A stretch of 48,190 nt of DNA, taken from IMG/VR virus record IMGVR_UViG_3300032085_000308, positions 1 through 48,190 of that record; one strand, given 5' to 3'. Under the pieces are notes generated by a model that worked only from the letters and a program-made list of their open reading frames with translations, ran no database searches and was not told the origin of the DNA. A program made the translations under genes and the position numbers. Positions within the stretch are counted from its first letter, which is position 1, and each line of letters starts with the position of its first letter. Of this stretch, positions 1 through 48,190 are shown one piece after another. This stretch comes from a virus.

Positions 1-24
1 GACAAACTCTTTGAAGTCAAGTAA
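1..24 (+). CDS. Possible 3' end of an upstream gene (partial)
   Basis: Read from base 1, frame 1 gives seven residues (DKLFEVK) and a TAA stop at 22-24. The next gene starts 23 bases later with an AAAGG-type ribosome site. In such a compact rightward arm an upstream gene is expected to end here, and it could be the last gene of the tail-fibre region at the other end of the window. The stretch is far too short to identify. Confidence 0.25.
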   Translation, partial: DKLFEVK

Positions 25-47
25 AATATACATAAAGGTATTTATAA

Positions 48-3000
48 ATGGATAAAGAAAATAATAATAAATTAAAAAAGTATAAGAAAAAACTAACTAC
101 TAAGGGTAGAGTTGATTTGTCTAAAGGTGGAAGAGTAAAAGCTCAAGTAGGTGGTATACAAAAAGCTCCTATAAATCGTAGAAAACCTCCTATGTCTATA
201 CAAAGAGAAGAAGAACCTAAAGAATTAAAACCTATACAGCCTGTTAAAAAGAAACCAATTCAAAAAGCTGTTAAACAAGTTTCAAAGAAAGCTGTACAAC
301 CTAGAATGACAAATGACTTGCCTAAGTTTATACCCGGTCAACCTACTGGTACACGTAGAAGAACAGGAACAGTTACATCAGAAGAAAAATTAAAACAAGT
401 TGATTCTAGTGGTAATCAAATAATAGAAAGTGGCTTAATAGAAAGGCTGCCGGGTGAAACTGGAGAACAATATAGAGCAAGAACTGCTGGACAGTTTACT
501 CCTAGTAATACTCAACAAACTTATACAAGTATTGAAGAAGCTGCAGCAGCAAAAGCAGGTTTAACTTTACAAGAGTATAACGCACAAGAAGATTTAAATA
601 TGCCAACTAACGATGTTGCTAGGACTGCACAAGCTTTTCAACAAGCTCCAACAACCGGTAAAGGCTCTGACCAAATGTTTATTGGTAGAGAAGGTGATGT
701 TAGACCTCAAGGAGTATATACACCTCCAGAAGACGGAACAAGACCTCCGGGTGGTGGCATAAATCCTCCATATACACCTCCATATACACCTCCGGGAACA
801 CCTCCTGTAACTCCTCCTACTGATGGAACTATAACAGGGACTCCAGAACAACTTCAAGAAGAAAGAGGAAAAAGAGTTATACAAACTGGTAGAACTGCAG
901 AACAAATAGCTGCTGGTGAAATACCAGAAGGAATGATACCTACTGCAGACGTTGAAAAAGTTTCTATGGAAGGCACTGAAGCAGATACTGTACAAATGGG
1001 AGAAGCTCCTACTGTTGACGCTGTTAAAGTAGAGCCTACTGCTGCTGAAGAAGTAGCAACAATGAAAGCTGGACTTGCAAAAACTCCAACAACTATTGAT
1101 ACAGCTACTTATGATGCTGTAACAGTAGACCAAACTCCTGAAGTTAAAGCTGCTTTAGGTGAGTTATCTGAAGGAGCAAAAGCTAAAGTTGTTGAAATAA
1201 GTAATTTAACAGACCCTGCAACTTTTGCAAGTATTTCACAAAAAATCGCAGATGATGCTAAAGCAGAAGATATTGATGGTGTTTTATCTTCAGGTGCTTT
1301 TCTTACAGAAGGAGGAGTAAGAGCTTCTGATGTTAATGTTTCAGAAACTCCAGATGCAGAAGCACGAACTCGTGAAGCTATTACAGGTGTACCAGCTACA
1401 GATGGACAAGCTGCAGAAATAATAGGTACAGTAGGTTATGAAGCTGCTAAACGTAGAACAGTAACAGGAACAGCCGCTAAAGGTGCTGCTGCTTCTATGA
1501 TTGCAGAAGTAGGTGAATTACCACCAGAAATAACAGCAGCTATTGTAGAAGACCCTGCAACAATGACAGCTCAAGTAGATGAGAATCCTGTAGAAGTTAA
1601 TGCTGCTATTGCTGCACTACCTACAGAAGCTTTAGTATCTTCACAAATGGAAAGCTTACTAGGTGGTATGGAAGATGGTGAAGTTCCTATGTGGGCTAGA
1701 CCTGCTGTAGATGCTATTAATGCTAATATGGCTTCTAGAGGTTTAAGTGTTTCTACAGTAGGTAGAGATTCATTATTCAATGCTATTATTCAAAGTGCTT
1801 TACCAATGGCACAAAGCAATGCACAAGCTTTACAAACTAGAGCAGCTCAAAACTTAGGTAACTTACAACAAGCAAACTTACAAGAAGCTACTCAACAACA
1901 ACAATTAAGATTACAAAACTTAGCAAATCGTCAAGACGCTGCAAGTCAAACTGCACAAATGTCTCAACAGATGAAAACTTTGCAAAGTCAATTTAATCAA
2001 CAAGCTGTAATGACTACTGCGCAGCAACAGCAACAAACAAGAACACAGAACTTACAAAATAGACAACAAGCTACTGTTCTTAATACTCAGAATCAACAAG
2101 CTATGAATGCTCAAAATTTAGGTAACGAGCAACAGATAGAACTAGCTAATTTAGAAATTGCTAATCAGACAGAACGTGAAAACATGACTGCTGAAAATCA
2201 AGAAAGATTAGCAGAAATGCAAGTAGCTGCAGATTTCTTATCTAAAAATGCTGGATTCAAGCAACAGATGGAACTTGCAAATCTTAGTAATGACCAACAG
2301 ATGAAACTTGCAAATCTATCAGCCCTTAATCAAGCTGGTTCAGAAAACCTTAGTGCTGCTCAACAAACAGAACTTGCAAATCTTAATAAGACTATGCAAA
2401 CTAATATGTTACAAGCTAACATTGCTAAAGACATGGGACTTGCACAACTTAATGTTGACCAACAAACTGCTATTTATAATGCTACAACAAATGCTAATAT
2501 GGATATGGCAAACTTTAATGCCGACCAACAAAGAGTGTTAGCTAATAGTAAGTTTATGCAGACAGTAGCTATTACAAATATGAATGCTGAACAACAATCT
2601 ATTATGCAAAATGCTACAGCTATGGCATCTTTAGATTTAGCAACTGTTGACCAGAGAACTAAGTTAGCAGTTACTAATGCTCAAAGTTTTTTACAAATGG
2701 ACATGGCTAATCTTTCTAATGAGCAACAAGCAAATATGATGAAAAGTCAACAAGAACAACAAAGATTATTATCTAATCAATCTGCTGATAATGCTGCAAG
2801 ACAATTTAATAGTGCTAGTGAAAACCAAACCAATCAATTTATGGCTAGTTTAGAATCACAAATGAATCAGTTTAATACTGCTCAATTAAATGCTGCTACT
2901 CAATTTAATACACAATCTGAAAATGCTGCAAACGCTAGAGACGCTAATAGAATTGCAGATGTTAATAAAGCTAATGCTTCTATATTAAATCAAACAAGTC

Positions 3001-3356
3001 AGTTTAATGCACAGTTAGATTTTAATAGACAACAGTGGAATGCTGCTAACGAACAAGCTGTAATGAATTCTAATGTAACTTGGAGAAGGCAATCAAATAT
3101 GGCAGATACTGCAGCACAAAACGCTGTTAATCAGCAGAACGCACAGAATGCTTTTGGTTTATCTTCATCAGCTCAATCATTTTTATGGCAAGAACTTAGA
3201 GACCAAGCCGATTATGATTTTAGATTTGCTGAAAATGATGCTAACAGAAAATTACAAGCTATGATAGCTGCTGCAGGTTCTGAAGGAGATGCTGCAAAAA
3301 ACTGGTCAACTAATTTTAGAAATGCTTCAAGTACTATAGATAGTATATTTGGATAA
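48..3356 (+). CDS. Large Gln/Asn-rich virion protein (putative ejection/internal virion protein)
   Basis: This 1102-residue protein belongs to no family I can name with certainty. The N-terminal ~100 residues are very basic. Residues ~219-258 are a Pro-Thr-Gly stretch with repeated TPP motifs. Residues ~300-560 are rich in Ala, Glu, Val and Thr. Residues ~585-1030 are built from irregular repeats of about 12-24 residues around NLxNxQQxxLANL, predicted to form long helices or coiled coils. The C-terminal ~70 residues look globular and aromatic. It is first in a block of five closely spaced rightward genes leading into the lysis genes, the usual place of podovirus internal virion (ejection) proteins. 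A tail-fibre-associated role is the alternative. AAAGG lies about 10 bases before the ATG. Confidence 0.6.
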   Translation: MDKENNNKLKKYKKKLTTKGRVDLSKGGRVKAQVGGIQKAPINRRKPPMSIQREEEPKELKPIQPVKKKPIQKAVKQVSKKAVQPRMTNDLPKFIPGQPTGTRRRTGTVTSEEKLKQVDSSGNQIIESGLIERLPGETGEQYRARTAGQFTPSNTQQTYTSIEEAAAAKAGLTLQEYNAQEDLNMPTNDVARTAQAFQQAPTTGKGSDQMFIGREGDVRPQGVYTPPEDGTRPPGGGINPPYTPPYTPPGTPPVTPPTDGTITGTPEQLQEERGKRVIQTGRTAEQIAAGEIPEGMIPTADVEKVSMEGTEADTVQMGEAPTVDAVKVEPTAAEEVATMKAGLAKTPTTIDTATYDAVTVDQTPEVKAALGELSEGAKAKVVEISNLTDPATFASISQKIADDAKAEDIDGVLSSGAFLTEGGVRASDVNVSETPDAEARTREAITGVPATDGQAAEIIGTVGYEAAKRRTVTGTAAKGAAASMIAEVGELPPEITAAIVEDPATMTAQVDENPVEVNAAIAALPTEALVSSQMESLLGGMEDGEVPMWARPAVDAINANMASRGLSVSTVGRDSLFNAIIQSALPMAQSNAQALQTRAAQNLGNLQQANLQEATQQQQLRLQNLANRQDAASQTAQMSQQMKTLQSQFNQQAVMTTAQQQQQTRTQNLQNRQQATVLNTQNQQAMNAQNLGNEQQIELANLEIANQTERENMTAENQERLAEMQVAADFLSKNAGFKQQMELANLSNDQQMKLANLSALNQAGSENLSAAQQTELANLNKTMQTNMLQANIAKDMGLAQLNVDQQTAIYNATTNANMDMANFNADQQRVLANSKFMQTVAITNMNAEQQSIMQNATAMASLDLATVDQRTKLAVTNAQSFLQMDMANLSNEQQANMMKSQQEQQRLLSNQSADNAARQFNSASENQTNQFMASLESQMNQFNTAQLNAATQFNTQSENAANARDANRIADVNKANASILNQTSQFNAQLDFNRQQWNAANEQAVMNSNVTWRRQSNMADTAAQNAVNQQNAQNAFGLSSSAQSFLWQELRDQADYDFRFAENDANRKLQAMIAAAGSEGDAAKNWSTNFRNASSTIDSIFG

Positions 3357-3371
3357 TAGGAGAAATAAATA

Positions 3372-4466
3372 ATGGGAATATTAAGTAAAGCTTGGAAAGG
3401 AATTAAAAAAGCTGTTAAAAAAGTAGGTAAAGGAATTAAAAAAGTCTTTAAAAAAGTTACAGGAGCTATAGGTAAACTAGGAATAGTTGGTCAGATAGGT
3501 ATGATGTTTCTTATGCCTTATGCTACACAAGCTTTAGGAAGTTTCTTTGGAGCTTCTGGAAAGTTAGCCACGTGGTCTAGTAAACTACTAGGTAAAGCTG
3601 GTATGGGTTCTAAAGCTTTAGGACACACTTTAAATTTAGTAAATAAAGCTGGTACTTTTGTGGGTAAAGTTTATTCAGGAGTAACAGAAACTATTAACGG
3701 AGCTATAGATAGAACAGGTAACTTTTTAAAAGGTAGAGGTTTTGTTAGTACTCCTGTTGTTAGTCCTGATATATTAGCACAAGGTGTAGATGTTAGCCAA
3801 ACAAAATTTGGAGATGGTGCAGGTAATATTTTTGATAAAGATGGAAAAATACTTACAGATACAGGTTTTGATAAAGCTGGATTTAATACAAAAGCTTTAG
3901 GTAAACTTCCACCAGAATCTAAAAATTTATTAGATTTAGCTACTGATGACTTTACAAAAGCTATAACACCTATAGACGCAGGTAAATTAGCTGTTGAAAA
4001 AGGTTTAACTGTAGATACTGCTTCATTATTAACACAGACAAAAGAAAAAGGATTGTTAGATAAAATTAATATTTTTGACAAAGATTCAGCTATTAGAAAA
4101 GACATGGCAAGTTATGATATTTATGAAGCTGGTAAAGATTACGCTAAAGAAACAGTTAAAGAATCTTTAATAGGAGGAGCTAAAGCAGGACTAACTCAAA
4201 AAGCTGCTAAAGCTTTTGGTTACGAGCAACCTGAAGGTGCTGATTATTATAACATTGATATACCTGATATATATGATTCTGCTGCTTCTAATAACAGTGT
4301 GTTTAAAGAAGTAGACTTTTCAATGCAAAAATCTGGTAATAATTTTATGGTTCAAAACTATCAAAACTCTAATTACTTAAATAACTTAATAGGTGAAGGT
4401 AACTCTGCATATGATTCATATATGTCAAACTTTGCAGCTTCACAATATCAACCTTTTAAAATATAG
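3372..4466 (+). CDS. Putative virion protein with Lys-rich amphipathic N-terminus
   Basis: This 364-residue protein starts with about 30 residues dominated by Lys spaced every 3-4 positions (KAWKGIKKAVKKVGKGIKK), followed by a hydrophobic segment at ~35-60 (GIVGQIGMMFLMPYATQALG). The pattern resembles cationic membrane-active helices plus a membrane anchor. The rest is Ala/Gly/Lys/Asp-rich with no motif I recognise. It lies 15 bases after the 1102-residue gene with an AGGAG ribosome site, inside the block of large virion genes. A role in membrane penetration during DNA ejection is an inference from composition and position. Confidence 0.5.
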   Translation: MGILSKAWKGIKKAVKKVGKGIKKVFKKVTGAIGKLGIVGQIGMMFLMPYATQALGSFFGASGKLATWSSKLLGKAGMGSKALGHTLNLVNKAGTFVGKVYSGVTETINGAIDRTGNFLKGRGFVSTPVVSPDILAQGVDVSQTKFGDGAGNIFDKDGKILTDTGFDKAGFNTKALGKLPPESKNLLDLATDDFTKAITPIDAGKLAVEKGLTVDTASLLTQTKEKGLLDKINIFDKDSAIRKDMASYDIYEAGKDYAKETVKESLIGGAKAGLTQKAAKAFGYEQPEGADYYNIDIPDIYDSAASNNSVFKEVDFSMQKSGNNFMVQNYQNSNYLNNLIGEGNSAYDSYMSNFAASQYQPFKI

Positions 4467-4475
4467 GAATATAGT

Positions 4476-5078
4476 ATGGAAGAATATAATCAAGAAGCTG
4501 TAGATGCTTTTGCTCAAGCTGGTAGACCAATACCGGGTCAGTCATTAACATCTAATCCAGATGAGCCTAGACCTTTTGAAGGACCACCAGATTTTACAAA
4601 CTTTAAAGAAGCTTTAGATTATACTGTTGCTGAATTATTATTAGAAGAAAATTACATGCCTATGGTATTAGCTTTAGGTGATGGTGTTCCTGTTACTGAT
4701 TTAGCTATGCAAATAGGTTATGTAGGTTTTAGAGAAGGTAAATGGAATCCTGATTTAATGATGATGTTAATGGAACCTTTAATGTATGTGTTAATGTCAT
4801 TAGCAGAAAAAGCAGGTATAAGTTATAGAATAGATAGTGACGATGATGAAGATGAAGACGATACTTTGTTTGAAGAAAAAGCAAAAAACATAGCAGAAAC
4901 TATAAAAGAAAAAACAGATAAAGGTCAGATTCCTAGTGGTGTTTTACCTTCTGATGTAGTTTCACAAATAGAATCTTTAGATATACCACAAGAAAGTTTA
5001 TTAGCAAAAACTGAAGAACCTATGGTTGAAGAACAAGAAACTCAACCTCAACAAAGTTTATTAGGACAAGGACAGTAA
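4476..5078 (+). CDS. Hypothetical acidic virion-block protein
   Basis: This 200-residue acidic protein has a helical, hydrophobic middle (residues ~45-115, Met/Leu-rich) followed by a run of Asp/Glu around 121-130 (DSDDDEDEDD). A Gln/Glu-rich tail ends in two SLLxxxQ-like repeats. No known domain is visible. It is packed between two putative ejection proteins, 9 bases after the previous stop and 1 base before the next start, so it is probably translated with them and may be a structural partner or chaperone. Confidence 0.5.
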   Translation: MEEYNQEAVDAFAQAGRPIPGQSLTSNPDEPRPFEGPPDFTNFKEALDYTVAELLLEENYMPMVLALGDGVPVTDLAMQIGYVGFREGKWNPDLMMMLMEPLMYVLMSLAEKAGISYRIDSDDDEDEDDTLFEEKAKNIAETIKEKTDKGQIPSGVLPSDVVSQIESLDIPQESLLAKTEEPMVEEQETQPQQSLLGQGQ

Positions 5079-5079
5079 A

Positions 5080-6663
5080 ATGGCAAGATATGATTATGAA
5101 GGAACTCAGCAATATGCAGAACAAAAATTTGCTGAAGCTAGGCAGTATAATGAAGAACAAGCTAAAAAGCAAGAAAAATTTGCTAAAAGACTTCTTGCTT
5201 TTGACACTGTTGTTACAGGTGCTAATGCTTTAATTAATCAAAGAGCTGATGAATTAGACGCAAATCAATTACCTCAAAAAGCAGCTTATCAAAATTTAAT
5301 TAATAGAAGTCAAAGTTTTAGAACTTCTGAAGCTGAAAGAGTTAAAGCAGGTATTAGTGTTGAAGATTATTTAGAAAATAAATATTACACTCAGCTATCT
5401 AATGAAGCTCAACAAGATTTTAGTTATCTAAGCCCTGCTCAATATAACAAAGCTTTAAGAGAAGAAGCTTCAAAGTTAGCAAAAAATAATTTATCTTCGT
5501 ATAATAGTTTAATTGAGTCTACAAAAAATATTCCAACTTTTGAAGACTTTACAAATTATTATGAGCAACAAGCAGATACTCCTAGGAACATTGCATCTTG
5601 GATAGGTTCTAAAACTAAAAGATTTATTAAGAAAGAAACTGAAGAAACTTTAAAAATTAAAAATGAAAGAGCTAACGATGCATTATATGGAACTGCTATG
5701 TTTGATAAGTTTGGTGAGTTGTCTACATCTCTAAAAGCTTATGATGCATTTACTAATAAAGGAATAGATGCAGCTAAAATTATAAATAAACTTAATTTAA
5801 AATCAGGTGGTTTTAGTAAAGATTTAAGTCAACAAGTAACTAAAAAAGAAGTAGATAAAGTATCTGGTAAAGTAAAAGAGATTACTTATCTTAAAGGAGC
5901 AACTTTTAAAAAAGATGGTTCTGGTATGGTAGAATTTTTACCAGAAAATACAGTCATACTTGATACTACTGTAACTAAAACAGACGATGATAGAGTTTTA
6001 CAATCAGACGTTAATAAATTATTTGAATTAGCTGGTAAAGATTCTCATTCTGCTTTAACTGACATATTAAAAAATGCAGACGGAAGACCTACTTTTAAAC
6101 AATATCAAGCAGCTAGAGAATATTTAAGTTCTAATCCTTCTTCATATGCTATAGATTGGCAAGATGAAAAATCCAAAGGAGATGCTTTTCCAGATTGGTT
6201 TAGTACACAGATTATAGGTGTTAAAGATTCAAAGGGTAACTATATTGCTGGAGACCAAAATGGAGATGGTGTATATACCTTATTACCTAAGCAGAGACAA
6301 ATAGCTGAAAATATGGGATATAGTCAAGAACAAATGAGAGATAAGTTTAATAAACTAGGAAGTGAAGCTACTACATCTACTCAAACTATTACTGAAGTAA
6401 AAGAAATAGAAATATCAGATGCTGTAGATTTGAAAGATTCTATACCTAACAACTTAAGACAAGATTATACAAATTTATTTACTGGTGATGATGCTCCAAT
6501 TATAGATTTAATTGGTAATCAAATACAAAAAGCTAAAAATCAAGACTTAAACATTATAGATTTAGGAAGATTAAATTTAGAATTAATGTTTCCCAATCTT
6601 GGTTTAAGTGGAGAAGCTCACCTATATTACAATAGAAAAACTAATCAATTCTTAAGGAAGTAA
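5080..6663 (+). CDS. Putative internal virion protein
   Basis: This 527-residue mostly helical and hydrophilic protein has a strongly charged, Gln-rich N-terminus (residues 1-60). Around 390-405 it carries a short GDQNGDGVY segment resembling a calcium-binding loop, although no full EF-hand is evident. There are no signal peptide or membrane segments. Its start follows the previous stop by one base and its stop is 3 bases before the next large gene, indicating translational coupling. Position and size fit an ejection-complex component; I do not recognise the family. Confidence 0.5.
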   Translation: MARYDYEGTQQYAEQKFAEARQYNEEQAKKQEKFAKRLLAFDTVVTGANALINQRADELDANQLPQKAAYQNLINRSQSFRTSEAERVKAGISVEDYLENKYYTQLSNEAQQDFSYLSPAQYNKALREEASKLAKNNLSSYNSLIESTKNIPTFEDFTNYYEQQADTPRNIASWIGSKTKRFIKKETEETLKIKNERANDALYGTAMFDKFGELSTSLKAYDAFTNKGIDAAKIINKLNLKSGGFSKDLSQQVTKKEVDKVSGKVKEITYLKGATFKKDGSGMVEFLPENTVILDTTVTKTDDDRVLQSDVNKLFELAGKDSHSALTDILKNADGRPTFKQYQAAREYLSSNPSSYAIDWQDEKSKGDAFPDWFSTQIIGVKDSKGNYIAGDQNGDGVYTLLPKQRQIAENMGYSQEQMRDKFNKLGSEATTSTQTITEVKEIEISDAVDLKDSIPNNLRQDYTNLFTGDDAPIIDLIGNQIQKAKNQDLNIIDLGRLNLELMFPNLGLSGEAHLYYNRKTNQFLRK

Positions 6664-6666
6664 TAC

Positions 6667-9600
6667 ATGGTAGATTACTCAAATGACAAAACTCATATAG
6701 AGTATGTCAGACAAAATGTTAATCCTCTTTATAAATTAGATAAAGAAGAAGCTATGAAATATGCTGTAAGCATGGGAGCTTCTGATAGTGCTAGAGGTAT
6801 AGGACAATTATTTGGGAAAGCTGGAGAATATTTTGGTTGGGATGGTTTATCAGAAAAACTAAAAGAAAAGGATAAAAAACTTAAAGCTATATTAGAAAGC
6901 GAAGAATACGGTAAAGATGCTATGATAGCTTTTCTAGGTTCTGCAGTTGTTGCAGACCCAGTAAGTTATGTACCTATAGTAGGATGGCTTTCAAAAGGTA
7001 AAAAAGCTAAAAACCTTATGGAGCTTACAAAATATGGAGCTGTTAGTGGTGCTGCTGTATCCTCTTTAGGATATACTGCAGAAAATGAAAGAACTTTATT
7101 ACAAGATAAAGATGCTAGTTTACTTCAAAAAAGATTAGAGAACACAGTTATAGGAGCTGCTGCAGGTACAGTATTGGCTGGAGGTGGTGGAGCCTTAGTT
7201 GATGTTGTTCAGAAAGCTAGAGGTAAAGGAAGTATTTTTAAAACTGTTGACGAGCCACCGGTAACACAAACTAAAACTGTTGAGACTGTTAAAGAAGCAC
7301 AAGATAATATAGTAAAGGAAACTTCAAAAACTGATAAAACTAAATACAATTTAAAAAATCCTATACTTAAAAAGTATCAAGACTATGTTGGAACTCCTAT
7401 TAAAAATGCAATCTTTAACAATCCCGGAGAAAGTTTAGGATTTATTGCAGGTTATAATGGCTACAGTGACCCTGAAGCTTCTTACAAAGAAAAAATAACA
7501 AGTGGTTTAATTTTAGCAGCTAGTATTAAAGGTGCTAAAAATATTAAGTACAAAGATGATTATATCAAAGACATTGTTGGTAGAGGTGTTATTGATTCTT
7601 ATGGTTTAACTCCAGACTATATAAAATTAAAACAACAATATAGAATTAATAAAAATGAAATTGGTTCAGAATTTTATGACATTCTTGCTCGTGCTGAAAA
7701 AGATTTAAGTCCTGAACAAAATAAATTACTTTATAATTTTATGGTAGGTGATATACAAGGAGTAGAAAAGTTATCTCCAGAAGCATTAGCTATTAATGAT
7801 GAGTCTAGAAAATTAATAACTAAATATGCAAATGAGTTTACTCAAAGAGGATTGGTTGATGCTAATGTTGTTAAACAAAATATAAATACATATTTAAAAA
7901 GAAGTTATTTAAAACCTAAAGAATCTACTAATACTGTTAAGTATGACAACTTATCTGAAATTAGATTAATAGGAGATGAATTAAAACCTAGAGGTTTAGA
8001 AGAAAAAATAACTTTAAAATCTTTTAATGACCCTAAAACAACTTGGAAAGATGAAGGCTGGAAAGTTGTAGAAGAATATAAAGATGGTCGTGTTAAAATT
8101 CGTAGAGATTTTACTAAAGATGAAAGAATACAAATGCAAGAAATTGAAGATGCTTCTTATGCTATAGCTGAAACAGGTAGACTATTTGCTAATGATTTAT
8201 CTACTGCTAGATTTTTTGATGAGCTATCTCAGAATCCTAATTTCGTATTAAGTAAGGACAAATATAAATCTTTAGATATAGGAGACCAGAAAAATTTTGT
8301 ATTAGTTCCAGATGTAAAAGTTAAAGGTACTGATAAACCACAATACGGACAGCTTAATGGTATGTATGTTAATAAAGATGTGTTTAGTGATTTAAAACAC
8401 ATTTACGGTTACTCTAAAGCTGATTGGGGAAGAAACTTAGATGGACTTCAAAACTTGTGGAAGAAAACAAAAACAGCTTGGAATTTTGGAACTCACGTAG
8501 GTAATACTGCTTCTAACGTAATGTTAATAGATTTTGCAGATGCTGATTTAAAATACGTAGGTAAAGCTTGGAAAGAAATGATGAATAAAAATTCAGCTAT
8601 TCATAAACAAGCAAAGTTAGATGGTATTTTTGATGCTGATTTTATTTCTAGAGAATTTAGAAACTCAACTACAGAAATTGAAAAAGCTTTAACAGCTTTA
8701 AGAGGAGATAAATTTGGTTCTGGAATAGTTGAAAAAGTAAAACAAGTTGTAAACTTTGGTAAAAAATATACAACAGACCAGATGGAAAAACTATATCAGT
8801 TTGAAGACCAAATATTTAGAATGGCTGTATATATGGACAGGTTAGATAAAGGTTATTCTCAAGTTGATGCAGCATTAGATGCTCGTAAGTGGTTTATTGA
8901 TTATGATATTAATGCTCCAGTTGTTAAACTTGCAAAAAGAACTTTTGTGCCTTTTGTTAGTTACACATACAGAGTAATACCTTTATTAGCTGAAGCAGCT
9001 ACTTTAAGACCTCATAAGTTTGCGAAATGGGCAGCATTTGGACACGCAATGAATGAAGGTTCTGCTTATTTAAAAGAAGACAAAACAGGTGAGCAAATAG
9101 ACAGGCTTACTATGAGAGAACAACAACGTAAAAGAATGTTTGGTGATGTTCCTGTAATAGGAGACGCTATGCCTTACACAAATATAAGAATACCTTTTGA
9201 TGATGATGAGGGCAATGCTTTATATTTTGATGTAAGTAGATGGATTCCCGGAGGAGATATTTTTGAACAAAGAGAAAGTAGTGTAGGTATTCCCGGAGTA
9301 CCTTCTCCTTTACAGCCGGGTGGTTTATATGTGGATGCTATTGCTAATTTTATGTTTAAAACAGACCCTTTTACTGGACAATCTTTAGAAGATTTAGGAG
9401 TTGATACTGATAGTACTTTTGAAATAGCTAAACATTTTGGTAGTAGAATACCTCCTAACATGCCTTTTATAAAAGGGACTTATGCATATAAAAAATATGA
9501 AAAGGCTAAATCTTTAAAAACTGGACAAGTAGATTCAGAACAAATATATGGTTCAAAATATGTAGCTCCTGACATGCCTTGGGCTTCTATAGCATATGGA

Positions 9601-10014
9601 TTAGGGTTTAAATTAAGACCTCAAGATGCTGAAGTAAATAAATTAGGTAAAGAATTAGAGTACAAGCAAGAGTTAAAAAAACTACAAACTAAAGAAAGAA
9701 GAATATTAAGTAATTTTAAAAAATACGGTACAGCAGTATATAAATCAACAGAAGAAAGAGATAAAGAATTAGAAGAAGTAGGAGAAGAAATTATAAAACT
9801 TAGTGCAGAATATGAAATATATTTAGTTGAATTAAGAAAGTTAGAAGGTAAACAAGCAGAAGAAAAATTTAAAAGACTTAACAAATTTAAAGGTGGTGAA
9901 GTAGACGTGCCTTATACAAAGGATGAACCTGAAGATAGAGTAGACCCTTTTACAGGACAACCTTACTCATCACAAATGGAGGAATTAGGATTAAATGTTT
10001 TTCAAGAAAAATAA
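6667..10014 (+). CDS. Large internal virion (ejection) protein, ~1115 aa
   Basis: The N-terminal third holds small-residue hydrophobic segments at ~85-110 (MIAFLGSAVVADPVSYVPIVG), ~160-182 (VIGAAAGTVLAGGGGALVDVV) and ~250-285. These are typical of large podovirus ejection proteins and polyvalent-protein-like domains that enter or cross host membranes. The middle is mixed alpha/beta and rich in aromatic residues. The C-terminus is highly charged coiled coil (~980-1070) followed by a DPFTGQPYSSQ tail. I see no transglycosylase or protease catalytic motif. The gene ends overlapping the lysozyme gene by 20 bases, so virion and lysis genes share a transcript. Confidence 0.6.
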   Translation: MVDYSNDKTHIEYVRQNVNPLYKLDKEEAMKYAVSMGASDSARGIGQLFGKAGEYFGWDGLSEKLKEKDKKLKAILESEEYGKDAMIAFLGSAVVADPVSYVPIVGWLSKGKKAKNLMELTKYGAVSGAAVSSLGYTAENERTLLQDKDASLLQKRLENTVIGAAAGTVLAGGGGALVDVVQKARGKGSIFKTVDEPPVTQTKTVETVKEAQDNIVKETSKTDKTKYNLKNPILKKYQDYVGTPIKNAIFNNPGESLGFIAGYNGYSDPEASYKEKITSGLILAASIKGAKNIKYKDDYIKDIVGRGVIDSYGLTPDYIKLKQQYRINKNEIGSEFYDILARAEKDLSPEQNKLLYNFMVGDIQGVEKLSPEALAINDESRKLITKYANEFTQRGLVDANVVKQNINTYLKRSYLKPKESTNTVKYDNLSEIRLIGDELKPRGLEEKITLKSFNDPKTTWKDEGWKVVEEYKDGRVKIRRDFTKDERIQMQEIEDASYAIAETGRLFANDLSTARFFDELSQNPNFVLSKDKYKSLDIGDQKNFVLVPDVKVKGTDKPQYGQLNGMYVNKDVFSDLKHIYGYSKADWGRNLDGLQNLWKKTKTAWNFGTHVGNTASNVMLIDFADADLKYVGKAWKEMMNKNSAIHKQAKLDGIFDADFISREFRNSTTEIEKALTALRGDKFGSGIVEKVKQVVNFGKKYTTDQMEKLYQFEDQIFRMAVYMDRLDKGYSQVDAALDARKWFIDYDINAPVVKLAKRTFVPFVSYTYRVIPLLAEAATLRPHKFAKWAAFGHAMNEGSAYLKEDKTGEQIDRLTMREQQRKRMFGDVPVIGDAMPYTNIRIPFDDDEGNALYFDVSRWIPGGDIFEQRESSVGIPGVPSPLQPGGLYVDAIANFMFKTDPFTGQSLEDLGVDTDSTFEIAKHFGSRIPPNMPFIKGTYAYKKYEKAKSLKTGQVDSEQIYGSKYVAPDMPWASIAYGLGFKLRPQDAEVNKLGKELEYKQELKKLQTKERRILSNFKKYGTAVYKSTEERDKELEEVGEEIIKLSAEYEIYLVELRKLEGKQAEEKFKRLNKFKGGEVDVPYTKDEPEDRVDPFTGQPYSSQMEELGLNVFQEK

Positions 10015-10468
10015 TAAATTAGATATAGAACTTTGCAAGGCTGAAATAAAAAGACACGAAGGCGAGGTTTTAGAAATATACAAAGATAGTCTAGGCTATA
10101 AAACTTTAGGAGTTGGACACCTTTGCCAACCAGAAGACCCTGAATATGATTGGGAAGTTGGTACACCTGTTACTCAAGAAGTTGTAGACATGTACTATGA
10201 GGATGACTTTAAAAAGCATCATAAGGAAACCATACATGTTTTTGGTAGTGAGGAAGACTTTGAAAAACTTCCAGAGCCTATACAAAGAGTATTAGTAAAC
10301 ATGTGTTTTAACTTAGGTGGTACAAGACTTTCAAAGTTTCGTAACATGTTAAAGGCTTGTAGAAACCATGATTGGAAAGAAATGGCTGTACAAATGGAAG
10401 ACAGTCGTTGGTTTAGACAAGTAGGTAGACGTAGTATAGAACTACAAAAAATAGTTTTAGAACAGTAA
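9995..10468 (+). CDS. Endolysin, T4-type lysozyme (GH24 muramidase)
   Basis: This 157-residue protein cleaves the MurNAc-GlcNAc bond of peptidoglycan to release progeny. The GH24 catalytic triad is intact: Glu22 in RHEG, Asp31 in YKDSLG and Thr37 in KTLGVGH. Their spacing equals Glu11/Asp20/Thr26 of T4 lysozyme. The C-terminal lobe has the family's conserved FNLG (~110) and RR.xE features. No signal peptide or anchor is present, so export through the adjacent holin is expected. It overlaps the end of the upstream virion gene by 20 bases and is followed immediately by a small ORF and the holin. The ATG has AGGA six bases upstream. Confidence 0.93.
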   Translation: MFFKKNNKLDIELCKAEIKRHEGEVLEIYKDSLGYKTLGVGHLCQPEDPEYDWEVGTPVTQEVVDMYYEDDFKKHHKETIHVFGSEEDFEKLPEPIQRVLVNMCFNLGGTRLSKFRNMLKACRNHDWKEMAVQMEDSRWFRQVGRRSIELQKIVLEQ

Positions 10469-10618
10469 ATGATATTATACACTGAAAAGCAATTAGAAGA
10501 TTGCTACAGGCAGTACTGTCTTTTACAAGGAAAAAACAATATGAGTTTTGTTTCTTTAAAAGAATTTAGAATTTTATTTGAAGATTTAACAGAGATAATA
10601 TATAAGGAAAAAGAATGA
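10469..10618 (+). CDS. Small hypothetical protein in lysis cassette (49 aa)
   Basis: The ATG directly follows the lysozyme stop and the TGA overlaps the holin start as ATGA, so the 49-codon frame fills the gap exactly. The product (start MILYTEKQLEDCYRQY) is soluble, charged and Tyr/Phe-rich with two cysteines and no membrane segment. The perfect end-to-end fit with both neighbours is the main evidence that it is real. No function is apparent; a regulator of lysis timing is a guess from context. Confidence 0.65.
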   Translation: MILYTEKQLEDCYRQYCLLQGKNNMSFVSLKEFRILFEDLTEIIYKEKE

Positions 10619-11088
10619 AAGCATTATTAAAAAACATAGTTGGAGCTGTTGCACCTACATTAGGAACTGCATTAGGTGGACCAATGGGAGGAATGGCGGC
10701 TAACATGATATCAGAAGTGTTAGGTGTTCCTAATACTCCAAAGGCTATAGAGAAAGGATTAGCCGAAGCTACACCTGAACAAATGTTAGAACTTAAAAAA
10801 GCTGAACAAGCTTTTGAAGTACAGATGAAAGAGCTTGAAGTAGATGTATTTAAGTTAGAGACACAAGATGGACAAGATGCTAGAAATAAGTTTAGTAAAG
10901 ACTGGACAGCCCGTATCATGGGTATAGCTGTTGTTGGTGGTTTCATGGGATACATATTCCTTGTTACTCTACAACCACCAGAGCAGAACTCTGAAGCTCT
11001 TATAAACCTTGTACTCGGATATCTTGGTGGATTAGCAAGTGCTGTTATATCTTTTTACTTTGGAGCTTCTAACACACAGAAAGACTAA
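10615..11088 (+). CDS. Holin, 3-TM gene-transfer-agent type
   Basis: This 157-residue membrane protein should form the inner-membrane lesion that lets the lysozyme reach the cell wall. It has a small-residue hydrophobic N-terminus (~8-37, rich in Gly/Ala), a charged helical middle (45-90, LELKKAEQAFEVQMKELE), the family-like DWTAR motif at 96-100, and two clear transmembrane segments at ~101-119 and ~128-150. This matches the GTA_holin_3TM family common in alphaproteobacterial phages and gene transfer agents. It overlaps the upstream 49-residue gene by 4 bases and its stop shares a base with the next start. Confidence 0.82.
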   Translation: MKALLKNIVGAVAPTLGTALGGPMGGMAANMISEVLGVPNTPKAIEKGLAEATPEQMLELKKAEQAFEVQMKELEVDVFKLETQDGQDARNKFSKDWTARIMGIAVVGGFMGYIFLVTLQPPEQNSEALINLVLGYLGGLASAVISFYFGASNTQKD

Positions 11089-11438
11089 TGGATTCTGTAG
11101 TTCAATTAATTAATGAAGTTGGTTTTCCAATAGCAGCAGCTATAGGTCTAGGTATGTTTATCTGGAAACTTATTAATAAAATTATTGATGGTATGGAAAC
11201 TAAAGTAGATGTGCTTGATGAAAAGGTATCTGCTCAAATATCAGAAATAGAATCAAGACTAGGAGCAAAGTTAGATTCACAACATGGTATCTTAGTAGCT
11301 CTTATAGATAGAGTACGTTCTGTAGACAATGAAATTATTAGACAAGATACGCTTCTTAAAACTATACTTGGCGTACCACAATTAATGCATACCGATAGAT
11401 TAGCGAAGGCAGATAGAGATGACCAAAGAAAAGATTAA
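11088..11438 (+). CDS. Lysis-cassette membrane protein with coiled coil (i-spanin-like topology)
   Basis: This 116-residue protein has one N-terminal transmembrane segment (residues ~10-29), then a long charged helix (~33-90) predicted to be a coiled coil, and a polar tail. This is the topology of inner-membrane spanins and of several small lysis accessory proteins, though the sequence gives no firm family match. The start overlaps the holin stop by one base, and a 29-codon membrane peptide overlaps its end. A periplasmic coiled coil reaching an outer-membrane partner would fit a spanin role; the neighbouring CsgG lipoprotein is one conceivable partner. Confidence 0.6.
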   Translation: MDSVVQLINEVGFPIAAAIGLGMFIWKLINKIIDGMETKVDVLDEKVSAQISEIESRLGAKLDSQHGILVALIDRVRSVDNEIIRQDTLLKTILGVPQLMHTDRLAKADRDDQRKD

Positions 11439-11508
11439 ATTAGAATTACCTATAATAAGTATATTTGTATTCTTATTTATAGTAAGTGTGTTAGAGAATA
11501 TACAATGA
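11419..11508 (+). CDS. 29-residue single-TM peptide
   Basis: ATG at 11419 lies inside the end of the preceding gene and the TGA overlaps the CsgF start as ATGA. The product has a short charged N-terminus (MTKEKIKLE) and one hydrophobic span of about 16 residues (IISIFVFLFIVSVL). Overlaps of exactly this kind join every gene in this stretch, which supports it as real. Its size and anchor fit a tiny lysis or antiholin-type peptide, but no homology can be claimed. Confidence 0.55.
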   Translation: MTKEKIKLELPIISIFVFLFIVSVLENIQ

Positions 11509-11999
11509 AATTAAAACCAACATTTAAAAGTAAAAAGAGTGAAAGGAACTGCAAGTTTTGTATGTTCTTTTGGTCTATGCTAATTATGTTTTGGTCTGTA
11601 GGAAGTATTGCAGATGAAGTTGTATTTAAGTTTAAGAGTCCTAGCTTTAGTGGTGTTAATACTAGCTCACATTATCTTACAATTCAGAACCAAGAGTTCA
11701 ATAGAAAACAAGCCCTTGCTGCAGAGATAAAAGCTTTACAAGACCAGATAGAAAGAGACAAAGAGAATACAACACTTGCAAGGTTCATAAGGAACTTGGA
11801 ATCACGTATATACTCACAGTTGTCAAGACAGTTAGTAGAAAATTTATTTGGAGAAACTCCTTCTGATTTTGGTACACTAACTTTAGAAGGCAATACAATA
11901 GTATACAAGGTAGAAGACGGAATAATAACTTTAACTATAACGGACAGTGATGGCAATTCAACGACTATATCTTTGCCTGTTGGTAACTTTACTTTCTAG
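11505..11999 (+). CDS. csgF: CsgF-like curli secretion accessory protein
   Basis: This 164-residue exported protein has an unusually long Lys-rich n-region, a hydrophobic core (~20-33) and a good signal peptidase site after SIA (mature start at Asp37). The mature N-terminus FKFKSPSFSG matches the CsgF signature (E. coli FQFRNPNFGG) that inserts into the CsgG pore and forms its second constriction; the two Phe of FxF, the Pro, the later Phe and the Gly are kept. A helical middle follows (~66-116), then a small beta domain (LTLEGNTIVYKVEDGIITLTI) like CsgF's C-terminus. In curli systems CsgF anchors nucleation at the cell surface. It overlaps csgG by about 50 bases, an order also seen in bacterial curli operons. 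Confidence 0.87.
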   Translation: MKLKPTFKSKKSERNCKFCMFFWSMLIMFWSVGSIADEVVFKFKSPSFSGVNTSSHYLTIQNQEFNRKQALAAEIKALQDQIERDKENTTLARFIRNLESRIYSQLSRQLVENLFGETPSDFGTLTLEGNTIVYKVEDGIITLTITDSDGNSTTISLPVGNFTF

Positions 12000-12804
12000 T
12001 TGTGCAGTAGTACAGGAGAGTGGAGACTTAGTTTTAACTAAAAGAATCCAGTCAAGTTCTACATTAGATTTACAATCAGAAGAATTAAGAAATTTACCAC
12101 CAGCTAAAGTAAAACCAACGATAGCAATATACCCTAATAGTTTTAGGGACTTAACAGGACAGCGTAGAAGTAACAGTACTTTTGCTTTGTTTAGTACAGC
12201 AGTAACACAAGCACCTGAAGCTTTTCTTATTAGAGCTTTTAAGCATACAGCAGGTGGAGAGTTTTTTAGAGTTGTAGAACGTGTAGGTTTAGATGACCTA
12301 ACAAAAGAAAGACAACTTATACGTAGTACACGTAAAGATTTTAAAGAAGATAATAAGATGCAACCACTGTTATTTGCAGGGTTGTTAGTTCAGGGTGGAG
12401 TGATTAGTTACGAAGCTAATTTAAAATCTGGTGGTTCTGGTGCAAGATACTTAGGTATTGGAACAAGCAAACAGTTTAGGGAAGACACAGTTACTATATC
12501 TTTAAGGTTAGTATCTGTATCTACCGGTGAAGTTCTTATGGAAACATTAGTATCCAAAAGCATTTTATCTACAAGTGTTTCTCAGGATGTATTTCGTTTT
12601 ATTGAAACTGGCACAGAGCTAGTAGAAATAGAAGGTGGTATATCAGAGAATGAAAGTGTTTCTATAGCGTTGCAAAAAGCTGTAGAGACTGGAGTATTAA
12701 ATATAATCAATATTGGAATAGAGAGAGGCTATTGGAAATATGAACAAACTAAAATTATTAAGCCTAATTGTACTGATGAATGTATCAGTGCTATACGGGG
12801 CTGA
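11950..12804 (+). CDS. csgG: CsgG-like outer-membrane lipoprotein, curli secretion channel
   Basis: The N-terminus is a lipoprotein signal with lipobox LSSC (Cys18 counted from ATG; a GTG one codon upstream is possible). The body follows E. coli CsgG closely: AIYPNSFRDLTGQ, FSTAV, a helix with RAFKH, VVERVGLDDLTKERQLIR, GVISYEANLKSGG followed by GARYLGIG, LRLVSVSTGEVL, VFRFIE and AVETGV. CsgG forms a nine-subunit beta-barrel that exports curlins through the outer membrane. At the constriction the Phe of FSTAV (E. coli Phe56) is kept, but the preceding Asn55 is Leu and the Tyr51 position is not aromatic by my alignment. The C-terminal 20 codons overlap the signal peptide of the next gene. Confidence 0.9.
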   Translation: MAIQRLYLCLLVTLLSSCAVVQESGDLVLTKRIQSSSTLDLQSEELRNLPPAKVKPTIAIYPNSFRDLTGQRRSNSTFALFSTAVTQAPEAFLIRAFKHTAGGEFFRVVERVGLDDLTKERQLIRSTRKDFKEDNKMQPLLFAGLLVQGGVISYEANLKSGGSGARYLGIGTSKQFREDTVTISLRLVSVSTGEVLMETLVSKSILSTSVSQDVFRFIETGTELVEIEGGISENESVSIALQKAVETGVLNIINIGIERGYWKYEQTKIIKPNCTDECISAIRG

Positions 12805-13456
12805 CAACGAAATATACATAGACCAATCAGGTGCTACGTTTAATCTAGATGCTGAACAGTTAGGTTCAGGTAACATCATAGGTGGAGCTGATGCAATTGC
12901 TGGTACTATGACTGCATTAGACTTAGACGGTGCTACACAAACCATAGACGTGAATCAAATTGGTTCAAACAATAAGTTCTTAGGAGACATTACTGCTGAT
13001 AACTTTGTAGGTTTTTGGGAGTTTGATGGTTCTACTAACGTATTCAATGTACAAATAGACCCTACTAATACTTATGGTGCTGATGGTTCTGATGTTAATG
13101 TTGATGTAACAGGTGGTACAAATACCTTTACATTAGACTTAGCAACTACAGCTCTTGCAAGTAATGCAGATGTTGACTGGGTTATTAATGGAGATGGCAA
13201 CACACTTGATTTTAACATTAACTACACTGACGCTACTAATGATGTAGATGTAGATGGTAACGATAATACTATCAACTTTACTGGTCAAGGCTATGCAGGT
13301 GGTTACTTTAAGTTAAATCAAACAGGTAATTCTAGAACATTTAACATACAACAAATGAGTACTTTAGACAATGACTGGTTACAAATTAATTCTACTGGTT
13401 CTAATGGTACTATCTGTGTCATTCAGAACGATGGGGGAAGTACAGTCGGTTGCTAA
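12740..13456 (+). CDS. Curlin-like secreted fibre subunit
   Basis: This 238-residue acidic protein has a clear signal peptide (residues 1-20) and a mature part made of short beta-strand repeats rich in Asn, Gly, Asp, Thr and Gln, with very few charges of the basic type. Curlin-like QxGxxN units appear at residues 29-34 (QSGATF, degenerate), 40-45 (QLGSGN), 73-78 (QIGSNN) and 194-199 (QTGNSR). The middle is a more Asp-rich repeat (NTLDFNI, NTINFTG). It ends with two cysteines (226 and 238). Directly following CsgF and CsgG, it is the obvious export substrate and may polymerise like CsgA/CsgB. Degenerate repeats make the amyloid inference weaker than for true CsgA. No separate CsgB, CsgE or CsgC is present. 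Confidence 0.75.
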   Translation: MNKLKLLSLIVLMNVSVLYGADNEIYIDQSGATFNLDAEQLGSGNIIGGADAIAGTMTALDLDGATQTIDVNQIGSNNKFLGDITADNFVGFWEFDGSTNVFNVQIDPTNTYGADGSDVNVDVTGGTNTFTLDLATTALASNADVDWVINGDGNTLDFNINYTDATNDVDVDGNDNTINFTGQGYAGGYFKLNQTGNSRTFNIQQMSTLDNDWLQINSTGSNGTICVIQNDGGSTVGC

Positions 13457-14495
13457 TATAGGCAACATAACTGAACTAAACGGAACAGGTAGAGTCGTAA
13501 GAGAAGTCCCTAAAGACTTAGACGAAACCTTCCAAGCTTCTCTTTCTTTAGACATAAACAGCTACGATAATGTCCAAACTTCTAACGGGAGATTGGGCAT
13601 TACTTTTTTAGATGACAGTCAAGTTAGATTGACAGAGCATTCTGAATTAATTATAGACGAATTTATCTATGACCCAGACCCTTCTAAGTCTAAGATGGCT
13701 TTACAATTTGCTAGTGGTACTGCAAGGTTTATCACTGGTAAGTTAGCATCTATAGATAAAGAAAACATATCTATACAAACTCCAAGTGCCACGATAGGTA
13801 TACGTGGTACAGACTTTACCGTGACTGTTGATGAGTTAGGTAGAAGTCTAATTATTTTATTACCTGATGACGATGGTCTTCCAAGTGGGGAGATTGTTGT
13901 ATCTACAGCAATGGGACAGGTGGTTCTTAACAAGCCTTATCAAGCTACTACAGTTTCTATGTTTGAAACTAAACCCACTAATCCCGTTATCCTTGACTTG
14001 ACTCTTGAGTTAATTGATAACATGTTAATTGTAAATAAACCACAGGAAATAAAAGAGAATGAAGGACAAGATGGAGGGAGCAACACTAATCTTCTTGATG
14101 TTGACTACCTTGAGTTTGATGATTTAGAAATAGATTATCTTGCAGAAGATGAATTAGAATTTACAGAGCTTGACATTAACTATCTTGATGTAAACTTTCT
14201 TGAAGACTTGTTAGACATTATAGAAGATGTCAATGAGCTAGACCAAACTTCAACACTTTTAAAGTCTGATATAGATTTAAAAGGTACGCAAATTGGTTAC
14301 GATAGTGAGACTCAGATAAATACTTTTATGACAGATAACGTCATAACATTTTACAAAGCTTTAGAAGACACGATTAAATTAGACTTAGATAAAACAAATG
14401 CTTACACCGTTGTAATGATACAGAACGGTAAGAGTACACAGATAGTTGTCAATGGTGGTGGTAACTCTAGCATAACTATAACGCAAGGAGACTAA
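13371..14495 (+). CDS. Exported FecR-domain protein with acidic repeats and curlin-like tail
   Basis: The chosen ATG gives a signal peptide (residues ~1-22, LILLVLMVLSVS) encoded in another frame inside the last 86 bases of the curlin-like gene. A FecR domain follows at ~70-155: GRLGITFLDDSQVRLTEHSEL, then LQFASGTARFITG and TPSATIGIRGTDFTV. In bacteria FecR domains sit in the periplasm and are often paired with CHASE2 cyclases. Residues ~241-290 form an acidic Leu/Tyr/Asp repeat (YLEFDDLEIDYL). The last 30 residues (VVNGGGNSSITITQGD end) resemble a curlin repeat. A shorter start at 13431 would lose the signal peptide. It ends one base before the cyclase, suggesting the two act together. Confidence 0.82.
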   Translation: MTGYKLILLVLMVLSVSFRTMGEVQSVANIGNITELNGTGRVVREVPKDLDETFQASLSLDINSYDNVQTSNGRLGITFLDDSQVRLTEHSELIIDEFIYDPDPSKSKMALQFASGTARFITGKLASIDKENISIQTPSATIGIRGTDFTVTVDELGRSLIILLPDDDGLPSGEIVVSTAMGQVVLNKPYQATTVSMFETKPTNPVILDLTLELIDNMLIVNKPQEIKENEGQDGGSNTNLLDVDYLEFDDLEIDYLAEDELEFTELDINYLDVNFLEDLLDIIEDVNELDQTSTLLKSDIDLKGTQIGYDSETQINTFMTDNVITFYKALEDTIKLDLDKTNAYTVVMIQNGKSTQIVVNGGGNSSITITQGD

Positions 14496-14496
14496 C

Positions 14497-16236
14497 ATGA
14501 AGTGGGCAATTACCTTATTAACTCTATTAACTTTACCTCTCCTCTTCAATAGTGTACCACTAGAAGTACTAAGACTCAAAACCTTTGATGCTCTTATAAC
14601 TGAACAAAGTCCAACCGGACACTTTACAATCCTCAACATAGGCGAACAATTCCTAGATGAACAGGGTGGATATCCTTTGCCTAGAGAAACACTTGCAAAG
14701 ATTCATAACGATATAATAAACAAAGGTGCATTAGGCGTGGGATGGGTGATGTTATTCCCACATGCAGATAGACTAGGTGGAGATGATGCATTCTCTAAAG
14801 CTTTACAAAGCTCTCCAAGTGTCATAGCTATGCCTGAAGTAACTAATGGTAATTATCCAAAGACAGTTGGTACTGTTATCAAAGGACCAATAGTGTCTTT
14901 ACCTAAAGCTCAAGGTTTCTTAGAGAACATAGAGCCTTTAAAACAATCAGCTAATCAAGGTGCTATATCTGCACCAGTAGATGTAGATAATTTAGTAAGG
15001 AGAATACCTTTACTACAACAAACTAATAATGGGTGGGTCGCTTCGTTTGGAACGGAAGTTTTAAAAATACTAGGAGGTGGTCGAACTTATCAGATTGTCA
15101 CAAATCTGAATGGAATAGAACAGGTTAGAGTGAGAGGCATTCCACCCATTGCCACAGATAGTCTTGGTCGTAAATGGATTAGCTGGGTAGATACACCACA
15201 GACTACACTAGAAGAACTAGATGTAGCTAATAAGTTTGTGTTCGTAGGCTTTACAGCAAAGGGAATATCCCCACAACTTGCAACACCTGTCGGGTTATTA
15301 GAACCTCATAAGATACAAGCTGCTCTATCAGAAAGTATGTTGATGGATACTCCTTACATACCAGACTATAGATTGTTTGTTGAGCTATTGTTATTGGTAC
15401 TGTCAGGCTTACTCACAGCTCTTGCAATCAATTATCTTGGTATCACTAAGGGTGTTGTATCCTTCTTAGGTTTGTTTTCTTTAATGGGATATATGGAGTA
15501 TCACTTTGTAAGCTCTAATATCTTGATAGACTTTACATGGGGCATGATAAGTATGACACTTATTGCTACCCAACAATTCTATCTAAACTTTAGAACACAA
15601 TTCAAACTTAGACAGCTTATAAAGAAACAGTTTGAACATTACCTTGACCCAAGACAAGTCAAACAACTACAAGATAATCCAGAGCTTTTGAAGTTAGGCG
15701 GAGAACGAAGACGTTGTACGTTTTTATTTACAGACGTGAGAGGCTTTACAAGTTTATCAGAAACTCTAGAGCCGGAAGAAGTTACAGAGATAATGAACAA
15801 GGCACTAACCATACAAGCTAATGCAGTTAAAGAGTATGGTGGTATGGTAGATAAGTATATAGGAGATGCAATGATGGCTATCTTCAATGCACCTATAGAC
15901 CTAGAACAACACGAAACCAAAGCAGTTCAAACAGCCTTGAAAATAAAACAAGATATGGCTGAAGCCGATTTAGGAATAGAGATAGGTATAGGGATAAATA
16001 CAGGAGAGGCGGTAATAGGTAATATGGGAAGCGATACAAGGTTTGATTACTCTGCAATTGGAGACGCTGTTAATCTAGCAGCAAGGTTAGAAAGTTCTAC
16101 TAAAGAAGTAGGAGAAGATATAGTAATTGGGTACACCACAGCTATGAACTCTGATATACCCACTAGGTATCTAGACCCTATAAAAGTAAAGGGTAAGAAA
16201 GATGATATTATTATCTACACTACTTTAGAACATTAA
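14497..16236 (+). CDS. CHASE2-domain class III adenylate cyclase
   Basis: This 579-residue inner-membrane receptor-cyclase has an N-terminal hydrophobic segment (4-20), a CHASE2 extracytoplasmic sensor (~25-285), three transmembrane helices (~292-312, 318-336, 342-362) and a class III cyclase domain (~400-579). Catalytic features are present: metal-binding Asp413 (FTDVRGFT) and Asp457 (YIGDAMMA), adenine-selecting Lys453, transition-state Asn526 and Arg530 (GDAVNLAAR). The second base-selecting position, normally Asp or Thr, is Ser519; Lys453 still favours ATP over GTP. It should convert ATP to cAMP in the host cytoplasm in response to a periplasmic signal. It follows the FecR gene by one base. 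Its 3' end overlaps the convergent small gene. Confidence 0.9.
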   Translation: MKWAITLLTLLTLPLLFNSVPLEVLRLKTFDALITEQSPTGHFTILNIGEQFLDEQGGYPLPRETLAKIHNDIINKGALGVGWVMLFPHADRLGGDDAFSKALQSSPSVIAMPEVTNGNYPKTVGTVIKGPIVSLPKAQGFLENIEPLKQSANQGAISAPVDVDNLVRRIPLLQQTNNGWVASFGTEVLKILGGGRTYQIVTNLNGIEQVRVRGIPPIATDSLGRKWISWVDTPQTTLEELDVANKFVFVGFTAKGISPQLATPVGLLEPHKIQAALSESMLMDTPYIPDYRLFVELLLLVLSGLLTALAINYLGITKGVVSFLGLFSLMGYMEYHFVSSNILIDFTWGMISMTLIATQQFYLNFRTQFKLRQLIKKQFEHYLDPRQVKQLQDNPELLKLGGERRRCTFLFTDVRGFTSLSETLEPEEVTEIMNKALTIQANAVKEYGGMVDKYIGDAMMAIFNAPIDLEQHETKAVQTALKIKQDMAEADLGIEIGIGINTGEAVIGNMGSDTRFDYSAIGDAVNLAARLESSTKEVGEDIVIGYTTAMNSDIPTRYLDPIKVKGKKDDIIIYTTLEH

Positions 16237-16438
16237 GTTCTCTTTGAAAGTAGTCATGTAAGTTTTCTAGTTTAGCTTTGCCATTTCTGATAATGGTTTT
16301 CATTAAGGGTCTATCATCAAGAGGGAACACCTCATCAACCATATTCTCCGGTAACATACTAAACTCTGTAACTATTTTGTTATCTCTTGTTAAGAGTATT
16401 TTGAAGCTTACTAAATTAGCTTCTTCTTTGTTAATCAT
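16220..16438 (-). CDS. Small hypothetical protein downstream of nrdB
   Basis: This 72-residue protein (start MINKEEANLVSFKILL) starts 1 base after the nrdB stop and is the last gene of the leftward arm. It has a beta-rich first half and a helical charged second half, with no cysteines or membrane segments. Its stop overlaps the convergent cyclase gene by 17 bases, leaving no room for a separate terminator. No family is recognised. Confidence 0.6.
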   Translation of the reverse strand: MINKEEANLVSFKILLTRDNKIVTEFSMLPENMVDEVFPLDDRPLMKTIIRNGKAKLENLHDYFQRELNVLK

Positions 16439-16439
16439 T

Positions 16440-17414
16440 TTATTCCTCTAGATTTGTGAAGGTTATATTATTTTGACTACCTCTTAATCCTGCTTTCATA
16501 TAAGTAGTTGCTCTACCCTCAAAGAAGTTCTGATGTTCGACACCCATAACCTCATCAATCCAACCAAGTGGATTTTCTTTCTGGTCATAGTTAGTCTTGA
16601 GTCCTAGTTGAAGTAACCTTCTATCAGCTATGTATCTATTGTAAGCATACATATCTTTTTTAGTTAGTCCTTTTAAGTCTCCCATCTCAAACACTAAGTC
16701 TAAGAACTTATCTTCTAACTCAACCATCTCTCTACAAATTTGATAAAGCTCTGCTTTGAAATCATCTGTCCATATCTCTATGTTCTCTTGGATAAATTCT
16801 CTGAACAGTTTGGTCATAGCTTCAACATGCATAGACTCATCACGAATAGAGTAAGTAACTATCTGTCCCATACCTTTCATCTTACCGAATCTTGGAAAGT
16901 TTAATAAGATTGCAAAGCTAGAGAACAACTGTAGTCCTTCTGTAAAAGCTGAATAAACTGCTAGTGTTTTAGCTATAGTTCTTTTGTCAGACTTAAGAGG
17001 TTTAAACTCTCCAACGTAATCATGTTTGTTAGCCATCTCTTCATACTCCGAGAAAGCTTTGTATTCTATTTCAGGCATACCAACTGTATCAAGTAGTAAG
17101 CTGTATGCATCTTGATGTATTGATTCCATGTTAGCAAAAGATGACATCATCATTCTTGCTTCAGGTTTTTTAAAGATAGGCATGTACTTATCTATATAAC
17201 CCGAAGCTACGTCAACATCTGATTGAGTAAACAATCTAAATATCTGTGTAAGTAAATGTTTTTCTTCAGGTGTTACATCCTGCCAATCTTTAACATCTGT
17301 ATGTAAGGGTACAGATTCAGGCATCCAGTGCATTTGATTCTGTAGTTTGTAGTACTCGTACATCCACGGATATTCAAACGGTTTATAGTAATCTCTAGTT
17401 TTTAATAGGCTCAT
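16440..17414 (-). CDS. nrdB: Ribonucleotide reductase class I, small (beta) subunit
   Basis: This 324-residue R2 protein generates the tyrosyl radical that NrdA uses to reduce ribonucleotides to deoxyribonucleotides. Diiron ligands can be placed: Asp in SDVD (66 or 68), Glu97 and His100 (MESIH), Glu159 (FTEGLQ), and Glu193 and His196 (DESMH). The radical Tyr104 sits seven residues after Glu97, as in E. coli (Glu115/Tyr122). The C-terminal tail (NNITFTNLEE) is where R2 docks on R1. Its start overlaps the stop of the zinc-ribbon gene (ATGA), so nrdA, the zinc ribbon and nrdB form one operon feeding dNTPs to phage replication. Confidence 0.95.
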   Translation of the reverse strand: MSLLKTRDYYKPFEYPWMYEYYKLQNQMHWMPESVPLHTDVKDWQDVTPEEKHLLTQIFRLFTQSDVDVASGYIDKYMPIFKKPEARMMMSSFANMESIHQDAYSLLLDTVGMPEIEYKAFSEYEEMANKHDYVGEFKPLKSDKRTIAKTLAVYSAFTEGLQLFSSFAILLNFPRFGKMKGMGQIVTYSIRDESMHVEAMTKLFREFIQENIEIWTDDFKAELYQICREMVELEDKFLDLVFEMGDLKGLTKKDMYAYNRYIADRRLLQLGLKTNYDQKENPLGWIDEVMGVEHQNFFEGRATTYMKAGLRGSQNNITFTNLEE

Positions 17415-17560
17415 AATTTTTCCTTTGGTGTATATATTATTACAAAAGAATTACATGCAGGACAACTTAAATTAGTTTCCATTATGTACTCTTCATTTTC
17501 TTCTTCTATGTCATGGTCGCCACCCCATATCAATTCACTGTTACAATTATAACAATTCAT
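17411..17560 (-). CDS. Small zinc-ribbon protein between nrdA and nrdB
   Basis: This 49-residue protein has two CxxC knuckles (Cys3/Cys6 and Cys33/Cys36) separated by an acidic loop, the layout of a zinc ribbon. The start at 17560 was chosen over an upstream in-frame codon because GAGGG lies 6-10 bases before it and the longer form would run into nrdA. It begins two bases after the nrdA stop and overlaps nrdB by 4 bases. A role in handling reductase redox state or assembly is suggested only by position. Confidence 0.75.
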   Translation of the reverse strand: MNCYNCNSELIWGGDHDIEEENEEYIMETNLSCPACNSFVIIYTPKEKL

Positions 17561-17561
17561 A

Positions 17562-19457
17562 TTATCCCTCACAGGCGATACATTCCACGTCATCTAATCT
17601 TATACGAGGAACTTTAGTGTTTACATTCTCTACATTACGTGCTGCATTAGTTCTAAAGTAATACAACGATTTTAATTTATTCATACCGTACCAATGTACA
17701 TCATTTACATACTGCATGTATTCATCATGTACTTCTTGAGGCTCTGTACTCTTAGGTAGAGTAAAGAATAAATTTACAGACTGTGCTTGGCTAACAAACT
17801 CTTGTCTTTTGTAAGCGTGTTCTACAATCCATATTTGATTTATCTCATTTGCTGTTTTAAATATTTCTTTCTCGTCATCAGTCAGTATATCTAAGTGTTG
17901 TACTGAACCTTCGTTAGCTGATATATCTTTCCAAATATTTTCTAACTCCTTACCCTTAAATCCTTTAGTTTTAAAAAGCTTTTCAAGATATTTGTTTTTA
18001 ACTTGGTAAGAACCGGACAAAGTTTTATGAGTATAACAGTTAGCCCTATAAGGCTCAATACTAGGGGAAGTGCCACTACATATAATACCACTACTAGCGT
18101 TAGGAGCAATAGCCATGAGGTTAGCATTACGCTTACCTGTACCATGTATGTCAGGAGCTTCTCCACGTTGTATAGCCAACTCTTTGGTAGCTTCGTTTGC
18201 TTTACCATTGATATAAAGGAATGCTTTATAGTTGAAGCCAGTTGCATAGATACCTTCAAAAGGTATGTCCCTGCTTTGTAAGTATGCATGAAAGCCCATT
18301 GCACCGAGTCCGAGACTTCTTTCTCTATATGCCGAATAGGCAGATTTAGTAAATCCTTCTTTACCTTCTCTAACGTATTTTTGAAATCTTTTAAAATTTG
18401 CACTGTATTCTCCTAACTGTGTTGTGTCTATTGCATTGTCAATGTAGTGCTGTAAAACATTGTCAAGCATGGTTATTAAATCTTGTATGAAGTTATCATC
18501 CTTTGACCAAGTATCAAAGTGTTCTAAGTTTACAGAAGATAAACAACATACTGCTGTTCGTTCTTCGTCTGTTGGTAGAGTAATTTCTGAACACAGGTTA
18601 CTCTGTCTAATCTTAAGACCTAAATCTTTCTGTGCTTTAGGTAGATATTTATTACAGGTATCTATATTAATCATATAGGGTTCGCCTGTCTCTGCTCTAG
18701 CATGAATGATTTGCCACCATAAATCTCTAGCGTTTATTATCTTAACAGCTTCGTTAGTCTTAGGGTCAATCAATCTCCAATCATCATCTTTCTCTACTGC
18801 TTCAAGGAAAGCGTCTGTAATATTAACTCCGTTGTGTATGTTTAGATTCTTTCTGTTTATATCTCCACCGGATTCTTTACGCATGTTAATGAACTCTTCA
18901 ATCTCTGGATGACTGATGTCCATGTAAGCCGCATAAGAACCACGTCTTGTTGTACCTTGATTGAAGGCTAACATCTGTGAATCAACTACATGCATGAAAG
19001 GAATTGAGCCAGTAGAACGACTGCCATGAGCAGTAGATATACCGTTACTTCTAATGTCTCCCCAATATCCACCGATACCACCACCCGAACTTGCCAACCA
19101 TATATTCTCATCGTAATGAGCTGATAAACCACCCCTGCTATCAGGAACATAATTAAGAAAGCAACTGATAGGAAGCCCACGAGTTGTCCCTCCGTTACTA
19201 AGTATAGGAGTGCTAAACATGAACCACCTTTGGGAACTGTAGTTATAAAGTCTTTGAGCCAATTCAAAATCTGTCTCACCTTTGAAGGTTGCTCCGAAGA
19301 CGGAGGCTCTTGCGAATGCTTCTTGTGCATGTGTTTCATTCTCCCAAAGATACCTATCTTTTAATGTGTCAAGACTAAACTTATCAAAAGTTTTTTCTCT
19401 GTCGTAATCTATTTCTATACCTAAGTATGGTTTATTCCCTATCTTATCTTCAATCAT
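17562..19457 (-). CDS. nrdA: Ribonucleotide reductase class I, large (alpha) subunit
   Basis: This 631-residue catalytic subunit reduces ribonucleoside diphosphates. Key residues are visible: Cys99 (PISCFLN), Asn287-Cys289-Glu291 (NLCSE), Cys304/305 (CCLSS), the radical-path tyrosines Tyr599-Tyr600 (SLYYFRTN) and a C-terminal redox pair Cys626/Cys629 (CIAC). It is about 130 residues shorter than E. coli NrdA. The N-terminal ATP-cone that mediates dATP inhibition appears to be missing, a common phage modification that would avoid feedback shut-off. It overlaps the DUF3310 gene by 8 bases. Confidence 0.95.
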   Translation of the reverse strand: MIEDKIGNKPYLGIEIDYDREKTFDKFSLDTLKDRYLWENETHAQEAFARASVFGATFKGETDFELAQRLYNYSSQRWFMFSTPILSNGGTTRGLPISCFLNYVPDSRGGLSAHYDENIWLASSGGGIGGYWGDIRSNGISTAHGSRSTGSIPFMHVVDSQMLAFNQGTTRRGSYAAYMDISHPEIEEFINMRKESGGDINRKNLNIHNGVNITDAFLEAVEKDDDWRLIDPKTNEAVKIINARDLWWQIIHARAETGEPYMINIDTCNKYLPKAQKDLGLKIRQSNLCSEITLPTDEERTAVCCLSSVNLEHFDTWSKDDNFIQDLITMLDNVLQHYIDNAIDTTQLGEYSANFKRFQKYVREGKEGFTKSAYSAYRERSLGLGAMGFHAYLQSRDIPFEGIYATGFNYKAFLYINGKANEATKELAIQRGEAPDIHGTGKRNANLMAIAPNASSGIICSGTSPSIEPYRANCYTHKTLSGSYQVKNKYLEKLFKTKGFKGKELENIWKDISANEGSVQHLDILTDDEKEIFKTANEINQIWIVEHAYKRQEFVSQAQSVNLFFTLPKSTEPQEVHDEYMQYVNDVHWYGMNKLKSLYYFRTNAARNVENVNTKVPRIRLDDVECIACEG

Positions 19458-19722
19458 TATTATCTTCCTTTTTGTTTACGTATAAAGCTATTATAGTATA
19501 GTGCATAATCTTCATAAGGTCTTGATTAGATTTACCATTCTTCTTACCAAACCTCATAGCGTATTTCATAATGTTACCAATACAAAATCCTTCTCCATAT
19601 CCTGAATCAATTATCATATCTGTTGCTTGGTACTTACCATTAGCATAGTGTTGGTCGTATGTATTACCTATGTACGCTTTGACTTCGTTTAAAATTTTAT
19701 CTTCGTTAAATTTATAGTTCAT
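19450..19722 (-). CDS. DUF3310-family protein
   Basis: This 90-residue protein starts at 19722, where GGAG precedes the ATG. It carries the DUF3310 pattern GEGFCIGNIMKYAMRFGKK followed by DLMKIMHYTII. The family is widespread in tailed phages, is sometimes annotated as nucleotide kinase-like without firm proof, and is usually found among replication and nucleotide genes as here. It overlaps endonuclease I upstream by 11 bases and nrdA downstream by 8 bases. Confidence 0.8.
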   Translation of the reverse strand: MNYKFNEDKILNEVKAYIGNTYDQHYANGKYQATDMIIDSGYGEGFCIGNIMKYAMRFGKKNGKSNQDLMKIMHYTIIALYVNKKEDNND

Positions 19723-20149
19723 CGTTTCTCCAATCATCCGGTAGTGTATCTTCACTATACCATTTAAAATTATTTGTCTCTGCCCATTCAGCATGAGTTC
19801 TTTTTGTTCCGTCTTTTCTTTTCTTAGCTTGAGGCATTGGAGAGAAAGGCTTCTGAAATAAGAAGACTAACTCATAGTCTTTAGGTAAAGCTTCTCTAAC
19901 ATGTATGTACTTACTATACTCTGCATAGTCCCAGAATCTACCTTTAGCTTCTAGTAAAATTGTTTTGCCATCTATAACCTTTACAAAATCAGGTTCGTAT
20001 TTATGTTTAACAACATAGTTAATGTTATCCCAATGATGTTTCCATTCTTGTAGTACAGTTTCATGTAGCGTTGCTTCCCATAAACTGTCATACCCTTTAG
20101 GTACATTTACTTTCTTTGGTCTAGGTTTTCTAGGTACTCTTCTAACCAC
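19712..20149 (-). CDS. T7 endonuclease I-type Holliday junction resolvase
   Basis: This 145-residue nuclease resolves branched DNA before packaging and helps degrade host DNA. The catalytic set of the family is visible: Glu25 (SLWEA), Asp54 (YEPDF), Glu67 and Lys69 (LLEAKG), matching Glu20/Asp55/Glu65/Lys67 of T7 gp3. The N-terminus is basic (RRVPRKPRPKK). The start is GTG with GGAAGAG just upstream and overlaps the preceding gene by 8 bases. It sits within the replication operon, as in T7-like phages. Confidence 0.88.
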   Translation of the reverse strand: MVRRVPRKPRPKKVNVPKGYDSLWEATLHETVLQEWKHHWDNINYVVKHKYEPDFVKVIDGKTILLEAKGRFWDYAEYSKYIHVREALPKDYELVFLFQKPFSPMPQAKKRKDGTKRTHAEWAETNNFKWYSEDTLPDDWRNDEL

Positions 20150-20390
20150 TTAACTCTTCCAAATGAAAGTTAGGATTTTGTTTTACTTTCTTATAGAACC
20201 ATCTAAGACTATAAGCACTTAACATAAATCTATTGTTGGCAAAGATATGTGTTTGCTCCGGTAGAAACTCATGTAAGTTTTTCTTAGTAATCTTACTAGC
20301 ATCTTCTCCTTCTGGAGTCATGCTTTGAATCCAACCTATAAGTAATCCTTCAGCTTTACGTCTTAACAGTTTTGATTTCTTACCACTCAT
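20142..20390 (-). CDS. Hypothetical basic replication-operon protein
   Basis: This 82-residue protein has a basic N-terminus (SGKKSKLLRRKAEG) and a mixed helical body rich in aromatic residues (RWFYKKVKQNPNF). It overlaps the nuclease upstream (ATGA) and endonuclease I downstream. No family is recognised. Its basic character and position between two nucleases suggest nucleic-acid contact. Confidence 0.65.
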   Translation of the reverse strand: MSGKKSKLLRRKAEGLLIGWIQSMTPEGEDASKITKKNLHEFLPEQTHIFANNRFMLSAYSLRWFYKKVKQNPNFHLEELSG

Positions 20391-21262
20391 ATTTGTGTTA
20401 CCTCTATAACATTAGGAACTTTAGGTACTTGAGTTAAGTATCTATACCCTGTTGAATATTTAAATACTCTTAACCCTTTACCATCGTTAGCATCTTTATG
20501 ACAATCATGTTTAAACCTACACCAAGTACAACCCCTTGCAAGTTTCATGTTACCAGACTTACCATCTGGTTCATCATCATAACACTTATCAGGTGGTGTT
20601 GCTAACTTAACAGCCTTTTTAATATCAGTTATTTTCTTTTTAATATTAGGCTTATCAAAGTTATCAGGCTTGAACATAGCTAACTCTCCAGACTCTTTAT
20701 TAAGAGCAAGGAAACCACCATGAGTAGTTCCTTCTGCTGATTCATAACCTGCAAGTTGAGCCATGTATCCGAATGGGTCATCCTCTGCTAGAGTACCATC
20801 TTTAAATTTCTTAAAGGCATAGTTAGAAGCAGTCTTAACATCAACAACTTCTCCATCAATAACACAATCCATGTGTCCTTTAATTCCAGATACTGTTATC
20901 TCTTTTTGTTCACTAGTAACTGTATGACCAGATAACTTAACAAGAAATAAAACTATCTCTTCAAGTAAGTGTCCATACAAGAACTTAATAAATGTAGGTG
21001 GAGATATGACTTCTGTATTATCAGAATCAGAGTTCATCTCATACCATAATTGTCTAGGTTGTTTACCTATGTTAGACATTCTTAGTGAGGGTTTACCACG
21101 TGGACTAGGATGTGACCAGTCGTATAGAATCTGTTTCATAGACTCTCCAAACTGCTCTATTGAGTCCTCATCTATGTTTAGATGTTCGCCTTTTCCTAAT
21201 GCCGACAATTCATTATATATATCTTCTACTAATGTGTCAAGTGTTTTCTTATTTTTTTTCAT
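20387..21262 (-). CDS. PD-(D/E)XK exonuclease, Cas4/RecB-like, with four cysteines
   Basis: This 291-residue protein has the RecB/Cas4 nuclease signature: His98 (YGHLLEE), Asp132 (GHMD), Asp141-x-Lys143 (VVDVKTAS) and the QxxY-like motif Gln169/Tyr173 (QLAGY). Cys227, Cys245, Cys248 and Cys254 (CTWC, HDC) could hold a 4Fe-4S cluster as in Cas4 and AddB, although the usual N-terminal cysteine is replaced by one before the cluster. It is likely a 5'-3' or single-strand exonuclease in phage recombination or host DNA breakdown, comparable in role to T7 gp6. It overlaps both neighbours. Confidence 0.82.
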   Translation of the reverse strand: MKKNKKTLDTLVEDIYNELSALGKGEHLNIDEDSIEQFGESMKQILYDWSHPSPRGKPSLRMSNIGKQPRQLWYEMNSDSDNTEVISPPTFIKFLYGHLLEEIVLFLVKLSGHTVTSEQKEITVSGIKGHMDCVIDGEVVDVKTASNYAFKKFKDGTLAEDDPFGYMAQLAGYESAEGTTHGGFLALNKESGELAMFKPDNFDKPNIKKKITDIKKAVKLATPPDKCYDDEPDGKSGNMKLARGCTWCRFKHDCHKDANDGKGLRVFKYSTGYRYLTQVPKVPNVIEVTQI

Positions 21263-21668
21263 CTTCAGTTTCCTTAAATGCTTTTATGACATCTGATGAA
21301 AATAGTTTCTGAAGATTAACTAAGAACATTTTACTAGCGTTATGGTCTCCACCACATACAGTTTTAAAACTATCAAGGTCATCAACAATAGTTCTAAGTA
21401 CATCTGTTTTAAATACAAGAGTACAGAACTCGTTGTCTCCTACACATAAGTTATGAAACCAATAGTCTGATTCTGTTGCTCTGATTCCTGATGGTTTATT
21501 CCAAGACTCATACTCTATACATATGTTACCTGTCTTCATCCACATACCTTTCTCTGATTTAACTTCTATCTTCTTACCAGTTAGCATGTCCTTTATTTTA
21601 TCTTCTCTTATCTCTCCGTACTCTAAGTCAATGTCAAACTTCTTTCTATCTTTTTTAGTGGGTTTCAC
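21249..21668 (-). CDS. Probable PD-(D/E)XK-type endonuclease
   Basis: This 139-residue protein has a short nuclease-like core: FDIDLEYGE near 11-19, IEVKSEK at ~34-40 (E-x-K) and GNICIEYESW at ~47-56, the order of acid, ExK and beta-strand seen in PD-(D/E)XK enzymes. The start is GTG inside the end of the polymerase gene, preceded by GGAG. The protein is conserved in style with other marine phage replication operons, but I cannot name its family; structure prediction would settle it. Confidence 0.6.
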   Translation of the reverse strand: MKPTKKDRKKFDIDLEYGEIREDKIKDMLTGKKIEVKSEKGMWMKTGNICIEYESWNKPSGIRATESDYWFHNLCVGDNEFCTLVFKTDVLRTIVDDLDSFKTVCGGDHNASKMFLVNLQKLFSSDVIKAFKETEDEKK

Positions 21669-23385
21669 TCCAGTTATCTCCTATCTTGTATTCGCCATCT
21701 AAAGGACAACGAAGATTAAAATGTGTACCTGCTTTTACAATACTATCTACTGCAAAGTTTCCTATAAAATCAGCTTTATCTTTTGGTACTTCTATCTGCC
21801 ATTCATCATGTATGTTAGCTACAAACTTATATTCCATATCATTTAATTTTAAAACATCATCTAACATAACCAATGCTTGTTTCATTACAATAGCACCTGC
21901 ACCTTGTAGCAAAGTGTTCAATGCTGAATGTTGATTACGAACATATAGCTTCCTACCATCTAATCCTTTGAGATAATTTTTTGCTGAAGCTCTTTGTACT
22001 CTGTCTCTAAGAGACTTAAATGTAGGCTTATTATCAAAGAAATATTGTCTAGCTCTCTTACCATCTGATGTACTTCCTCCGACCACGCTTCCAAGTTTTT
22101 CATCTCCTGCTCCGTACATAAGTGCATAGATGAATGTCTTTGCCTTATCTCTTGATTCAAGGTTTGCAAGTTTTTGATTAGCGGTGTGTATGTCTCCATT
22201 GAGAATTTCATTTGTGTACTCCTCGTCATTCATGTAGTGAGCTAACATTCTAATCTCAAGACCAGAAGCATCAACTCCGATTAAAACATTACCTTCTTCT
22301 ACAGTCCAACATGCTCTACATTCCTTACCATAGGGACTATAGACTGCCGGTACTTGTGCCATGTTAGGATTCCTGTGTGTCATTCTTCCTGTGATAGCAC
22401 CATTAGGTATTACAAAGCCATGTACTCTTCCATCTTCTTGTACTCCTTCAACCCAAGAATCAACTTGAGCTATACGCTTTTGAAGTAGTAAGAAGTCTGC
22501 TATAAGTTTAGCTTCGTGTATGTGTGTGATTGCTGATAGGGTTTTCTCATCTACTATAGGCTGACCTGTAGGTGTAAACCTTTCAGGCTTCCAACCAAAG
22601 TCAATAAGATATTCTCCTATCTGTTTACGACTACCAAGATTAAAGTCTTGTAGTGTTTGTCTCATAAAAGGTTCAAAGTTATTTGTATCTAAACATCTTT
22701 GATACTCATCATCTGTAAGTCCACGCTTAGATAAGTCTCCATCTTTCTTGATGTAAGGCTTAACTAACTTATCATCTACCCACTTGGGTTTAAATGTATT
22801 GTGAACTTCATCTTCAATGGATTGTTTCTTTTCTCTAAGTTCAGCAAGTAATAACAATGCTGATTGTAAATCAAACTTAAATCCATTTACTTCTTGTTGT
22901 TTCATTATCCTAGCTACACCTTGTTCAATAGCTATACATTGTTTAGAGAATCCTTTACTCTCCTCTCTAAGTTTCTTTAATACTACAGCGTTGAGTTGTA
23001 CATCTCTAACACAATAGTCCAACATCTCTTTAGAATAATTAAGATAGTCTGAGAAATCTATCTTATGATATCCTAATTTGTAACCCCACTTCTCAAGGCT
23101 ATGACCACCTTCTCTATTAGGGTTGAACAGTCTTGATAGTACAAGAGTATCAATGACTGGTATCTTTGACAAGTCAACACCACCGAACTTCTCTACCATA
23201 GGTATGTCAAATCCGATGATGTTATGTCCTATTAAAGTATCTGCATTAGCTAACATATCATAACCTTCTTTCAATTTATCTGGAGGGAATTTATATATCT
23301 CTCCAGTATCCATATCTTGAGCAACGATACAATGTACCAGAGTTGCTTTAAGGTCATCTGTTTCTATGTCAAATACTAAGTCCAT
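21655..23385 (-). CDS. DNA polymerase, family A (T7-type) with 3'-5' exonuclease
   Basis: This 576-residue replicative polymerase keeps the proofreading acids: Asp6/Glu8 (DIET), Asp60 (GFDIP) and Tyr124/Asp128 (YCVRD). Polymerase motifs are motif A Asp372 (DASGLEIR), motif B Arg412/Lys416/Tyr420/Tyr424 (RDKAKTFIYALMYG) and motif C His526-Asp527-Glu528. The residue equivalent to E. coli Pol I Phe762 is Tyr420, as in T7, which is usually linked to virulent marine phages. There is no 5'-3' exonuclease domain. It joins the primase-helicase stop directly, so the two replisome components are co-translated. Confidence 0.96.
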   Translation of the reverse strand: MDLVFDIETDDLKATLVHCIVAQDMDTGEIYKFPPDKLKEGYDMLANADTLIGHNIIGFDIPMVEKFGGVDLSKIPVIDTLVLSRLFNPNREGGHSLEKWGYKLGYHKIDFSDYLNYSKEMLDYCVRDVQLNAVVLKKLREESKGFSKQCIAIEQGVARIMKQQEVNGFKFDLQSALLLLAELREKKQSIEDEVHNTFKPKWVDDKLVKPYIKKDGDLSKRGLTDDEYQRCLDTNNFEPFMRQTLQDFNLGSRKQIGEYLIDFGWKPERFTPTGQPIVDEKTLSAITHIHEAKLIADFLLLQKRIAQVDSWVEGVQEDGRVHGFVIPNGAITGRMTHRNPNMAQVPAVYSPYGKECRACWTVEEGNVLIGVDASGLEIRMLAHYMNDEEYTNEILNGDIHTANQKLANLESRDKAKTFIYALMYGAGDEKLGSVVGGSTSDGKRARQYFFDNKPTFKSLRDRVQRASAKNYLKGLDGRKLYVRNQHSALNTLLQGAGAIVMKQALVMLDDVLKLNDMEYKFVANIHDEWQIEVPKDKADFIGNFAVDSIVKAGTHFNLRCPLDGEYKIGDNWSETH

Positions 23386-25055
23386 TAAAATGCCTCGTCA
23401 AGACTAGCGTCAAAGGTTATGTCATCATCCGATATTTCAGATAGTCTGCCAGTTTCTGCATCATATATAACTCTACACGCCATACCTACATCTCCTGTAT
23501 ACCTAGACTTTAAGATACGAAGCTTTGTAGTTCTTGCTTCATCTTCATTATCTGATTGTTGATTACGTTCTAAAGCTATCACACAATCACTAAGTTGTCC
23601 AATACTATTTGAACCTCTTAGATGAGAGAGGGATACTTCAATACCATTCTCATGTCCTTTATTACCATCAACTCTACGTAAGTGTGAAACCAAAATGATT
23701 CCTGCACCTGTCTCTTCTACCAAACTTCTAAGTCTAGTCATGATAGAATCAATAGCACGTCTCTCATCTCCTTCATGCACAGCACTGACTAACATATGTA
23801 AATGGTCAACGACCACCCACTTGCAATCACATCCTATAATCATAAAGCGAAGCTTAGTAAAGATATCATCAATGTCATTCGTACCAAAGTGTGAATGAAC
23901 CCATACTCTATTCTTGTTCTGTCCATCATAAAGTATATCAAACATCTTATCTAGTTCTTCTTTAGAAAACTTCTCACGTTCTTGGTCAACGTATAACCTA
24001 GCATTAGCTTCAATAGATAAGATACCATCAATGGTTCTTCTCCAATCTTCTTCTAGTGCTATGATACCTACGTTATCAGTAGTGTTCTTAATAAGATGAT
24101 GTTCAAGTTCTCTTGTCACACTTGACTTACCAAGACCAGTACCACCTGTAAGTGTCACCAGTTCTCCTGCTCTAAGACCATACAACTTCTTGTTAAGTCC
24201 TTCATAAGGATAAGGAACGCTTTGTTTCTTCTCACGATTGTGAAACTTCTCACGCTGTTCAGATACATTTATAACACCAGAGGGTGTATAAACTTTAGCT
24301 GACCACCAACATTCAACAAACTCTTTGTGTCTGTTAGAACGAAGCATGTCGTTAGGGTCTTTGAATCCGTTAGGTAACGTAACTATCTTAGCCTTACTAG
24401 GTTTGAATAGTCTAGCAACTTTAATAGAAGCTTCCTTACCTGCCTTGTCATTATCAAATGCAATGATTACATTCTCAAACTCTTCAAAGAACTCAAGGCT
24501 TTCCTTGATATCCCTAACTGCTCCGTTTGCTCCACGCTTGATAGATACTACAGCCCACTTAGAACCTAAGAGTTCATAGGTAGCCATAGCATCACACTCG
24601 CCTTCTGTTATAGTGACATACTTGCCACCTTTAAATAACTGCTGACCAAACAAACCTGTGTCGTTGTAACTACCGGATAAAAAGAAATCTTTGTTCCTTA
24701 CGTTACGAACCTTAGTAGCTGATAGCTCATGTCCATTATAGAACGGATAGAAATGTTTAACGATATTACCTTGTAAATCATGTACACATTTAACCCCGTA
24801 CTTAGTGGCTGTAGCTTGAGATATTTTTCTGTCTGTTAAGGCTGAAAATTTTCCCTCATCTACTACATCAGGTTGTTTAGTTGTTGTCATTATCTTTTCT
24901 GTTTGCATATCCTTTCCTCCACATGCGTTAGTATAGCTCGGCATAAATTCTCCACAACTGAAACACTTTGCTGAATCATCTTCGTTGATTCCTACAGCAT
25001 CACTACTGTTACAAAGTGGACAAGGTTGATGTAGTTTGTCCCAAGTTTTATCCAT
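23385..25055 (-). CDS. DNA primase-helicase, T7 gp4-type
   Basis: This 556-residue bifunctional protein starts at ATG 25055, with GAGGG upstream; a GTG four codons earlier is less likely. It has a zinc-binding domain (Cys12/15 and Cys31/34), a TOPRIM primase domain (Glu151 in TEGECDA, Asp201-x-Asp203), and a DnaB/gp4-like RecA helicase domain with Walker A at 304-311 (GGTGLGKS) and Walker B near WVVVDHLHM, followed by VSHLRR and SLSHLRGS. The acidic C-terminus (DDDITFDASLDEAF) fits the gp4 tail that touches the polymerase. It unwinds DNA and primes the lagging strand. Confidence 0.95.
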   Translation of the reverse strand: MDKTWDKLHQPCPLCNSSDAVGINEDDSAKCFSCGEFMPSYTNACGGKDMQTEKIMTTTKQPDVVDEGKFSALTDRKISQATATKYGVKCVHDLQGNIVKHFYPFYNGHELSATKVRNVRNKDFFLSGSYNDTGLFGQQLFKGGKYVTITEGECDAMATYELLGSKWAVVSIKRGANGAVRDIKESLEFFEEFENVIIAFDNDKAGKEASIKVARLFKPSKAKIVTLPNGFKDPNDMLRSNRHKEFVECWWSAKVYTPSGVINVSEQREKFHNREKKQSVPYPYEGLNKKLYGLRAGELVTLTGGTGLGKSSVTRELEHHLIKNTTDNVGIIALEEDWRRTIDGILSIEANARLYVDQEREKFSKEELDKMFDILYDGQNKNRVWVHSHFGTNDIDDIFTKLRFMIIGCDCKWVVVDHLHMLVSAVHEGDERRAIDSIMTRLRSLVEETGAGIILVSHLRRVDGNKGHENGIEVSLSHLRGSNSIGQLSDCVIALERNQQSDNEDEARTTKLRILKSRYTGDVGMACRVIYDAETGRLSEISDDDITFDASLDEAF

Positions 25056-25073
25056 GTTAGCCCTCACTATGAA

Positions 25074-25331
25074 TTAAGATTCGTCTGTATCTTCTACAGT
25101 TTCTTCTACAGTTTCTTCTTCTTGTTCAACGACAGCCTCTGGGCTATCCTTTAATACAGATTCAAGATTGCTTTGATGTCCTTGCGAAGCATAGTTCAAT
25201 GCCTCTACTAATACATTCAATGTTCCTATCTTACTGATAGATACATTAGCACCTGCTCTCTTCTGTTCGTCCTCAATCTTTGAAACATCATAGACTGATT
25301 CGCCATCATCATTTTTAATAGTAATAATCAT
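25074..25331 (-). CDS. Hypothetical acidic-tailed protein
   Basis: This 85-residue protein starts at 25331, one base after the ssDNA-binding protein stop, with GAGGAA upstream. A small folded part (MIITIKNDDGESVYDV and a helix near 45-60) is followed by a Glu/Thr-rich acidic tail. It lies between the single-strand binding protein and the primase-helicase, so a replication accessory role is likely, but no family is recognised. Confidence 0.6.
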   Translation of the reverse strand: MIITIKNDDGESVYDVSKIEDEQKRAGANVSISKIGTLNVLVEALNYASQGHQSNLESVLKDSPEAVVEQEEETVEETVEDTDES

Positions 25332-25332
25332 A

Positions 25333-25746
25333 TTAAAATTCCTCGTTGTCTGAACTTGGTTCAGTGTATTCAATTAAATTAGTAACCTTTACAGCTATTA
25401 ACTCTGCAAACGTACCATACTTTCCTGTGTAAGGTTTAATCTTCACAGTAACTTCAGAGCCATTACCAAGACTAACATCTAAGTCGTTACCATCAGCGTC
25501 AACTAACTTAGGTGCAGGATTGGTAGTCCCATCATGTCGTTCTACTTTTCTACTGAATGAGAAAGCCGGTTCATCATACTTAGCTTGACCATCTCTGGTT
25601 CTTACTCTTGATAAACCTGCACCCTCTAATCTGGTAGCAGTATCTTCATCAGTCAACACAACAATTCCATACTTATGTGGCTCAAACTTAGTGTTTGGTG
25701 TGCTGACATTAGCCCACATAGCTTTTCCTTCTACATACTCATACAT
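25333..25746 (-). CDS. Putative ssDNA-binding protein (gp2.5-like role)
   Basis: This 137-residue protein has a beta-rich body resembling an OB fold (EGKAMWANVSTPNTKF, YGIVVLTDED, EVTVKIKPYTGKYG) and an acidic tail ending in DNEEF, the usual protein-docking tail of SSBs. It is first in the polymerase/helicase operon and has a good ribosome site (GGAGG). A diverged relative lies at 27019-27402, sharing the EGKxMWA start. It should coat unwound DNA and recruit the polymerase and helicase. The family is inferred from pattern, not from a definite signature. Confidence 0.7.
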   Translation of the reverse strand: MYEYVEGKAMWANVSTPNTKFEPHKYGIVVLTDEDTATRLEGAGLSRVRTRDGQAKYDEPAFSFSRKVERHDGTTNPAPKLVDADGNDLDVSLGNGSEVTVKIKPYTGKYGTFAELIAVKVTNLIEYTEPSSDNEEF

Positions 25747-25796
25747 ATAATTACCTCCGTTGGTTTAGTTTTTTAGTATTAAGTGTTCAGATTCTA

Positions 25797-26051
25797 TCAC
25801 GTTTTGTTTACTTGTGCAAGTCTTTTTGCTCTACGTCTTGCGTTGTTTCTATCACGTGTAAATTGTATAGCCCCTTGCAAGTCTTCCCATAACTCATCAA
25901 GTGCTTCTTTCTTTTGTTCTTTGTTAAGTCTTGTAATGATTTTGATATCAGACTTCTTAGGTATCCAAGTATCCCAGTAGGTTTTGTCCATGTCTTTCCA
26001 TGTCCAACCTATCTCTTTGTCTAGTGTTGTTGATTTAAAATATAAATTCAT
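25797..26051 (-). CDS. Small hypothetical protein
   Basis: This 84-residue protein has an aromatic N-terminal half (GWTWKDMDKTYWDTW) and a basic helical C-terminus (RDRNNARRRAKRLAQ). GGAGGG precedes the start. It lies immediately after the structured noncoding gap, so that RNA would form its leader. No family is recognised. Confidence 0.6.
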   Translation of the reverse strand: MNLYFKSTTLDKEIGWTWKDMDKTYWDTWIPKKSDIKIITRLNKEQKKEALDELWEDLQGAIQFTRDRNNARRRAKRLAQVNKT

Positions 26052-26072
26052 AATAACCCTCCAGTTAAAAGT

Positions 26073-26397
26073 GGGTACTTTAAAGTGATACCCAGCACCC
26101 GAACATTATCTTTTATAGTCACCGAACGACTGACTACCCCGAATTTAATCTAGGATTTAATTTGCAGGGAAGGTCTCCGGTTTAGTTCTTATCCCATGTC
26201 ATCTACAACTTTAATAAGTGTTGCCACCTCTAAAGTTTTTACAGTAGCTCGGACACCTGCAAAACTTTTAAAACTTAGTCTGGTTTTGTTGGCACTAGAC
26301 CAGAAACTAGCACGATATAATCGTATGTCTTTAGGTTCAGGAAGGTTAGTTGAGGGCTACACCTTTGGACATACCTGAAATAAGTATCTATGATACT
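26073..26397 (-). ncRNA. Candidate structured RNA (six stem-loops) in a 347-base noncoding gap
   Basis: No plausible leftward gene fits between 26052 and 26398. The gap instead holds six consecutive inverted repeats: AGTATC/GATACT (26383-26397); GTATGTC/GACATAC with an inner AGGT/ACCT across a 3x3 internal loop (26323-26374); TCTGGT/ACCAGA (26279-26304); AAAGTTTT..CAG/CTG..AAAACTTT (26233-26268); TAGTCA/TGACTA (26116-26136); and GGGTA/TACCC (26073-26093). Neighbouring genes are leftward, so the RNA is assumed to be too. It could be a cis-acting leader for the 84-residue gene, a processed small RNA or a new RNA class. It does not fold as a tRNA. Confidence 0.45.
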
Positions 26398-26398
26398 A

Positions 26399-26581
26399 CT
26401 ACTCTCCCTCTCTGTCAACCTTTAAGTCTAATAATTTAACTTCATAGATATCATTATTAATAAATGTAACTTCATAAGATATCTGGTCGGTAGGATTCCT
26501 GTGATTATAATTAATAACATAATCTTCCCATACTCTATACTCTTCCTTAGTCATAGGTGTTAGCTTACATTCTTCTTTCAA
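26399..26581 (-). CDS. Small hypothetical protein (60 aa)
   Basis: This short acidic protein (MKEECKLTPMTKEEYRVW start) has an alternating beta-like second half. It follows the 69-residue gene by two bases and its stop overlaps the first hairpin of the structured gap. No family is recognised; it is one of the compact early small genes. Confidence 0.5.
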   Translation of the reverse strand: MKEECKLTPMTKEEYRVWEDYVINYNHRNPTDQISYEVTFINNDIYEVKLLDLKVDREGE

Positions 26582-26583
26582 TT

Positions 26584-26793
26584 TTATATCCTCATTTTAA
26601 AAAGACTTTGTAAATCTTTTAATTGTTTATTATTTAATCCCTTTAAATGTTTAGGAATATTATTTTTAATATCTTTATTAATAATTATTTTATTATTTTG
26701 TTTAGATTTTATAAGCATTCTAAACTTATTTTTTGTGTTGTCAAGTAAAAATAATAATTTTTTTCTAAGCCTTTCTAATGGATTGTTAGTCAT
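26584..26793 (-). CDS. Small basic hypothetical protein (69 aa)
   Basis: The product is very rich in Lys, Asn, Leu and Ile (KKLLFLLDNTKNKFRMLIKSK), mostly helical, and strongly AT-biased in codons. It overlaps the gene upstream by 8 bases. Its basic character suggests nucleic-acid binding, but no motif is present. Confidence 0.5.
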   Translation of the reverse strand: MTNNPLERLRKKLLFLLDNTKNKFRMLIKSKQNNKIIINKDIKNNIPKHLKGLNNKQLKDLQSLFKMRI

Positions 26794-27022
26794 GGTTAGT
26801 ACCTATGTGTGCATCAGGTAATCTCTTGCTCACTATGTAGCTTAGATGTTCTTCTATCCTATGTATAACATCAACATCTGATACATCTGTTGGTCTGTCC
26901 CATGTTCTTATGTCATCATAAAGAAAGTCGACAAATGTCCTGAACTTATCTTCAGATAATTTATTGACCACATATTCTCTTGCACATATATCTTCTAGTC
27001 TTTTGTATAATGTTCTGTTCAT
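26786..27022 (-). CDS. Small hypothetical protein (78 aa)
   Basis: The ATG at 27022 was chosen because GGGAGG sits 6 bases before it and it overlaps the upstream stop as ATGA; an upstream in-frame TTG is unlikely. The product is helical and charged (LYKRLEDICAREYVVNKL) with no known domain. Confidence 0.6.
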   Translation of the reverse strand: MNRTLYKRLEDICAREYVVNKLSEDKFRTFVDFLYDDIRTWDRPTDVSDVDVIHRIEEHLSYIVSKRLPDAHIGTNHD

Positions 27023-27402
27023 TTTACCTCCCAATTAATATCTGATTTTATTTTAATATGTTTTAATATCTTTAAAGATTCTAAATACAAACATTTTTGA
27101 TTAACCATTTTACCTATAAAAGATTTACATCTTACTTTAATATGACTATTGTTTCCTAGATAATAATCTAAATTCATAATTAAATTATTTTCTTTATCAT
27201 AAATACTAAAATCTAATTCTTTATTCTGTAAAGAAACATACCCACGTTCTTCTTTAAAATTATAAAAGTTATTTTCTTTTACAACTTGTAAAGATTTTTT
27301 ATTAGGGATTAAAAATAATCCATAATAATCAAAATGATTTGGCTTGTCTAAGAAAGCCCACATAACTTTACCTTCTAATATAACGTGTTCATCACTCATC
27401 AT
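27019..27402 (-). CDS. Diverged ssDNA-binding-protein-like paralogue
   Basis: This 127-residue protein begins with a segment matching the putative SSB at 25333-25746: EGKVMWAFLDKPNHF then YYGLFLIPNKKS here, against EGKAMWANVSTPNTKF then KYGIVVLTDEDT there, followed by a KxxIGK strand in place of KPYTGK. It lacks the acidic C-terminal tail, ending in basic/aromatic residues, so if it binds DNA it should not recruit the replisome the same way. It may be a regulator, a host-SSB competitor or a decayed duplicate. AAAGGAG precedes tandem ATG codons. Confidence 0.6.
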   Translation of the reverse strand: MMSDEHVILEGKVMWAFLDKPNHFDYYGLFLIPNKKSLQVVKENNFYNFKEERGYVSLQNKELDFSIYDKENNLIMNLDYYLGNNSHIKVRCKSFIGKMVNQKCLYLESLKILKHIKIKSDINWEVK

Positions 27403-27563
27403 CAATCTCCTTTATATGCTGTAAATAATTTACAAACAAACTTTTCTAAATCTATAAAACTATCTTCAACGGTTTCCCATTTTCTAAAGTTATTATGTAG
27501 ATATTGTTTTTCTTTCTCAATGGCTCTTAGTATTTCTCTTTCCATTGTATTAATGTTCATCAT
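27402..27563 (-). CDS. Small hypothetical protein (53 aa)
   Basis: ATG-ATG with GGAGG upstream opens a 53-codon frame (MMNINTMEREILRAIEKEKQ start) whose TGA overlaps the next ATG as TGATG. The product is a charged helix with one Cys. The overlaps on both sides support it; no family is recognised. Confidence 0.55.
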   Translation of the reverse strand: MMNINTMEREILRAIEKEKQYLHNNFRKWETVEDSFIDLEKFVCKLFTAYKGD

Positions 27564-27675
27564 CAACCTCCTTTTGTTTTAATGCTTTTAGTATCTCATA
27601 CAGTACCTTCTCTTGTCTAGCTACTGCATCTTTGATATCTTCTATCTCTTTTGTTATGCCTTCATATATTATCAT
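27550..27675 (-). CDS. Small coiled-coil protein (41 aa)
   Basis: The 41-codon frame (MIIYEGITKEIEDIKDAVAR start) encodes a single amphipathic helix with heptad spacing. Its ATG overlaps the previous stop (TGATG) and its end overlaps the next gene by 14 bases. Confidence 0.5.
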   Translation of the reverse strand: MIIYEGITKEIEDIKDAVARQEKVLYEILKALKQKEVDDEH

Positions 27676-27935
27676 CAGTTCAATCCCTCCACTAAAGTCC
27701 AACTCTCATCAAATACACCTTCACTTGTTGCCCATTTATAATCAGTTTCTCTTTGATTACCTTCATAGCTTTCACTTGTCCCATCTTTAAACTCAACATA
27801 AAGTGTGCCATACTTTATATGGTAGTCCTTAATGGTATCATAATCAATATCTAATTCCTCTAAGTCAAACTCTATTGCTGTTGTATACAGACATTCAATG
27901 TACTTAGGTTTAGTTCCTTCTATCCAATCACGCAT
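27675..27935 (-). CDS. Hypothetical acidic protein (86 aa)
   Basis: The protein is rich in Asp, Glu, Tyr and Trp (FDLEELDIDYDTIKDYHIKY) with net strong negative charge and beta-like alternation. GGAGGT precedes the ATG by about 5 bases. The charge pattern is compatible with a DNA-mimic or host-inhibitor type early protein, but that is speculative. Confidence 0.6.
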   Translation of the reverse strand: MRDWIEGTKPKYIECLYTTAIEFDLEELDIDYDTIKDYHIKYGTLYVEFKDGTSESYEGNQRETDYKWATSEGVFDESWTLVEGLN

Positions 27936-28021
27936 ACTGCACCTCCATTAAGTAAGTATAATATCCATGCACTTACTACCATACCCATGATAGATATCTT
28001 CATCATTAAATTATGACTCAT
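27920..28021 (-). CDS. Tiny membrane peptide (33 aa)
   Basis: The frame starts by ATGA overlap with the upstream stop and encodes one transmembrane span (ISIMGMVVSAWILYLL). Its last codons carry the ribosome site of the next gene. Single-span peptides of this kind are common in phage early regions; no function is apparent. Confidence 0.5.
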   Translation of the reverse strand: MSHNLMMKISIMGMVVSAWILYLLNGGAVCVIG

Positions 28022-28233
28022 CTGACTTCCTCCTCTACTAATTCTTTTACCATATTAATATCTAACAAATCGTATGTTCTGTTAGAGTTCTTTTCTAGTA
28101 CGTACTTAGCGTTCTGTAAACCCATAGGCTCACTTACCCATACATTTAGAAACCTTACACTCATTTCAAGTTTGTCAAGTGTGTCAAGTACACATTCTTT
28201 TTCATATTCATATTCTCTATATAGTTTACTCAT
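28018..28233 (-). CDS. Small helical protein (71 aa)
   Basis: The start at 28233 was chosen because GGAGGG lies upstream of this ATG; an in-frame ATG seven codons earlier lacks a site. The product (MSKLYREYEYEKECVLDTL start) is charged and helical. No family is recognised. Confidence 0.55.
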   Translation of the reverse strand: MSKLYREYEYEKECVLDTLDKLEMSVRFLNVWVSEPMGLQNAKYVLEKNSNRTYDLLDINMVKELVEEEVR

Positions 28234-28237
28234 ATCT

Positions 28238-28402
28238 TTATCCCTCCATTTCAAAGTTATCTAAATCTATCAAAGCTAATCTTTCAGCTTCCCTCTCTAT
28301 ATAATCAACATCATCTGTAGTCTTACCTACTTCTTCATAATGCTTTTCATATAGTTCTTCATACAGTTTATCAGCGTATGTTTCTGTTATTATATTACTC
28401 AT
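28238..28402 (-). CDS. Small acidic helical protein (54 aa)
   Basis: ATG at 28402 with GGAGGG upstream opens 54 codons (MSNIITETYADKLYEELYEK start), rich in Glu, Asp and Tyr. The stop codon overlaps the ribosome site of the next gene. Confidence 0.55.
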   Translation of the reverse strand: MSNIITETYADKLYEELYEKHYEEVGKTTDDVDYIEREAERLALIDLDNFEMEG

Positions 28403-28404
28403 TG

Positions 28405-28488
28405 TTAATCCCTCCTGTTTAGGTAGTAGCCAACTAATGCTCCTACTATTATATAAATTACTACAGTTGCTATGCTTATGTCAAACAT
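28405..28488 (-). CDS. Tiny membrane peptide (27 aa)
   Basis: The 27-codon frame encodes a single hydrophobic span (ISIATVVIYIIVGALVGYYL) with positive residues at the C-terminus. GGAGG precedes the ATG, and the start overlaps the preceding gene by 13 bases. Confidence 0.5.
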   Translation of the reverse strand: MFDISIATVVIYIIVGALVGYYLNRRD

Positions 28489-28643
28489 TCTTTTAACCTC
28501 CTAATTGTTATGGGTTTGTCAAGCTGTATTTTATTAGGCTCAACAACTACCCAAGTGTTACACCATTTTCTGTTCTGTTTCGCTACGCTATAAGCCCTGT
28601 GTGATATGGTGCTGTATTCGTATACGTCTCTATATCTTTTCAT
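28476..28643 (-). CDS. Small basic protein (55 aa)
   Basis: The ATG follows the previous stop by one base. The product (MKRYRDVYEYSTISHRAYSV start) is basic with two cysteines and a WVVVEPNKIQL strand-like segment. It overlaps the next membrane peptide. No family is recognised. Confidence 0.5.
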   Translation of the reverse strand: MKRYRDVYEYSTISHRAYSVAKQNRKWCNTWVVVEPNKIQLDKPITIRRLKECLT

Positions 28644-28644
28644 A

Positions 28645-28785
28645 TTACGCCACCTCTCTAGCTGTTAAGTCATACTCTAATTCAGTTAGGTATGAATATG
28701 ATTTTAAAAATTCTATCTTTGATAAGATGTAAAAGTCTCTCATCTTTTCTTTATCGTTTATAAAGCTTTTGTATTTATGTTTCAT
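28645..28785 (-). CDS. Small helical protein (46 aa)
   Basis: GGAGG precedes this 46-codon frame (MKHKYKSFINDKEKMRDFY start), a charged, Tyr-rich helix whose end carries the next ribosome site. Confidence 0.5.
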   Translation of the reverse strand: MKHKYKSFINDKEKMRDFYILSKIEFLKSYSYLTELEYDLTAREVA

Positions 28786-29016
28786 CTATCTATCCTCCTT
28801 TGCATCAACTACGCCTTGTAGCTTTTCTAATTTACTGTTTAACTTTGTAAGTTCTTGTTTACATTTACGAACGCCCCTTTCTCTGTAAAATCTTATATCA
28901 AAGCTATCTTCTTCTGTGCCTTTAGCAATAGCTTTTTCCCAGTTTTCAAGTCTGTGAACAGCACATTCAATCTGATATTCTATATTATCTATTCTTGTTT
29001 TATGCCAGTTTGTCAT
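28786..29016 (-). CDS. Small coiled-coil protein (76 aa)
   Basis: The ATG at 29016 has GGGAGG about 8 bases upstream, and it overlaps the preceding stop as ATGA; a longer start is unsupported. The product is almost wholly helical with heptads (LTKLNSKLEKLQG) and two cysteines. It may be a homo-oligomer; no family is recognised. Confidence 0.6.
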   Translation of the reverse strand: MTNWHKTRIDNIEYQIECAVHRLENWEKAIAKGTEEDSFDIRFYRERGVRKCKQELTKLNSKLEKLQGVVDAKEDR

Positions 29017-29225
29017 TGCTTCACCTCCCTTATAAACATATTCTCTGATAGCACATTGACACACACCACATTTTCTTTATGTATCTTGTGCTTGTTCTTT
29101 TCTCTTTCCCTTTGGTCAACTGTCATTTTTGAAAATGCGTCTCCCTCTATAAAGATTTCTTTTATCATGTCTAATCTTTTCTTGTTATTAAAGATTACAA
29201 AGTTCGTTAGTTTATTTGTTTCCAT
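29013..29225 (-). CDS. Small hypothetical protein (70 aa)
   Basis: A basic, mixed protein (METNKLTNFVIFNNKKRLDM start) with no visible domain. It overlaps the 52-codon gene upstream by 14 bases and the coiled-coil gene downstream by 4. Confidence 0.55.
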   Translation of the reverse strand: METNKLTNFVIFNNKKRLDMIKEIFIEGDAFSKMTVDQREREKNKHKIHKENVVCVNVLSENMFIREVKQ

Positions 29226-29370
29226 TTGTGTTGCCCTCCTTGTTGGCTTGTCTATTTAGTTTAGCTTCATATCTTCGTTGTTGTCTAGCAGTTCTGACAT
29301 CATTACTTAACATGGCACTTGTGTTCTTAGTACCTTTTCTTTCTACTCTATAAATTGTTTTACTTATCAT
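29212..29370 (-). CDS. Small very basic protein (52 aa)
   Basis: GGAGGG precedes an ATG opening 52 codons (MISKTIYRVERKGTKNTSAM start), with an Arg/Gln-rich helix (RTARQQRRYEAKLNRQ) likely to touch nucleic acid. It is found only by reading below the usual ORF length limit. Confidence 0.5.
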   Translation of the reverse strand: MISKTIYRVERKGTKNTSAMLSNDVRTARQQRRYEAKLNRQANKEGNTNGNK

Positions 29371-29382
29371 CTACTTACCCTC

Positions 29383-29562
29383 CTATTTAACTTTTTTAAC
29401 TTTAAAATTTTCAACATTATTAGCATCAACTTCTGTAAAGAACTCTATAATTGCTTTCTTTTTACTTTCAGCTTCTATAAATGTTTCTTGAATTTCATAG
29501 TCTGAATTTACCCAAACTATTCTATATTCATTTACCCATTCAATATTATAATCATGTTCCAT
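29383..29562 (-). CDS. Small acidic protein (59 aa)
   Basis: GAGGGGG lies upstream of this 59-codon frame (MEHDYNIEWVNEYRIVWVN start). It shows alternating beta-like residues then a helix (AESKKKAIIEFF), an arrangement like small beta-beta-alpha folds. Its ATG overlaps the previous stop. Confidence 0.55.
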   Translation of the reverse strand: MEHDYNIEWVNEYRIVWVNSDYEIQETFIEAESKKKAIIEFFTEVDANNVENFKVKKVK

Positions 29563-29720
29563 TATTTACCCCCTCTTAAAATGTTATAATCTTTTTGTGT
29601 AGCCTTACCATCTAGCAACTTGTCTAATGCTTTGAGTTGAGCAAGTGAAAAATCTTTTACTCTATCAACATTCACAGCTTCGCCAAAGTTTGGCATTGTT
29701 ATTTCTTTATTATGTTTCAT
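29562..29720 (-). CDS. Small hypothetical protein, first gene after leftward promoter (52 aa)
   Basis: GAGGG about 9 bases upstream of ATG opens 52 codons (MKHNKEITMPNFGEAVNVDR start). It is the first gene downstream of a promoter-like sequence at 29751-29780. No family is recognised. Confidence 0.55.
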   Translation of the reverse strand: MKHNKEITMPNFGEAVNVDRVKDFSLAQLKALDKLLDGKATQKDYNILRGGK

Positions 29721-29750
29721 ATTCTTATAGCCCTCTAGCTATTTATTTAT

Positions 29751-29780
29751 TTGATACCTATAAATTTAATTTAGTGTCAA
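29751..29780 (-). promoter_or_regulatory. Leftward sigma-70-like promoter
   Basis: On the minus strand a perfect -35 box TTGACA (29780-29775) and a -10-like TATCAA (29756-29751) are separated by 18 bases, with AT-rich flanks. It points into the array of small early genes beginning at 29720. The -10 box is only partly consensus. Confidence 0.55.
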
Positions 29781-30134
29781 CAAATAATCAAGATATTTAT
29801 TTTATTTATTTTCGTTGATTCGCTTTACATTTCTTTTAAAGTGTAGTAATGATTCATAGTACTGTACATTCATACAGTCGAATCGAGCTTAGACTTTTTA
29901 GATACTAGGGGTAGACTTTGCCCAACTATTCAATACAGAGGCTCTCATTGAGTCCGATAAAGTTTAGTTATGTTGTATTATAAGTGGTGTTTATATCTTG
30001 TAAATCTTGTATAGTTTTAAAAGTTTTTGAAGTCTTATAGTCTTATAAAACAATCAGGCACAGTCAGTCTCTCTTATTGTGTATTTTAAAAAGCTAACAG
30101 CACCCCCAAATTAATAGGGGTTTTTTATTTTATA
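29781..30134. other. Noncoding gap with inverted repeat and terminator-like hairpin
   Basis: No gene fits in the 414 bases from 29721 to 30134. Besides the promoter there is an inverted repeat ACTGTA-6-TACAGT (29861-29878), a GGG/CCC stem near 29909-29924, and CCCC-loop-GGGG followed by six T (30103-30126). The last would terminate rightward RNA; AAAAA on the other side could make it serve the leftward gene at 30135 as well. Direct repeats of TAGACTTT and GTCTTATA are also present. A small rightward RNA ending at 30126 is possible. Confidence 0.35.
30103..30126 (+). terminator. Terminator-like hairpin with T-tract
   Basis: ACCCC and GGGGT flank a 10-base loop, and six T follow on the plus strand. 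The stem is short, and the T-tract points rightward although the adjacent coding genes are leftward. It may act in both directions. Confidence 0.4.
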
Positions 30135-30788
30135 TTATGCCACTTCCATGACTTGTATTAGTTCTCTCTGTTGTTTTTTCATCTTCGCCCCATGTCCTGC
30201 GTATGCTATAACCTTAACATCTTTATTCCAACATGCTCTACACTTCTTGCATTTACCATCTTGTAGCGGTGCATTGCATACAGTAGCTATAGTTATGCTA
30301 TCAATAAAGGGAATAATTGTAGAGGAATACTCCGCCTCTTCTATTATTTCTCCATTGATTCCATCACTTGATAACCTTACAACAACATTATCAAGGGCAT
30401 TAAGCCTATCAATAACATCTCTAAACTTTTTAAACTTGTGCATTCTTGTAGGTATCCAATGATTACACCATGTAGTAACCTTGCATATCTCATACATTTT
30501 CTCGGCTAACTTTAAAGAGTACATATCGCCACTATCAAACCATCTAAAATATCTATCAGAATCTAACTCCTCTATCATATCGTCAACCCATTCTTCACGT
30601 TGCCAATCTCTTTTATTATGGCTTCTAGCTTCTTTTACATTCTTGAATCTATAATTACCACCTACAGCATAGCAACCCTTACAAGCTGGGACTAATTCCC
30701 CATCAGAGCCTTTAGAAGCGGGGCAAGTTTCCAATGCTTCAAGGCTCCAACTCCTAGAATTTAATTTACCTACTTTTGATATCTTCAT
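30135..30788 (-). CDS. GP88-family phage protein, Cys-rich
   Basis: This 217-residue protein matches the gene-product-88 family named after a mycobacteriophage protein: KISKVGKLNSRSWSLEALETCPAS, CKGCYAVGGNYRF, RSHNKRDW, FDSGDMYS and IPTRMHKFKKF. Cysteines at ~22, 36 and 39 and a later set (CNAP, CKKC, C) could bind metal or an iron-sulfur cluster. Family members occur in many unrelated phages and their function is unknown. It is the first large gene of an early leftward group and may act on the host. Flanking gaps are noncoding. Confidence 0.7.
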   Translation of the reverse strand: MKISKVGKLNSRSWSLEALETCPASKGSDGELVPACKGCYAVGGNYRFKNVKEARSHNKRDWQREEWVDDMIEELDSDRYFRWFDSGDMYSLKLAEKMYEICKVTTWCNHWIPTRMHKFKKFRDVIDRLNALDNVVVRLSSDGINGEIIEEAEYSSTIIPFIDSITIATVCNAPLQDGKCKKCRACWNKDVKVIAYAGHGAKMKKQQRELIQVMEVA

Positions 30789-30789
30789 A

Positions 30790-30837
30790 CTATCCCTCTA
30801 TTGGTAGTGAATCTATTTGATTCGTTAATTTATTCAT
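30790..30837 (-). CDS. Possible 15-residue leader peptide
   Basis: AAAGGAG lies 8 bases before an ATG that opens 15 codons (MNKLTNQIDSLPIEG) and stops one base before the next ATG, whose ribosome site is inside it. The strong ribosome site and tight spacing suggest translation, perhaps to couple expression of the GP88-like gene. The size makes this uncertain. Confidence 0.35.
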   Translation of the reverse strand: MNKLTNQIDSLPIEG

Positions 30838-30850
30838 TAATCTTGCTCCT

Positions 30851-31375
30851 TTAAAATAAATTGCCATTTTCATCAAACTCCCATTCATTTGCTTCAACAT
30901 CATTTAAAAAACTTTCTTTTGAAAAATAATATTGATTGTCTGCAAACCACATATCAAACATTTTATTTTGTATTTCTAAAACAAAATCATTTGTAGACCA
31001 TTCACATAAAACTTTATATTCTTTTTTGCTTAATAATTTATTTGTAAATGCTTGAAGTTCATCACAAAAACAATAATCATTACCTTTATAATCTTTTAAT
31101 AACTCTTTGTAGTCTTTGTTATCAAGGTGATAATTTGGAGTTAATTTGATATAACAACCCCTATCTTGGTATTCTGCATTTGATAATGAGCAATCAAAAT
31201 TCATCTGCAAAGTTTCTGCAAACTTTTTAAAACTGTTTATATTTTCATCTGCCCAAGAATTTATATTATCTCCATTATCAATCCAAAATTTTTGATATAT
31301 CATTTCGCATAGTTCATCATTTTGTTTTAAATCCTCAAAATCATAAACCATATATTCTTTGGTTATTGTTTTCAT
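30851..31375 (-). CDS. Acidic hypothetical protein (174 aa)
   Basis: The protein is strongly acidic and rich in Asn, Tyr, Phe and Trp, with an N-terminus of the MKTITKEYMVYDFEDL type and a C-terminus NEWEFDENGNLF. Similar start and end patterns occur in small proteins of bacteria and phages of unknown role. The charge is compatible with a DNA-mimic such as an antirestriction protein, but no such family can be assigned. It is an early gene, overlapping the 42-codon gene before it (TAATG). Confidence 0.55.
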   Translation of the reverse strand: MKTITKEYMVYDFEDLKQNDELCEMIYQKFWIDNGDNINSWADENINSFKKFAETLQMNFDCSLSNAEYQDRGCYIKLTPNYHLDNKDYKELLKDYKGNDYCFCDELQAFTNKLLSKKEYKVLCEWSTNDFVLEIQNKMFDMWFADNQYYFSKESFLNDVEANEWEFDENGNLF

Positions 31376-31503
31376 TATTTACTCCCTTTTATAAGATTAA
31401 TTATTAATTCTCTAAATTGATTAGGCATATAATAATTATTATTAATAGCTATCAATTCTTTTTTATTTAAACTTTTGATATGTTTAATTAGTTCGTTATT
31501 CAT
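31375..31503 (-). CDS. Small basic protein (42 aa)
   Basis: GGAG precedes an ATG opening 42 codons (MNNELIKHIKSLNKKELIAI start); the TAA overlaps the next ATG. It is a Lys/Asn/Ile-rich helix pair that could bind nucleic acid; no family is recognised. Confidence 0.5.
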   Translation of the reverse strand: MNNELIKHIKSLNKKELIAINNNYYMPNQFRELIINLIKGSK

Positions 31504-31538
31504 AATTTTATTTACTCCTTTGTAAATGTGTTTCTTAT

Positions 31539-31576
31539 ACCACCTAAAGCCCCAAAAGAGGGGCTTATTAAGTGGT
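31539..31576. other. Strong intercistronic hairpin
   Basis: AAGCCCC and GGGGCTT pair around a six-base loop (31547-31566), and the flanking ACCAC/GTGGT (31539-31543, 31572-31576) extends the stem. It lies between two leftward small genes. No T-tract follows on either strand, so an RNA stability, processing or attenuation element is more likely than a simple terminator. Confidence 0.5.
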
Positions 31577-31583
31577 TAGGGGT

Positions 31584-31796
31584 TTAGTCTCTGATATATT
31601 CTACAGTTAATATTACTTGAAATGTATCTTTATTAACTTCTCTTTCATCAACCATGCAATTATGCATCTGTGACTCAACTATATTATCATTGTGAGAAAT
31701 CATTCTGCTTAAAGCTTTATCATTTAAAGATTCTACAAATTCATATCTTTGATTTCTTCTAGCTGTATCGTTGTGTTTTTCTTCTGTTAATTTCAT
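31584..31796 (-). CDS. Small hypothetical protein, first gene of leftward arm (70 aa)
   Basis: This is the first leftward gene next to the origin-like region (MKLTEEKHNDTARRNQRYEF start), polar with one Cys and a beta-like C-terminus (DTFQVILTVEYI). AAAGGAG lies upstream. First position in the arm suggests immediate early expression, often used for host-takeover proteins; no family is recognised. Confidence 0.55.
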   Translation of the reverse strand: MKLTEEKHNDTARRNQRYEFVESLNDKALSRMISHNDNIVESQMHNCMVDEREVNKDTFQVILTVEYIRD

Positions 31797-31865
31797 TATT
31801 TACTCCTTTTGTAAATGTTATTTAATTGAATAAACATTAACAGTTTAAAAAGAGAATGCAAGTAC

Positions 31866-31896
31866 TTTATAAACGCTGTAACCATAGGGGTTTCAA
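31866..31896 (-). promoter_or_regulatory. Candidate leftward early promoter
   Basis: On the minus strand TTGAAA (31896-31891) and TATAAA (31871-31866) are 19 bases apart, about 70 bases before the first leftward gene. The boxes are good but the spacing is long. Just upstream, an inverted repeat GCTGTA-9-TACAGC (31904-31924) covers another TATAAT and could be an operator. Confidence 0.35.
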
Positions 31897-31903
31897 GAGG
31901 GGT

Positions 31904-32241
31904 GCTGTACAAAAATTATACAGCTTGTAAAGAGGAGAAGTGTATTATAAGTGTTGGTTATAAGTAGATATAAGTTTTATGAAGTTTTTAAAGTTGTATA
32001 AAAATTGTACAGTTTATAAATTGTATAAATTTTATACACTTTTCACGTGGCATTAACTAGAAAAGGTATGACACTTTTAAAGGGGAGTATGACACTTTTA
32101 AAGACTTTAAAAGCTTGTAAAGTTATCCACAGAGTTATCCACAGGTTATACATGACACACTTTTAAAGTGGATAAGCTGTTGATATCCTGTGGATAAGTT
32201 TTTAAAGTAGGGGGGCAGGAGGTACAGGGGGGGTGGGTGGG
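31904..32241. other. Putative replication origin: DnaA boxes, direct repeats, G-tract
   Basis: The 786-base gap 31797-32582 has no gene. It holds two perfect DnaA boxes TTATCCACA (32123-32131, 32135-32143), a third perfect one on the other strand (32189-32197), and a one-mismatch copy (32167-32175). Three copies of ATGACAC(AC)TTTTAAAG lie at 32068-32082, 32089-32103 and 32152-32168, the first two 21 bases apart. An AT-rich stretch at 31960-32040 could unwind. A G-rich tract with quadruplex pattern lies at 32210-32241. The gap is where the two transcription arms diverge. An origin recognised by host DnaA is the simplest reading. Confidence 0.7.
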
Positions 32242-32547
32242 TATATATATAAATCTTATACATTTCTACCCAATAGTGGTATTAACCAGTTGGGCTTTAT
32301 AAAGCTTTAAAACTTTAAAAACGTGATAAGCTTTTATATACTTTACAACACAGAATAACCCCTAGTATTTGTTAAGTTTGTTATAACAAGTTATGGGGAT
32401 TATGAAGTATGATTGATAAATATTTGTTAGGTTAGGATGGGGCTATATTAGGTATTTAAAACTGGGGACGTTTTCAACTTTATTATACACATACTTTTCA
32501 ATTTTGTCAAGTACTTTGTGCAAATACTTTAAAATATGTTAAAAGAC

Positions 32548-32576
32548 TTGACAAACTTGTAAAGTATGACTATAAT
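32548..32576 (+). promoter_or_regulatory. Consensus sigma-70 promoter of the rightward arm (leaderless)
   Basis: TTGACA (32548-32553), exactly 17 bases, then TATAAT (32571-32576): a perfect match to the bacterial housekeeping promoter. The terminase small subunit ATG begins only 7 bases after the -10 box, which is where transcription should start. There is no ribosome site, so the mRNA is predicted to be leaderless or nearly so. Confidence 0.85.
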
Positions 32577-32582
32577 ATAAGC

Positions 32583-33005
32583 ATGAGTTACCTACCAGAA
32601 AAGAAGAGAAACCTAACTGAGAAACAAGAAGCATTCTTGAATCACTTAGTAGACACTGGTGGGGATTTCAAAAAGTCAGCCGAACTTGCAGGGTATTCAG
32701 GCAATCACTATCAAATATTAAAAGCACTTAAAAACGAAGTAGTGGATTTAGCCAGTGACGTACTTGCAAGGGAAGCCCCAACAGCAGCATTCAAGCTTAT
32801 AGATATAATGAAATCAGATAAGCCTGTTCCCCAAGCTAACAATAAGTTACAAGCTGCACAGACGATACTAGATAGGGCTGGTGTTGTTAAGACGGATAAA
32901 GTAGATATTAATCATAATGTTAGTGGCGGTATCTTTATACTACCAGAAAAGCATACGATTGATATAGAAGCAGAGGATGCTAGTTATGAAACTTTGGATA
33001 ACTGA
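32583..33005 (+). CDS. Terminase small subunit
   Basis: This 140-residue protein has the small-terminase N-terminus LTEKQEAFLNHLVDTGGDFKK followed by a helix-turn-helix (~27-48, SAELAGYSGNHYQILKAL), a helical middle (APTAAFKLIDIMKSD and KLQAAQTILDRAG) for oligomerisation, and a flexible acidic end. It should recognise the packaging site and regulate the large subunit encoded 1.4 kb downstream. It is the first gene of the rightward arm behind a consensus promoter, with the start codon at the predicted transcription start. Confidence 0.82.
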   Translation: MSYLPEKKRNLTEKQEAFLNHLVDTGGDFKKSAELAGYSGNHYQILKALKNEVVDLASDVLAREAPTAAFKLIDIMKSDKPVPQANNKLQAAQTILDRAGVVKTDKVDINHNVSGGIFILPEKHTIDIEAEDASYETLDN

Positions 33006-33162
33006 ACACGTTAATGAAGATGGAGCTGCAATAGGTCCATACATTAAAGCACATACAGTTGCTGAAGCAAATAGAATAGCAATACAATATGGGTTGTTAG
33101 TGTTAGGAGAAATCCAAGAACTAGAACACGAAACAGAACTAAAAAAGAAAACGGTACATTAA
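32986..33162 (+). CDS. Small hypothetical protein (58 aa)
   Basis: The ATG at 32986, within the end of the terminase small subunit gene, follows GAGG; a start three codons earlier is less likely. The product (MKLWITEHVNEDGAAIGPYI start) has an alpha/beta pattern with AEANRIAIQYGL, like small proteins that follow small terminases in marine phages. No function is known. Confidence 0.6.
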   Translation: MKLWITEHVNEDGAAIGPYIKAHTVAEANRIAIQYGLLVLGEIQELEHETELKKKTVH

Positions 33163-33163
33163 A

Positions 33164-33454
33164 ATGGCTAAAGAAAAAGATAGTAGATTAAAACGAGCAG
33201 GAGTATCTGGGTTTAACAAACCTAAGAGAACACCTAGTCATCCTAAGAAGTCACACATTGTTGTGGCTAAAGAAGGTGATAAGATAAAGACTATTAGGTT
33301 TGGTCAAAAAGGTGCTGAGACTGCTGGTAAACCTAAAGCAGGTGAGTCAGCTAGAATGAAAGCAAAGAGAAAGTCTTTTAAAGCGAGACACGGTAAGAAC
33401 ATTGCTAAAGGCAAAATGTCTGCAGCATACTGGGCTGATAAGGTTAAATGGTAG
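33164..33454 (+). CDS. Conserved basic phage protein (96 aa)
   Basis: This very basic protein contains RLKRAGVSGFNKPKRTPSHP, SHIVVAKEGDKIKTIRFGQKG, and RKSFKARHGKNIAKGKMSA ending in YWADKVKW. I recognise this pattern from many marine phages and alphaproteobacterial prophages, where it is annotated only as conserved hypothetical. Position between the terminase genes and the high charge suggest binding to DNA during packaging, or to nucleoprotein. Confidence 0.75.
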   Translation: MAKEKDSRLKRAGVSGFNKPKRTPSHPKKSHIVVAKEGDKIKTIRFGQKGAETAGKPKAGESARMKAKRKSFKARHGKNIAKGKMSAAYWADKVKW

Positions 33455-33455
33455 T

Positions 33456-33647
33456 ATGGCACAATTAGGTAGCAACGAAAAGCCTGTCCTTATGTCTAGT
33501 AAGAAGAATAAGGGTAGACTTTACAAACCTTCAGACGGTGGTAAAGGTTCTGCACCTAGAGTTAATGTGCATTCAAAACAGTATAGAGATAACTGGGATG
33601 CAATATTTGGAGGAAAGAAAGATGCCAACAAAGAAAACGAAAGCTAA
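33456..33647 (+). CDS. Small basic hypothetical protein (63 aa)
   Basis: The start at 33456 directly follows the previous stop; a longer frame into the upstream gene is not supported. The product (MAQLGSNEKPVLMSSKKNKG start) has a conserved-looking C-terminal SKQYRDNWDAIFGGKK. It overlaps the next gene by 26 bases and carries that gene's GGAGG site. Confidence 0.6.
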   Translation: MAQLGSNEKPVLMSSKKNKGRLYKPSDGGKGSAPRVNVHSKQYRDNWDAIFGGKKDANKENES

Positions 33648-33813
33648 ATCAACCGTGAATAAAGCCGGTAATTATACAAAACCGACTATGCGTAAGAGGC
33701 TCTTCGAGAAGATTAAAGCCGGTACTAAAGGTGGTAAAGCCGGACAATGGTCAGCTCGAAAAGCCCAGCTCCTTGCAAAAGAATATAAAGCCAAAGGGGG
33801 AGGCTATAAGTAA
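33622..33813 (+). CDS. Small KGGKAGQWSARKAQ-type phage protein (63 aa)
   Basis: GGAGG precedes ATG 33622. The product holds NKAGNYTKPTMRKRLFEKIK and GGKAGQWSARKAQLLAKEY, a motif recurring in small phage proteins and occasionally at the ends of larger ones. It is strongly basic, ends in Gly-Gly-Gly-Tyr-Lys, and may bind nucleic acid. Function unknown. Confidence 0.7.
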   Translation: MPTKKTKAKSTVNKAGNYTKPTMRKRLFEKIKAGTKGGKAGQWSARKAQLLAKEYKAKGGGYK

Positions 33814-33814
33814 T

Positions 33815-33940
33815 ATGAAAAGGATTAAAGAATTTATGATAAAGATGATGAACGAGCTAAACAAAGTTTATGCAAAACTATTTAAGAAGTGTTTAACACC
33901 AAAGAAAAATGTCACTAAAAGAAAGTCAAAGAAGTCTTAG
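33815..33940 (+). CDS. Small Lys-rich protein (41 aa)
   Basis: ATG at 33815 lies one base after the previous stop and opens 41 codons (MKRIKEFMIKMMNELNKVY start) ending in a Lys/Arg-rich tail (KKNVTKRKSKKS). It overlaps the next gene by 32 bases. It is cationic throughout. Confidence 0.5.
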   Translation: MKRIKEFMIKMMNELNKVYAKLFKKCLTPKKNVTKRKSKKS

Positions 33941-34157
33941 GGCTTGGACAAAACAAAAATGGCGTACCAAGAGTGGTAAGAAGTCGGCAGAAACGGGGGA
34001 AAGGTATCTCCCAGAGAAAGCTATTAAGGCACTATCTTCTAAAGAGTATGCTGAATCAACTAGAAAAAAACGAGAAGATACTAAAAAAGGAAAGCAGCAC
34101 AGTAAGCAACCAAAGAAAACTGCAAGAAAAACAAGAGCTTACAGAAAAGTAAAATGA
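33909..34157 (+). CDS. Conserved basic phage protein (82 aa)
   Basis: The product has SLRAWTKQKWRTKSGKKS, TGERYLPEKAIKALS and a Lys/Arg-rich C-terminus (KQPKKTARKTRAYRKVK). This pattern is familiar from marine phage and cyanophage genomes as a conserved protein of unknown function. It overlaps the next gene by 4 bases (ATGA). Confidence 0.7.
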   Translation: MSLKESQRSLRAWTKQKWRTKSGKKSAETGERYLPEKAIKALSSKEYAESTRKKREDTKKGKQHSKQPKKTARKTRAYRKVK

Positions 34158-34444
34158 AAGAAGGATATATAAAAAGAGCTACATCAACTATACCTTTTGG
34201 GTATCAGTTATCTGAAGAAGCTAGTTCTTTTTTAAAACCTGTTGAAGAAGAGTTAGAAGCTTTGCAGATTGCAGAGAACATGGTAGTTAATGAAGAGATA
34301 TCTTTACAAGCTGCATGTGATTGGTTAGAATATAAAACTGACAGACGCATGTCTGCTCCCGGATTAAAAAAACACATAGATAAAAAATATGGATTACGAA
34401 GCGAAAGATTGGGAACTGAACCCTCATCTTTACTTGCAAGATAA
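34154..34444 (+). CDS. Hypothetical protein upstream of terminase large subunit
   Basis: This 96-residue protein has IPFGYQLSEEASSFLKPVEEEL followed by a helix-turn-helix-like section (EEISLQAACDWLEYKTDRRMS and APGLKKHIDKK). The latter resembles the DNA-binding unit that in some phages precedes or is fused to the terminase. It overlaps the large subunit start by 56 bases, suggesting coupled translation and a packaging role. Confidence 0.6.
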   Translation: MKEGYIKRATSTIPFGYQLSEEASSFLKPVEEELEALQIAENMVVNEEISLQAACDWLEYKTDRRMSAPGLKKHIDKKYGLRSERLGTEPSSLLAR

Positions 34445-36038
34445 CGAAGGTAATTTTGTAAAGAACAAAGATGGTACGCCTCGTAAAAAAGGTGGTAGAC
34501 CTCCTAAAGATGCACAAGATGCAGCACGTAGAACTATTACCCGTAAACAAAAGAATATTCAAAAGCTAGAGCAGAAGCTCAACAACGCTAAGAAGTCATT
34601 CAAAAAACAAAAGACTACACTTGAAAAGCTGGACAATACTAAAGAAGGTATTGTTACAGAAAGTGATTTAGATACGTTACCTAAAGCTGTAAAAGAAGTA
34701 CTTGATAATCATCATGTATTCTTCCATGCTAACGAAGGACCACAGACAGACTTCCTTGCTGCTGGTGAAAAAGATGTGTTATATGGTGGAGCTGCTGGTG
34801 GTGGTAAGTCATATGCTATGATTGTTGACCCATTAAGATATGCACACAGGTCTGCACACAGAGCCTTAATACTTAGAAGGTCTATGCCAGAACTAAGAGA
34901 GATGATTGATAAGTCTCGTGAACTATATCCACAAGCATTTCCCGGTGCTAAGTTTAGAGAAGTAGAAAAGCTTTGGAACTTTCCAAGCGGTGCAAAGGTT
35001 GAGTTTGGTTTCCTTGAGAGAGATGCAGACGTATACAGATATCAAGGACAAGCATATAGCTGGATAGGGTTTGATGAGATAACCCATCTACCTACAGAGT
35101 TCAGTTGGAACTATCTTGCTTCACGTCTTAGAACAACAGACAAAGAAATACAAACGTACTTACGCTGTACTGCTAACCCCGGTGGTGTTGGTTCTAATTG
35201 GGTAAAGAAAAGATACATAGAACCAAACGAAGCCAACAAATCATTTCTAGGTAAAGATGGATTAACACGTAAGTTTATTCCTGCTAAGTTAGCTGATAAC
35301 CCTTATCTAGCAGAAGACGGTATATATGAGCAGATGCTTAAGTCATTACCACCTATACAACGTAGACAGTTGCTTGAAGGTAACTGGGATGTAGCTGAAG
35401 GAGCTGCATTCGTAGAGTTCAGTCCTGATAAACATATTATTACACCATTTGAACTGCCTGTACATTGGGAAAGAGTCAAAGCAGTTGACTATGGATACGC
35501 TGCAGAATCTTGTTGTTTGTGGGGAATAATGGATATAAACGACAATACTTTAATAATATATAGAGAATTATACCGAAAAGGCTTGACAGGAGAAGAATTA
35601 GGTGCTATAATAACTGATATGGAGACAGAAGACCCTTTTTCAGTGAATGGGGTTTTAGATACTGCAGCATGGGCAAACACAGGAACGACTGGTCCAACTG
35701 TAGGAGAAAGTTTAGTTAAGGCTGGTCATAAGTTAAGACGAGCCGATAAGAATAGAATACAAGGTAAAATACAAATACACGAGTATTTAAAGGTTAGAGA
35801 GAATGGTAGACCTAAGTTACAGATATTTAATACATGTCCTAACTTAATAAGAGAATTACAGTCTATACCGTTATCTAAAATTAACCCTGAAGATGTAGAT
35901 ACGAAAGCTTCAGACCACGCATATGATGCATTACGTTATATGATAATGAGCAGACCAAGAATGGAAAGCCCATTAGAACGTATAAGAGGTTTAAAACGTG
36001 ACATGTATAGACCAGTAGACTCAACCTTTGGTTATTAA
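34389..36038 (+). CDS. Terminase large subunit
   Basis: This 549-residue packaging motor has a basic, coiled N-terminal extension (to ~95), an ATPase domain with Walker A at 133-141 (GGAAGGGKS), Walker B Asp229-Glu230 (WIGFDE) and coupling motif near 260-266 (CTANPGG), then an RNase H-like nuclease domain with Asp367 (VDYGY), Asp424 (VLDTAA) and Asp509/Asp513 (SDHAYDAL). It translocates DNA into the prohead and cuts concatemers. The N-terminal TPRKKGGRPPKD segment looks like a DNA-contacting AT-hook-type stretch. It is followed by the portal gene after 5 bases. Confidence 0.94.
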   Translation: MDYEAKDWELNPHLYLQDNEGNFVKNKDGTPRKKGGRPPKDAQDAARRTITRKQKNIQKLEQKLNNAKKSFKKQKTTLEKLDNTKEGIVTESDLDTLPKAVKEVLDNHHVFFHANEGPQTDFLAAGEKDVLYGGAAGGGKSYAMIVDPLRYAHRSAHRALILRRSMPELREMIDKSRELYPQAFPGAKFREVEKLWNFPSGAKVEFGFLERDADVYRYQGQAYSWIGFDEITHLPTEFSWNYLASRLRTTDKEIQTYLRCTANPGGVGSNWVKKRYIEPNEANKSFLGKDGLTRKFIPAKLADNPYLAEDGIYEQMLKSLPPIQRRQLLEGNWDVAEGAAFVEFSPDKHIITPFELPVHWERVKAVDYGYAAESCCLWGIMDINDNTLIIYRELYRKGLTGEELGAIITDMETEDPFSVNGVLDTAAWANTGTTGPTVGESLVKAGHKLRRADKNRIQGKIQIHEYLKVRENGRPKLQIFNTCPNLIRELQSIPLSKINPEDVDTKASDHAYDALRYMIMSRPRMESPLERIRGLKRDMYRPVDSTFGY

Positions 36039-36043
36039 AAAAT

Positions 36044-38245
36044 ATGGCAGAAGATAGAAATACATTTTTAAACGCTGATAGCATCTATCAAGAAGTAGAA
36101 GGTGAGTCTGGAGTTCAATTAACTTTAGAAGAAGACCAACAAAGAAATCTTATTGGTATCATTAAAGGACGTTATGCTCAAGCTGAAGAAGCTAGACAGA
36201 CTGATGAGACTCGTTGGTTAAAAGCATATGAGAACTACAGAGGTCTTTATGCTAAAAGTGTTAAGTTTAGAGAATCAGAAAAGTCTAGAGTATTTGTAAA
36301 AGTTACTAAGACTAAAGTACTAGCTGCCTTTGGACAGTTAGTTGATGTTATCTTTGGTACAGGTAAGTTCCCTATAGGAATTACTGAAACTAAAATAGCA
36401 GAAGGTGAAACAAACTTTGCACATCTTGATACAGCTAGTCCTACACCCGGTTTAGAAACATCAGAAGCTGAAATACCAGATGACATAGGAAACAGAATAG
36501 ATAATCCATATGATGTTGGTTACGAAGGAGATGGTAGAACTTTAAAACCCGGTGCAAGTTTTTATAACGGTATCTTTGAAGATAGTCTTGAAGACCAAGC
36601 TGAAGAAGCTGGTATTCTTAAAGATGGCGTAAGTCCTATACCACAAAATATTGAAGTATCTCCTGCACAAAGAGCTGCAAGAAGAATGGAAAAACTTATC
36701 CATGACCAGATTGAAGAATCAAATGGAAACTCAGAATTACGAAATGCTCTTTTAGAATCTGCTTTACTTGGTACAGGGATTGTAAAAGGACCTTTTAACT
36801 TTAATAAAAAACTTCACAAGTGGGATACAGACGAAGAAGGTAATAGAACCTATAATCCATTAGAAGTTAGAGTACCTAGAATAGAGTTTGTAAGTTGTTG
36901 GGATTTTTATCCTGACCCTAACGCTACTAACATGGAAGAATGTGAGTTCGTTATACACAGACACAAAATGAACAGAAGTCAATTAAGACAGTTAAGAAAT
37001 ATGCCTTACTTTGACGATGATGCAATACGTAGTGCAATACAGATGGGTGCTAATTACGTAGAGAAAGATTTTGAAAGCCAGTTAAAAGACGATGCTAGAA
37101 GTGACGAAGATGTTAATAGTAGTTATGAAGTCTTAGAATACTGGGGAATGATGGATGCAGAGTACGCAAGAGAAGTAGGAATCGACTTACCCGACACTGT
37201 TGATGACCTAGATGAAGTACAAGTAAACATATGGACATGTGGTACTTACTTGTTAAGGGCTGTACTCAATCCATTTACTCCATATAGAATACCATACAAC
37301 GCTTTCCCATACGAAAGAAATCCTTATAACTTCTTTGGTATTGGTGTAGCAGAGAACATGGATGATTCACAACAGATTATGAACGGTCATGCAAGAATGG
37401 CTATAGATAACTTAGCAATGTCTGGTTCTCTAGTATTTGATGTAGATGAGTCTGCCCTAGTAGGTGGACAATCAATGGAAATATATCCGGGTAAAGTCTT
37501 TAGAAGACAAGCTGGAATGCCGGGACAAGCTATACACGGTTTAAAATTTCCTAATACATCACAAGAAAACTTAATGATGTTTGACAAGTTTAGACAACTT
37601 GCAGATGAACAAACAGGTATACCTAGTTATTCACACGGTCAGACAGGTGTTCAAAGTATGACAAGGACTGCTTCTGGTATGTCTATGTTACTTGGAGCAT
37701 CAAGTTTAAATATTAAAACAGTTATCAAAAACCTTGATGACTTTTTATTAAAGCCACTAGGGGAGTCTTACTTCCAGTGGAACATGCAATTCTTAGAAGA
37801 TGAGTTGGATGTTAAAGGTGATTTAGAAGTTAAGGCTACTGGAACAAATAGCTTGATGCAGAAAGAAGTTAGAAGTCAAAGACTTACTATGTTCTTACAA
37901 ACTGCACAAAGTCCTGCTATTGCTCCGTTTGTTAAAATTTCTAAACTCGTTAGTGAACTTGCCTACAGCTTAGATTTAGACCCTGATGAAATACTCAATG
38001 ACCCTGAAGAAGCTGCAATGATGGCACAAATAATAGGAATGCAAAATGCTGGACAAACAAATGGCGAGGAAGCTCAACCCGGTGGTGAACAGCCCCCAAT
38101 GGGCGGACCTGAAGGAGTACCTCAACAACCTCAAGAACTTGGAGCTACAGGCACTGGCGGTGGCAACATCGGAACAGGAAATGTACCGGTTGCAGGGGAG
38201 AGTGAGTTCTCTGGTCAGGCTGGAGCAACTGGACAAGCAGGTTAA
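36044..38245 (+). CDS. Portal protein
   Basis: This 733-residue protein has the size of P22-like portals rather than the ~535 residues of T7. Recognisable features include the N-terminal helix pair (RYAQAEEARQTDETRWLKAYENYRG), LESALLGTGIVKGP, WDFYPDPNATN, NPYNFFGIGVAENMDDSQQI, and the long helix region with TASGMSMLLGA and KNLDDFLLKPL. The last ~70 residues are Gly/Gln/Pro-rich and disordered; this tail is read in a second frame as the next gene. It forms the dodecameric vertex for DNA entry. Confidence 0.9.
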   Translation: MAEDRNTFLNADSIYQEVEGESGVQLTLEEDQQRNLIGIIKGRYAQAEEARQTDETRWLKAYENYRGLYAKSVKFRESEKSRVFVKVTKTKVLAAFGQLVDVIFGTGKFPIGITETKIAEGETNFAHLDTASPTPGLETSEAEIPDDIGNRIDNPYDVGYEGDGRTLKPGASFYNGIFEDSLEDQAEEAGILKDGVSPIPQNIEVSPAQRAARRMEKLIHDQIEESNGNSELRNALLESALLGTGIVKGPFNFNKKLHKWDTDEEGNRTYNPLEVRVPRIEFVSCWDFYPDPNATNMEECEFVIHRHKMNRSQLRQLRNMPYFDDDAIRSAIQMGANYVEKDFESQLKDDARSDEDVNSSYEVLEYWGMMDAEYAREVGIDLPDTVDDLDEVQVNIWTCGTYLLRAVLNPFTPYRIPYNAFPYERNPYNFFGIGVAENMDDSQQIMNGHARMAIDNLAMSGSLVFDVDESALVGGQSMEIYPGKVFRRQAGMPGQAIHGLKFPNTSQENLMMFDKFRQLADEQTGIPSYSHGQTGVQSMTRTASGMSMLLGASSLNIKTVIKNLDDFLLKPLGESYFQWNMQFLEDELDVKGDLEVKATGTNSLMQKEVRSQRLTMFLQTAQSPAIAPFVKISKLVSELAYSLDLDPDEILNDPEEAAMMAQIIGMQNAGQTNGEEAQPGGEQPPMGGPEGVPQQPQELGATGTGGGNIGTGNVPVAGESEFSGQAGATGQAG

Positions 38246-38276
38246 AGAAGCAATTAATAGAAAGGAAGAGGGATAA
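38046..38276 (+). CDS. Overlapping small protein in alternate frame of portal tail (76 aa)
   Basis: An AGGA-preceded ATG at 38046 opens a 76-codon frame, 200 bases of which lie inside the portal gene. The product has a structured look: NPVVNSPQWADLKEYLNNLK, LELQALAVATSEQEMYRLQG and VRLEQLDKQVKEA. This is like small proteins found after the portal in other marine phages. The portal frame over the same bases is low-complexity Gly/Gln, as expected if this frame is the constrained one. Its stop touches the next start (TAATG). Confidence 0.65.
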   Translation: MLDKQMARKLNPVVNSPQWADLKEYLNNLKNLELQALAVATSEQEMYRLQGRVSSLVRLEQLDKQVKEAINRKEEG

Positions 38277-39241
38277 TGTTAGAAAAAGATAAAAAAAGAT
38301 ACGGTTACTCTGAAGGAGAAACTGTACAAGGTACTAATTTACAAGAAGATTATGTTGCTCGTTTTGATAAGTTTATAGATAAAATGCACAGTGTCAATCA
38401 AGAAACTTATACAGGACTTGGTAAAAAATTTAAAACTAAAGATAGAAATAAATTTGTAGAATCTGAAATTAGACAACAAGCTAAAATTGCAAAACAGTTA
38501 GGGCTTGATAAATATACTTCAGAGTATATTGAAAATGCAATAAAAGAAAAAGATACAAAAGATAAAGCTACTAAAGTAGTAGAAGAAGTAAGAGCTAATA
38601 AAGCTGAAGGTGGAATATTAGACCAAGACAGATACGGAATGAAAGATGGTGGTCCGGGCATAGAAGCTTTAAGAAAAGAAGCACCAGAAGTTGTTGAACG
38701 TATGGGTTACGAAGATGGTGGAGAAATAGATGACCAAATGTTAATGGTCATGACACCGCCAATGGAATCTGAAATGGAATCTGATGATAACATGGAAGAT
38801 AACTACACAAGATTTATAATGGAAGAAGCATTAAGCGAAGAAGAAGAAGATATGCTAACTTCCAAACTAGAACAAGACGAGGAACTATCTATGTTATTTG
38901 ATAAGATAATAGATGTTGCTCAAGAATTTGCTGGGTCTGGTCCTGTTGAAGGTCCGGGTTCAGGAGTCTCTGACAGTATACCTGCTAGGTTGTCTGACGG
39001 AGAATTTGTCTTTACTGCAAAAGCTGTAGAAGAAATCGGAGAAGACACTTTAATGTCTATGATGAAAGATGCTGAAGCAAATGCAGATGAAAGACAAGGT
39101 TTAGCTGAAGGCGGAATGCCTGAAGATAATAATGTAAACGTACAAGCTGATGCGTTGTTAGGAATGGACATGTCTCCAGACCCAACACAAGAAGCTATAA
39201 ACGAAAACATGATTAAATATCAGCCTTACGTAAGAAGCTAA
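38276..39241 (+). CDS. Putative head assembly protein (321 aa)
   Basis: The protein is acidic and Met-rich, with a helical N-terminal half and a conserved-looking section GPGSGVSDSIPARLSDGEFV followed by FTAKAVEEIGEDTLM. I recognise this section from many marine phages, always between portal and capsid genes. It is not a known enzyme; a head-maturation, decoration or scaffold-accessory role is inferred from position. Confidence 0.65.
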   Translation: MLEKDKKRYGYSEGETVQGTNLQEDYVARFDKFIDKMHSVNQETYTGLGKKFKTKDRNKFVESEIRQQAKIAKQLGLDKYTSEYIENAIKEKDTKDKATKVVEEVRANKAEGGILDQDRYGMKDGGPGIEALRKEAPEVVERMGYEDGGEIDDQMLMVMTPPMESEMESDDNMEDNYTRFIMEEALSEEEEDMLTSKLEQDEELSMLFDKIIDVAQEFAGSGPVEGPGSGVSDSIPARLSDGEFVFTAKAVEEIGEDTLMSMMKDAEANADERQGLAEGGMPEDNNVNVQADALLGMDMSPDPTQEAINENMIKYQPYVRS

Positions 39242-39248
39242 ACAAACT

Positions 39249-39360
39249 AACGATAAAGCCACCCTATTAGCGTAGGCACTTTATCAAATTAATAACCGAA
39301 AGGCTACCTTTACAAACAAGCCCTCTAGTCGACATAGAGCTACCTTGTGAAACAAGCCCT
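39249..39360 (+). promoter_or_regulatory. Structured leader ahead of scaffold and capsid genes
   Basis: The 136-base gap holds several inverted repeats: GATAAAG/CTTTATC with an inner CCTA/TAGG (39249-39286), GGCT/AGCC, CTCTA/TAGAG (about 39332-39348) and CTTGT/ACAAG with a GAA loop. It also has a repeated ACAAGCCCT. It precedes the most highly expressed structural genes and may be an mRNA stabiliser, processing site or translational control element. No good promoter boxes are seen. Confidence 0.4.
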
Positions 39361-39377
39361 GAGTAGGAGAATAGAAA

Positions 39378-40250
39378 ATGACTAATACAGTCCAACAGGA
39401 AGAACAAGCGAATCCTTATAACGCAAAGAAAGATTACCACGTAGAAGATAAACCTTTTACCCCTGCTAATCAATTATATTTTGAAGAGCCTTCTGAAAAG
39501 AATAAACTCTTTGATAGTGATGACATAACTGAAGTTAAATCTACAGATAATGTTAGAACAGAAAATCTGGATACTCCTTATAAGAAACCAGATTATAAAA
39601 AAAGATATGATGATTTAAAAAAGCATTACGATAGTAAGCTTAACGAGTTTAAATCTAGAGAACAAGAGTTAATTGAAGAGGCTACTAGTAATAGAACCGA
39701 ATACAAAGCTCCTAAATCTCCAGAAGAACTAGAAGAGTTTAAAAATAACTATCCTGATGTTTACGAAGTCGTAGAAACAGTTGCTCATTTACAATCTGAG
39801 ACTAAAGCAAAAGTTCTAGAAGAACGCCTTAGTAAACTCCAAGAACGTGAAAATCAATTAGTACGACAAAGTGCAGAAAAAAGGTTAAATGAAAGACATC
39901 CTGATTTTGAAGATATCAGAAACAGTGACGATTTTCATAGTTGGGCAAAAGAACAGCCTAAGTCTATCCAAGACTGGATATACTCAAACGCTTCTGATGC
40001 TGACTTAGCTTCACGTGCTTTAGACTTGTTTAAAAAGGATTTTGGAATTGAACCTACTAAGACTAAGTCAAATTCTAAACAGACTAGAAAATCTGCTGCT
40101 GACATGGTCTCTACTAAAACAAAAAGTATAGAACCTAATCAACAAAAGGTTTGGTCTGAAAAGGAGATTGCTGCTATGAGTATTGCAGAATTTGATAAAT
40201 ACGAAAGTGAAATATCAGAAGCAATGCAGTTTGGCAGAATCGTAAAATAA
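39378..40250 (+). CDS. Capsid scaffolding protein
   Basis: This 290-residue highly charged helical protein lies directly before the capsid gene. It has a disordered N-terminus, a coiled-coil region (~75-175, KKRYDDLKKHYDSKLNEF and LEERLSKLQERENQL) and a helix-rich C-terminus ending IAEFDKYESEISEAM then a basic end (GRIVK), features typical of podovirus scaffolds. An AGGAG site precedes the ATG. It should be expelled or degraded on head maturation. Confidence 0.8.
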   Translation: MTNTVQQEEQANPYNAKKDYHVEDKPFTPANQLYFEEPSEKNKLFDSDDITEVKSTDNVRTENLDTPYKKPDYKKRYDDLKKHYDSKLNEFKSREQELIEEATSNRTEYKAPKSPEELEEFKNNYPDVYEVVETVAHLQSETKAKVLEERLSKLQERENQLVRQSAEKRLNERHPDFEDIRNSDDFHSWAKEQPKSIQDWIYSNASDADLASRALDLFKKDFGIEPTKTKSNSKQTRKSAADMVSTKTKSIEPNQQKVWSEKEIAAMSIAEFDKYESEISEAMQFGRIVK

Positions 40251-40276
40251 CTATTAAAACTTAAAGGAAATATATC

Positions 40277-41251
40277 ATGGCTCAATTTTTTGAACCCTCA
40301 ACTGATACTAATGCAAACTTTGCAAACTCCGTAAGTGGACAAACTAATAGTTTCTTCCTACCTTCCGTATACTCTAAGAAAGTTCTAAACTTCTTTAGAA
40401 AGGCAAGTGTAGTTGAAGCTATTACTAACACCGACTATGCCGGTGAGATATCTGCTTTTGGAGACTCTGTAAAAATCATTGGTGAACCAGTAATCTCTGT
40501 ATCTGATTATACAAGAGGTTCTGACACAACTGCAACTAAACTAACTGATGCTGAAACAACTCTTGTTGTTGATAGTGCTAAAGCTTTTAAATTCATCGTA
40601 GATGATATCGAAAGCAAAATGTCACATGTCAACTTCAAAGAAGTAGCTTCATCATCTGCTGCGTATGCTCTTAAAGATGCATATGATGCTGCTGTACTAG
40701 CAACTATGTTTGCTGGATGCTCTGCATCATCACCTGACCATATCATTGGTTCAGACAGTGCAACTGCTGACGCAACATTAGGACACGCTACTAACTCTGT
40801 AGACCTATTAGGCTCAGACGGAACTGGTGTAGATGCTATTGACCTTATGGCGAGATTCGCTAAACTATTAGACGAGCAAAATGTACCTGAAGAAGGTAGA
40901 TGGTTCGTAGCTCCTCCTTCATTCTATGAAGAATTAGCTAAAGCTGACTCCAAGTTAATGTCTGTTGACTTTAACGCTGGACAAGGTTCTATCAGAAATG
41001 GTTTAGTATCAAGTGGTAAACTAAGAGGATTTGATATGTACAAATCTAACAATGTTGCTGCTACATCTAACGCTACTGGTAAATGTATGGCTGGTCACAT
41101 GTCGTCAACTGCTACTGCTAATACTATTCTTTCAACTGAAGTGTTGAGAGACCCATCATCATTTGGTGATATAGTAAGAGGCTTACATGTCTATGGTGCG
41201 AAAGTACTTAGAGATGATGCTTTAGTAAGTGCGTTCTACGTAATTGACTAA
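40277..41251 (+). CDS. Major capsid protein
   Basis: This 324-residue protein has an N-terminal arm, the PSVYSKKVLNFFRKASVVEAI segment (matching N-terminal capsid motifs of T7-like and marine podoviruses), a spine-helix region (VNFKEVASSSAAYALKDAYD) and the C-terminal DIVRGLHVYGAKVLRDDAL with the usual HK97-fold closing strand. It follows the scaffold gene and is followed by a strong terminator, consistent with high-level production. Confidence 0.88.
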   Translation: MAQFFEPSTDTNANFANSVSGQTNSFFLPSVYSKKVLNFFRKASVVEAITNTDYAGEISAFGDSVKIIGEPVISVSDYTRGSDTTATKLTDAETTLVVDSAKAFKFIVDDIESKMSHVNFKEVASSSAAYALKDAYDAAVLATMFAGCSASSPDHIIGSDSATADATLGHATNSVDLLGSDGTGVDAIDLMARFAKLLDEQNVPEEGRWFVAPPSFYEELAKADSKLMSVDFNAGQGSIRNGLVSSGKLRGFDMYKSNNVAATSNATGKCMAGHMSSTATANTILSTEVLRDPSSFGDIVRGLHVYGAKVLRDDALVSAFYVID

Positions 41252-41263
41252 GTTGTCAAACTC

Positions 41264-41292
41264 GGGGGAGTCTTCGGACTCCTCCACTTTTT
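41264..41292 (+). terminator. Rho-independent terminator after capsid gene
   Basis: GGGGGAGTC, a TTCG tetraloop, and GACTCCTCC form a nine-base-pair stem (with one mismatch) followed by ACTTTTT. UUCG-capped stems are exceptionally stable. It should reduce read-through from capsid into tail genes and stabilise the capsid mRNA. Confidence 0.85.
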
Positions 41293-41306
41293 AATAGGAA
41301 GATAAA

Positions 41307-41471
41307 ATGAAATACGAAAAAGAAAAAAGAGAAAAAATGATGGGTGGTGGAATGTATAACATGAAACCTAGAAATAAAAAAATGGGTGGTGGTAGAATGA
41401 AATATGCTAAAGGCGGTTCAGCTCAACCTATGTATGGTCATGGAGAATGTCCTAAAGCTCCAGCTAATTAA
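41307..41471 (+). CDS. Small Met/Gly/Lys-rich protein (54 aa)
   Basis: AGGA precedes this 54-codon frame (MKYEKEKREKMMGGGMYN start), with repeated MGGG and a KGGSAQPMYGHGECPKAP end. Short basic Gly/Met-rich proteins next to capsid genes are common in marine podoviruses. Function unknown. Confidence 0.6.
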   Translation: MKYEKEKREKMMGGGMYNMKPRNKKMGGGRMKYAKGGSAQPMYGHGECPKAPAN

Positions 41472-41473
41472 AA

Positions 41474-41644
41474 ATGGCTAAAGGAGTTAAACATTATTTA
41501 AAAGATGGGACTGTGTGGAACGGTTCTTATCATAAGATGCCTAACGGTAAATTACACACTAACAAAACACATACAAAAACAAGTAAGCCCTTAGTTCACT
41601 TTAAAGATTTAAGTAAAAAGGCAAAAGAAAAAGCTAGGAAATAA
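41474..41644 (+). CDS. Small basic protein (56 aa)
   Basis: The ATG follows the previous stop by two bases and opens 56 codons (MAKGVKHYLKDGTVWNGSYH start). It has a HKMPNGKLHTNKTHT segment, a motif seen in small head-associated phage proteins. Strongly basic with many His. No family is assigned. Confidence 0.6.
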   Translation: MAKGVKHYLKDGTVWNGSYHKMPNGKLHTNKTHTKTSKPLVHFKDLSKKAKEKARK

Positions 41645-41646
41645 TT

Positions 41647-42414
41647 ATGGCTACAACATATCTTGACATAACAAACGAAGTATTAAGAGAACTCAATGAA
41701 GTTCCATTAACTGCTGCAAACTTTACAAACGCTACAGGTATTCAAAAGTTTGTTAAAGATAGTATCAATAAATCTATATTTGATATAGCCAACGAAGAAC
41801 CACAACTTCCATTCTTTTCTGCAGGAGCTAGTGGAGGCACTGACCCTTTCTATGGTAACGTAACAGTTGCTACAGTTGCAGGAACAAGATGGTACACTCT
41901 TAAGTCTGATAGTTCTAGTATCACTACAGACTACTCATCAATAGATTGGGATGACTTTTATGTTACAACAATCAACGTAAGTGGAGAAACAACACCTTAT
42001 GTCTCTAAAGGTTTAAAGTTTCTTACGAATACAGACTGGACAAGATACTACAGAGACAGTGAGAATGCAGACGATGCAGATACTCAAAATCATGGAGAGC
42101 CTAGATTTGTTATTAAGTCTCCTGACAATAGAAAGTTTGGATTAAGTCCAATACCTGATAAGGTTTATAATATACACTTTTATGCTTTTGTAAGACCGAC
42201 TGCGTTATCAGCTTATGATGACACAATCACTTTACCAGAGCAGTACAGTAATATAATAACAGCTAGAAGTCGTTATTACATTTGGCAGTTTAAAGAAAGC
42301 CCACAACAAGCAGCTTTCGCATTGGATGATTATAAAAAAGGTATGAAGTATATGAAATCAAACCTAATGAATCCAGCTCCAAAGTATATGACAGACGATA
42401 GAACTTACTTTTAA
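41647..42414 (+). CDS. Tail tube/adaptor protein (T7 gp11-like)
   Basis: This 255-residue protein begins with YLDITNEVLRELNEVPLT, a helical N-terminus shared with phage tail tubular A/adaptor proteins, and has the aromatic C-terminal region ARSRYYIWQFKESPQQA followed by DDYKKGMKYM. It should ring the portal and connect to the nozzle protein encoded next. Size is close to T7 gp11 (~196) plus an inserted beta region. Confidence 0.75.
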   Translation: MATTYLDITNEVLRELNEVPLTAANFTNATGIQKFVKDSINKSIFDIANEEPQLPFFSAGASGGTDPFYGNVTVATVAGTRWYTLKSDSSSITTDYSSIDWDDFYVTTINVSGETTPYVSKGLKFLTNTDWTRYYRDSENADDADTQNHGEPRFVIKSPDNRKFGLSPIPDKVYNIHFYAFVRPTALSAYDDTITLPEQYSNIITARSRYYIWQFKESPQQAAFALDDYKKGMKYMKSNLMNPAPKYMTDDRTYF

Positions 42415-42417
42415 AAT

Positions 42418-44019
42418 ATGGCACGTTCACAACCTTTTACCGTAGCATGTGCAGGTGGCTTAGTAACATCAGCTAACTCAATAGACTTGTTACGTACACC
42501 CGGAGTTGCTACAGTTTTACAAAACTTTGAAGTATCTATTGAAGGTGGATATAGACGTATTAATGGTTTTAGTAAGTTTGGTGCAGGAGATGCAGTTCAA
42601 CCTACAGGTGGTGTAACAACTATACTAGGTACTCAACCTTATGCAGATGGTGTTGTAGTTACTGCAGGTACTAACATATACTTTACACAAGACGGTATTA
42701 CATGGGTAACAATAAATAGATTATCTGCAGGTAGTGGAGATAACTATTCAACCTTTACAGGTAAAAGTATTGCAGCAAGAACTGGACAAGGACAATGTCA
42801 GTTTGCAATGTTTGAAGGTGCTGGACAAGATTACGGAACTATAATAATAGCTGATGGTGTTAATGAACCTTTTAGTTTTAGAATGGAAGGTACAGGAGCT
42901 TTAAGTACAAGAACATACTTTACAGAAGAGATAACAGTTACAGGTACTAAAGGTGTACAGTTTATTACATCCCATGACCATCATTTAATAGCTGCTGGTG
43001 TAACTGATAATGAAAATACAGTTTACTATAGTGTTAATAATGACCCTACATCTTTTTCAGGAACTGGTGCAGGTGCAGTAACTATATCAGATAAGATAGT
43101 AGGTATTAAAGGTTTCCGTACAGATTTATTTATATTTTGTGAAAACAGTATTCATAAACTTATAAACATTAATAACTCAAGTACAGTAGCAGTAGTACCT
43201 GTTGCTGAAAGTGTAGGATGTTTAAGTGGCTACAGTATTCAAGAGATTGGTGGTGATTTAATATTTTTAGCACCTGATGGTTTAAGAACAGTTGCTGGTA
43301 CATCAAGAATTGGTGACGTTGAGTTAGGTACAGTTAGTAAATCAATACAGCCTATTATAACAGAACTAGCACAAAATGTCAATGACTATACAATAAGTAG
43401 TGTAGTATTAAGAGAAAAATCACAATATAGATTATTTTATAGTGATACAGACTTGACAAATGTTACACAGAAAGGTATAATAGGTACATTAAGACCTAAT
43501 GGTTTTGAATGGTCTGAAATGTTAGGTATGGAAGTTACAGCTATAGGTTCAGGATTTGATACTCAAGGTATTGAAAAATATTATCATGGTGATACAAATG
43601 GTTATGTTTATTTACATAACTCAGGTGATGATTTTGATGGTGCTGCAATAGATGCAAGATATCAAACACCTGATTATGATTACGGAGACTTTGGAACTTT
43701 AAAAACTTTACACTACGTTAAACTTTCAATAGGTCCTGAAAATGAAGTACAGCCTTCAGTAAGAATTAGATTTGATTACGACAGTAACGAAACACCACAA
43801 CCAGAAGATTATATATTAGACAGCGTACCAGCTCCATCAATATTTGGTAGTGCTTTATTTGGCACTGCAAAGTTTGGAGCATCTGAACAGCCTTTAGTTA
43901 GGTTAGCATTACAAGGTAGTGGTTACTCTAATAGCTTTAGAATATTAACAAACGATACAAACGCACCATACACAATAAACGGACTATACATAGATTACAT
44001 TCCATCAGGTAGGAGATAA
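42418..44019 (+). CDS. Tail nozzle-type protein (T7 gp12-like role)
   Basis: This 533-residue beta-rich protein begins PFTVACAGGLVTSANSIDLL, a start common to podovirus tail tube B/stabilisation proteins, followed by FEVSIEGGYRRINGFSKFG. A seven-bladed-propeller-like repeat pattern is likely in the middle. It ends in NGLYIDYIPSGRR. Two bases after the adaptor stop; the tail fibre begins 5 bases after its own stop. Confidence 0.72.
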   Translation: MARSQPFTVACAGGLVTSANSIDLLRTPGVATVLQNFEVSIEGGYRRINGFSKFGAGDAVQPTGGVTTILGTQPYADGVVVTAGTNIYFTQDGITWVTINRLSAGSGDNYSTFTGKSIAARTGQGQCQFAMFEGAGQDYGTIIIADGVNEPFSFRMEGTGALSTRTYFTEEITVTGTKGVQFITSHDHHLIAAGVTDNENTVYYSVNNDPTSFSGTGAGAVTISDKIVGIKGFRTDLFIFCENSIHKLININNSSTVAVVPVAESVGCLSGYSIQEIGGDLIFLAPDGLRTVAGTSRIGDVELGTVSKSIQPIITELAQNVNDYTISSVVLREKSQYRLFYSDTDLTNVTQKGIIGTLRPNGFEWSEMLGMEVTAIGSGFDTQGIEKYYHGDTNGYVYLHNSGDDFDGAAIDARYQTPDYDYGDFGTLKTLHYVKLSIGPENEVQPSVRIRFDYDSNETPQPEDYILDSVPAPSIFGSALFGTAKFGASEQPLVRLALQGSGYSNSFRILTNDTNAPYTINGLYIDYIPSGRR

Positions 44020-44024
44020 ACACA

Positions 44025-47000
44025 ATGGCAGGTTACACAAGACAAAGTACATTCGCAGACGGAGATACAATCACTGCTGCATTATTTAATAATGAGTACA
44101 ACCAAGTTTTAAATGCTTTTAGCAATACAGGTGGTCATAAACATGATGGCACTGCTGCAGAAGGACCAGTTATAGGTCTTATTGGTGATGCAGGAGTTGT
44201 TACTCCTCTTAACAAAGTTTTAATAGATAGTACCAATGACCATATAGAGTTTTGGGTAGACGTATCAAGTTCTTCTGTACAACAATTATACATAGCAGAT
44301 GGAGCTATAGTTCCTGTTACAGACAGTGATGTAGACTTAGGTACAACAGGTTTAAGATTTAAAGATGCTTACATAGATACAGTTACTACAACTGGTAATG
44401 TTGCAGTAGGTGGTAATCTAACAGTTACAGGTACAACTACTTTTAACGGTGGTACAATCACTATGGGTGATGCAGCTACTGACAATGTTGTCTTTGGTGC
44501 TGATGTTGATTCAAACATTATCCCTGATGATGATGACGCTTATGACTTAGGTAGTTCTTCACAAGAGTGGAGAAACCTTTACATAGACGGTACAGCTAAC
44601 ATTGATAGCCTTGTAGCTGATACAGCAGACATTAATGGTGGTACTATTGATGGTGCTGTTATTGGTGGTTCAAGTGCTGCAGCTATTACAGGTACAGCTA
44701 TTACTGGTACAAGCTTTGTAATCGGTAGTGCTACTATAACTGAAGCAGAACTAGAAATACTAGATGGTGCTACAGTAACTACAGACGAGTTAAATATCCT
44801 AGATGGCGTTACAAGCACTGCTGCTGAATTAAATTTATTAGATGGAGTAACTAGTACAACTGCAGAATTAAACATCTTAGATGGCGTTACAGCTAGTGCA
44901 GCAGATATTAATCTTATAGATGGTATAACTAACGGAACTGTTATAGCAAGTAAAGCAATTATCACAGATGCTAACAAAGACATTACAGGTGGTAGAAACA
45001 TTACTATCTCCGGAGAACTTGATGCAGGTTCGTTAGATGTAAGTGGCGATGTAGATGTTGATGGTACACTTGAAACAGATGCACTATCTATAAATGGTAC
45101 AGTAGTTACAAGTACAGCCGCAGAACTAAATATTTTAGATGGTGTGACAGCCACTGCGACAGAAATAAACCTTATAGATGGCGTAACTGCAACAACTGCA
45201 GAACTTAACATCCTTGACGGTGTTACAGCTACAGCAGCAGAAATAAACGCTCTTGATGGTATTACTTCAACAGTTGCAGAACTAAACATATTAGACGGAG
45301 TAACATCCACTGCAGCAGAGTTAAACCTACTTGACGGTAAAGCTTTCCTTGATGAAGATGACATGTCTTCAAACAGTGCTACAGGTATTGCTTCTCAACA
45401 AAGTATTAAAGCTTATGTAGATACACAAATTACTGCAGAAGACTTAGACATTACAACAGACAGTGGAACTATTGCAATTGACTTAGATAGTGAAACATTG
45501 ACTGTATCAGGTGGTACAGGTCTTGATAGTTCTGCAACAGGTAATGCAGTTACTTTAGCAATTGATAGTACAGTAACAACTCTTACAGGCTCACAAACTC
45601 TTACAAACAAATCACTAACTGCTCCTACACTTACAGGCACTGCTGTAGTAGCTTCTTTAGACATCTCAGGCGATATAGACGTAGACGGAACTACTAACCT
45701 TGACGTAGTAGATATAGATGGTGCTGTAGACTTTGCATCTACAACAGCTCACGCAGGTAATGCAACTTTTGCTGACAATGCTAAAGCTATCTTTGGAGCA
45801 GGTTCAGATTTACAGATATATCATGATGGTAGTAATAGTTTTGTTCAAGATACTGGAACTGGAGACTTATATTTACAAGGTTCTTCTAATATATATTTTA
45901 GAAAAGGAGACGGTGGCGAAGTATTTGCACATTTTGCAGATGATGGTGCTTGTAAGTTAAGATTTGATAACTCAACAAAATTTGAAACAACCTCAACAGG
46001 CATAGACGTTACAGGAATCATCGTAAGTGATGGTATGTCTACTAACACTTCAGGAACTTCTAACTTTATAGCAGGTGTTAACGCAGGTAACTCCATTACA
46101 AGCGGTGGTAATTTTAATGTCCTCGTAGGTGATGAAGCAGGTACTGCTCTTACTACAGGTGATAATAATGTTGCATTAGGTTATAAAGCTCTGTTTACAG
46201 AAGATACAGGTAATAGAAGTGTTGCTATAGGTGACTTTTCTTTACAAAATCAAAATAATGCTGACAGTAATTACAATGTTGCAGTTGGGTACAACTCAGG
46301 TTTATCAATAACCACAGGCACAGTCAACACCCTTATAGGCGGACTAGCTGGTGATACTTTAACTATAGGAAACAGTAATGTTGCAGTAGGTTATGACTCT
46401 TTAGGTGCCGAAGTTGCAGGAGACAGAAACGTAGCTATCGGTGTAACGGCACTAAAGAATCAAACTAACGCTTCTACCGTAGATTCTTACAACACAGCAG
46501 TAGGCTATGGTGCAGGTCTAGCAGTAACCACAGGCACACTCAATACTCTCATCGGTGGACTAGCAGGTGATGCAATTACTACAGCAGATAATAATGTTGC
46601 TCTAGGACATAATTCTTTAGGAGTAAATACTACAGGAAATGCTAATACTGCTATCGGTGAAAATGCATTACAAGCAAATACAACTGCAAGTAATAATGTT
46701 GCTGTTGGTAGAAGAGCAATGTATGATAATACGACTGGTACTGATAATGTTGCTATGGGACATAATGCTCTTGATGCAAATACAACAGCTTCAAATAATA
46801 CAGCAATAGGACATGATGCTCTTACAGCAAACACTACAGGTACTCAAAACACAGCAGTAGGTTCGTTATCTTTAGCTGCTAACACTACAGCAGATAACAA
46901 CGAAGCTTTCGGTTATGGAGCATTAAATGTTAATACTACAGGTAATAATAATTCTGCAATCGGTTCTCTAGCCTTGCTTGATAACACTACAGGTAATAGT

Positions 47001-48190
47001 AATGTAGCAGTTGGTAGGTCAACATTAGAAAATAATACAACAGCATCTTACAATACTGCAATTGGTAGAGGTGCTTTAAAAGCAAACACTACAGCAGCAA
47101 ATAACACTGCTGTTGGTTATAGCTCTTTACTAGCAAACACTACAGGTCGTCAATCTGTAGCAATAGGTTCAGGTGCTTTAGCAGCTAATACCACAGCTCA
47201 CAGTAATACAGCAGTTGGATATAATACTTTAAATGATAATACTACAGGAACATTAAATACAGCAATTGGTGCTTTTACATTAGATGTCAACACCACAGGA
47301 GATAACAATACTGGTTTAGGATATGGTGCTTTAAGCGAAAACACCACAGCATCTAACAATACCGCAGTTGGTCATCTTGCTATGTTAGCAAACACTACAG
47401 GTGCTAATAACACTGCTGTTGGTTATAACTCTTTATTAGCAAATACTACAGCTAGTGGTAACACTGCTTTTGGTTATAACACAGGTAATTCTACTACTAC
47501 AGGTGCTTTTAATACATTTTTAGGTAAAGATGCAGGTTCTTCTAATACGACTGCATCAAGTAATACTTTTATTGGAGAAAGAGCAGGGCTTAATAATACA
47601 ACAGGTGATGAATCAGTTGCAATAGGGCAGTTTTCTTATTCAGCAAATACTACTGGTATAGATAATGTTGCTGTAGGAAGGAGTGCATTAGCAGGAAATA
47701 CTACAGCTTCAAATAATACAGCTATTGGTAGAGCAGCTTTAGGAGCAAACACTGAAGGTTCTGAAAACACAGCAGTAGGTGGTACAGCTTTAGATGCCAA
47801 TACAACTGGTGATAATAATATAGCAATTGGGTATGCTTCTTTAGGTGCGAATACTACAGGTAGTGATAATGTGTCAATCGGTGTATTAGCCTTAGACGCA
47901 AATACAACTGCAAGTAACAATACAGCAGTTGGAACATCTGCTTTAGGAGCAAACACTACAGGTACTCAAAATACAGCAGTTGGTTCTAATGCTTTAGATG
48001 CTAATACCACAGCTTCTAATAACACTGCTTTCGGTTACGCAGGTTTAGGAGCAAACACAACTGGTGCTGCAAATACAGCAGTAGGAGGAGGTGCTTTAGC
48101 TAGTAATACAACTGCAAGTAATAATACTGCTGTAGGAGAAAGTGCTTTATTATCAAACACTACAGGTGTAAATAACACAGCCTTAGGTGC
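44025..48190 (+). CDS. Giant tail fibre protein, truncated at window end
   Basis: This frame stays open from ATG 44025 to the last base: at least 1388 residues. AGGAG precedes it. The N-terminal part has GYTRQSTFADGDTITAALFN then GGHKHDG, usual in marine phage tail fibres. Residues ~236-440 contain about ten copies of a TAAELNILDGVT-type repeat. From ~690 on there are about thirty copies of a 22-24-residue repeat (NTAVGxxALxANTT), the YadA-head left-handed beta-roll pattern, implying a long trimeric shaft. Receptor-binding end and stop codon are outside the window. The repeats are protein-level, with the DNA copies diverged. Confidence 0.85.
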   Translation, partial: MAGYTRQSTFADGDTITAALFNNEYNQVLNAFSNTGGHKHDGTAAEGPVIGLIGDAGVVTPLNKVLIDSTNDHIEFWVDVSSSSVQQLYIADGAIVPVTDSDVDLGTTGLRFKDAYIDTVTTTGNVAVGGNLTVTGTTTFNGGTITMGDAATDNVVFGADVDSNIIPDDDDAYDLGSSSQEWRNLYIDGTANIDSLVADTADINGGTIDGAVIGGSSAAAITGTAITGTSFVIGSATITEAELEILDGATVTTDELNILDGVTSTAAELNLLDGVTSTTAELNILDGVTASAADINLIDGITNGTVIASKAIITDANKDITGGRNITISGELDAGSLDVSGDVDVDGTLETDALSINGTVVTSTAAELNILDGVTATATEINLIDGVTATTAELNILDGVTATAAEINALDGITSTVAELNILDGVTSTAAELNLLDGKAFLDEDDMSSNSATGIASQQSIKAYVDTQITAEDLDITTDSGTIAIDLDSETLTVSGGTGLDSSATGNAVTLAIDSTVTTLTGSQTLTNKSLTAPTLTGTAVVASLDISGDIDVDGTTNLDVVDIDGAVDFASTTAHAGNATFADNAKAIFGAGSDLQIYHDGSNSFVQDTGTGDLYLQGSSNIYFRKGDGGEVFAHFADDGACKLRFDNSTKFETTSTGIDVTGIIVSDGMSTNTSGTSNFIAGVNAGNSITSGGNFNVLVGDEAGTALTTGDNNVALGYKALFTEDTGNRSVAIGDFSLQNQNNADSNYNVAVGYNSGLSITTGTVNTLIGGLAGDTLTIGNSNVAVGYDSLGAEVAGDRNVAIGVTALKNQTNASTVDSYNTAVGYGAGLAVTTGTLNTLIGGLAGDAITTADNNVALGHNSLGVNTTGNANTAIGENALQANTTASNNVAVGRRAMYDNTTGTDNVAMGHNALDANTTASNNTAIGHDALTANTTGTQNTAVGSLSLAANTTADNNEAFGYGALNVNTTGNNNSAIGSLALLDNTTGNSNVAVGRSTLENNTTASYNTAIGRGALKANTTAANNTAVGYSSLLANTTGRQSVAIGSGALAANTTAHSNTAVGYNTLNDNTTGTLNTAIGAFTLDVNTTGDNNTGLGYGALSENTTASNNTAVGHLAMLANTTGANNTAVGYNSLLANTTASGNTAFGYNTGNSTTTGAFNTFLGKDAGSSNTTASSNTFIGERAGLNNTTGDESVAIGQFSYSANTTGIDNVAVGRSALAGNTTASNNTAIGRAALGANTEGSENTAVGGTALDANTTGDNNIAIGYASLGANTTGSDNVSIGVLALDANTTASNNTAVGTSALGANTTGTQNTAVGSNALDANTTASNNTAFGYAGLGANTTGAANTAVGGGALASNTTASNNTAVGESALLSNTTGVNNTALG

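Follow-up and report, generated by a model that had tools for sequence, protein, structure and literature searches.

The reading favoured here, at a probability of roughly 0.5, for a gene cluster in the window (one virus record, 48,190 bases long) is that a phage carries a type VIII (curli) secretion module with its own sensor, which would act in an infected SAR11-like cell. Five open reading frames at 11505-16236 lie on one strand, each overlapping or abutting its neighbour, and encode the proteins named by the first-pass annotation: CsgF and CsgG, then an exported curlin-like protein, an exported protein with a FecR domain, and a CHASE2 cyclase set in the membrane. That observation is confirmed, but the module begins one gene earlier, at 11088. 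More tentatively, and with somewhat less than even odds, the phage may have merged two cellular systems, with a curlin-type strand making the FecR protein a secretion sensor that drives the cyclase, in hosts that mostly lack the usual receptor. The features are as follows.

9995-10468, plus strand: lysozyme (endolysin), Pfam Phage_lysozyme 4e-9; upstream of the module and outside it
10615-11088, plus strand: 157-residue protein with two hydrophobic segments, phrog_1544 (unknown function) 2e-25
11088-11438, plus strand: sixth module gene, 116 residues, an N-terminal hydrophobic segment and then a coiled coil
11505-11999, plus strand: CsgF, 164 residues, exported, Pfam CsgF 6e-18, phrog_35372 2e-43
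11947-12804, plus strand: CsgG, 285 residues, outer-membrane lipoprotein pore with lipobox LSSC, Pfam CsgG 2e-48
12740-13456, plus strand: curlin-like exported protein, 238 residues, C-terminus CVIQNDGGSTVGC, degenerate Q-x-G-x-x-N repeats
13371-14495, plus strand: exported FecR-domain protein, 374 residues, Pfam FecR 2e-11, phrog_37870 9e-81
14454-14492, plus strand: curlin-type C-terminal tail of the FecR protein, its last 13 codons, ending [IVL]x[IVL]xQx(n)
14497-16236, plus strand: membrane CHASE2-class III nucleotide cyclase, 579 residues, CHASE2 9e-27, Guanylate_cyc 1e-19

The gene set and its order have already been published, contrary to the impression of newness in the first-pass annotation, and the window adds a member from a different podophage lineage. 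The records of HTVC008M, a Pelagibacter phage, and Melnitz, a Methylophilales phage, annotate the same gene order. Zaragoza-Solas 2020 described csgF, csgG and their neighbours in pelagimyophages (PMC7029224) and Buchholz 2022 did so in Melnitz (PMC9004378), while Wittmers 2022 reported the module, FecR and adenylate cyclase included, ocean-wide in HTVC023P-type podophages and myophages (pelagimyophages) (PMC9599517); a paper on HMO-2011-type phages leaves curli unmentioned (PMC9038755). The phage curli module is widespread in the ocean, and its parts have so far been treated as loosely related add-ons. Added here are the FecR tail, the constancy of the sixth (small membrane) gene and the apparent scarcity of cAMP receptors in the probable host.

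Conservation of the set is extensive. Relatives are encoded in at least 561 IMG/VR stretches for FecR and at least 573 for CsgG, and CsgF, CsgG and the curlin lie upstream of FecR in 165/165 viral loci with room for them, while the cyclase lies downstream in 103/104, four of these inverted; the loci are best matches, a few contigs are counted twice, and the counts are not independent. The genes are thus kept together in related phages, across podophages and myophages, even where FecR identity is only about 42%. The inverted cyclase gene faces FecR in loci L135, L136, L139 and L150, with the rest of the module unchanged. Small contigs bearing the module (L254-L259, L297) were binned in metagenome-assembled genomes labelled Pelagibacter, Maricaulis, Flavobacteriaceae and Pirellulales, and are most likely misbinned phage DNA.

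Pfam matches to CsgF, CsgG, FecR, CHASE2 and Guanylate_cyc all exceed the curated cut-offs, and profile searches place the 164- and 285-residue proteins in CsgF and CsgG. CsgF keeps the N-terminus F-x-F-x-S/N-P-x-F (FKFKSPSF), a stretch resembling the segment with which E. coli CsgF is lodged inside CsgG. A phage CsgG profile of three sequences matches E. coli CsgG (3x2r/4uv3) in the PDB at 3e-64 to 3e-62. A phage-specific constriction loop in CsgG was considered and rejected: the loop is unlike that of E. coli, yet alphaproteobacterial CsgG has one equally long. CsgE was detected in none of ten phage records (the window and nine related ones), the E. coli control being positive; CsgE raises secretion and is not essential (PMC7029224).

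The curlin-like protein has only two clear Q-x-G-x-x-N repeats. It has no Pfam match of its own above the cut-off, its frame giving a weak, one-repeat Curlin_rpt match (E 0.019). Its identity as an exported curlin-like protein is supported in three ways: it aligns with the curlins annotated in HTVC008M and Melnitz, 15 of 21 relatives match Curlin_rpt (best 8.6e-6), and its model is all-beta (mean pLDDT 80.6). A fold search with that model found no PDB match at E <= 0.001. Many myophages have a second, longer curlin gene.

The FecR protein begins with an N-terminal hydrophobic signal, followed by the FecR domain at about 68-153, an acidic middle and a C-terminal beta region ending GGNSSITITQGD. 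Its model is poor (pLDDT 46.9), and its profile gave a single, chance-level match in the PDB (E 0.4). The tail strand has the form I-x-I-x-Q-x, and neither I370 nor Q372 varies among 34 relatives. An ending [IVL]x[IVL]xQx(1-2) occurs in 158 of 161 distinct phage FecR open reading frames, against a background of 15 among 2014 other open reading frames of these loci, and all 37 phage FecR clusters (85% identity) have the tail, one of them with one extra residue. The curlin-like proteins of myophages share this type of ending (GDNHDIDISQTD), as does E. coli CsgB (AIRVTQR), and in the curlin of the window lineage the strand is not bare but runs on into a short extension that closes with Cys (CVIQNDGG..GC). 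E. coli CsgB without its last repeat is gone from the outer membrane (PMC4551309). The FecR tail may be pictured as binding the curlin or the pore, which would physically tie the secretion half to the signalling half; among the papers searched, none was found to join FecR and curlin in this way.

The signalling half also contains a CHASE2 cyclase whose active site is intact, as judged by the residues D413, K453, D457, S519, N526 and R530. D413, K453, D457 and R530 are kept in 112/112 relatives and N526 in 105/112, and matches to adenylate cyclases in the PDB reach 5e-35. Lys453 together with Ser519 fits class IIIb adenylate cyclases. The phage cyclases group together, separate from the 21 cellular cyclases sampled. 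In the other seven of the 112 cyclases, including that of Melnitz (L003:10502-12553 and relatives), Ser replaces the catalytic Asn, a substitution that may lower cyclase activity. FecR and a CHASE2 cyclase are an independent cellular pair: a CHASE2 protein or cyclase lies within 3 kb at 33 of 73 cellular FecR loci, and FecR is found near CHASE2 with cyclases in Campylobacterota (PMC9239204), which bears out the earlier statement that the two are often neighbours in bacteria. At two scanned SAR11-family loci (L349:6295-10239, L350:5109-8531), FecR stands beside a CHASE2-SpoIIE phosphatase and not a cyclase; this host pair belongs to the same type of sensor but differs in its output.

The sixth gene, at 11088-11438, belongs to the module and is not a lysis gene: in 164/165 viral loci with room it precedes FecR, and its product matches only phage records that carry the module. 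These matches number 6 among 50,697 phage records and are the six annotated CsgG-carrying records, the seventh CsgG match being an unannotated record of 1.5 kb. The protein has one membrane segment, with a hydrophobic stretch at about 15-33, and the gene often occurs in two copies in myophage relatives. Wittmers 2022 described a histidine kinase, sometimes two, always preceding the T8SS genes (PMC9599517); this is probably the 116-residue family, and the 26 proteins checked (the window's and 25 relatives) contain no Pfam kinase domain. Two types of these small membrane proteins appear in the alignment, one with an ADGKKDARRD-like ending and the other with a variable tail, and the window's single copy looks intermediate between them. 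In locus L253 the two small membrane genes are inverted downstream of the module rather than upstream of csgF.

The phage itself is, by its terminase and PolA sequences, an HTVC103P/HTVC115P-like podophage: the terminase is 64-65% identical to those of Pelagibacter phages HTVC115P, HTVC103P and HTVC104P, and PolA is 52% identical to those of HTVC115P/HTVC103P-type Pelagibacter phages. HTVC115P is also collinear with much of the window genome, and this kinship and collinearity make SAR11 the probable host. A CsgG search gave no match in the isolates HTVC115P, HTVC103P and HTVC104P. In the window the module sits at a convergent junction with nrdB, whereas the corresponding junction of HTVC115P (nrdB, then a small gene homologous to window 16220-16438) is without it. 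Promoter and terminator sites at 9900-16600 were no more numerous than in shuffled sequences.

Only 2 of 60 SAR11-family genomes contain a cNMP-binding domain and 58 do not, in a sample of one family whose genomes may be incomplete, so that absence is not proof. A class III cyclase was likewise found in 2 of the 60, both on contigs of the phage module, and these "Pelagibacter" genomes were rejected as evidence of a host cyclase. A search of the window and nine related phage records found no cNMP_binding receptor. The proposal that the module is a sensor raising cAMP is plausible, but the usual cAMP receptor is missing; and because cAMP receptors are nearly absent in the SAR11 family, the published idea that the cyclase acts via cAMP regulation as in model Gammaproteobacteria is unlikely.

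Under the favoured reading, CsgG would form a pore in the outer membrane, which CsgF would gate or extend, and the curlin-like protein would pass through it to the surface of the infected cell. The FecR protein would be exported to the periplasm and pair there with the cyclase's CHASE2 receptor domain. The curlin-type strand at the FecR C-terminus would touch the curlin or the pore, such that cyclase activity would follow the secretion state. The membrane coiled-coil protein of 116 residues would always accompany the other parts, perhaps in the inner membrane. This reading draws on the gene identities, the conservation of the set, the intact cyclase residues, the cellular FecR-CHASE2 pairs and the strand shared by FecR, the curlins and CsgB. 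Counting against it are the absence of CsgE, the weak repeat match and missing PDB match of the window curlin, the extension after that curlin's strand, the poor FecR model and the scarcity of the usual cAMP receptors in SAR11. We infer that the benefit is most likely a change of the infected-cell surface, as a superinfection block or aggregation; Melnitz-infected cells show no clumping (Buchholz 2022, PMC9004378), and simple aggregation is therefore weighed against.

Other uses of the same genes have to be considered, each of which accounts for part of the evidence. The pore might export the curlin, and perhaps FecR with its tail, not as amyloid but as adhesins that are soluble or attached to virions, which would suit the scarcity of clear repeats in the window curlin and a common C-terminal strand serving as an export or capping signal of several substrates; this is unlikely, given gene content that closely parallels curli and the second, longer curlin genes of many myophages. 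A role in the timing of lysis, as proposed for Melnitz (PMC9004378), would make CsgG-CsgF an outer-membrane breach or pinholin-like channel with the 116-residue protein as its inner-membrane partner. The weak match of that protein to a holin PHROG (phrog_4898 at 3e-5) fits this, as does the position of the module after the lysozyme and a holin-like gene in the window lineage. The location downstream of a lysis cassette, however, holds for this phage lineage and not for HTVC008M and Melnitz, in which replication and accessory genes surround the module and lysis genes are not next to it; nor does lysozyme adjoin the module in the myophages. The 157-residue protein at 10615-11088, with hydrophobic stretches at 101-119 and 129-147, is a lineage-specific neighbour and probably the real holin, and with a separate lysozyme and holin-like gene at hand, and with exported curlins, FecR tail and cyclase unexplained though kept in nearly every locus, a lysis function is rather doubtful.

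Least convincing is a nutrient or cofactor pore, suggested in PMC9599517 and PMC7029224, in which ungated CsgG would admit large molecules to the periplasm of a starved host and FecR and the cyclase would sense uptake. The pore may indeed stay open with CsgE absent, and FecR is classically tied to iron uptake, but neither a sigma factor nor a TonB receptor was found among the open reading frames neighbouring the phage FecR, whose exported form is of a different architecture, and the conserved curlin-like subunits and FecR tail would be unaccounted for, which leaves this explanation improbable. Overall, the interpretation offered by the first-pass annotation is partly supported.

Cellular pairs of FecR with a CHASE2 cyclase or CHASE2-SpoIIE resemble the phage arrangement in that a FecR-domain protein adjoins a CHASE2 membrane enzyme, but they have no csgF or csgG alongside, and cellular and phage FecR have only the FecR domain in common, the cellular open reading frames being without the tail (0/78). 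The FecI/FecR regulator has a cytoplasmic N-terminus and an adjacent ECF sigma factor, neither of which is a feature of the phage FecR. Bacterial curli (csgBAC-csgDEFG) share with the phage module homologous CsgG and CsgF, a curlin-like substrate and a CsgB-like C-terminal strand, whereas the phage module is without CsgE and has FecR and the cyclase joined to the operon; neither FecR nor a cyclase stands beside csgFG in three alphaproteobacterial loci. Also close are HTVC008M and Melnitz, myophages that have a pair of small membrane genes and a further curlin gene, to which the window proteins are 46/37% (CsgF), 47/43% (CsgG), 42/37% (FecR) and 35/32% (cyclase) identical, respectively, with gene order alike. 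Another close counterpart is the T8SS cluster of HTVC023P-type podophages and pelagimyophages (PMC9599517), whose main text leaves C-termini and signal peptides unmentioned. There, csgF, csgG, csgA/B and fecR follow a small gene, or two of them, annotated as histidine kinase, and a second curlin gene sometimes stands between fecR and the adenylate cyclase. The window has the same gene identities in the same order, small gene(s)-csgF-csgG-curlin-fecR-(curlin2)-cyclase, and differs in being without the second curlin gene and in belonging to an HTVC103P/HTVC115P-like podophage.

Follow-up and report, generated by a model that had tools for sequence, protein, structure and literature searches.

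How does replication start in a phage that carries a T7-like replisome and no RNA polymerase of its own? T7 itself relies on its own RNA polymerase at its origins, and the phages with a T7-like replisome that lack this enzyme include abundant marine groups. The question is raised by a virus contig of 48,190 bases (the window, meaning the whole stretch analysed), in which four DnaA boxes lie in a module of about 240 bp at 32053–32289. A preliminary description of this DNA had suggested that the phage borrows host DnaA to open its origin. On balance, the sequence leads us to favour, with some reserve, a reading in which the module serves as a replication origin of modular build, with an initiator cassette to which, in this phage, host DnaA binds. 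The DnaA boxes are one of several interchangeable types of a cassette of about 150 bp, the interior of the module, which holds DnaA boxes in some phages and is swapped for unrelated repeats in others.

Between 31.8 kb and 16.4 kb the genes point leftward, among them those for a ribonucleotide reductase, a Cas4-type nuclease and the replisome; rightward genes start at 32.6 kb with the terminase small subunit (TerS; 32583..33005, + strand; phrog_2538, E 4e-06), followed by TerL, portal and capsid. The closest annotated phages by TerL are the pelagiphages HTVC115P, 103P and 104P (64–65%), then HTVC033P and the CRP roseophages, and the primase is 46% identical to that of the HTVC103P group. With terminase and replication genes homologous to those of the HTVC103P/HMO-2011-type group, the window is, as judged from its genes, a podovirus without RNA polymerase that is kin to these marine phages. 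PMC8528129 describes uncultured HTVC103P-type relatives, including a group IV for which that paper gives no known host, and the window may be a member of that group IV. TerL matches in genomes fell in Maricaulis, Sphingobacteriales and SAR86 bins; because these three bins disagree, host assignment from TerL was dropped.

The T7-like replisome named in the preliminary description was borne out by a T7 gp4-like primase-helicase with Toprim and DnaB_C domains (23385..25067), a family A DNA polymerase (21655..23385; PF00476, 7e-51) and a Gp2.5-like single-strand binding protein (SSB; 25333..25746; phrog_112, 1e-07), all on the minus strand. Its statement that the phage shows no RNA polymerase also held: no single-subunit RNA polymerase (PF00940) was detected in the window and nine relatives (10 records), and the control HTVC019P was positive at 4e-106. 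The pairing that marks a T7-type origin, a single-subunit RNA polymerase of the phage's own and its promoter, is therefore not found. Neither a DnaA_C domain nor an IstB/DnaC-type helicase loader was detected in 11 records. As a separate observation, positions 44205–45877 of contig G006, the record that contains locus L031, hold a primase-helicase frame with several stops and a stretch of 54% identity, perhaps an assembly error or a mosaic gene.

The cluster of boxes exceeds what chance would produce. Three exact copies of TTATCCACA and one near-box lie within 75 bp, and no other exact copy occurs in 48,190 bases. Box 1 (32123–32131) and box 2 (32135–32143, 12 nt past box 1) are exact and on the plus strand; box 3 (32167–32175, one mismatch) and box 4 (32189–32197, exact) are on the minus strand, which confirms the three perfect and one near-perfect boxes described earlier. 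Two exact boxes within 100 bp were seen in 0 of 400 order-2 Markov copies of the window, and the number of exact-box triples expected under the Markov model is 2e-7. Looser matches do not stand out: the window is not enriched in the loose consensus TTWTNCACA (6 found versus 7.7 expected) or in boxes with one mismatch or fewer (18 versus 15.5 expected), and what is unusual is confined to the exact cluster. A further box-like sequence, TTATACACA at 32483, overlaps the −10 element of a leftward promoter; it was set aside and is probably not an additional DnaA box.

The same pattern holds in related phages. In eight DnaA-type contigs, taken whole (about 290 kb), all 14 exact boxes fall in the cassette. 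Across 62 cassettes, an exact box is present in 18 and two or more in 11, a count in which the window scored 2 instead of 3 (the cut clipped one box) and related cassettes are not independent; among Markov copies, 78 of 20,000 had one exact box and 0 of 20,000 had two. When 13 DnaA-type cassettes were aligned, the box columns showed a mean identity of 0.927 versus 0.77 elsewhere. Box 2 is invariant in 13/13, but none of boxes 1, 3 and 4 by itself clearly exceeds the conservation of an average 9-nt window of the cassette.

The module is bounded by the window's only two copies of TTAACYAG, the left anchor TTAACTAG (32053..32060, +) and the right anchor TTAACCAG (32282..32289, +), and contains, from left to right, the 17-mers, boxes 1 and 2, a partial repeat, box 3, an IHF-type site, box 4, a G-rich tract and an AT block. 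Most relatives have an anchor-like copy about 180–260 nt to the left of their AT block, irrespective of the cassette. Three direct repeats of 15–17 bases had been reported here: two are identical 17-mers, GTATGACACTTTTAAAG (32066..32082 and 32087..32103, +), whereas the third, ACACTTTTAAAGTGGA (32157..32172, +; 94% over 16 bases), fits only their second half. TATGACACTTTTAAAG occurs with 0 mismatches only at 32067 and 32088. The bases TAAGCTGTTGATA on the plus strand at 32173..32185 form an exact IHF-consensus site on the minus strand, one of six such matches in 48 kb, and the site overlaps a weak DnaA-like TGTTGATAT that is invariant in 13 DnaA-type cassettes. The exact IHF consensus is found in 13/14 DnaA-type cassettes, 5/5 of the half type and 3/43 others (these three of the palindrome type), and with one mismatch allowed, at −90 to −60, in 27/62; the assignment to IHF is by consensus match only.

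To the right of the boxes, the G-rich tract, with GGCAGGA and GGGGGGGTGGGTGGG (32210..32241, +), recurs in relatives and is a possible G-quadruplex. However, 39 of the 62 cassettes have a G-rich and 23 a C-rich tract, so that it has no fixed strand, and an explanation by G-quadruplex or R-loop polarity was rejected on this count. The AT block TATATATATAAATCTTATACATTT (32242..32265) is a candidate duplex-unwinding element (DUE): the 25-mer at 32242 belongs to the least stable 0.1% of the window, so that the unstable AT element of a DnaA-dependent origin is present, with the plus-strand boxes about 100 bp off. Just outside the module lie the window's only three TGTAYAAWWWTTRTACA palindromes (31906, 31995 and 32022; 31906..32038), and palindromes of the same type fill the cassettes of loci L007, L020 and L030. 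Separately, the motif CTTKTAAAG occurs 17 times in the window versus 3 expected, with seven copies within 31924–32564, and also punctuates other cassette types.

The geometry of transcription was also considered. A leftward (32482..32510, −) and a rightward (32548..32576, +) sigma-70 promoter, TTGACA-17-TATAAT, both match at 12/12 positions and are conserved in relatives. The preliminary description had placed the boxes where transcription diverges, which is roughly right; because the divergent promoters lie to the right of the module, the boxes are not at the divergence point itself and instead sit within the leader of the leftward transcript, about 285–360 bp downstream of its −10. Rightward promoters inside cassettes were weighed as alternative openers and rejected, a good match being present in 5/46 loci, none with DnaA boxes. 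The GC-skew check proposed earlier gave a cumulative minimum at 31806, near the module, and a maximum at 16325, the gene-convergence point. However, the maxima at 16325 (window), 17322 (HTVC115P) and 19007 (CRP-1) all fall on convergent gene ends and not half a genome away; the skew follows gene direction in these three genomes, cannot show an origin and was rejected as evidence for one.

We determined which parts of the module persist in relatives by a search with TerS, which gave 80 loci, six of which were dropped because they begin inside TerS (L039, L040, L075, L076, L080 and L081). The core, defined as a GGCAGG-type tract (G-rich or C-rich) followed by TATATATATAAA...ATACATTT, is present in 70 of the 74 usable loci, 243–372 bp upstream of TerS; the pattern was not found in L009, L051 and L062, whose contigs are too short, or in L042. 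Matched by eye and not by the pattern, the same core is seen in 9/11 isolate records: at the record ends of HTVC115P, 103P, 104P and, weakly, 033P and of CRP-1, 603, 9 and 345, and in HMO-2011. CRP-3 and CRP-235, of which short ends were read, did not show it.

The cassette behaves differently. At 65% identity, the 30 nearest loci with enough upstream sequence form seven classes: DnaA (13, including the window), half (5), palindrome (3), GTG (3) and three smaller ones. The half type consists of the right part only and has an exact box in 4/5. The larger set of 62 cassettes comprises the window and 61 of the 74 loci; it omits the 11 loci that are short left of the core (L002, L003, L009, L018, L029, L034, L035, L036, L051, L053 and L062), L042, which has no core, and L079, whose omission had no sequence-based reason. 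Two pairs show the exchange most directly. L014 and L017 share the 350 nt to the left of TerS, core included, and a gene block further left, and differ at 7/2716 positions downstream, yet their cassettes differ. L046 and L049 differ at 1/3402 positions downstream and keep the left anchor region, and only L049 has DnaA boxes. The L049 cassette shows 42% identity, within the range of shuffled cassettes, and has two exact boxes and one near-box in the same place; because it is unrelated in sequence yet has its boxes there, they were apparently acquired separately.

A tree of 50 loci built from 2 kb downstream (49 of the 74 loci plus the window, some near-duplicates left out, quick search) requires at least 11 changes in the presence of the DnaA cassette, a count that downstream recombination could inflate. 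In this tree the sister of the window is L007, which has a palindrome-type cassette and no DnaA boxes. The box cluster does recur in relatives, as the preliminary description had asked to be checked: 13 related cassettes, drawn from many metagenomes, are of the DnaA type, and the sequence to either side of the swap is homologous. The replisome is unchanged across cassette types. Full-length primase-helicases of IMG/VR relatives are 86–96% identical to the window's with or without a DnaA cassette (91% in the palindrome-type L020), and SSB identity to the window is 90–99% in near relatives and 66–75% in farther ones. A cassette-linked initiator gene was sought and not found, the first leftward genes being common to the DnaA and GTG types (left flanks are short in several loci); no informative family match was obtained for the two leftward proteins nearest to the cassette.

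These comparisons bear on why a phage would use DnaA at all. The box cluster was found in 0/11 isolate records, among which HTVC115P, HTVC103P and HMO-2011 have the same layout; it is also absent from CHOED, MQM1, Slicky01, CRP-4 and ICBM2, which have homologous genes, and from the control HTVC019P. Vibrio phage D274, found by a short DNA match only, has three scattered boxes and no cluster. Two of the five box-less phages with homologous genes are cobaviruses, which PMC6918029 reports to be without RNA polymerase. The earlier suggestion that the missing RNA polymerase explains the borrowing of DnaA is thus not supported, in view of L007, HTVC115P, HTVC103P and HMO-2011, and DnaA as a general solution for phages without the polymerase was rejected in view of CHOED, MQM1, Slicky01, CRP-4 and ICBM2, the polymerase search having covered the window and nine other relatives. 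What survives of the borrowed-DnaA proposal draws on the replisome, the absent RNA polymerase, the host-type promoters, the DUE-like AT block, the IHF consensus, the conserved boxes and the recurrence in relatives. Since other cassettes occur in relatives together with the same core and replisome, DnaA would be one of several usable openers.

The reading that we favour would work as follows. The module at 32053–32289 would be the phage replication origin. The G-rich tract and AT block, conserved in sequence, would form its common core and the likely place of strand opening, and the left ~150 bp, seen to be exchanged between relatives, would act as an interchangeable initiator cassette, with two boxes pointing rightward, two leftward and an IHF-type site in this phage. 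Host DnaA would load on the cassette and, with the help of IHF or a comparable DNA-bending protein, melt the AT block; the T7-gp4-like primase-helicase could then assemble on the single strand. Neither an RNA polymerase of the phage nor a helicase loader would be needed to start forks, and the phage primase would do the priming. We infer opening, helicase loading and priming from the kinds of proteins present. Against this reading count the distance of about 100 bp between the plus-strand boxes and the AT block, the modest conservation of boxes 1, 3 and 4 one by one, the skew maximum at converging genes, and the lack of boxes in the sister L007 and of a box cluster in the 11 isolate records.

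Known systems resemble this arrangement in part. A bacterial oriC of the E. coli type has opposed groups of DnaA boxes, an IHF-type site and a nearby AT-rich unstable stretch. The module shares these elements; unlike oriC, it has two boxes each way about 100 bp from the AT block with a G-rich tract between, it would work beside a phage-coded helicase and polymerase, and its cassette is exchangeable. The window has the same class of primase-helicase, polymerase and SSB as T7, but encodes no phage RNA polymerase. Origins of the iteron plasmid and lambda types that carry accessory DnaA boxes (P1 and F; PMC5043065) likewise combine short direct repeats, boxes and an A+T-rich opening region; by contrast, no adjacent initiator gene was found here and the repeats change completely between close relatives. 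The HTVC103P-/HMO-2011-type podoviruses (PMC8528129, PMC6918029) are similar in TerL and primase homology, in gene layout and, by eye, in a core at the divergence, whereas the isolates examined have other palindromes or repeats in place of a DnaA cluster.

Several other functions could account for parts of the module. The cassette might be an operator array in the leftward early leader, where DnaA or another binder would slow or time transcription or sense the replication state of the host. We consider such transcription control unlikely, although it deserves weight: the cluster lies downstream of a perfect leftward promoter, operator-like palindromes fill other cassettes, and DnaA is known as a transcription factor (PMC8203912). 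It leaves unexplained the conserved AT block, the G-rich tract and the near-constant anchor spacing, and because the adjacent leftward genes are common to different cassette types, no regulator is seen to travel with the cassette. A role in packaging, with the core as a cos or pac site and the cassette as an accessory binding region, seems improbable to us. The core does precede TerS, and 6/74 relative contigs (L003, L018, L034, L035, L036 and L053) begin within 20 nt of the junction between tract and AT block. However, a G-run beside a variable cassette would also be expected to break contigs; L002 begins with a long poly-C run at this junction, other contigs and the window run through it, and the contig starts may reflect an assembly break, a sequencing artefact or a physical end. 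Moreover, the core lies kilobases from TerS/TerL, still at the divergence, in CRP-1, CRP-603, CRP-345, CRP-9 and HMO-2011. The linkage to terminase expected of a cos or pac site thus fails across relatives (CRP-1, CRP-603, HMO-2011), and the core goes with the divergence and not with the packaging genes.

Many phage copies of the boxes and the IHF-type site could also sequester DnaA or, in the manner of datA, stimulate hydrolysis of its ATP, and so shut off host replication. As described in PMC5835720, E. coli datA has two consensus boxes and four with one misfit and needs an IHF site; the layout of the module is close to this, with at least two exact boxes packed together with near-boxes and an IHF-type site. 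Unlike those of datA, the window's boxes lie next to a DUE-like block and to a phage core that is conserved. A sink would need no particular position, yet these boxes sit in the cassette beside the core, in a slot that sister phages fill with unrelated repeats, and we regard the sink as quite improbable. Tandem boxes of such spacing are common in viral contigs (at least 120 among the matches listed), as might be expected if the cluster were a chimeric assembly or a functionless fragment captured from a host or plasmid origin. Such an accident is very hard to credit, given that the cassette recurs in 13 related forms across many metagenomes and that the flanks left and right of the swap are homologous.

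The favoured reading, an origin with a DnaA-bound cassette, can be extended, more tentatively, to a widespread marine phage lineage: such phages may possess a plug-in origin, in which a conserved melting core and one replisome are combined with a ~150-bp cassette that is swapped between near-identical genomes, some plugs using host DnaA and IHF and others other binders. If so, these phages could change which host signal triggers their replication, perhaps evading parasites or nucleases directed at the origin or adapting to a new host, and the choice of initiator would be a fast-evolving, exchangeable trait that the replisome does not fix. The conserved core marks precisely where to look, and the cassette swaps supply natural allele pairs, such as L046/L049, with almost no difference beyond the presumed initiator sites. 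Searches of open-access papers gave no publication on DnaA boxes in phages of the HTVC103P or HMO-2011 type; a Pseudomonas phage with an Ori-Finder-predicted origin that contains DnaA boxes is described in PMC11512268.

Other features of the window are recorded here in their own right. Positions 11505–16236 (+) carry a curli-secretion-like set beside a signalling enzyme: CsgF (PF10614, 6e-18), CsgG (PF03783, 2e-48), a FecR-domain protein, a CHASE2-adenylate/guanylate cyclase and a repeat protein that is curlin-like by eye and has no Pfam match. A very long open reading frame (44013–48188, +) runs past the contig end and contains many near-identical short repeats of the NTTGxxNTAxG type; its product is likely a tail-fibre-type protein. 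Finally, CTGTATAAACATACAG-type sites, which we take to fit the LexA-box pattern of gammaproteobacteria, lie upstream in L014, L021, L023, L025 and L033. In the window this pattern has 2 matches versus 0.9 expected, with CTGTACATTCATACAG at 29862–29877, and such LexA-box-like sites may hint at the host or at SOS control.
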